35,116 nucleotides of DNA from Tepidibacillus decaturensis (GTDB lineage Bacteria; Bacillota; Bacilli; Tepidibacillales; Tepidibacillaceae), in NCBI RefSeq assembly GCF_001561915.1, contig NZ_LSKU01000001.1, positions 969,724 through 1,004,839 of the forward strand, given 5' to 3'. The stretch's first letter is position 1; every line of letters starts with the position of its first letter. The notes beneath the pieces are model-generated. The model was given only the letters and a program-made list of their open reading frames with translations, did not search any database and was not told the DNA's origin. The position numbers were made by a program, and so were the translations under genes. Shown here piece after piece: positions 1-35,116 of this stretch.

Positions 1-2
1 AT

Positions 3-218
3 GCAGAATTAAACAGGAAAATGAAAAATGTGGAAGAACGTTTAGATAAAATAGAACGAGATAAAGGAACGAATCATGTAAACCCAAGATATGCGCAAAT
101 CTTTGAACTCTATCAATCAGGAGCCTCAATTGATGCGATCGCAAAAAAAATGAAAATGGGGCATGGGGAAATCGAGTTGATATTAGAACTTGCTAAGAAA
201 GGACTAAAGTATGTTTAG
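3..218 (+). CDS. C-terminal part of a SwrB/DUF6115-like protein (5' partial)
   Basis: The frame is open from base 3, so the gene probably starts outside the window; an internal ATG at 21 is preceded by no good ribosome site. The visible part is a charged, coiled-coil-like stretch followed by a short helix-turn-helix-like tail (IFELYQSGASIDAIAKKM, then a GEIELILEL motif). This tail is typical of the C-terminus of the SwrB/YlxL and DUF6115 proteins that lie between the motility/sigD genes and rpsB in Bacillales, which matches its position. It overlaps the next gene by 8 bases, suggesting translational coupling. The exact function is unknown; SwrB in B. subtilis promotes flagellar assembly. Confidence 0.6.
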   Translation, partial: AELNRKMKNVEERLDKIERDKGTNHVNPRYAQIFELYQSGASIDAIAKKMKMGHGEIELILELAKKGLKYV

Positions 219-681
219 TAACAAAAACTTTTTGAAAGGCATGGGAATTGGTTTTATCTTAAGCAGTATATTTTTATTTTGGTTTGTTAAACCTCCTTCT
301 GAAACCCCAACTCCAACCCCAGCCGAGTTAATCAAAAATATTTCAATCGAGGAACTTAAACAACTTATCACTGAAAAAGGGTATGTTATTTACAAACCTG
401 AAGAAATTGAAGCTTTAAAAGAAGAAAACAAAGAAACAGATTCTAAGACACCAGAAAAGGTTCAATTTGTGATCAAAAAGGGTATGACATCTTATAAAGT
501 TGCTGATCTATTAGTTTCGTCAAATATAATTAAAGATAAACAGCAGTTTTTAAACATATTAAGCCAATATGGACTAATGAAAAATATTCAAATCGGGAAT
601 TATACTTATCATTCAGATATGACTTTAGATGATTTGATTTCACTCATAACCCATAAAAAAGTGGAAGAATGGAAAAAGTAA
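211..681 (+). CDS. Small membrane-anchored protein with MltG/YceG-like domain
   Basis: The 156-residue protein has an N-terminal membrane segment (about residues 9-27), a short Pro/Thr linker (about 29-37), a charged helical region and a C-terminal domain (about 85-150). The C-terminal domain has the pattern of the small LysM-like subdomain of endolytic transglycosylase MltG: a VIKKGMTSYKVADLL start, then an F-x-x-x-L segment, then a GNYTYHSDMTLDDLISLI end. The large catalytic MltG domain is absent, so it is not expected to cut glycan and may instead bind wall or a partner outside the membrane. Start ATG overlaps the upstream stop. Assignment rests on pattern recognition only. Confidence 0.6.
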   Translation: MFSNKNFLKGMGIGFILSSIFLFWFVKPPSETPTPTPAELIKNISIEELKQLITEKGYVIYKPEEIEALKEENKETDSKTPEKVQFVIKKGMTSYKVADLLVSSNIIKDKQQFLNILSQYGLMKNIQIGNYTYHSDMTLDDLISLITHKKVEEWKK

Positions 682-686
682 ATAAG

Positions 687-715
687 TTGCATCCTATTGC
701 TAATTATGGTATATT
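687..715 (+). promoter_or_regulatory. Sigma-A promoter for rpsB-tsf
   Basis: A TTGCAT -35 box (687-692) and TATATT -10 box (710-715) are separated by exactly 17 bases. The predicted start at about 721-723 lies just before a 5-bp hairpin and the structured leader, and over 100 bases upstream of rpsB. The -10 box is good, the -35 box moderate. Confidence 0.55.
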
Positions 716-720
716 AAATC

Positions 721-820
721 TCGGTGTTAAAAACACACGCTTACCAATTTAATTACGGGTGCTATATGATTAGTTGTAATTAAAAATGAAGTAAGCGGAG
801 GAAAAAAACCAAAGGAGGTG
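721..820 (+). promoter_or_regulatory. Structured 5' leader of rpsB, possible S2 autoregulatory element
   Basis: Three stems are visible. GTGTT (724-728) pairs with AACAC (732-736) at the predicted transcript 5' end. CGCTTAC (738-744) pairs perfectly with GTAAGCG (791-797). Nested inside, TTTAATTAC (748-756) pairs perfectly with GTAATTAAA (776-784), leaving an internal loop (CAA opposite AATGAA) and a 19-base apical loop. The strong ribosome site AAAGGAGGTG (811-820) follows directly. Ribosomal protein S2 represses its own operon through a leader in gammaproteobacteria; that this leader does the same is inference. Confidence 0.5.
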
Positions 821-827
821 TTGAGAT

Positions 828-1526
828 ATGGCAGTTATTTCCATGAAACAATTATTGGAGGCAGGGGTTCATTTTGGTCACCAAACACGCCGTTGGAACC
901 CAAAAATGGAACGCTATATCTTCACAGAAAGAAATGGTATTTATATTATTGATTTACAAAAAACAGTTAAGAAAGTAGAAGAAGCTTATAACTTTATTAA
1001 AGAAGTTGCAGCTTCTGGTAAGAGCATTCTTTTTGTCGGAACAAAAAAACAAGCTCAAGATTCTGTAAAAGAAGAAGCAGAACGCTCTGACAGCTTTTAT
1101 ATCAATCAACGTTGGTTAGGTGGTACTTTAACTAACTTTGCAACAATTCAAAAACGTATTGACCGTTTAAGTCAATTAGAAACAATGGAAGCTGACGGAA
1201 CTTTTGATGTCCTTCCTAAAAAAGAAGTAATCATTCTTAAAAAAGAAAAAGAACGTCTAGAAAAATTCTTAGGCGGTATTAAAGGAATGAAAGAACTTCC
1301 TGGTGCATTGTTCGTTATTGATCCTCGTAAGGAGCGTATTGCTGTTGCTGAGGCACACAAATTAGGGATTCCAGTTGTAGCAATTGTCGATACAAACTGT
1401 GATCCTGATGAAGTAGATTATGTCATTCCAGGTAATGATGATGCAATTCGTGCAGTGAAATTATTAACTGAAAAAATGGCAGAAGCTATTTTAGAAGGCA
1501 GACAAGGTGAACAAACAATCGCTTAA
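828..1526 (+). CDS. rpsB: 30S ribosomal protein S2
   Basis: This 232-residue protein is full length for bacterial S2. It opens with the S2 signature ([20 protein letters not shown]) and contains [33 protein letters not shown] and the conserved VDTNCDP region near residue 190. S2 binds the head-body junction of the small subunit late in assembly, together with S1 or its equivalent, and is needed for initiation. Translation begins at ATG 828 after AAAGGAGGTG. It is first in the rpsB-tsf unit, followed by a hairpin before tsf, and preceded by a structured leader that may control it. Confidence 0.98.
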
Positions 1527-1533
1527 TCATATG

Positions 1534-1575
1534 AAGGGTGGCCTAAGGGTGTTATACCCTTTACCACCCTTTTAA
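1534..1575 (+). terminator. Two-part hairpin between rpsB and tsf, probable attenuator
   Basis: An outer stem AAGGGTGG (1534-1541) pairs with CCACCCTT (1564-1571), and an inner stem AAGGGT (1545-1550) pairs with ACCCTT (1556-1561), leaving a 5-base loop. Only four Ts follow, so it is more likely a partial terminator or RNA-processing/stability element than a full stop. Confidence 0.55.
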
Positions 1576-1623
1576 AATAGTACATAATGCATAGTATTAT
1601 TTATTAGATCAAGGAGGATAAGA

Positions 1624-2274
1624 ATGGAAATTACAGCATCGATGGTAAAAGAGCTTCGTGAAAAAACTGGAGCAGGAATGATGGATTGTAAAAAGGCATT
1701 AAATGAAGCAAATGGTGATATGGAAAGAGCAGTAGAGATTTTACGTGAAAAAGGTATCGCATCTGCTGCAAAAAAAGCTGGACGTATTGCTGCTGAAGGA
1801 ATTGTAGAATCTTATATACATGGTGGAGGAAGAATCGGTGTTTTGGTTGAAGTTAATTGTGAAACTGACTTTGTTGCCAAAACGGACGAATTCAGAAGTT
1901 TTGTTCGCGATATAGCGATGCATATTGCTGCCACAAATCCTAGATATTTAAAGCGTGAAGAGGTTCCTCAAGAGGATATTGAAAAAGAACGCGAAATACT
2001 TAAAGCTCAAGCATTAAATGAAGGAAAACCTGAAAAAATTGTTGAGAAAATGGTAGAAGGTCGTATTGATAAATTTTATAAAGAAAACTGCCTATTAGAA
2101 CAACCTTTTGTTAAAGATCCTGACAAAACCATTGAGAGTTTAGTAAAAGAACAAATCGCAAAAATTGGTGAGAATATTAATATTCGTCGTTTTATGAGAT
2201 ACGAACTTGGTGAAGGTCTAGAAAAGAAAGTAGACAATTTTGTTGAGGAAGTTATGGCACAAGCAAAGATGTAA
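1624..2274 (+). CDS. tsf: Elongation factor Ts (short form)
   Basis: EF-Ts is the guanine-nucleotide exchange factor that recharges EF-Tu. The N-terminal UBA-like domain is clear ([20 protein letters not shown]), followed by the core with the [16 protein letters not shown] motif that contacts EF-Tu (about residues 75-90). At 216 residues it is much shorter than the B. subtilis protein of about 293; it resembles the compact EF-Ts of some other Firmicutes and Thermus, which lack one core subdomain. The C-terminus looks natural ([11 protein letters not shown]) and a terminator follows, so I do not read it as truncated. The ribosome site is AAGGAGGATA before ATG 1624. Confidence 0.97.
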
Positions 2275-2285
2275 TTTGCTTTAAA

Positions 2286-2316
2286 ATAGGGAACACCTTT
2301 GTGTTCCTATTTTTTT
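2286..2316 (+). terminator. Rho-independent terminator after tsf
   Basis: ATAGGGAACAC (2286-2296) pairs with GTGTTCCTAT (2301-2310), with one bulged G, and is followed by a run of Ts (2310-2316). It ends the rpsB-tsf unit. Confidence 0.85.
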
Positions 2317-2400
2317 AAATTATTAGGTTTTCTTGATTAACACTTTATTAGAGCAGGAATATGATTATTGATGTAGAATAATGAACGGGGGTTCAAATAA

Positions 2401-3681
<1,281 letters not shown>

Positions 3682-3688
3682 AGACCCT

Positions 3689-3718
3689 CCCTCCCTTTCA
3701 TAAGGGAGGGCATTTTTT
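3689..3718 (+). terminator. Rho-independent terminator after frr
   Basis: CCCTCCCTT (3689-3697) pairs perfectly with AAGGGAGGG (3702-3710) around a 4-base loop, followed by CA and six Ts. Confidence 0.93.
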
Positions 3719-3799
3719 CAATCGTAAAGAACATAGTAACTTTTTCTATATGTTTAAATTTGTGGATCTGTTTAATTGTTTTGGAGTGGAGGACGAATG

Positions 3800-4576
3800 A
3801 TGTTAAAGGGTTTGTTTGCAAAGAAAAAAGAAAATGGTTTAGACAAAAATAAACTTAATATAAAAGACCTTGACCCTTTAAATATTCCTAAACACGTTGC
3901 TATTATAATGGACGGCAATGGAAGATGGGCGAAACAAAAAGGTTTACCAAGAATTGCTGGACATCGTGAAGGAATGAAAACGATTAGAGAAGTGGCTCGA
4001 GTTGCAAATGAAGTTGGGATCAAAATTTTAACCCTTTATGCTTTTTCAACCGAAAACTGGAAAAGGCCGCAAGATGAAGTGAAATTTTTAATGGATTTAC
4101 CTCAGGAGTTTTTAAGAAAAGAGCTTGACGAATTAATCGAACAAAATGTTCAGGTCAAAATGATGGGATTTGATCAACAACTCCCTGAACATACTTTAAA
4201 TGCTGTACATGAAGCAGTAGAGAAGACAAAGCAAAATACTGGACTTATTTTAAATTTTGCTTTAAACTACGGTAGTCGTTATGAGATTATCCATGCGATA
4301 AGAAATATTGTTGATGATGTTTTAGCTGGCAATATTTCTAAAGATGAAATTGATGAGAAATTAATGAATCAATATCTATTAACGAAATCATATCCAGATC
4401 CTGATCTACTTATCAGAACAAGCGGCGAACTTCGAATTAGTAATTTTTTACTTTGGCAGATTGCCTATACTGAATTATGGTATACTGATGAATTTTGGCC
4501 TGAATTTAATAAACAAAGCTTATTACAAGCTATCTATGAATATCAACAAAGATCGAGGCGATTTGGATCACTATAA
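3800..4576 (+). CDS. uppS: Undecaprenyl diphosphate synthase (isoprenyl transferase)
   Basis: The enzyme condenses eight isopentenyl diphosphates onto farnesyl diphosphate in cis to make the C55 lipid carrier for wall synthesis. The 258 residues include HVAIIMDGNGRWAKQKG with the catalytic Asp near residue 36, LTLYAFSTENWKRP, LNFALNYGSRYEI and the C-terminal PDLLIRTSGELRISNFLLWQ signature. Start ATG 3800 is 7 bases after GGAGG (3788-3792); the adjacent ATG 3797 is possible. It leads a membrane-lipid operon with cdsA, dxr, rseP and ispG, so the isoprenoid genes and their user are together. I see no confident promoter in 3719-3790. Confidence 0.96.
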   Translation: MLKGLFAKKKENGLDKNKLNIKDLDPLNIPKHVAIIMDGNGRWAKQKGLPRIAGHREGMKTIREVARVANEVGIKILTLYAFSTENWKRPQDEVKFLMDLPQEFLRKELDELIEQNVQVKMMGFDQQLPEHTLNAVHEAVEKTKQNTGLILNFALNYGSRYEIIHAIRNIVDDVLAGNISKDEIDEKLMNQYLLTKSYPDPDLLIRTSGELRISNFLLWQIAYTELWYTDEFWPEFNKQSLLQAIYEYQQRSRRFGSL

Positions 4577-4588
4577 AGGGTGGGCTTA

Positions 4589-5380
4589 ATGAAACAAAGG
4601 ATTTTGACAGGATTAATCGGTGGAATTGGTTTTATCTATTTAGTATGGTTGGGGGAGCTTCCCTATACAATTTTAGTAATATTATTAGCATTGATAGGGT
4701 ATTATGAATTTTTAAGAATGAATCAAACACCAGTATTTTCATGGCAAGGACTTATCGGACTCAATACCGTTCTATTTATCATCCTAACTCAAAATTCGCT
4801 TTTAGCTGGTATAGATCGACAACAATTAATGTCACTTTTACTTGTTTCTTTGTTTTTGTATCTTGCTTTAATTGTGATAAAGAAAAATGAAATCAATTTT
4901 GATCAGGTTTCTTATCACTTGTTTGGTGCAATGTATATTGGCTTTGGTTTTTCCTATATGTTAGAAACAAGATTGATGGAACATGGATTCCAATTTAGTC
5001 TTCTTGTTTTTTTGGCTACTTTTGCTTCTGATTCAGGGGCTTATTTTACTGGAAAATATTTAGGCAAAACTAAACTATGGCCTGAAATTAGTCCCAAGAA
5101 AACCATTGAAGGATCTATTGGAGGCATTGTCTTTGCAATTATTGTAAGTTTACTTTTAAATGCAATGTTTCAAATTACAGAGCATTTTATGCTAATGATT
5201 TGGGCAGGCATTCTTATTGCAATAACTGGACAATTTGGGGATTTAATCGAATCCGCATTAAAAAGGTCAAAAGGAGTAAAAGATTCTGGATCACTTTTAC
5301 CTGGACATGGTGGAGTTCTAGATCGATTTGATAGTTTAATCTTTGTCTTTCCCATTTTGCACTTATTACATATACTTTAG
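4589..5380 (+). CDS. cdsA: Phosphatidate cytidylyltransferase
   Basis: CdsA converts phosphatidate and CTP to CDP-diacylglycerol, the branch point of phospholipid synthesis. The 263-residue protein is almost entirely hydrophobic membrane helices, as expected, and ends with the CDS signature (ALKRSKGVKDSGSLLPGHGG, then VLDRFDS) at about residues 215-245. ATG 4589 follows AAGGGTGG at suitable spacing; GTG 4580 is a less likely start. It lies 12 bases after uppS and 17 before dxr. Confidence 0.95.
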   Translation: MKQRILTGLIGGIGFIYLVWLGELPYTILVILLALIGYYEFLRMNQTPVFSWQGLIGLNTVLFIILTQNSLLAGIDRQQLMSLLLVSLFLYLALIVIKKNEINFDQVSYHLFGAMYIGFGFSYMLETRLMEHGFQFSLLVFLATFASDSGAYFTGKYLGKTKLWPEISPKKTIEGSIGGIVFAIIVSLLLNAMFQITEHFMLMIWAGILIAITGQFGDLIESALKRSKGVKDSGSLLPGHGGVLDRFDSLIFVFPILHLLHIL

Positions 5381-5397
5381 ATCATGGGGGTAAAGTG

Positions 5398-6555
5398 ATG
5401 AAATACTTAGCAATACTAGGATCAACCGGCTCTATTGGTACACAAGCGTTAGAAGTCGTTCAGGCTCATCAAGACAAGTTTCGTGTTATTGGTTTATCAG
5501 CAGGATCGAATTTAACAGTCTTAAAAAAACAGATTGCAACCTTTTCTCCAAAAATCGTTTCTGTTCGTTCAAAAGATTTAGCAGAAAAACTTCGAACTGA
5601 AGTACGAAGCGATGTAAAAATCGTTTATGGGGAGGAAGGGCTTATTGAAGTTGCCACTCAGGATGATGTTGATTTTGTGATAACTGCATTAGTAGGAAGT
5701 ATTGGCTTAAAACCAACAATAAAGGCAATTGAAGCAAATAAACAGATTGGTTTAGCAAACAAAGAAACCCTTGTATCTGGTGGACATTTAGTCATGGAAC
5801 TAGCGAAACAATATGACGTTCCGATTATTCCTATAGATAGTGAACATTCTGCTATTTACCAAAGCCTAAATGGTGAAAAAAATACTCAAGTTAATCGAAT
5901 TATCTTAACAGCATCTGGAGGCCCTTTTAGAAATAAATCTAGAGAAGATTTGAAAAACGTTACGATTGCAGATGCTTTAAAACATCCAAACTGGACAATG
6001 GGAGCAAAAATAACGATTGACTCAGCAACAATGATGAATAAAGGATTAGAGGTTATAGAGGCACATTGGTTATTTCAAATGCCTTATGAAAAAATTGATG
6101 TCATGATTCACCCTGAAAGCATCATACATTCTATGGTAGAATATATTGATAGAGCAATTATTGCTCAATTAGGAACTCCTGATATGAAGGTTCCTATTCA
6201 ATATGCGATCTCTTATCCGGATCGTTTAAATCTAAATATTGATGCGCTTGATTTAACTCAGATTGGGGCATTGCACTTCTTTAAACCGGATTTAGAGAGG
6301 TTCCCTAGTCTGAAAATGGCATACCAAACAGGAAAAGAAGGAGGAACGATGCCTACAGTACTAAACGCTGCTAACGAAGTAGTAGTGGGCGCTTTTTTAC
6401 AAGGTAAAGTTCCGTTTATGGAAATAGAAAGTATAATTGATGCTATTTTAGGACAGCATCAAAAGGTAAAGCATCCTTCAATTGAAGAGATCATGGAAGC
6501 TGATCGTTGGGCAAGGGTAGCAACGTCTACACTTATCAAAAGTAAAGGTTGGTGA
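5398..6555 (+). CDS. dxr: 1-deoxy-D-xylulose-5-phosphate reductoisomerase
   Basis: Dxr commits DXP to the MEP isoprenoid pathway by NADPH-dependent rearrangement to methylerythritol phosphate. The N-terminal nucleotide-binding motif GSTGSIG (about residues 8-14), ANKETLVSGG, the metal/substrate segment IPIDSEHSAIYQSL (about 142-155) and MNKGLEVIEAHWLF are all present. Its 385 residues are full length. The start ATG 5398 is 7 bases after GGGGG. Together with uppS and ispG it forms an isoprenoid block. Confidence 0.97.
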   Translation: MKYLAILGSTGSIGTQALEVVQAHQDKFRVIGLSAGSNLTVLKKQIATFSPKIVSVRSKDLAEKLRTEVRSDVKIVYGEEGLIEVATQDDVDFVITALVGSIGLKPTIKAIEANKQIGLANKETLVSGGHLVMELAKQYDVPIIPIDSEHSAIYQSLNGEKNTQVNRIILTASGGPFRNKSREDLKNVTIADALKHPNWTMGAKITIDSATMMNKGLEVIEAHWLFQMPYEKIDVMIHPESIIHSMVEYIDRAIIAQLGTPDMKVPIQYAISYPDRLNLNIDALDLTQIGALHFFKPDLERFPSLKMAYQTGKEGGTMPTVLNAANEVVVGAFLQGKVPFMEIESIIDAILGQHQKVKHPSIEEIMEADRWARVATSTLIKSKGW

Positions 6556-6560
6556 TCAGA

Positions 6561-7811
6561 TTGAATATTGTTTTAATTCTTGAGATTGTTCTTGTTTTCG
6601 CAGCACTAATGTTTTTTCATGAATTAGGGCATTTCCTTTTTGCTAAAAAAGCAGGAATCTTCGTCAGGGAATTTTCATTAGGACTTGGGCCCAAACTATT
6701 TTCTTTTAAAAAAAGAGAGACCCAATACTCCCTTAGGATTCTTCCTTTTGGTGCATATGTTCGAATGGCTGGAGAGGACCCTGAGGTTGTAGAGATAAAA
6801 GATGGTCAAACTTTAGCCCTTAAGCTTGATTCTAAAGGAAAAGTGACAGATATTTATTTTGATGAAAAAGATTTTAGTAAAGGAATTATAATAAGAGTCA
6901 AGAGTGCAGATCTTGAACGTGAATTAACCATTAAGGGATATGACCAAGACGAACATTTAGTCAATTATTCTCTTTCACGAGAAACAGTTATGCATTATGA
7001 AAAACAAAGTGTGCAAATTGCACCATGGGATCGACAATTTGGTTCTAAATCGATCTTAGATCGTTTTGCAACCATTTTAGCTGGACCTGTATTTAATATT
7101 ATTTTAACGATTGTGTTATTTTTTGTTGTTGCGATGATGGTTGGAGTACCCTCTGAGCAAGTTAGTTTTGGAAAAGTAAACCCTGGATCACCTGCAGATA
7201 AGGCAGGGATTCAGCAAGGGGATATTGTCTTGTCGGTCGATAATACGCCTATTAAGAAAGATACGGAACTAATAGAAAAGATTCAAAAATCCCCTGGAAA
7301 AGAACTCATTTTAAAAATTGAAAGAAATGGGACAACAAAGGAGATTACAGTCATACCAGAGGAGAAGTCGGGAAAAGGGTTAATTGGGGTAGAGGTTGGA
7401 CACCTTCGTGAGGAGGCAACAATTCCCAAGGCAGCATCTTCCGCAGTAACAAATACGGCTAAAATGACAGCACTTATTTTGGATAGCTTTAGATTACTTT
7501 TCTCGGGTAATGTTGGTATGAATGATTTAGCTGGACCTGTAGGAATTATGAAAATTACAAGTGATGCTGCGAAACAAGGTATGGCTACATTGATTAACTG
7601 GGCAGGGATGTTAAGCCTATATCTTGGAATATTCAATTTATTACCGATACCTGCTTTAGATGGAAGTCGTTTATTATTTCTTACCATTGAGGGTGTACGT
7701 GGCAAGCCGATTGATCCCCAAAAAGAGAGTATGGTACACCTTGTTGGATTTGCTTTATTGATGCTTTTAATGATCATTGTTACCGTGAATGATGTATCTA
7801 AAATATTTTAA
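6561..7811 (+). CDS. rseP: Site-2 intramembrane zinc metalloprotease RseP/RasP
   Basis: This protease cuts transmembrane segments of substrates such as anti-sigma factors (RsiW in B. subtilis) and signal-peptide remnants. HELGH at about residues 20-24 in the first membrane helix provides two zinc ligands and the catalytic Glu; NLLPIPALDG near residue 358 provides the third ligand. A PDZ domain sits between (about 195-275). TTG 6561 is chosen because GGTTGGTGATC precedes it and it puts HELGH at the usual depth; upstream TTG/GTG codons lack spacing. It follows dxr by 5 bases. Confidence 0.93.
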   Translation: MNIVLILEIVLVFAALMFFHELGHFLFAKKAGIFVREFSLGLGPKLFSFKKRETQYSLRILPFGAYVRMAGEDPEVVEIKDGQTLALKLDSKGKVTDIYFDEKDFSKGIIIRVKSADLERELTIKGYDQDEHLVNYSLSRETVMHYEKQSVQIAPWDRQFGSKSILDRFATILAGPVFNIILTIVLFFVVAMMVGVPSEQVSFGKVNPGSPADKAGIQQGDIVLSVDNTPIKKDTELIEKIQKSPGKELILKIERNGTTKEITVIPEEKSGKGLIGVEVGHLREEATIPKAASSAVTNTAKMTALILDSFRLLFSGNVGMNDLAGPVGIMKITSDAAKQGMATLINWAGMLSLYLGIFNLLPIPALDGSRLLFLTIEGVRGKPIDPQKESMVHLVGFALLMLLMIIVTVNDVSKIF

Positions 7812-7837
7812 ATTTTGTTCTTTAGGTGGTGCTAACA

Positions 7838-8899
7838 TTGTATAGGCGTGAGGAGACAAGACCGGTTTATGTGGGAAATGTACAAATAGGTGGTCAAAGT
7901 GATGTAGTCATCCAATCGATGGCAACAACAGATACGAGAGATATTGATGCCACAGTATCTGAAATAGAAAGACTAGCAGAAGTAGGTTGTCAAATTGTTC
8001 GGCTTGCTGTAATCAATGAGGATGCGGCTAAAGCGATTGAACAAATCAAAAAGCGTTCACCACTTCCATTAGTTGCGGATATCCATTTTGATTATAAGTT
8101 GGCATTAATTGCCTTAGAAAGTGGTATTGATAAAATACGTATCAATCCAGGAAACATTGGTTCAATTGAAAAAGTTCAGAAGGTAGTAGAAGCTTGTCGA
8201 GCAAGAAATGTACCTATTCGAATTGGTGTAAATTCTGGCTCGATTGAAAAAGAGATATTAAATAAATATGGTCATCCAACTGCAGAGGGATTGGTCGAAT
8301 CAGCCTTAAAGCATGTAGAAATCTTAGAACAATTAGACTTTTATGACATGGTCATTTCTTTAAAAGCATCTAACGTTCCGATGATGATTAAAGCTTATCA
8401 TCTCATGGCAGAAAAAAGAAATTATCCCTTACATGTTGGTGTAACTGAAGCAGGAACTATTTTTTCCGGAAGTATTAAATCAGCAGTGGGTATTGGCTCT
8501 GTTCTTTCAAGTGGAATTGGTGACACTATTCGCGTCTCTTTAACAGGAGAACCGACAGAAGAAATCAAGGTAGCTAAAGAAATGTTGAAGAGTTTGGAGA
8601 TTAGAACAAATGAACCAGAAATCATTTCTTGTCCAACCTGTGGTAGAGTGCAAATCGACTTAATCAGTTTAGCTAATAAAGTAGAAGATGCGATCCAGAA
8701 AATTGGCCAGCCCTTAAAAGTAGCAGTAATGGGATGTGCAGTTAATGGCCCAGGTGAAGCAAGAGAAGCTGATGTTGGTGTAGCAGGAGGACATGGTGAA
8801 GGCCTGATCTTTAGAAATGGTGAAATTGTAAGAAAAGTAAAAGAAGAAGAGCTTTTTGAGGAATTGATGAAAGAAATTGAAGATATCACAAAGAAATGA
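7838..8899 (+). CDS. ispG: 4-hydroxy-3-methylbut-2-en-1-yl diphosphate synthase (flavodoxin)
   Basis: IspG carries out the penultimate MEP-pathway step with a [4Fe-4S] cluster. The N-terminal TIM-barrel start ([18 protein letters not shown]) and [11 protein letters not shown] are clear. Cluster ligands Cys265, Cys268 (SCPTCGR) and Cys300 ([10 protein letters not shown]) are all present. TTG 7838 lies 8 bases after AGGTGG; earlier GTG codons overlap the ribosome site. In B. subtilis this position holds proS; here ispG takes it and no proS is present, an arrangement I associate with other Bacillales and clostridia. Confidence 0.95.
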
Positions 8900-8917
8900 T
8901 AAAATGAAAGGAAAAAT

Positions 8918-8943
8918 GGTACAATCTTTAGGTTGTACCTTTT
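8918..8943 (+). terminator. Rho-independent terminator after ispG
   Basis: GGTACAA (8918-8924) pairs with TTGTACC (8933-8939) around an 8-base loop, followed by TTTT and a T-rich stretch. It separates the envelope operon from polC. Confidence 0.7.
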
Positions 8944-8971
8944 CTCTTTTACCGCACTATTTTAATGAGAT

Positions 8972-9023
8972 CCCACAAAAGTAATCGGATTTATACTTCA
9001 AAGGAAGTCGCTACTTTTGTGGG
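8972..9023 (+). repeat. Nested inverted repeat upstream of polC
   Basis: CCCACAAAAGTA (8972-8983) and TACTTTTGTGGG (9012-9023) are perfect 12-base inverted copies. Inside, ACTTC (8995-8999) pairs with GAAGT (9004-9008) around AAAG. GAT just outside the left arm and ATC two bases beyond the right arm may extend the stem. No T-run follows, so it is not a terminator. It ends 31 bases before polC. It may be a leader structure or one copy of an interspersed palindromic repeat. Confidence 0.7.
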
Positions 9024-9054
9024 CAATCTAAAACGCTAGATAAAAGGTGATAAG

Positions 9055-12000
9055 ATGGGAAAACTAGCAGAAAAATTAGATCATTTTACTATTTTATTAA
9101 ATCATGCCAATATTCCTTTGGAAATTAGGGAAAATTATTTCAATGGGACAAAAATAGAAAAAGTAGAATTAAGTCGTAAAAATAAAGAATGGACTTTTTA
9201 TCTTCAATTTCCGAGTTTGGTACCTTTTCAAATATTTGAACAAGTAACACAGCAAATCATTCAAAGTTTTCAACATATTGCTAAAATTCATTTCGTTGTT
9301 AGGTTTTCTACCGTTTCGTACATAGAGATACTCTCAGAGTATTGGCCGAAGATTATTAAACCTCTTAATGCTTTACCAAGTATTTATAATCTATTAAAAG
9401 AAGCAGAGTGGAAACTAGAAAATCAACAACTTCTAATCTTTATTCCAAATATGATGACACAAGAAATGTTTCAGCGAAAACATATTGATCTTAAAATTGC
9501 GGAATCGTTAGCGGAATGGATCGAAGAACCGATTAAAGTTGTATTTTTCCCTGCTGAAACAGATCAGAAGCTATTAAAATTTAGAGAGGATCTTAAACTA
9601 GAAGATTTCAACTATGCAAAAGAGGCACTATTACAAATCCCTGAGGCGGATGATGAAGAAGAATCAAAGATCAATGTTAATCGAACGATAAAATACGGAT
9701 ATGAGATTAAAGAACTACCAGTACCATTGAAACAGGTCATAGAGGAGGATAAAAATGTCATTATACAAGGGAGCGTATTTTCAGTAGAATTTAAAGAATT
9801 AAAGAGTGGACGTCATCTTTTGACCTTTAATCTAACAGATTTTACTGATTCGATAGAGGTCAAAGTATTTATAAAGGATGCGAAAGAGGATCTTCCTGTA
9901 TTAAAAACAATCAAAGAAGGCCAATGGTTAAAGGTAAAAGGTCATGTCCAATTTGACACCTTTTCAAAAGAATTGGTAATGATAGCCAATGATATTAACC
10001 AAATTGAGAACAAAGGCAGAGAAGATCTAGCAGAAGAAAAAAGAATAGAATTGCATGTACATTCTACAATGAGTGCGATGGATGGAGTTGCCTCTATAAA
10101 AAAAATAGTAGAACAAGCGGCAAAGTTTGGTCATAAAGCGATAGCGATTACTGATCACGCAGTGGTTCAAGCTTTTCCTGAAGCCTATGAAGCTGGACAA
10201 AAATATGGGGTAAAAATTGTATATGGGGTAGAAGCAAATGTGATTGATGATGGTGTACCTATTGTACACCATGAAGAATCTAGAAATTTGCTAGAGGACA
10301 CCTATGTTGTTTTTGACACAGAAACAACAGGTTTATCTGCCGTTTATAATACGATCATTGAGATAGGGGCAGTAAAGGTTAAAAACGGAAAAGTAATAGA
10401 TCAATTTAAAATGTTTGTGGATCCACAAGAACCAATCTCTAGGAAAATCACTGAGATAACTGGGATCACAGATGAAATGGTAAAAGGTGCTCCTTTACTT
10501 GAAGAGGCTTTGCCCAAATTTAAGGAATTTATCGGTAATGCTGTATTAGCAGCACATAATGCCCGTTTTGATATGGGATTTTTGAATATGGGGTTAAAAC
10601 GAATTGGGTTAGAATCATTATTGAATCCTGTCATTGATACAGTGGAATTAGCAAGGTTTTTATATCCAAAAATGAAAAATTATAAGTTGAATACGTTATG
10701 TGATGCTTTCAATATTGAATTGAATAATCATCATAGGGCATATCACGACGCAGAAGCAACAGGATATTTACTTTGGAAAATGCTTCTTGATTTACAAGAA
10801 AGAGAGATTACAAATTTAAACGAAATTAATCAACATGTAGGTAAAGGCGATTACCACCGACTACGTCCATTTCACGTAACTATTTTGGTTAAGAACGAAA
10901 TTGGGTTAAAAAATCTCTATAAATTGATTTCAAAATCACATATCGAATATTTTTATCGGAATCCAAGATTACCTCGAAGTGAATTATTAAAGCATCGAGA
11001 AGGACTTTTGTTTGGTACCGCTTGTGCGCAAGGTGAATTATTTGAAGCAATGCTTAGCAAAACTCCAGAAGTAGTAGAAGAAATTGCTAAGTTTTACGAC
11101 TACTTAGAAATCCAACCGATTTCCCATTATCGTCATTTGATCAAAAATGGGATTTTACAAAATGATCAAGATATTAAAAATATTCATCAACGAATTATTG
11201 AAATGGGTGAAAAATTAAATATACCTGTAGTAGCGACAGGAGATGTTCATCATGTACATCCCGAAGATGAAATTTATCGTAAAATTCTTGTCTTAAATCA
11301 CAGTAGTGGTTTTAGATATCATCATGTGGATGATTTGCATTCTGCTCATTTTCGTACGACAGACGAGATGCTTGCTGAATTTGACTATTTAGAACCTCAT
11401 ATTGCGAAGAAAATTATTGTGGATAATCCTAAGAAAGTAATTGAAGATGTCGTCGAATTAAAGCCTTTCCCAGATGATCTTTTTACTCCTGTAATTGAAG
11501 GAGCGGAAGATGAGATTCGGAACATGAGTTATGAGACAGCTAAACATATTTATGGAGATCCTTTGCCTGAATTAGTGGAGAAAAGATTAGAGAAAGAATT
11601 AAATAGTATTATCAATCATGGATTTTCCGTAATCTATTTGATTGCACATAAACTTGTAAATAAATCCCTAGAGGATGGTTATTTAGTAGGTTCTAGGGGG
11701 TCTGTAGGTTCATCATTTGTTGCGACGATGACAAGAATAACTGAAGTAAATCCCTTACCCCCCCATTATGTATGTTCTAATTGTAAACATAGTGAATTCA
11801 TTTTGGATGGAAGTGTTGGCTCAGGTTTTGATTTGCCTGATAAAAATTGTCCACATTGCCAAACAAAAATGAAAAAAGATGGACATGACATCCCTTTTGA
11901 AACCTTTATGGGCTTTAAAGGAGATAAGGTTCCTGATATCGATTTAAATTTTTCAGGTGACTACCAGCCAAGGGTCCATAAATATACAGAAGAGTTATTT

Positions 12001-13359
12001 GGTTCTGAATATGTTTATCGTGCTGGGACAATTTCAACTGTGGCTGAGAAAACGGCCTATGGTTTTGTAAGAAAATATGTGGATGAACAAGGGTGGAATA
12101 AACGAAATGCCGAAATTAATCGTTTGGTAACAGGCTGTACGGGCATTAAACGAACTACTGGACAGCATCCTGGTGGATTAATGGTTATTCCTCAATATAA
12201 GGATGTATATGATTTCACACCTATTCAAAGGCCTGCTGATGACTCAACGTCCGATACGATTACCACTCACTTTGATTATCATGCCATTAGTGGTCGTTTG
12301 TTAAAATTGGACCTGCTTGGGCACGATGATCCTACAGTGATTAGAATGCTACAAGATTTTACAGGAATTGATCCTAAAACGATTCCTATCGATGACCCGA
12401 ACGTATATGAGATTTTTAGAAGTACAGATACATTAGGAGTCACACCTGAACAGATAGGAACCACTTTAGGCGCTTTAGGGATACCAGAGTTTGGGACTAA
12501 ATTTGTTAGACAAATGCTTGAAGATACAAAACCAACAACGTTTGCCGAATTGGTTCGTATCTCTGGTCTTTCACATGGTACTGACGTTTGGCTTAATAAT
12601 GCTCAAGACCTAATTAGAGAGGGTAAAGCAGTTTTGGCAGAAGTGATATCTACTCGTGATGACATCATGGTATACCTTATTCAAAAGGGTTTGGAGCCAT
12701 CCGTTGCATTTAAAATCATGGAAAAAGTGCGTAAAGGTAAAGGACTTCAGCCTGAAGATATTGAAGAAATGAAAAAAAATCAGGTGCCTGATTGGTATAT
12801 TGATTCATGTCAAAAAATTAAGTATATGTTTCCAAAAGCTCATGCAGTTGCTTATGTTTTGATGGCGATTCGTATTGCTTATTTTAAAGTTTATTATCCT
12901 ATTTATTATTATGCTACTTACTTTACAGTTCGAGCAGATGAATTTGATGTAAAACTAATGATGTCTGGTTCTAAATCGATAAGAGATAAAATTCAAGAGA
13001 TCACCGAAAAAGGAATTCAAGCCTCACCAAAAGAAAAAGGACTACTTACCGTATTAGAATTGGCGCTAGAAATGATTGAACGAGGTTTTTATTTTAAAAA
13101 CGTAGATTTATATCGGTCTGATGCTACGAAATTCATCGTGGAAGAAGATGAAAAAGGTTTAATCCCTCCTTTTTCAGCGATACCTGGTATTGGAGTTAAC
13201 GCGGCCCAAAATATTGTCCAAGCTAGAAACGAAGGAGAGTTCTTATCGATTGAAGATCTACAAAATCGAGCTAAATCCTCAAAGACGATTATTGAATTGT
13301 TAGATGAGCATGATTGTTTAAAAGGATTACCTAATACCAATCAACTATCCTTATTTTAA
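9055..13359 (+). CDS. polC: DNA polymerase III alpha subunit, PolC type
   Basis: PolC is the replicative polymerase of low-GC Gram-positives, with built-in proofreading. At 1434 residues it is full length. In order: an N-terminal domain, an OB-fold region (about 225-325), a split PHP domain beginning HVHSTMSAMDG (about 333), a DnaQ-like exonuclease starting VVFDTETTGLS (about 418) and containing AAHNARFDMGFL and HHRAYHDAEAT, a Cys4 zinc element (CSNC...CPHC, about 907-940), the catalytic palm VPDIDLNFSGDYQ (about 959-971), and a C-terminal helix-hairpin IPGIGVNAAQNIV (about 1375). The ribosome site is AAAAGGTGAT before ATG 9055. It appears to be its own unit. Confidence 0.98.
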   Translation: MGKLAEKLDHFTILLNHANIPLEIRENYFNGTKIEKVELSRKNKEWTFYLQFPSLVPFQIFEQVTQQIIQSFQHIAKIHFVVRFSTVSYIEILSEYWPKIIKPLNALPSIYNLLKEAEWKLENQQLLIFIPNMMTQEMFQRKHIDLKIAESLAEWIEEPIKVVFFPAETDQKLLKFREDLKLEDFNYAKEALLQIPEADDEEESKINVNRTIKYGYEIKELPVPLKQVIEEDKNVIIQGSVFSVEFKELKSGRHLLTFNLTDFTDSIEVKVFIKDAKEDLPVLKTIKEGQWLKVKGHVQFDTFSKELVMIANDINQIENKGREDLAEEKRIELHVHSTMSAMDGVASIKKIVEQAAKFGHKAIAITDHAVVQAFPEAYEAGQKYGVKIVYGVEANVIDDGVPIVHHEESRNLLEDTYVVFDTETTGLSAVYNTIIEIGAVKVKNGKVIDQFKMFVDPQEPISRKITEITGITDEMVKGAPLLEEALPKFKEFIGNAVLAAHNARFDMGFLNMGLKRIGLESLLNPVIDTVELARFLYPKMKNYKLNTLCDAFNIELNNHHRAYHDAEATGYLLWKMLLDLQEREITNLNEINQHVGKGDYHRLRPFHVTILVKNEIGLKNLYKLISKSHIEYFYRNPRLPRSELLKHREGLLFGTACAQGELFEAMLSKTPEVVEEIAKFYDYLEIQPISHYRHLIKNGILQNDQDIKNIHQRIIEMGEKLNIPVVATGDVHHVHPEDEIYRKILVLNHSSGFRYHHVDDLHSAHFRTTDEMLAEFDYLEPHIAKKIIVDNPKKVIEDVVELKPFPDDLFTPVIEGAEDEIRNMSYETAKHIYGDPLPELVEKRLEKELNSIINHGFSVIYLIAHKLVNKSLEDGYLVGSRGSVGSSFVATMTRITEVNPLPPHYVCSNCKHSEFILDGSVGSGFDLPDKNCPHCQTKMKKDGHDIPFETFMGFKGDKVPDIDLNFSGDYQPRVHKYTEELFGSEYVYRAGTISTVAEKTAYGFVRKYVDEQGWNKRNAEINRLVTGCTGIKRTTGQHPGGLMVIPQYKDVYDFTPIQRPADDSTSDTITTHFDYHAISGRLLKLDLLGHDDPTVIRMLQDFTGIDPKTIPIDDPNVYEIFRSTDTLGVTPEQIGTTLGALGIPEFGTKFVRQMLEDTKPTTFAELVRISGLSHGTDVWLNNAQDLIREGKAVLAEVISTRDDIMVYLIQKGLEPSVAFKIMEKVRKGKGLQPEDIEEMKKNQVPDWYIDSCQKIKYMFPKAHAVAYVLMAIRIAYFKVYYPIYYYATYFTVRADEFDVKLMMSGSKSIRDKIQEITEKGIQASPKEKGLLTVLELALEMIERGFYFKNVDLYRSDATKFIVEEDEKGLIPPFSAIPGIGVNAAQNIVQARNEGEFLSIEDLQNRAKSSKTIIELLDEHDCLKGLPNTNQLSLF

Positions 13360-13410
13360 TACATCTTATTTAAGTGGATTTTTATGATGCATAATGACGA
13401 AAAAACTTAT

Positions 13411-13440
13411 TTGATAAGGAAAGATGTGTTATGATATAAT
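13411..13440 (+). promoter_or_regulatory. Extended -10 sigma-A promoter for the rimP-nusA-infB operon
   Basis: TTGATA (13411-13416) and a perfect TATAAT (13435-13440) are 18 bases apart; TG at 13432-13433 gives an extended -10 element. The predicted start near 13447 leaves about 100 bases of leader before rimP. Confidence 0.75.
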
Positions 13441-13472
13441 CTTTTTGGTAATACTGTGTATAGAAACGTTCT

Positions 13473-13498
13473 TAAAGAGTGGGGAAACCCACTCTTTA
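13473..13498 (+). promoter_or_regulatory. Leader hairpin with GAAA tetraloop upstream of rimP
   Basis: TAAAGAGTGGG (13473-13483) pairs perfectly with CCCACTCTTTA (13488-13498) around GAAA, a stable GNRA tetraloop. No T-run follows, so termination is unlikely. It lies about 27 bases into the predicted transcript of the nusA operon and could affect stability, processing or NusA-dependent pausing; the role is not known from sequence. Confidence 0.6.
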
Positions 13499-13545
13499 GA
13501 TTTATGTACATGGATCTTCGAAAAGAGTAAAAGAGAGGGAATGAT

Positions 13546-14006
13546 ATGAGTTTAAATGTTACTCAAATAGTTGAAAAAATGGTATTGCCGATATTAGAAA
13601 AAGAACACTTAGAATTAGTGGACATAGAGTACAAAAAAGAGGGGAGTAATTGGTTTTTAAGAGTTTTTATTGATAAAGAAGATGGGGGAGTTGATATCGA
13701 AGATTGTGGAAGGGTAAGCGAAGCATTAAGTGCTGAGTTAGATAAAAAGGATCCTATTCCAAATTCATACTTTCTTGAAGTTTCATCACCAGGTGCTGAG
13801 AGACCATTAAAAAAGAAAAAGATTTCTTAAAATCAATTGGTAAACAGGTACATATTACAACTTATGAGCCTATTTCAAATCAGAAAGTATTTGAAGGGAA
13901 ATTGATTCATTTTGATACAAAGATACTTGTCATTGAAGAACCTAAAAAACAAGTTGAAATCCCATATGAAAAAGTTGCTAGTGCTAGATTAGCATTGTTT
14001 TTTTAA
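13546..14006 (+). pseudogene. rimP: Ribosome maturation factor RimP, interrupted by a -1 frameshift
   Basis: RimP assists late 30S assembly. The first 91 codons read normally ([20 protein letters not shown], then [14 protein letters not shown]) and stop at TAA 13828. The rest of the protein continues in another frame from about 13815 ([18 protein letters not shown], to the end ASARLALFF) and stops at 14006. Restoring one A in the A6 run 13809-13814 gives 153 residues, the normal length. The run also forms the in-phase slippery heptamer A AAA AAG (13809-13815), from which -1 slippage would give the complete protein. A sequencing deletion is the simplest explanation. First gene of the operon, ribosome site AGAGAGGG. 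Confidence 0.85.
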
Positions 14007-14028
14007 AAAAAGAAAGGAGGAGAAACTT

Positions 14029-15066
14029 TTGAATAGTGATTTCATGGATGCACTTATACAGTTGGAAAAAGAAAAAGGAATTAGTAAAGATGTTTTAATT
14101 GATGCGATAGAGGCTGCTCTAATTTCAGGATACAAAAGAAATTTTCATTCTGCACAAAATGTCAGGGTAGATATTAACCGGGAAACTGGTAATGTAAAGG
14201 TCTTAGCTAGAAAAACAATAGTGGAAGAGGTGATCGACCCAAGACTAGAGATTTCCTTAGAAGCGGCGCGTCAAATTAATCCTAATTACCAATTAGATGA
14301 TATTGTAGAATTAGAAGTCACCCCAAAGGATTTTGGGAGAATTGCAGCACAAACTGCTAAGCAGGTAGTGACACAACGGATCAAAGAGGCGGAACGAGGA
14401 ATCATCTATGAAACTTTTGTGGATCGAGAAGAAGATATTGTTACTGGCATTGTTCAACGTCAGGATCAACGTTTCATCTATATAGACTTAGGAAAAACAG
14501 AAGCTCTTTTACCAATCAATGAGCAAATGCCAACAGAAAGATTTAAACATGGAGATCGAGTAAAGGTCTATATCACCAAAGTGGAAAAGACAACAAAAGG
14601 CCCACAAATATTTGTATCAAGGACACACCCAGGTTTATTAAAAAGACTATTCGAACTGGAAGTTCCGGAGATTTATGAAGGTGTTGTAGAAATTAAATCT
14701 GTTGCAAGAGAGGCTGGATATCGATCAAAAATTGCGGTTTATTCTCAACAAGAAGAAGTAGATCCTGTAGGAGCATGTGTTGGGCCTAAAGGTGCCAGGG
14801 TTCAAACGATTGTGAACGAGTTGAAAGGTGAAAAAATTGATATCGTAAAATGGTCAAATGATATAGAAACATATATTTCAAATGCACTTAGTCCCTCGAA
14901 AGTGGTTAGTGTTGAGGTTAATGAACAAGAAAAGATGGCAAGAGTGATCGTACCCGACTATCAATTGTCATTGGCAATTGGTAAAGAAGGACAAAATGCA
15001 AGACTTGCAGCAAAATTAACTGGATGGAAAATCGATATTAAAAGCGAATCCCAGGCTACCATGTAA
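14029..15066 (+). CDS. nusA: Transcription termination/antitermination factor NusA
   Basis: NusA binds RNA polymerase and RNA to control pausing and termination. The 345 residues comprise the N-terminal polymerase-binding domain (MDALIQLEKEKGISKDVLID), S1 domain (about 135-200, DREEDIVTGIVQRQDQRFIY), KH1 (about 225-290, DPVGACVGPKGARVQTIVNE) and KH2 (about 295-340, LSLAIGKEGQNARLAAKL). It lacks the acidic tail of about 25 residues that follows in B. subtilis. TTG 14029 is 8 bases after AAAGGAGG, which fixes the start. It lies 22 bases after rimP. Confidence 0.97.
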   Translation: MNSDFMDALIQLEKEKGISKDVLIDAIEAALISGYKRNFHSAQNVRVDINRETGNVKVLARKTIVEEVIDPRLEISLEAARQINPNYQLDDIVELEVTPKDFGRIAAQTAKQVVTQRIKEAERGIIYETFVDREEDIVTGIVQRQDQRFIYIDLGKTEALLPINEQMPTERFKHGDRVKVYITKVEKTTKGPQIFVSRTHPGLLKRLFELEVPEIYEGVVEIKSVAREAGYRSKIAVYSQQEEVDPVGACVGPKGARVQTIVNELKGEKIDIVKWSNDIETYISNALSPSKVVSVEVNEQEKMARVIVPDYQLSLAIGKEGQNARLAAKLTGWKIDIKSESQATM

Positions 15067-15084
15067 AAAGGTAAGGTGATTTTG

Positions 15085-15357
15085 ATGAAAACAAGAAAAA
15101 TCCCAATGCGGAAATGTGTAGCTTGCCAAGAGATGAAGCCAAAAAAAGAGTTGATTCGGATCGTTAGAACGCCAGAAAAAGAGATAATAGTGGATTTTAC
15201 TGGAAAAAAATCGGGGAGGGGCGCTTATTTGTGTCGACAAGGGGAATGCTTTCAGATTGCAAGGAAGAAAAAACAGTTGGAACGGTCCCTTGAGGTTAAA
15301 ATTGATGACGATATCTATGAACAATTACAATTGGAGATTAACGGGCGAAATGAGTAA
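15085..15357 (+). CDS. rnpM: RNase P modulator RnpM (YlxR)
   Basis: This is a small (90 residues) basic protein with the YlxR signature: PMRKCVACQEMKPKKELIRI near the N-terminus and GRGAYLC followed by a basic helix. The family binds RNA and, in B. subtilis, has been linked to modulation of RNase P; that function is family knowledge. ATG 15085 follows AAGGTGAT; GTG 15076 overlaps that site. Its end overlaps ylxQ by 8 bases, the usual nusA-ylxR-ylxQ-infB arrangement. Confidence 0.92.
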   Translation: MKTRKIPMRKCVACQEMKPKKELIRIVRTPEKEIIVDFTGKKSGRGAYLCRQGECFQIARKKKQLERSLEVKIDDDIYEQLQLEINGRNE

Positions 15358-15655
15358 TCAATCTAGAATAAGTTCTATGCTTGGATTGGCAGCTAGAGCG
15401 GGAAAAGTGATCTCAGGTGAAGAACTAGTGATAAAAGGAATTCAAAAAGGGAAGGTAACCTTTGTTATTTTATCAGGAGATGCATCTGATAACACAAGCA
15501 AAAAGGTTAAGGATAAATGTTCCTTCTATCAGGTTCCTTATCGAGTGATATTTAATCGCGAGGAACTAGGACATGCCATTGGCAAATCTTCACGGGTTGT
15601 TGTCGGAATAACCGATTACGGTTTTAGTAAACAATTAGAAAACTTAGTGGAGTAG
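15350..15655 (+). CDS. ylxQ: YlxQ, L7Ae-family RNA-binding protein
   Basis: A 101-residue protein of the L7Ae/L30e fold: SMLGLAARAGKVISGEELV, then KVTFVILSGDASDNTSKKV, then GHAIGKSSRVVVGITD. L7Ae-type proteins recognise kink-turn RNA; the cellular target of YlxQ is unclear. A longer frame is open upstream, but ATG 15350 overlapping the rnpM stop gives the normal family length. It sits 14 bases before infB in a translation operon. Confidence 0.92.
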   Translation: MSNQSRISSMLGLAARAGKVISGEELVIKGIQKGKVTFVILSGDASDNTSKKVKDKCSFYQVPYRVIFNREELGHAIGKSSRVVVGITDYGFSKQLENLVE

Positions 15656-15675
15656 AAATCCGGAGGTGAATGAAA

Positions 15676-17925
15676 TTGAGAGTTTATGAGTTTGCAAAGA
15701 AGCACAATATTCTGAGCAAGGAAATGGTTAATCTTCTAAAGAAACTTAACTTTAATGTAAGTAATCATATGAGTGTGATTACTGATGAGATGGTACAAAA
15801 AGTAGATAAATATTTTCATGAGTTAAAACATGGGAAAACAAAAGAAACATCATCATCAACTACAAGCAACCATGAGAGTCATATAAGTGAACTTAAGCAA
15901 AAAAAAGACATCAAGAATAAAGACAAAGAGGGATCAAAACAAGTGAAAATCGATGATCATATTGATGTAAAAGAAGTGAATAAAGTAAAAGAAGTGAATT
16001 TTGAAGAAAGTGAATCGATTGGAAAAACGAAGAAGAAATCAAAACCTAACAATAAACGTTTTGATGACAATAAAGTTAGTGATCACCGGGATGCAACTTC
16101 AAAGATTAAGGTGAATAAAAAGAGACCTTCTTCAAATCAAAAACAACCACAGCAAATAAAACAAACAGACAAACCAATAAAGAATATTGTATATACTGGC
16201 TCATTAACAGTTGGCGAATTAGCAAAAAAATTAGGTAAAGAACCATCAGAAATCATAAAAAAATTGTTATTTTTAGGAATTATGGCTACTATCAATCAAG
16301 AAATCGAATTAGAAGCCATTCAATTGATTGCCGAAGAATATGGCGTAAAAGTTGAAGAGAAGATTGAAATTGACGAAGATCAATTTGAATTGATTGAGGA
16401 TCACGATGATCCAGCTGACTTAACTGTACGTCCACCTGTGGTTACGATTATGGGCCACGTTGACCATGGGAAGACCACATTATTGGATGCGATCCGTAAG
16501 TCTAAGATTGTAGCAGGTGAAGCTGGTGGAATCACCCAACACATTGGAGCTTACCAAGTCGTTATCAATGATAAAAAAATCACGTTTTTAGATACACCTG
16601 GTCATGCAGCTTTCACTAGCATGAGAGCACGCGGAGCGAAAGTTACAGATATTACCATTCTGGTAGTTGCTGCTGATGATGGAATGATGCCACAAACAAT
16701 AGAGGCCATTAACCATGCAAAGGCGGCAAACGTTCCAATTATAGTTGCGGTAAATAAAATGGATAAACCTGAAGCTAATCCTGATAGGGTTAAACAACAA
16801 TTGGCTGAACATGGTCTTCTTCCTGAAGAATGGGGAGGAGATACAATTTATGTACCCGTCTCTGCTTTGAAGCAAGAAGGGTTAGATGAATTATTGGAAA
16901 TGATTTTACTTGTTGCTGAGGTTCAGGAATTAAAAGCAAATCCTAATCGTTTAGCAAAAGGTACGATTATTGAATCGCAATTAGATAAAGGTCGTGGAGC
17001 TGTTGCAACTGTACTCGTTCAAAACGGTACATTACGTGTAGGTGACCCAATCGTTGCTGGGGCAACTTACGGAAAAGTGCGAGCAATGGTAAATGATCGA
17101 GGAAAAAGAATTAAAGAGGCGGGACCCTCTACACCAGTTGAGATTACTGGATTAAATGAAGTACCACATGCAGGTGACCCCTTTGTTGTATTTGAAGAAG
17201 AGAGAAAAGCTAGGGTCATTGGTGAAAAAAGGGCATTAAAGCTAAGACAAAGTGAATTAAATGCCACTTCAAAAGTTACGCTTGACGATTTATATAAGCA
17301 AATTCAAGAAGGGGAAATTAAAGAATTAAATGTCATTATTAAAGGAGACGTACAAGGTTCTGTTGAGGCCCTACAAGGTTCTTTAGAAAAAATTGATATT
17401 GAAGGAGTAAGGGTAAAAATTATCCATAAAGGTGTTGGAGCTATTACTGAGACAGATGTTACCTTGGCTTCAGCTTCCAATGCCATTATCATTGGTTTTA
17501 ATGTCCGCCCTGAGCCACAGGCAAGAACATCGGCTGAGCGAGAAAAGGTGGATATTCGCCTACATCGTATCATTTACAATGTCATAGATGAGATTAAAGC
17601 AGCTTTACAGGGTATGCTTGATCCAGAATATCGTGAAGTAATTACGGGGCATGCGGAAATTCGTCAGGTATTTAAGGCGTCAAATATCGGTACAATTGCT
17701 GGTTCTTATGTAACAGAAGGGAAGATTATTCGAACTGCTCAAGCTAGAGTTATTCGTGATGGTATTGTTATCTTCGAAGGAAACATCGATTCGTTAAAAC
17801 GTTTTAAGGATGATGCAAAAGAAGTTGCACAAGGTTATGAGTGCGGAATCACAATCCAAAACTTTAGTGATTTTAAAGAAGGAGATATTATTGAATCCTT
17901 CGTGATGGAAACTGTCAAAAAATAA
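15676..17925 (+). CDS. infB: Translation initiation factor IF-2
   Basis: IF-2 is the GTPase that positions initiator tRNA and joins subunits. The N-terminal IF2_N element ([20 protein letters not shown]) is followed by a lysine-rich variable linker (about 55-165), a second IF2_N element ([18 protein letters not shown]), and the G domain with GHVDHGKTT (about 260-268), GITQHIG, DTPGH, NKMD and SAL. Domains II-IV complete 749 residues. GGAGG (15662-15666) is 9 bases from TTG 15676 but only 3 from ATG 15670, so I choose TTG; the ATG would add two residues. Confidence 0.96.
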
Positions 17926-17937
17926 TGGGGTGATGTT

Positions 17938-18285
17938 ATGGCAAATGTTCGGATAGGTAGGGTCGGTGAACAAATTAAGAAGGAAATTAGTCAACTAATT
18001 CAATATGATTTGAAAGATCCTCGAATTGGATTTGTCACAATCACAGGTGTTGAGGTAACTGGTGATTTTTCTCAAGCCACCATTTACCTAAGTATAATGG
18101 GCCAGGAAGATGAAGTTAAAGAGTCAATAAAAGCGCTTGAAAAAGCAAAAGGATTCCTAAGATCCGAATTAGGCAAACGAATCCGTTTAAGGCATACACC
18201 AGAATTGATATTTAAAGTGGATCAGTCCATTGCTTATGGTTCCAAAATAGAGAAGTTGCTACAAGACATTAAGGAAGAACGATAA
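17938..18285 (+). CDS. rbfA: 30S ribosome-binding factor RbfA
   Basis: RbfA binds 16S rRNA during late 30S maturation. The 115-residue KH-like protein shows RIGRVGEQIKKEISQLIQ, LKDPRIGFVTITGVEVTGDFS and LRHTPELIFKVDQSIAYG, all family hallmarks. It starts at ATG 17938 after GGGGTGATG, 12 bases after infB. In B. subtilis ylxP lies between infB and rbfA; the gap here is too small for it. Confidence 0.96.
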   Translation: MANVRIGRVGEQIKKEISQLIQYDLKDPRIGFVTITGVEVTGDFSQATIYLSIMGQEDEVKESIKALEKAKGFLRSELGKRIRLRHTPELIFKVDQSIAYGSKIEKLLQDIKEER

Positions 18286-18288
18286 GAA

Positions 18289-19296
18289 ATGAAGGACTTA
18301 AATGAATATAAAAGGGAGTTATCACAGGCTGGCCAATTTATTAAGCAACATGATAACTATTTGATTGTGTCACATATCAACCCAGATGGGGATACCATAT
18401 CCTCATCTTTAACTATGGCGCTTTTACTAAGATTCCTTGGTAAATCTTTTACATTAGTCAATGAAGACCCTATTCCAGATAAATTTAATTTTTTGCCATT
18501 ATCTGACCAAATTCTATCGATTTCAGAAATTAAAAATACATTCTCTCATGTCATTACTGTGGATGTGGCTGATCAGAAAAGGATGGGAATGATTTCACCT
18601 TTACTAACTGACGATGTAGAAATTCTTAATATTGATCATCATCCCACGAATGATCGTTTTGGCCATCTTAATGTGATTTTACCTACGGCGGCTGCAACCT
18701 GTGAAATCATGTATGACCTTGTAAAGGAATTAAATATACCACTTAGTCAAGATCTTGCATCATGTATCTATACCGGGTTATTAACTGATACGGGAGGATT
18801 TCGTTATACAAATACTTCTCCAAAGGTGATGAGAATAGCGGCAGAATTATTAGAATACGGTGTATCTCCGGGTGAAATTGCTGAAATTGCATTAGAAACG
18901 ATAAGTAAAAATCATATTTCAGTTTTACAGATCGCTTTATCCCATTTACAAGTAATTGAGAATGGTTTTATCGCTTGGACTTATTTAAAAGCGAATGAGT
19001 TACCGCAAGACGTTACAAGTGATGATACAGAAGGAATTGTGAATTATACTAGAAATATAGAAGGCGTAGAGGTGGGTATCTTTTTTAAAGAAGTGAAAGG
19101 GAATGTCTTTAAAATTAGCCTGCGCTCTAAAAAATATGTAGATGTAGGAGCGATTGCAAAAGCTTATCATGGAGGAGGACATGCTAGAGCCTCTGGTTTC
19201 ACATTTTATGGAGATTTAGAAGAAGTACTACAACAATTGATTGATGCAATTAAACAGTCTGAAGGATGGAAGTATCTTGAAAACAAATCGAATTGA
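18289..19296 (+). CDS. nrnA: Bifunctional oligoribonuclease and PAP phosphatase NrnA (DHH family)
   Basis: NrnA degrades 2-5 nt RNA leftovers and dephosphorylates 3'-phosphoadenosine 5'-phosphate. The metal motifs are intact: VSHINPDGDTI (about 27-37), VDVADQKRMG, the DHH core NIDHHPTNDRFGHLNV (about 114) and GLLTDTGGFRY; the DHHA1 domain ends with GGGHARASGF near residue 295. The 335 residues are full length. B. subtilis keeps its nrnA elsewhere; between rbfA and truB it is common in other Firmicutes. The ribosome site is weak, and it lies 3 bases after rbfA, so coupling is likely. Confidence 0.94.
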   Translation: MKDLNEYKRELSQAGQFIKQHDNYLIVSHINPDGDTISSSLTMALLLRFLGKSFTLVNEDPIPDKFNFLPLSDQILSISEIKNTFSHVITVDVADQKRMGMISPLLTDDVEILNIDHHPTNDRFGHLNVILPTAAATCEIMYDLVKELNIPLSQDLASCIYTGLLTDTGGFRYTNTSPKVMRIAAELLEYGVSPGEIAEIALETISKNHISVLQIALSHLQVIENGFIAWTYLKANELPQDVTSDDTEGIVNYTRNIEGVEVGIFFKEVKGNVFKISLRSKKYVDVGAIAKAYHGGGHARASGFTFYGDLEEVLQQLIDAIKQSEGWKYLENKSN

Positions 19297-20200
19297 TGGG
19301 GTAATACCGATTTTAAAGCCTGCTGGAATGACTTCTCATGATGTTGTAGCAAAATTAAGAAGAATCATAGGCACAAAAAGGATTGGTCATACTGGGACAT
19401 TAGACCCTGAGGTAACTGGTGTACTTCCTATCTGCATTGGAAAAGCGACCCGTTTATCAGAATATATTATGGAACAACCGAAAATTTATCAGGGTCAACT
19501 AACATTAGGCAAATCAACCACAACTCAAGATTTTACAGGGCAGGTCATTGAAGAAAAAAAGGTTAAACGAATTACAGAGTCTGATGTTCAACAAGTATTT
19601 CAAACCTTTATTGGTGAGATTGAGCAAATTCCGCCGATGTATTCTTCTGTTAAAATTGGAGGAAAAAAATTATACGAACTTGCTAGACAAGGGAAAGAAG
19701 TCGATAGAAAGCCAAGAAAGGTAACCATCTATGAGTTAAAAATACGACAAATAGACCTTTCAACTGAATTTCCAACGATAGATTTTCAAGTTAAATGTTC
19801 AAAGGGAACATATGTTAGAACATTATGTGTGGATATAGGAATCAAATTAGGATACCCTGCACATATGTCAAAATTGGTTAGGGAAAAAAGTGGCTCCTTT
19901 ACGATTGAACAATCCTTTACATTGGAACAAGTAGAAAACTATGCTGATTTAGACCAATTAGATAAAATTATTGTATCTATGGCAAGTTCCCTTCCGCAAT
20001 ACCCTTCAATTATCTTATCTGAAAATGAGATTATTTATAAGGTTTTTAATGGACAACAAATTAAGGTAAGCTCTTTAATTGCATATGATGGTTTAGTAAA
20101 AGTATTAAATCAAAAAAATGATTTAGTTGCTATCTATCAAAAAAAATCACAGGTTTTAGAAGCAAAACCTGTTAAAGTTTTTAAAGAAGAAGAGAATTAG
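19277..20200 (+). CDS. truB: tRNA pseudouridine(55) synthase TruB
   Basis: TruB makes pseudouridine 55 in the T loop of tRNAs. DGVIPILKPAGMTSHDVVAK and the catalytic segment GHTGTLDPEVTGVLPI (Asp near residue 43) are conserved, as is KCSKGTYVRTLCVDIG. TTG 19277 is chosen because AAGGATGG (19262-19269) lies 7 bases before it and it gives 307 residues, normal for the family; earlier ATG codons at 19241-19244 have no such site. It overlaps the end of nrnA by 20 bases, implying translational coupling. Confidence 0.95.
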   Translation: MKTNRIDGVIPILKPAGMTSHDVVAKLRRIIGTKRIGHTGTLDPEVTGVLPICIGKATRLSEYIMEQPKIYQGQLTLGKSTTTQDFTGQVIEEKKVKRITESDVQQVFQTFIGEIEQIPPMYSSVKIGGKKLYELARQGKEVDRKPRKVTIYELKIRQIDLSTEFPTIDFQVKCSKGTYVRTLCVDIGIKLGYPAHMSKLVREKSGSFTIEQSFTLEQVENYADLDQLDKIIVSMASSLPQYPSIILSENEIIYKVFNGQQIKVSSLIAYDGLVKVLNQKNDLVAIYQKKSQVLEAKPVKVFKEEEN

Positions 20201-20209
20201 GTGACGTTT

Positions 20210-21148
20210 ATGAAGGTCTTACAGCTTTCTTATCCACTTACACTAGACAGGTATCAACCTAGTGTAATTGCTATTGGTTATTTTGATGGCGTACATAAAG
20301 GCCATCAACAGGTGATTAAAAAGGCCTGTCAAATCGCAAAACAATATGATCTTCTTTGTGGTGTAATGACCTTTTTCCCTCACCCAAAAGAGGTCATTAG
20401 CAACGATAAAAAAATAGATCAGATTACCCCACTAGAAATGAAACTTCAACAATTTGAAAAAATGAATGTTGATCTAAGTTATGTTGTCCATTTTTCCAAA
20501 AGGTTCTCAAGAATCACACCTGAGGAATTTGTAAATGAATTTTTAGTTAAACTCAATGTAAAAGGGGTAGTTGTTGGGTTTGATTTTAAATTCGGTCATA
20601 TGGGAATGGGTAATCCTGAAACTTTACGGAACTTAAACCAAGGTCGATTTTCTGTTGATGTAGTACATGCTTTCCAAGATGACATTGGGAAAATTAGCAG
20701 TTCAAGAATTAGAGATTATTTGTTATCTGGACAAGTGGAACTGGCAAATCAACTACTTGGTAGAAATTATTCCTTTTCTGGTCGGGTCGTACATGGAGAT
20801 AAAAGGGGAAGGACGATTGGTTTTCCCACAGCAAATTTGCAATTACTTGAAGAGTATTTGACCATTAGAAAAGGAGTATATGTAGTCAAAACTCAGTATC
20901 ATGGTCGTTCTTACGCAGGGGTCATGAATATTGGTTATAAACCAACTTTTTCTGATGATCAGAACCTTCCTACCTATGAAGTTTATCTTATCGATTTTGA
21001 TGGGGATCTTTATGGTCAAGTATTAGAGATTGAAGTGATTAAATTTTTACGTGAAGAAAAAAAGTTCAATCACTTAAATGAATTAAAAAAACAGATCACT
21101 TATGATATTGAACAAGCAAAAAAGGCAATGATAAATATTATGATTTAA
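20210..21148 (+). CDS. ribF: Bifunctional riboflavin kinase/FAD synthetase
   Basis: RibF (RibC in B. subtilis) converts riboflavin to FMN and then FAD. The N-terminal adenylyltransferase domain has IGYFDGVHKGHQQVI (about 21-35), VVGFDFKFGH and SSSRIRDYL. The C-terminal kinase domain has GRTIGFPTANL, GVYVVK, MNIGYKPTF and YEVYLIDFDGDLYGQ. The start is ATG 20210 after AGGTGA; GTG 20201 overlaps that site. It ends the long rimP operon; no clear terminator follows before the rpsO promoter. Confidence 0.96.
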   Translation: MKVLQLSYPLTLDRYQPSVIAIGYFDGVHKGHQQVIKKACQIAKQYDLLCGVMTFFPHPKEVISNDKKIDQITPLEMKLQQFEKMNVDLSYVVHFSKRFSRITPEEFVNEFLVKLNVKGVVVGFDFKFGHMGMGNPETLRNLNQGRFSVDVVHAFQDDIGKISSSRIRDYLLSGQVELANQLLGRNYSFSGRVVHGDKRGRTIGFPTANLQLLEEYLTIRKGVYVVKTQYHGRSYAGVMNIGYKPTFSDDQNLPTYEVYLIDFDGDLYGQVLEIEVIKFLREEKKFNHLNELKKQITYDIEQAKKAMINIMI

Positions 21149-21165
21149 TCTTTCCTTTCCTTTAC

Positions 21166-21195
21166 TTTACTTTATATCGTTAATTATGTTATACT
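21166..21195 (+). promoter_or_regulatory. Promoter for rpsO
   Basis: TTTACT (21166-21171) and TATACT (21190-21195) are 18 bases apart, with TG at 21187-21188 giving an extended -10. Predicted start about 21202, leaving roughly 100 bases of leader. Confidence 0.6.
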
Positions 21196-21202
21196 CTGTA
21201 AT

Positions 21203-21300
21203 GGTTGTTTCAACTTGAAGCAATTAGTAGTGACCTTTTCTCGGATTAACGATTCACCAACGTTTCTCTGGGAATAGGCTGTAAAAACAAAGGAGGTGAA
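21203..21300 (+). promoter_or_regulatory. Probable S15 autoregulatory leader of rpsO
   Basis: Short stems are visible: GTTG (21204-21207) with CAAC (21211-21214), and a nested GTGA (21230-21233)/TCAC (21254-21257) enclosing TCG (21241-21243)/CGA (21250-21252). A run of unpaired purines and the strong AAAGGAGGTG site follow. S15 is known to repress its own mRNA through leader structures in Firmicutes; the position and length fit, but I could not match a consensus. Confidence 0.45.
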
Positions 21301-21305
21301 TTAGG

Positions 21306-21575
21306 ATGGCACTTAATCAAGAGCGTAAACAACAATTGATCGATGAGTACAAAGTACACGAAACAGACACTGGATCTCCAGAAGTTCAAATCGCTATCCT
21401 TACTGAAAAAATCAATTATTTAAATGAACATCTTCGTACTCATAAAAAAGACCATCACTCACGTCGTGGGTTATTGAAGATGGTTGGTCAAAGGCGTAAT
21501 CTTTTAAATTATTTAAGAGAAAAAGATATTCAACGTTATCGTGAATTGATTGTTAAGTTAGGATTACGTAGATAG
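21306..21575 (+). CDS. rpsO: 30S ribosomal protein S15
   Basis: The 89-residue protein is the canonical length and sequence of S15, including [40 protein letters not shown] and the terminal [13 protein letters not shown]15 binds the three-way junction of the 16S central domain and is a primary assembly protein. It lies between ribF and pnp with its own promoter and terminator, the widely conserved rpsO-pnp arrangement. Confidence 0.98.
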
Positions 21576-21582
21576 TTTTTTT

Positions 21583-21612
21583 AAAAAAAGCGGGTTAATC
21601 CCGCTTTTTTTT
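21583..21612 (+). terminator. Rho-independent terminator after rpsO
   Basis: An A-run plus GCGGG (to 21594) pairs with CCCGC (21600-21604) and eight Ts, loop TTAAT. The A-tract/T-tract pairing would also work on the opposite strand. Read-through or a weak promoter must supply pnp; I see no clear promoter in 21613-21700. Confidence 0.93.
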
Positions 21613-21719
21613 GAATGAAAAGAAAGCACAAACAAAATCTAAATACATAATGCAAGAGAAGGAAATAATATGAAATACGTCGAAGTTCATGTTGAAATTT
21701 GAAAGGAGGCAATCTAGTA

Positions 21720-23813
21720 ATGGATAAAAAAGTGTACCAAATGGATTTGGCTGGACGACCTCTTATTATTGAAACAGGTCAATTAGCCAAACAAGCAAAC
21801 GGAGCTGTTCTAATAAGATATGGTGATACCGCTGTCTTAGTCGCGGTTACAGCCTCAAAAGATGCTAAAGACCTAGACTTCTTCCCGTTAACCGTAAACT
21901 ATGAGGAACGCCTTTATGCAGTAGGAAAGATTCCAGGAGGGTTTATTAAACGAGAAGGAAGACCAAGTGAGAAAGCGATTTTAGCATCTCGATTAATCGA
22001 TAGACCAATAAGACCACTCTTCCCAGACGGATTTCGTAATGATGTTCAAATTTCTGCAACAGTCATGTCTGCCGATCCAAATTGTTCCTCAGAAATCGCG
22101 GCTATGATTGGGACATCAGTAGCCTTATCTATTTCAGATATACCTTTTATGGGACCAATTGCTGGCGTGATTGTTGGACGTGTTGATGGTCAATTTATTA
22201 TTAACCCAACGGTTGAAGCGATAGCAAAAAGTGATATCCATCTAGTAGTCGCTGGTACAAAAGATGCTATCAATATGGTTGAAGCAGGAGCAAAAGAAGT
22301 ACCAGAGGAAGTCATGTTAGAAGCGATCATGTTTGGTCATGAAAAAATTAAAGAAATCATTCAATTCCAATCAAATATCGTTAATGAAATTGGAAAAGAA
22401 AAGATGCAAGTGGTACTTCATCAAATTGATAAACATTTGGAGCAAGTGGTTAAAGAATATGCAAAAGACCAATTAGTACAAGCTATACAAGTCGAAGAAA
22501 AACAAGCTAGACAAGATGCAATTGACCAAGTGATGAACCAAACAATTGAATATTTTACCGAAACCTATCCAGAACAATTAGGTATGATCAGTGAAATTCT
22601 CCATTATATTGTAAAAGAAGAAGTTAGAAGACTTATTCTTTTTGAAGGAAAAAGGCCTGATGGAAGGAATTTAAGCGAAATTAGACCTATTTCATGTGAA
22701 ATCGGATTATTACCACGTACTCATGGCTCAGGATTATTTACTCGTGGACAGACACAGGCTTTAAGTGTATGTACTCTTGGTGCTTTAGGAGATGTGCAAA
22801 TTCTTGATGGTTTAGACCTTGAAGAATCTAAACGATTTATGCACCACTATAATTTTCCACCTTATAGTGTTGGTGAAGCCAGACCATTGCGAGGACCAGG
22901 AAGACGAGAAATTGGTCATGGGGCATTAGGGGAAAGAGCATTAGAACCAATTATTCCTCCTGAGGACGAATTCCCATATACAATCCGCTTAGTATCTGAA
23001 GTATTAGAATCAAATGGTTCTACCTCACAAGCAAGTATTTGTGCAAGCACTTTAGCATTAATGCATGCTGGTGTTCCAATTAAAGCCCCTGTAGCTGGTA
23101 TTGCAATGGGATTAGTAAAAGAAGGAAATCAAGTTGCTATACTTACTGATATTCAAGGAATGGAAGACCATTTAGGAGATATGGATTTTAAAGTGGCAGG
23201 AACAAGCACTGGGGTAACTGCTTTACAAATGGATATTAAAATCAGTGGGATTGATCGTGAAATTCTAAAGAAAGCTTTGGAACAAGCAAAGATCGGAAGA
23301 TTATTTATTTTAGAAAAAATGTTAGCTACTATCGATAAACCAAATGTTGAATTATCAGAATATGCACCTAAAATAACCACTTTAAAAATCAACCCTGACA
23401 AAATAAGGGATGTGATCGGTCCTAGTGGCCGTATTATCAATAAGATTATAGAAGAAACTGGGGTAAAAATCGATATTGAACAAGATGGTCGAGTCTATAT
23501 TGCTTCAGTAGATCCTGTCTTAAATGAGAAAGCTAAGAAGATGATTGAAGACATTGTTCGAGAAGTTGAAGTAGGACAAACCTATTTAGGAACAGTAAAA
23601 AGAATAGAGAAGTTTGGAGCTTTTGTAGAATTGTTCCAAGGTAAAGAAGGATTGGTTCATATTTCACAGTTAGATGTAAAACGAGTTGAAAAAGTGGAAG
23701 ATGTAGTTTCTGTTGGAGATCAAATTATGGTGAAAGTGACTGAAATCGATAATCAAGGTAGAATCAATCTATCTAGGAAAGCGATTTTAAAAGAACAAGA
23801 ACAAAAAGATTAA
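21720..23813 (+). CDS. pnp: Polyribonucleotide nucleotidyltransferase (PNPase)
   Basis: PNPase is the phosphorolytic 3'-5' exonuclease of mRNA decay. Two RNase PH domains (first starting [20 protein letters not shown]; second with [14 protein letters not shown], then [18 protein letters not shown]), the linking helical domain, a KH domain ([20 protein letters not shown], about 560-580) and a C-terminal S1 domain ([20 protein letters not shown]) total 697 residues. ATG 21720 follows AAAGGAGG by 10 bases; the frame extends upstream to TTG 21699 but that overlaps the ribosome site. Confidence 0.98.
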
Positions 23814-23823
23814 AGAAGTTTGG

Positions 23824-23853
23824 AAGAGTCAGATTTTATTCTGTCTCTTTTTT
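23824..23853 (+). terminator. Rho-independent terminator after pnp
   Basis: AAGAG-T-CAGA (23824-23833) pairs with TCTG-T-CTCTT (23840-23849), with one T-T mismatch, followed by Ts. Confidence 0.75.
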
Positions 23854-23943
23854 ATTTCACTGATGAAGTAAGAAGAATTTTTTGGTTTTAATTTAGGACA
23901 CCACTCAATAAAATGTATTGAATAAGGGGAGTGGGGATGTCTA

Positions 23944-24917
23944 ATGAAATGGGTTAAAATGACTGTAATTCTCTTAATAATGTTTACCCTATTTTTCAGT
24001 ATTGCTAATTATAAACTAATTAACTCTTATATAAGTGTGATAAAGCAGCCAAGTAAGGAGTCAACAGAAAAATTAAGAAAAGTAATTCATAATTACGCGA
24101 TCAAAAACAATATCAATCCAATTGAACCGAAAATAGATAAAATTTGGAAGTTAATCCCCGGTTATAATGGATTAGTTGTAGATGAAGAAACTACCTTAAA
24201 ATTGGCTGAGAAACAAGATTTACAAGCAAACGATAAAATTCCTTATGTCTGGTTAGAAATTGAGCCGAAAAATGGGATAGATCAATTAGGGAACCACCCT
24301 ATTTACCGAGGGAATCCAGAGAAGCCAATGGTATCGTTAATGATAAATGTGGCTTGGGGCACAGAATATTTAGAGTCGATGCTAGATATTTTAAATAAGG
24401 AACAAGTAAAAGCTACCTTTTTTTAGATGGTAGTTGGTTAAAGAAAAATCCAAATGTTGCAAAGAAGATAGCTGCTAATGGGCATGAAATTGGTAATCAT
24501 GCTTACTCTCATCCGCAGATGAGTAGAATCAGCAATGAAAGAATCCGTGAAGAAATTTTAAAGACAGAGAAACTGATTCAACAAACATTAAATCAATCTT
24601 CTAAATACTTTGCCCCACCTTCTGGGGATTACGACCTGAGAGTAGTTAAAATAGCTCATGAATTAAAACTTCATACTGTTTTATGGACAGTTGACACGGT
24701 AGATTGGAAGAAACCCTCGCCTGAAACGATTATCAATCGGATCGTTCCAAAGGTACAAAATGGGTACTTAATCCTGATGCATCCTACAAAATCGACTGCA
24801 GAAGCTTTACCAACTTTGATAAGGGAAATAAAGAAAAAAGGGTTAATAATCAGTCCAGTTAAAGAAACTCTATCTTCAAAAAGAGTTCTTTCTGTTGAGT
24901 CATCTCCTAAATTTTGA
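23944..24917 (+). pseudogene. ylxY: YlxY polysaccharide-deacetylase-like protein, interrupted by a -1 frameshift
   Basis: The N-terminal membrane segment (about 5-23) and NodB-like domain identify YlxY, a sporulation-associated relative of PdaB. The first part ends at TAG 24424 after VKATFF; the rest continues one frame away (LDGSWLKKNPNVAKKIAANG, HEIGNHAYSH, APPSGDYD, VDTVDWKKP, LILMHPT). Restoring one T in the T7 run 24418-24424 gives 324 residues, close to the B. subtilis length. The usual catalytic TFDDG of deacetylases is MINVAWG here, so activity is doubtful; the HxxxH metal motif remains. ATG 23944 follows AAGGGGAGTGGGG. The break is probably a sequencing error. Confidence 0.82.
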
Positions 24918-24966
24918 TATAGTTATATTCACAGTCTGAAGATTTTTCCTGTATAGGAGGATTTAC

Positions 24967-26226
24967 GTGATAAAAAGATATACATTAACAAATGGTTTAA
25001 GAGTAGTCATTGAGAAGATCCCTACAGTGCGGTCAGTGGCTATGGGGATCTGGGTAAAGACTGGATCAAAAAATGAAAATCCAATGAACAATGGGATTTC
25101 TCATTTTATTGAACATATGTTGTTTAAAGGGACAGAAAATCGTACTTCTCAGCAGATTGCAGAGGTGTTTGATTCAATTGGCGGGCATGTAAATGCCTTT
25201 ACTTCTAAAGAATATACTTGTTACTATGCAAAAGTCTTAGATGAACATCTAGAAGTTGGCTTAGATGTATTATCTGATATGTTTTTTCATTCTACTTTTG
25301 ATCAAGAAGAATTAAATAGGGAAAGAAATGTAGTAGTAGAAGAGATAAAGATGTATGAAGACACACCAGATGATCAAATTCATGATCTCATTTCTAATGC
25401 AGCTTTCGGAAACCATCCACTTGGTTATTCAATTTTGGGAACTGAAGAGGTCTTACATACCATTACTAAAGAAATGATCCAAAAGTATATGAATGAAAGA
25501 TACACTACAGAAAATACGGTTATTACCCTTGCTGGAAACACTCCTCCACACATTGTGGAACTGATTGAAGAAGCTTTTGGTACATTTAAACTCCATGGAA
25601 AAGAGGAACAAATTTCTGTTGCAACAGTTAAAGCTAGTGAAATCATTAAAGTGAAACAAACTGAACAATCTCATATCACCTTTGGTTTACCAGGATTAGC
25701 AGTAAATGACCCAGATATCTACTCTCTAATCTTATTAAATAATATTATTGGTGGAAGTATGAGCTCCAGACTATTTCAAGAGGTTAGAGAAAAACGTGGT
25801 TTAGCTTACTCTGTCTTTTCTTATCATTCCTCTTATCAGGATGGTGGATTATTTACGATCTATGCTGGCACTGCTCCAAACCAAGTAAATGAAGTGATCA
25901 ATATTATTCAGGATATCCTTTTCTCTATTCAACAAAAAGGAATTGACGAGAAAGAAATCATAAAAGGAAAAGAACAACTAAAAGGTAGCCTGATGTTAAG
26001 TCTGGAAAGTACGAACAGTAGAATGAATCGTTTAGGGAAAAATGAGCTTTTATTGGGGAAACATCCTTCTTTAGATGAAATCATCGAACGAATAAATCAG
26101 GTAAATCAGCAATCTATTGAAAAAGTAATAAAACAAGTCTTTAATCACCCTATTTCATTTGCTATGATTAGTCCATACGAAGAGGTTCCTACGACACTTA
26201 GGAGGGATTTTCTTGTACCAAATTAA
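24967..26226 (+). CDS. mlpA: M16-family zinc peptidase (MlpA/YmxG)
   Basis: The 419-residue protein is an insulinase/processing-protease relative. The inverted zinc motif HFIEH is at about residues 46-50 (HFIEHMLFKGT) with the downstream Glu in ERNVVVEEIKMYEDTPDD; the second, inactive M16 domain contains SSRLFQEVREKRGLAYSV. It is likely cytoplasmic, with no signal peptide. GTG 24967 follows TAGGAGGA. The order ylxY-mlpA-dut matches B. subtilis-type gene order around this point. The 3' end overlaps dut by 14 bases. Confidence 0.94.
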   Translation: MIKRYTLTNGLRVVIEKIPTVRSVAMGIWVKTGSKNENPMNNGISHFIEHMLFKGTENRTSQQIAEVFDSIGGHVNAFTSKEYTCYYAKVLDEHLEVGLDVLSDMFFHSTFDQEELNRERNVVVEEIKMYEDTPDDQIHDLISNAAFGNHPLGYSILGTEEVLHTITKEMIQKYMNERYTTENTVITLAGNTPPHIVELIEEAFGTFKLHGKEEQISVATVKASEIIKVKQTEQSHITFGLPGLAVNDPDIYSLILLNNIIGGSMSSRLFQEVREKRGLAYSVFSYHSSYQDGGLFTIYAGTAPNQVNEVINIIQDILFSIQQKGIDEKEIIKGKEQLKGSLMLSLESTNSRMNRLGKNELLLGKHPSLDEIIERINQVNQQSIEKVIKQVFNHPISFAMISPYEEVPTTLRRDFLVPN

Positions 26227-26656
26227 AATAAAAAGGTTACCTGGAAATGAAGATTTACCGACTCCGAAGAAAATGTCGGAATATGCTAGCGGTTATGATC
26301 TCTTCGCTTCAGTTAAAGAGAATCTTTTTTTGCAACCAGGAAAAAGCATCTTAATACCTACTGGATTTGCGTTAGAGATGCCAGCAGGAATTGAAGCACA
26401 GGTCAGGCCTCGAAGTGGTTTAGCATTAAAACATGGTATAACTGTTTTAAATACTCCTGGGACGATTGATGCTGATTACCGTGGAGAGATTAAGATTATT
26501 CTCATTCATTTAGGCACGGAGGAATTTGAAATTAAACGTGGAGATCGAATTGCTCAACTTGTTTTTATGAAGTTACCTACCGTTGAGTTAATAGAAGTAG
26601 AAGAAATTAACGAAACACCAAGAGGTATAGGCGGATTCGGTCATACTGGCCAATAA
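26213..26656 (+). CDS. dut: dUTP diphosphatase
   Basis: Dut hydrolyses dUTP to dUMP, keeping uracil out of DNA and feeding dTMP synthesis. The trimeric dUTPase motifs are in order: SGYDLFA (1), RPRSGLALKHGI (2), GTIDADYRGEI (3), RGDRIAQLVF (4) and RGIGGFGHTG (5). The protein is 147 residues. TTG 26213 follows AGGAGGG at good spacing and the gene overlaps mlpA, so it is translationally coupled. Confidence 0.96.
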   Translation: MYQIKIKRLPGNEDLPTPKKMSEYASGYDLFASVKENLFLQPGKSILIPTGFALEMPAGIEAQVRPRSGLALKHGITVLNTPGTIDADYRGEIKIILIHLGTEEFEIKRGDRIAQLVFMKLPTVELIEVEEINETPRGIGGFGHTGQ

Positions 26657-26690
26657 GGTCAAAGTTAAATTGGTAAAGGAGCGAAGAAAA

Positions 26691-26876
26691 ATGAAAAAAG
26701 ATACGACAGAGGATCTACTTAATGAAATAGAGAATCTTCGCAACCAATTACATCGTAAAGTTGGAAATCATTCAATTGAAGATCATGAGATACTGATGGA
26801 TCATGACCTTTTACAAATGAGCAAACGTTTGGATGAGTTAATCCTTACTTATATGTCTTTGTCAAACAAAAAATAG
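26691..26876 (+). CDS. Spo0E-like aspartyl-phosphate phosphatase
   Basis: The 61-residue protein matches the small helical Spo0E family: an N-terminal helix with EIENLRNQLH and a second helix with the signature SKRLDELILTYM (SxxxD). Family members dephosphorylate Spo0A~P and hold back sporulation. ATG 26691 lies 9 bases after AAAGGAG. A terminator follows at once, so it ends the mlpA-dut unit. This location next to sporulation genes is not seen in B. subtilis. Identification rests on the short motif. Confidence 0.8.
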   Translation: MKKDTTEDLLNEIENLRNQLHRKVGNHSIEDHEILMDHDLLQMSKRLDELILTYMSLSNKK

Positions 26877-26903
26877 CATGTAGAAAATAAGTGGAAGATT
26901 TAT

Positions 26904-26934
26904 AAAGGGACTTCATGATGGAAGTCCTTTTTTT
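26904..26934 (+). terminator. Rho-independent terminator after the spo0E-like gene
   Basis: GGACTTC (26908-26914) pairs with GAAGTCC (26921-26927), flanked by an A-run and seven Ts. Confidence 0.9.
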
Positions 26935-26996
26935 GTACTTTTTTTACTTATATTGCATAGTAAGAGAACAGAAATGGAAAAAAGGAGAGGATCGTA

Positions 26997-27251
26997 ATGC
27001 GTTTTAGTGAATTAAATGGCAAAGAAATTATTGATTTAAGCAGTGGAGAGCGGATTGGAACAGTTGGACATACAGAGTTAATTATTGACCCTAATTCAGG
27101 AGAAATAGAAGCAATGGTCTTGCCAAAAACATCTTTTTTAAACATAGGCAAACAAAAAGAAGAAGTTTATATTCCTTGGAATGCAATTCGAAAAATAGGG
27201 CCGGAAATGATTATCGTAGAAAAAAAAGCCAGGGTAAAATCGTATGAATAA
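26997..27251 (+). CDS. ymxH: YlmC/YmxH family sporulation protein (PRC-barrel)
   Basis: An 84-residue PRC-barrel protein: MRFSELNGKEIIDLSSGERI, then GEIEAMVLPK and the end VYIPWNAIRKIGPEMIIVE. The family is widespread in spore formers, and this copy precedes the dipicolinate genes as in B. subtilis. The molecular function is not known; PRC barrels usually bind a protein partner. ATG 26997 follows AAAGGAGAGG. It appears to be a separate short unit between a terminator and a possible sigma-K promoter. Confidence 0.92.
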   Translation: MRFSELNGKEIIDLSSGERIGTVGHTELIIDPNSGEIEAMVLPKTSFLNIGKQKEEVYIPWNAIRKIGPEMIIVEKKARVKSYE

Positions 27252-27285
27252 TGCTTAAAGGTTACTAAATAAAATGATAGAATGT

Positions 27286-27314
27286 CACCACTTTCTGGGC
27301 TATCGAATATGATG
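27286..27314 (+). promoter_or_regulatory. Possible sigma-K promoter for dpaAB
   Basis: CACC (27286-27289) fits the short sigma-K -35 element and, 16 bases on, AATATGATG (27306-27314) resembles CATAnnnTA with two mismatches. Dipicolinate synthase is a mother-cell sigma-K gene in B. subtilis. The match is weak. Confidence 0.3.
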
Positions 27315-27377
27315 TTTTAGAAATAAGCAACTTTGCAATTTCGCTTTTTTCGAGTAAAATGTTTGGAAAGGGGTAAC

Positions 27378-28279
27378 TTGAAATTGCTCACGGAAATTCA
27401 TATGGCTTTTGTCGGTGGTGATGCTCGTCAGTTAGAAGTTATTAAAAAATGTATTGAAATGGATGCAACAATCACATTAATTGGCTTCGATAACTTAGAA
27501 AGTAAATTTGTAGGAGTTCACCAAAAAGACTTAGAACCAGATATTTTTCTTAATGTAGATGCAGTGATCCTTCCGATTGTTGGTACAGATGAAGAAGGAA
27601 ATGTTGAAAGTATTTTTAGTCAAAAAAAATTGGTTCTTACAGAGGAACATTTATCAAAACTTCCCAAAAAAGCTAAAATTTATACAGGTATGGCCAAACC
27701 TTACTTAAAAAAATATGCAACGACCTACAAATAGAATTAGTTGAATTATTGGATCGTGATGACGTAGCTATCTATAACTCAATTCCAACAGTAGAAGGCA
27801 CTTTAATGATGGCCATACAAAATACTGATTTTACGATACATGGTTCTAATTCAATCGTTTTGGGCTTCGGTAGAACGGGTATTACTTTAGCAAGAATTTT
27901 ACAGGCTTTAGGAGCCCACGTAAAAGTAGGTGCTAGAAGACCAGAACATATTGCTAGAATATACGAAATGGGAATGGTACCTTTCTACGTAAGCCAGTTA
28001 GAACAAGTGGTTTATGATGTTGATTTACTATTTAACACCATCCCTGAAATGGTTGTGACTGCAAAAGTAATTGCGGCCATGCCACATCATTCATTAATTA
28101 TCGATTTAGCTTCAAAACCAGGTGGTACAGATTTTCGATATGCAGAAAAAAGAGGAATTAAAGCATTATTAGCCCCAGGGTTACCCGGAATCGTTGCACC
28201 TAAAACAGCTGGTCAGATTATAGCAAATGTTCTCACCAGATTAGTTTTAGAACAATTCGGCAACCAAGGGGGAAAGTAA
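27378..28279 (+). pseudogene. dpaA: Dipicolinate synthase subunit A, interrupted by a -1 frameshift
   Basis: DpaA (SpoVFA) oxidises a dihydrodipicolinate-derived intermediate to dipicolinic acid for the spore core, with DpaB. The N-terminal part (AFVGGDARQLEVIKK) runs to TAG 27732; the remainder (ELLDRDDVAIYNSIPTVEGT, then GFGRTGITLARILQALGAHV with its Rossmann glycines, and LLAPGLPGIVAPKTAG) is one frame away. Restoring one A in the A7 run 27707-27713 joins them as KKICNDLQIELVEL and gives 300 residues, the normal length. The run is also an in-phase A AAA AAA slippery site. TTG 27378 follows GGAAAGGGG. Sequencing error is likely. Confidence 0.87.
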
Positions 28280-28280
28280 A

Positions 28281-28874
28281 ATGAATTTACGTGGGAAAAC
28301 GATCGGTTTTGGCTTAACAGGATCTCATTGCACATTTGCAGAGGTAATGCCGGAAATAAAAAAACTGGTAGACGAAGGCGCAAATGTGATTCCAATCTTA
28401 AGCTATGCTGTTCAGACTACAGATACAAGATTTGGAGCAACATTAGATTGGCAGAAACAGTTAAAGGATATTACAGGTAACCAAATCATTATGACAATTG
28501 TTGAGGCAGAACCCGTTGGTCCAAAAGGAATATTAGATTTAATGGTCATTGCGCCAGCCACCGGAAATACGGTTAGTAAGTTAGCGAACGCCATTACTGA
28601 CTCACCAGTTCTCATGGCTGCAAAAGGGCAGCTAAGAAATCTAAAACCAGTCGTTGTTGCTGTATCTACAAATGATGGCTTAGGTTTAAATGGCGTAAAT
28701 ATTGGACGATTATTAGCAACTAAAAATATTTTTTTAGTTCCTTTTGGGCAGGATTCTCCTACAAAAAAACCGAACTCTTTAGTAGCAAGAATGGATCTCA
28801 TCAAAGATACTTGTGAAGAGGCATTAGATCATAAACAAATCCAACCTGTTTTAGTTGAAAAATTTAAATATTGA
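28281..28874 (+). CDS. dpaB: Dipicolinate synthase subunit B (flavoprotein)
   Basis: DpaB (SpoVFB) is a 197-residue flavoprotein of the UbiX/Dfp type: GKTIGFGLTGSHCTFAEV at the N-terminus, then LMVIAPATGNTVSKLANAIT and VVAVSTNDGLGLNGVNIGRL. With DpaA it completes dipicolinate synthesis in the mother cell. It starts 1 base after the dpaA stop, preceded by GGGGGAAAG, so the pair is coupled and polar effects of a real dpaA break would matter. It is followed by asd. Confidence 0.95.
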   Translation: MNLRGKTIGFGLTGSHCTFAEVMPEIKKLVDEGANVIPILSYAVQTTDTRFGATLDWQKQLKDITGNQIIMTIVEAEPVGPKGILDLMVIAPATGNTVSKLANAITDSPVLMAAKGQLRNLKPVVVAVSTNDGLGLNGVNIGRLLATKNIFLVPFGQDSPTKKPNSLVARMDLIKDTCEEALDHKQIQPVLVEKFKY

Positions 28875-28903
28875 TTATATTTAACTTTTAGGAGGAGAAA
28901 AAG

Positions 28904-29944
28904 ATGAGGAAAAAAAGTAAATACAATGTGGCTGTTGTTGGGGCAACGGGAGCTGTTGGACAACAAATGATCCATTTATTGGAGAAAAGAAACTTTCCAA
29001 TTGATCGTTTAAAATTACTTGCATCCAGTCGTTCCAAAGGCAAAGTTGTTCCATTTAAAGGACATGATGTCGTAATTGAAGAGGCAACTCCTGAAAGTTT
29101 TGATGATATCGACTTTGCTTTATTTAGTGCCGGTGGAAAAACAAGCAAATACTTAGCCCCGTATGTCGCGCAAAGCGGGGCTATTGTTATTGACAACAGC
29201 AATGCTTTTCGAATGGATCCCAATGTACCTTTGGTGGTTCCAGAGGTTAATCCTGAGGAAATTTTTAAACATCAAGGAATCATCGCTAATCCAAATTGTT
29301 CAACGATTCAGATGGTGATGGCATTAAAGCCGCTGTACGATCATTTTGGGATCGAACGTATTATTGTTTCCACTTACCAGGCAGTTTCAGGTGCTGGTAA
29401 TCAAGCGATTCAAGAGTTAAAACAGCAATCAAAACAAGTATTAAATGGTGAAGAAGTAAGTAAAGCTATTTTACCAGTCGGTTCTTTGCCAATAAAAAAA
29501 CAAATTGCTTTTAATGCGATTCCACAAATTGATGTTTTTGAAGAGAATGGCTTTACTCTTGAAGAGATGAAAATGGTAAGAGAAACGAAGAAAATTTTTG
29601 GTGATTCATCTATAAAAGTAACTGCAACTTGTGTACGCATACCTGTCGTGTATGGGCATTCTGAGTCAGTCTATGTTGAATTAAAACAATCTTATGATCT
29701 TAAACAGGTCATAGAATTATTAAAATCAGCTTCAGGTGTTGTTGTCATAGACGATCCATTACAACAAGAATATCCTTTAGCAATTGATGCAGCTGGAAAA
29801 CTCGAAGTTTTTGTTGGTAGAATAAGAAGAGACCTTGACCATCCAAACGCTTTAAATATGTGGGTTGTGTCCGATAATCTATTAAAAGGTGCTGCATGGA
29901 ATGCAGTACAAATTGCTGAAGAAATCATAAAAAATGCAAAATAA
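28904..29944 (+). CDS. asd: Aspartate-semialdehyde dehydrogenase
   Basis: Asd reduces aspartyl phosphate to aspartate semialdehyde, shared by lysine, threonine, methionine and diaminopimelate/dipicolinate synthesis. AVVGATGAVGQQMIHLL (NADP site), ANPNCSTIQMV with the catalytic Cys near residue 131, STYQAVSGAG and CVRIPVVYGHSESVYVE are present; 346 residues. The ribosome site is AGGAGGAG before ATG 28904. In the dpa-asd-dapG-dapA operon it provides precursor for spore dipicolinate and wall. Confidence 0.97.
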   Translation: MRKKSKYNVAVVGATGAVGQQMIHLLEKRNFPIDRLKLLASSRSKGKVVPFKGHDVVIEEATPESFDDIDFALFSAGGKTSKYLAPYVAQSGAIVIDNSNAFRMDPNVPLVVPEVNPEEIFKHQGIIANPNCSTIQMVMALKPLYDHFGIERIIVSTYQAVSGAGNQAIQELKQQSKQVLNGEEVSKAILPVGSLPIKKQIAFNAIPQIDVFEENGFTLEEMKMVRETKKIFGDSSIKVTATCVRIPVVYGHSESVYVELKQSYDLKQVIELLKSASGVVVIDDPLQQEYPLAIDAAGKLEVFVGRIRRDLDHPNALNMWVVSDNLLKGAAWNAVQIAEEIIKNAK

Positions 29945-29961
29945 AAGAGGGTAAAGGAATA

Positions 29962-31197
29962 ATGGGGATTATTGTTCAAAAGTTTGGGGGTTCATCGCTT
30001 ACATCGAAAGAATTTAGGCTAAGGGCAATTTATCATATTCAAAAAGAACTTTCATTAGGACATCAGGTCGTTGTTGTGGTATCGGCTATGGGGAGAAGGG
30101 GAGATCCTTATGCGACTGATACACTAATTGATCATATTAAAGAGAATGGTAATTCTTTGCCAAATAGAGAAATGGATCTGTTATTAAATTGTGGTGAAGT
30201 GATATCTGCTACTACTTTAAGTAGTATGATGTTCCAATTAGGGGTTTCGAACACTGTTTTAACTGGAGGGCAAGCAGGCATTATTACAAATGATCATTTT
30301 TCTAACGCACAAATTAAAACAATTCGACCAAGTCGGATTTTTTATGAATTAAAGCGAAATCAGGTTGTAATCGTCACTGGGTTTCAAGGTATGACAGAAT
30401 CTGGCGATATTACAACCTTGGGTCGTGGGGGGTCAGACACGACAGCCACAGCATTAGGAGTAGCTTTAAATGCTGATATGGTGGATATTTTTACCGATGT
30501 GAATGGAATTATGTCTGCAGATCCAAGAATTGTACATGATGCTGAACCACTAATTGCTGTAACTTATGATGAAATATGTAATATGGCCTATCAAGGAGCC
30601 AAGGTAATCCATCCAAGAGCAGTAGAAATTGCAATGGAAAAACAAATTCCTATCCGTGTTCGATCCACATTTACCTGTGATGAAGGAACATTGGTTACTT
30701 CCTATGAAAAGATAGTTAAAAATAAAGAACAATTTAATATCAAGGATCGTATTATCACAGGAATTGCTCATGTTCCAAATATTACACAAATAAAAGTTTT
30801 TGCTAAAGAGGGGCAATATGACTTACAACTAAAAGTTTTTAAAGCAATGGCTGATCATCAGATTAGTGTAGATTTCATCAATGTGAATCCTGTTGGTGTA
30901 GCTTTTACTGTTCATGATCAAGTGGCAGATATGGCAAACGAGATTTTAGAATCAATGGGATATATGCCACAACTTACAAGAAATTGCGCAAAAATATCAA
31001 TAATCGGTGCTGGAATGGCAGGTGTTCCAGGTGTCATGGCATATATTGTTGAAGCATTAACGGAAAAGGATATTCAAATTTTGCAATCTGCTGACTCTCA
31101 TACCACAATTTGGGTATTAGTTCATCAAGAGGACACAGAAAAAGCCGTGTTGGCTTTGCATCATAAATTTTTTGAAATAGGAACAGAAAAGGAGTGA
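29962..31197 (+). CDS. dapG: Aspartokinase (DapG type)
   Basis: DapG phosphorylates aspartate, the first step of the pathway. The kinase domain starts IIVQKFGGSSLTSKEFRLRA and contains GFQGMTESGDITTLGRGGSD and the FTDVNGIMSADPR loop; two ACT domains occupy about residues 265-405 (VKVFAK-like start, then ISIIGAGMAGVPGVMAYIVE). By position and type it matches the diaminopimelate-sensitive aspartokinase I of B. subtilis. It lies 17 bases after asd and 7 before dapA. No lysine riboswitch is visible upstream, in keeping with a DAP-regulated isozyme. Confidence 0.95.
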   Translation: MGIIVQKFGGSSLTSKEFRLRAIYHIQKELSLGHQVVVVVSAMGRRGDPYATDTLIDHIKENGNSLPNREMDLLLNCGEVISATTLSSMMFQLGVSNTVLTGGQAGIITNDHFSNAQIKTIRPSRIFYELKRNQVVIVTGFQGMTESGDITTLGRGGSDTTATALGVALNADMVDIFTDVNGIMSADPRIVHDAEPLIAVTYDEICNMAYQGAKVIHPRAVEIAMEKQIPIRVRSTFTCDEGTLVTSYEKIVKNKEQFNIKDRIITGIAHVPNITQIKVFAKEGQYDLQLKVFKAMADHQISVDFINVNPVGVAFTVHDQVADMANEILESMGYMPQLTRNCAKISIIGAGMAGVPGVMAYIVEALTEKDIQILQSADSHTTIWVLVHQEDTEKAVLALHHKFFEIGTEKE

Positions 31198-31204
31198 GAA
31201 CAAG

Positions 31205-32086
31205 GTGGATTTTGGCAGATTAATCACAGCTATGGTTACTCCATTTAATCAAAAATTAGAAATAGACTTAGAAAAAACAAAGAATTTGGTGAATCATTTA
31301 ATCAATACAGGTACAGAGACAATTGTCGTAGCTGGCACAACAGGTGAATCACCAACATTAACAAAGAATGAAAAATTGTTACTCTTTGAAAAGGTTATTG
31401 AATTTGTAGATGGTAGAGCGAAAGTAATTGCGGGTACAGGAACGAATGATACGAAATCGTCTATCGAATTGACAAAAAAGGCAGAAGAAATCGGTGTAGA
31501 CGGTGTAATGTTAGTTGCCCCATATTATAATAAACCTTCCCAAGAAGGTCTTTATCAACACTTTAAGTCTATTGCTGAAGAAACTGCATTGCCAATTATG
31601 ATCTATAATATTCCTGGAAGGACTGGAATCAACATTCAGGCGAAAACAATGGTTCAATTGGCAAGTATCAGTAATATTGTTGCTGTTAAAGAGGCAAGTG
31701 GTGATTTAACACAAATGGCTGAAATCATTGCAAATGTACCTTCTGATTTCTATTTGTATAGTGGAGATGATAAATTAACATTGCCCGTATTAGCAATTGG
31801 AGGTCATGGAATTGTAAGTGTTGCAAGCCACGTAGTTGGTAAAGAAATGAAAGAAATGATTGATCATTATTTTAAAGGAAATGTTAAAGAGGCAGCATTA
31901 GAGCATTTAAGATTATTACCACTTTTTGAAGCGATTTTTATTACTTCAAACCCTGCACCAATTAAGGCATTACTTGAAGAAATAGGAATAAAAGCTGGTT
32001 CTGTTAGATTACCTTTAGTCTCTGTAACTAGAGAGCAAATACAATTTGTTACAAATATTTATAATAGAACGAAAACCATTAGCTAA
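31205..32086 (+). CDS. dapA: 4-hydroxy-tetrahydrodipicolinate synthase
   Basis: DapA condenses aspartate semialdehyde and pyruvate. GRLITAMVTPF opens the TIM barrel; AGTTGESPTLTKNEK, IMIYNIPGRTG (proton-relay Tyr near 134) and VAVKEASGDL with the Schiff-base Lys162 are intact; 293 residues. GTG 31205 follows AAAAGGAGTGAG. The product feeds both cell-wall diaminopimelate and, through DpaAB of the same operon, dipicolinate in spores. Confidence 0.97.
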   Translation: MDFGRLITAMVTPFNQKLEIDLEKTKNLVNHLINTGTETIVVAGTTGESPTLTKNEKLLLFEKVIEFVDGRAKVIAGTGTNDTKSSIELTKKAEEIGVDGVMLVAPYYNKPSQEGLYQHFKSIAEETALPIMIYNIPGRTGINIQAKTMVQLASISNIVAVKEASGDLTQMAEIIANVPSDFYLYSGDDKLTLPVLAIGGHGIVSVASHVVGKEMKEMIDHYFKGNVKEAALEHLRLLPLFEAIFITSNPAPIKALLEEIGIKAGSVRLPLVSVTREQIQFVTNIYNRTKTIS

Positions 32087-32110
32087 AACGAATAAATTAT
32101 TTTTGATTTT

Positions 32111-32136
32111 TAGGGATCTATGTATCCCTATTTTTT
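32111..32136 (+). terminator. Rho-independent terminator after dapA
   Basis: TAGGGAT (32111-32117) pairs perfectly with ATCCCTA (32124-32130) and is followed by six Ts. It closes the dpa-dap operon. Confidence 0.92.
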
Positions 32137-32217
32137 ATGTTCTAAAACTTCATGAGAAAAAAAATGCTGGTCATACTATAGTAAATAGAAGAACACTTTT
32201 TTTTAAAAAAACATTAC

Positions 32218-32247
32218 TTGTTTTTTATGTTTTCATTCATGTATAAT
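32218..32247 (+). promoter_or_regulatory. Sigma-A promoter for RNase J
   Basis: TTGTTT (32218-32223) and a perfect TATAAT (32242-32247) are 18 bases apart. The start would be near 32254, inside the palindrome at 32252-32264, giving a leader of about 50 bases. Confidence 0.6.
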
Positions 32248-32251
32248 AACT

Positions 32252-32264
32252 TCAAGTGACTTGA
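32252..32264. repeat. 13-bp palindrome over the predicted RNase J transcription start
   Basis: TCAAGT-G-ACTTGA is a perfect palindrome with a single central base, 4 bases after the -10 box. It could be an operator. As RNA, TCAA/TTGA could form a weak hairpin before GCGGTTTTTT (32265-32274), a possible poor attenuator. Either role is inference. Confidence 0.4.
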
Positions 32265-32307
32265 GCGGTTTTTTGTGTAACTACAACTGAATATAGGAGG
32301 TATGAAG

Positions 32308-33981
32308 TTGCCAAAGAACAATAAAGAAAGATTGCTTATTTTCGCTCTGGGCGGATTAGGCGAAATTGGCAAAAACATGTATGTCATACAATACGCTGAT
32401 GATATCGTGGTTGTGGATGCTGGATTGAAGTTTCCAGAAGAGGAGATGCTCGGAATTGATTTGGTCATCCCCGATGTTTCTTACCTTGTTGAAAATAAAG
32501 AAAAGGTAAGAGCCATCATTCTAACCCATGGCCACGAAGATCATATTGGCGGGTTATCGTATGTTTTAAAAGAGATCAACGTACCGGTATATGGAACTAA
32601 ATTAACGCTCGGGCTTGTAGAAAGTAAATTAAAAGAGGCAAATATTCTCAGTGAATCTAAGCTTATTTTAGTGAACAATGAGTCGGAAATTCAATTGGGG
32701 GCATTAAAAGTTTCATTCTTTAAAGTGAACCATAGCATACCAGATGCTGTTGGAGTAGTGATTGATACTCCTGAAGGTGTTGTGGTACATACAGGGGACT
32801 TTAAATTTGATTTGACACCTGTAAATAATCAAATGGCGGATATTCACAAAATGGCTGAAATTGGCAAAAAGGGTGTATTGGCTCTATTATCAGATAGTAC
32901 TAATGCTGAACGTGAAGGACATACAGGATCAGAACGTTCAGTGGGAGAGTCCATTAGTGAAGTCTTTAGAAAAGCAAAACAAAGAATCATTGTGGCCACT
33001 TTTGCTTCTAATATTCATCGAATTCAACAAGTTGTTGACGCTTCAATCGCCTACGATAGAAAGATTACCATTGTAGGTCGGAGCATGGTGAATGTTGTGA
33101 ATATCGGTATTGAGTTGGGTTATCTTCACGTCCCTGAAGGTATGATTGTGGATGTAGATGAAATTAATAAATTACCTGCTGATCGTGTTGTTATCTTATC
33201 AACGGGTAGTCAAGGTGAGCCAATGTCCGCTTTGACACGTATGGCACGTTCAACTCATCGAAAACTTGATATCATGCCTGGTGATACCGTCATCATCTCT
33301 GCAACCCCTATACCGGGAAATGAAAAATATGTCGCTCGAACTGTTGACCAATTGTTTAGAATCGGTGCCAATGTGATATATGGTGGTTCGATCTCAGGAG
33401 TACATGTTTCTGGTCATGGAAGCCAGGAAGAATTAAAATTAATGTTAAATTTTATGCGCCCAAAATTTTTTATTCCTATTCATGGTGAATATCGAATGTT
33501 ACGCCTTCATTCTGATTTAGCTGAATCCATCGGAATACCAAGAGAAAATATTTTTCTGTTAGATAATGGGGATACCATAGAGATTTCTAACGGTAAGGCC
33601 CGTTATGGTTCAAAGATTCCAGTTGGGAATGTCTTAATTGATGGATTAGGTGTTGGGGATGTCGGCAATATTGTTTTAAGAGATCGTAAACTATTGTCTC
33701 AAGATGGTATATTAGTTGTTGTAGTTACACTTAGCAAACAAAATGCTACGATTTTATCGGGTCCAGACATTATTTCTAGAGGATTTGTATATGTTCGTGA
33801 ATCTGAGGAACTTTTAGAAGAAGCAAATCGCCTTGTCACTGTCACTTTACAAAAATTAATGATAGAGAACGTGAATGAATGGTCTTCATTAAAAAATAGT
33901 GTAAGAGATGTATTAGGAAGGTTCTTATATGAACAAACAAGAAGAAGGCCAATGATTTTACCAATTATCATGGAAGTTTAA
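32308..33981 (+). CDS. rnj: Ribonuclease J
   Basis: RNase J is a metallo-beta-lactamase/beta-CASP enzyme with 5'-3' exo- and endonuclease activity in mRNA decay and rRNA processing. The metal motif HGHEDHIGG (about 75-83), VVHTGDFKFD, LLSDSTNAE, the beta-CASP motifs (ATFASNIHR, VSGHGSQEE) and PIHGEYRM are intact, and the C-terminus ends RRPMILPIIMEV. The position after dapA is that of B. subtilis rnjB, but the intact HGHEDH motif is like RNase J1, so I leave the paralog open. TTG 32308 is 7 bases from TAGGAGG; ATG 32302 is only 1 base from it. Confidence 0.94.
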   Translation: MPKNNKERLLIFALGGLGEIGKNMYVIQYADDIVVVDAGLKFPEEEMLGIDLVIPDVSYLVENKEKVRAIILTHGHEDHIGGLSYVLKEINVPVYGTKLTLGLVESKLKEANILSESKLILVNNESEIQLGALKVSFFKVNHSIPDAVGVVIDTPEGVVVHTGDFKFDLTPVNNQMADIHKMAEIGKKGVLALLSDSTNAEREGHTGSERSVGESISEVFRKAKQRIIVATFASNIHRIQQVVDASIAYDRKITIVGRSMVNVVNIGIELGYLHVPEGMIVDVDEINKLPADRVVILSTGSQGEPMSALTRMARSTHRKLDIMPGDTVIISATPIPGNEKYVARTVDQLFRIGANVIYGGSISGVHVSGHGSQEELKLMLNFMRPKFFIPIHGEYRMLRLHSDLAESIGIPRENIFLLDNGDTIEISNGKARYGSKIPVGNVLIDGLGVGDVGNIVLRDRKLLSQDGILVVVVTLSKQNATILSGPDIISRGFVYVRESEELLEEANRLVTVTLQKLMIENVNEWSSLKNSVRDVLGRFLYEQTRRRPMILPIIMEV

Positions 33982-33984
33982 TAA

Positions 33985-34017
33985 AAAAGAGCAGCCAAAT
34001 TAAATGGTTGCTCTTTT
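33985..34017 (+). terminator. Rho-independent terminator after RNase J
   Basis: AAAAGAGCAGCCA (33985-33997) pairs with TGGTTGCTCTTTT (34005-34017), with one G-U pair. The A/T flanks make it potentially bidirectional. Confidence 0.9.
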
Positions 34018-34020
34018 CCT

Positions 34021-34051
34021 TTGTATGATTTTTTGTAACTGCAGTTATACT
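34021..34051 (+). promoter_or_regulatory. Possible promoter for tepA with an overlapping palindrome
   Basis: TTGTAT (34021-34026) and TATACT (34046-34051) are 19 bases apart, wider than ideal. TAACTGCAGTTA (34036-34047) is a perfect 12-base palindrome that overlaps the -10 box and could be an operator. Confidence 0.35.
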
Positions 34052-34073
34052 ACAAACATAAGGAGGAATGGAA

Positions 34074-34838
34074 ATGAATATGGAATTAAATCTTAATAAA
34101 ACGTCAATGGAAGAATCTGAAGAAGAACAACCAAACCTGCAAGAACAGCAAAAACAAAAAACGTTAATGGATACCCTTCAGAATCTTGGCCAGACAAATG
34201 TTCCAAGTATAGAAACCAATATTTTTTCCCTAAACATCATCGGCCAAATAGAAGGTCACATTGTGCTTCCACCACAAAATAAAACAACTAAGTATGAACA
34301 TATTATCCCCCAATTAATTGCAGCAGAACAAAATCCAAAAATTGAAGGCATTTTAATCACATTAAATACAGTTGGTGGTGATGTAGAAGCAGGGTTAGCG
34401 ATTGCCGAAATGATTTCCTCATTATCAAAACCAACCGTAACGCTTGTTCTTGGGGGAGGCCATTCTATCGGAGTACCTATTGCAGTTAGTTCCGATTACT
34501 CGTTTATTGCAGAAACAGCCACAATGACGATCCATCCTGTACGTCTAACGGGTTTGGTGATTGGTGTTCCACAGACGTTTGAATACTTAGATAAAATGCA
34601 GGATCGAGTGGTTAGGTTCATAACACAACATTCCAAAATATCTGAAGAAAAATTTAAGGAACTAATGTTTAAAACAGGTGAGCTAACTCGTGATATTGGT
34701 ACTAATGTTGTAGGAACGGATGCTGTAAAATACGGGTTGATCGATGCTGTTGGTGGACTTGGCGATGCGATTAAGGAACTAAATAGAAGGATTGCTGAGT
34801 GGAAACAAACGAAAGCAAGACAGGGCGTGGTACAATGA
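34074..34838 (+). CDS. tepA: ClpP-family serine protease TepA (YlzA/YmfB-like)
   Basis: A 254-residue ClpP-fold protein with a Gln/Glu-rich N-terminal extension (about 10-40). The fold begins at [18 protein letters not shown]; the nucleophile lies in GGGHSIGVP (Ser near residue 132), and the His in [10 protein letters not shown]. TepA was described in B. subtilis as translocation-enhancing, and the family degrades spore proteins or signal peptides; which applies here is unknown. ATG 34074 is 7 bases from GGAGG; ATG 34068 is too close. It overlaps ylzJ by 4 bases. Confidence 0.93.
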
Positions 34839-35062
34839 TTTTTTATAGTACGATTCCAATTGAAACCGTTTTTGATGGATTTGATCAAATGAAACTTAAC
34901 TACAAAGAGGTACAAATGGGACATATGACAATGGTTGTAGAACCAACATCGGATTATCAGGCAAAAATTGTTAGATTGATTAGTCCTGTGGCACAAGATT
35001 ATTTGAATCCCAAATATCAACCTGGTCAAACTCTTTATTTTAATTTTTCTGACTCTCATTAA
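34835..35062 (+). CDS. ylzJ: YlzJ-like protein
   Basis: A 75-residue protein with the YlzJ pattern: [18 protein letters not shown] at the start, [20 protein letters not shown], then [14 protein letters not shown] at the end. No function is known. The frame is open further upstream, but ATG 34835 overlaps the tepA stop as ATGA, the usual coupled arrangement in Bacillales, where tepA-ylzJ precedes ftsK/spoIIIE. Confidence 0.9.
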
Positions 35063-35087
35063 TTGCCTGTTGTTTCCTTGTTTTCCA

Positions 35088-35096
35088 TGTTATAAT
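35088..35096 (+). promoter_or_regulatory. Extended -10 promoter for the gene beyond the window
   Basis: TG-T-TATAAT (35088-35096) is a perfect extended -10. A TTGTTT at 35070-35075 is only 15 bases upstream, so the -35 is poor. The next gene is probably ftsK/spoIIIE by synteny. Confidence 0.5.
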
Positions 35097-35116
35097 GCTT
35101 ATAAAAAGCAGCCTAG

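Follow-up and report, generated by a model that had tools for sequence, protein, structure and literature searches.

A probable ribosomal protein S2 leader RNA of the t44/rpsB motif family upstream of rpsB in Tepidibacillus decaturensis and other Bacillota

Autorepression by ribosomal protein S2 through the leader of its own gene, rpsB, is established in Escherichia coli (PMC10931766, PMC2704228). There, translation of rpsB-tsf is repressed via the leader when S2 is in excess, with S1 assisting; the ribosome site is said to lie outside the operator, and S1 is needed as the partner of S2 (PMC10931766). This E. coli leader is t44 (Rfam RF00127), annotated in NC_000913.3 as tff, "putative small RNA T44". 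An "rpsB motif" was reported in "some Firmicutes" by Meyer et al. (2009), with a J2-3 pseudoknot of three pairs to the 3′ extension and no obvious resemblance to the S2 site of 16S rRNA (PMC2704228). The Bacilli leaders for L10, L20, S4 and S15 are likewise autoregulatory 5′ leaders (PMC4538822, PMC6097659, PMC7247131), whereas the S2 leader has another fold and another ligand. The L10 leader of Bacillus subtilis, according to the title of PMC4538822, acts by transcription attenuation, whereas the leader described below has no terminator.

Architecture of the rpsB leader

The window, by which we mean the whole stretch of DNA analyzed (35,116 nucleotides of T. decaturensis), carries rpsB preceded by two nested inverted repeats. 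CGCTTAC (738-744) and GTAAGCG (791-797) are perfect reverse complements of each other, as are TTTAATTAC (748-756) and GTAATTAAA (776-784). When folded computationally, RNA of 719-827 reached −26.2 kcal/mol, compared with −16.2 ± 3.0 kcal/mol for shuffled sequences (z = −3.4; one of 200 shuffles did as well), and the minimum-energy fold includes both stems, P1 and P2, as well as a short third hairpin, P3 (Table 1), whose length varies among relatives. The two stems proposed in the initial annotation have been borne out: their coordinates are exact, their fold beats shuffles, and they show compensatory changes across Bacillota. The 19-base apical loop described there is not open; it contains J2/3 (GGGUG) and P3 (762-764 with 771-773). 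Parts beyond the two stems first noted are P3, a pseudoknot (758-760 with 808-810) and a 5′-terminal hairpin, P0. The element reaches 5′ to ~722 and 3′ to the pseudoknot strand at 810.

Table 1. Features of the rpsB leader region (window coordinates)
Feature	Position	Strand	Details
Predicted sigma-A promoter of rpsB	687..715	+	-35-like TTGCAT 687-692, 17-nt spacer, extended -10 TGGTATATT 707-715
P0, 5′-terminal hairpin GGUGU..ACACA	722..737	+	Conserved ACACACG leads into P1
P1 5′ strand CGCUUAC	738..744	+	Partner 791-797; all 7 pairs vary on both sides, 80 loci
P2 5′ strand UUUAAUUAC	748..756	+	Partner 776-784; all 9 pairs vary on both sides
J2/3, conserved GGGUG	757..761	+	Invariant or covarying with 3′ extension; GGU 758-760 is pseudoknot 5′ strand
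P3 short hairpin CUA/UAG	762..773	+	762-764 with 771-773; 3 of 4 consensus pairs vary on both sides
P2 3′ strand GUAAUUAAA	776..784	+	Sequence, covariation
Internal loop, 3′ side, conserved	785..790	+	Consensus AGAUGA in alignment
P1 3′ strand GUAAGCG	791..797	+	Sequence, covariation
Conserved GGAGG at P1 end	797..801	+	Nearly invariant in alignment; E. coli GUGGAGG
Pseudoknot 3′ strand ACC	808..810	+	Covariation with GGU 758-760; 3-bp Firmicutes pseudoknot in PMC2704228
rpsB ribosome binding site AAAGGAGGUG	811..820	+	Sequence; GGAGG core 3 nt past pseudoknot strand
rpsB, ribosomal protein S2, 232 aa	828..1526	+	Open reading frame; 59 of 60 further Bacilli genomes gave hits of 69-94% identity

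The rpsB transcript is predicted from the sequence to start near 722-723, upstream of 738. The promoter at 687-715 was not listed by a promoter pattern scan, because that scan demands four of six matches in the -35 box. Of 168 loci in relatives, 97 have a -10 box 7 nt before the P0 hairpin, the remainder having other -10 distances or ambiguous matches to the simple pattern used. Among loci with a -10, it is preceded by TG in 114. Given the placement of the -10 here and in relatives, both stems very probably lie within the rpsB transcript. The initial annotation placed them between a predicted start and the ribosome site, and the start read from the sequence lies upstream of 738.

Of 165 leaders, 90% have the P0 hairpin, and its mean energy is −3.0 kcal/mol as against −1.15 kcal/mol for shuffled sequences. 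Its sequence differs in some lineages (e.g., GGCU..AGCC and GUUGC..GCAAC), and E. coli has a counterpart, GUGUAACAACACACACG, at the equivalent place. P0 falls outside the paired portion of the t44 model, and support for it as a conserved feature is moderate.

The GGAGG at 797-801 resembles a Shine-Dalgarno sequence, yet it is located ~30 nt from the start codon, and the actual Shine-Dalgarno sequence is that at 811-820. Relatives carry the variants GGAAG, GGCGG and GGUGG at this place, which argue against simple pairing with the anti-Shine-Dalgarno sequence.

Relationship to t44 and the rpsB motif

A scan of the whole window against Rfam at curated cut-offs gave no match. In a permissive search with 301 nt, the t44 model aligned from end to end (positions 1-95) at 716-807 with 31.4 bits and an E-value of 4.5e-5 against all 4227 families, a score below the Rfam gathering cut-off of 44 bits, which we take to be a database convention and no biological feature. 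Taken alone, the empty scan at curated cut-offs would have pointed to a new RNA family. The t44 model likewise scores above its cut-off in none of 151 Bacilli genomes, while the E. coli control passes. In the other direction, our Bacilli-trained model, searched against the 1.3-kb E. coli rpsB locus, retrieves the rpsB leader with 42.7 bits (E = 9e-9). Because of the E-value of 4.5e-5 and the reciprocal match in E. coli, we attribute the sub-cut-off score to the limits of the model rather than to missing homology; the window leader and the E. coli rpsB leader are homologous.

ACACACG, GGGUGC and GGAGG are common to the window leader, t44 and E. coli, and the window leader shares with t44 both the order of its parts (ACACACG, P1, P2, GGGUGC, P3, GGAGG) and its location upstream of rpsB. 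The pseudoknots differ, in that the E. coli one (GGGGU/ACCCC) would comprise 5 bp and lie farther from the ribosome site, whereas the one in the window has 3 bp and lies 3 nt from the GGAGG core. With the motif of Meyer et al., the window leader has in common a long paired element, P3 and the three-pair J2-3 pseudoknot; what that paper calls P2 is absent or very short in Firmicutes, as it is here, and its text makes no mention of a 5′ hairpin corresponding to P0 (PMC2704228). The initial annotation knew of no described Bacillales counterpart of this shape; the suggestion that none has been described is mistaken, given the 2009 report of the motif in "some Firmicutes" (PMC2704228).

Covariation and distribution across Bacillota

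Of 61 genomes of the class, 60 yielded an rpsB locus, and we read the upstream regions. A first covariance model, built from 23 of the class rpsB upstream regions, matched 58 of the 60 leaders, including 35 of the 37 outside the training set; in the two that it missed (L041 and L044), the landmarks are visible by eye. A second model matched, at E-values up to 1, every one of the 80 named loci in another collection, which comprised Bacilli (Paenibacillus, Brevibacillus, Halobacillus, Staphylococcus and others) and Clostridia, the weakest match (L127, E = 0.24) being unconvincing. None of these 80 leaders was entered by hand into model training, and some may share species with the training genomes.

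Across the 80 leaders, standard pairs fill 95.0% of pair cells, compared with 60.6% in shuffled alignments and ~45% with the partners slid; since these leaders had been aligned by fitting to the structure, the counts lean towards it. The covariation score is 0.894 on the same alignment, as against 0.232 when shuffled and 0.06-0.11 (at most 0.108) with slid partners, and 19 of the 20 pairs vary on both sides. The fitting bias is immaterial, because of the size of the effect and because a plain MAFFT alignment gave a like result, with double changes in 18 of 20 pairs. The compensatory changes that the initial annotation had proposed to seek in both stems, using a covariance model of rpsB upstream regions, are found at all 16 pairs of P1 and P2, each of which varies on both sides.

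In the pseudoknot, GGU at 758-760 pairs with ACC at 808-810, just 5′ of the Shine-Dalgarno sequence. A complement to the leader's own J2/3 triple occurs in its 3′ extension in 169 of 175 leaders, compared with 147.5 ± 2.4 when the extensions are swapped, and none of 5000 extension shuffles reached 169 of 175, related sequences being treated as independent. Because the pseudoknot lies outside the model, this test is independent of model fitting. Where J2/3 reads AGU, it is matched by ACU (7 of 7), and where it reads UGU, by ACA (3 of 3); several GUU leaders pair with AAC, some of them ambiguously, as AACC holds both complements. Of the 145 GGU leaders, 142 have ACC itself in the extension, compared with 11 of the 30 others. 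The 3′ strand in relatives is mostly located 0-8 nt from the Shine-Dalgarno core. With only 3 bp, the window pseudoknot would be weak without protein.

When whole genomes were searched with the second model at E-values up to 0.01, 186 of 200 from the class and 177 of 199 from the phylum had one match apiece; the T. decaturensis genome has a single match (E = 4.9e-19). The element ends just 5′ of rpsB in the window and at every rpsB locus inspected. Among genomes lacking a model match, most of 22 upstream regions keep the landmarks by eye (one, L205, is an uninformative contig end). At four loci (L210, L212, L224 and L225) the leader looks missing, cut down or highly degenerate; L225 seems to retain just P1 and GGAGG, and these lineages may use a different control.

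The family, its occurrence in Firmicutes and the 3-bp pseudoknot have been known since 2009 (PMC2704228). Whereas that report speaks of "some Firmicutes", the element is found here in about nine-tenths of the sampled genomes of the phylum. What is added is this near-universal occurrence in Bacillota, a part of which may already be covered by Fu et al. (2013), together with the pseudoknot covariation, the P0 hairpin, the distance between the element and the ribosome site, and the finding that the Rfam model misses these leaders.

Proposed control of rpsB and the downstream genes

We consider it likely that this is an S2 leader RNA of the t44/rpsB motif family, in which a pseudoknot held by S2 represses translation. 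S2 is taken as the ligand because of the homology to the E. coli leader, and control is probably exerted at translation, because the leader has no terminator: a pattern scan of the sequence between the rpsB promoter and the start codon turned up no hairpin that, followed by a T run, would resemble a terminator. The location of the pseudoknot beside the Shine-Dalgarno sequence suggests occlusion by the S2-held fold. According to this proposal, the rpsB mRNA would begin near 722, and P0, P1, P2, P3 and the pseudoknot (758-760/808-810) would form within the ~90 nt that follow. When S2 exceeds the assembling 30S subunits, free S2 would bind the leader and hold it in the pseudoknotted form, which would keep the 30S subunit off the adjoining Shine-Dalgarno sequence (811-820), so that rpsB would be repressed and tsf too, via coupling or mRNA decay. 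The autoregulation by S2 suggested in the initial annotation is strongly supported by the two-way homology with E. coli, the covariation and the strict rpsB context; for Bacillota it stays putative, and our literature search found no experiment on S2 binding to, or repression via, the leader in any member of this phylum.

In many Bacillota, S1 is not firmly part of the ribosome, and since it is needed in E. coli, the ligand complex or the blocked step may be different in Bacillota. One tentative possibility, to which we give less credence, is that in Bacillota S2 alone, without S1, locks the short pseudoknot onto the Shine-Dalgarno sequence, while the operator in E. coli lies away from it and needs S1, and that in both the upstream GGAGG might act as a standby site for the ribosome or as a decoy.

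Several other explanations were considered. The leader could promote rpsB translation or mRNA stability, with the 5′ hairpin acting against decay and GGAGG as a standby site, the response to S2 having been lost in Bacillota. The 5′-terminal hairpin in 90% of leaders, the conserved upstream GGAGG and the lack of an S2 test in Bacillota in our literature search are all compatible with this. We nevertheless regard it as unlikely, given that the pieces in common with E. coli (ACACACG, GGUGC, GGAGG and the pseudoknot) are those of the S2-responsive element and that a purely stabilizing leader would need no covarying pseudoknot beside the Shine-Dalgarno sequence. A ligand other than S2, such as EF-Ts (encoded downstream), a complex of S2 with another protein, or a metabolite, is distinctly improbable. 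While tsf comes after rpsB, and Meyer et al. place a few copies before tsf (PMC2704228), the homologous RNA of E. coli has been shown to respond to S2, and all copies inspected here precede rpsB.

Control of termination upstream of rpsB would fit a mechanism common among Bacilli leaders, such as that for L10 in B. subtilis (PMC4538822). It was rejected as very improbable indeed, the leader having no terminator and its 3′ extension being A-rich, not T-rich, in relatives. As for chance stems in an A+T-rich leader, nothing beyond the low G+C content speaks for them; only one in 200 shuffles folds equally well, the homology crosses phyla, and the massive covariation refutes this explanation, whose probability is negligible.

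If the leader is the S2-responsive element that we favor, S2 autoregulation by one homologous leader probably extends to nearly all Bacillota and is shared with Proteobacteria, and few ribosomal-protein leaders span these two phyla in this way. Present Rfam annotation overlooks the S2 leader across Bacilli. Because its pseudoknot adjoins the Shine-Dalgarno sequence, the leader of Bacillota would offer a compact system for testing repression by S2.

Downstream, rpsB is followed by open frames read as tsf, pyrH and frr. Between rpsB and tsf, at 1533-1575, there is a strong hairpin resembling an intrinsic terminator (GAAGGGTGGCCTAAGGGTGTTATACCCTTTACCACCCTTTT, ~−22 kcal/mol), and of 110 Bacillota loci, 97 have a hairpin resembling a terminator after rpsB. 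Its sequence, beyond the stem alone, is often strikingly conserved, as AAGGGTGG or as GGTGATAAG...CTTATCACC. In Staphylococcus aureus, the terminator after rpsB is leaky (PMC4608709). Farther downstream, at 2401-3681, pyrH (UMP kinase) and frr (ribosome recycling factor) form a single open frame of 426 aa with no stop between them; the two genes may truly be fused, or the frame may result from an indel or a misassembly close to where they join (~3110-3125). In relatives, a stop is present between the two genes.
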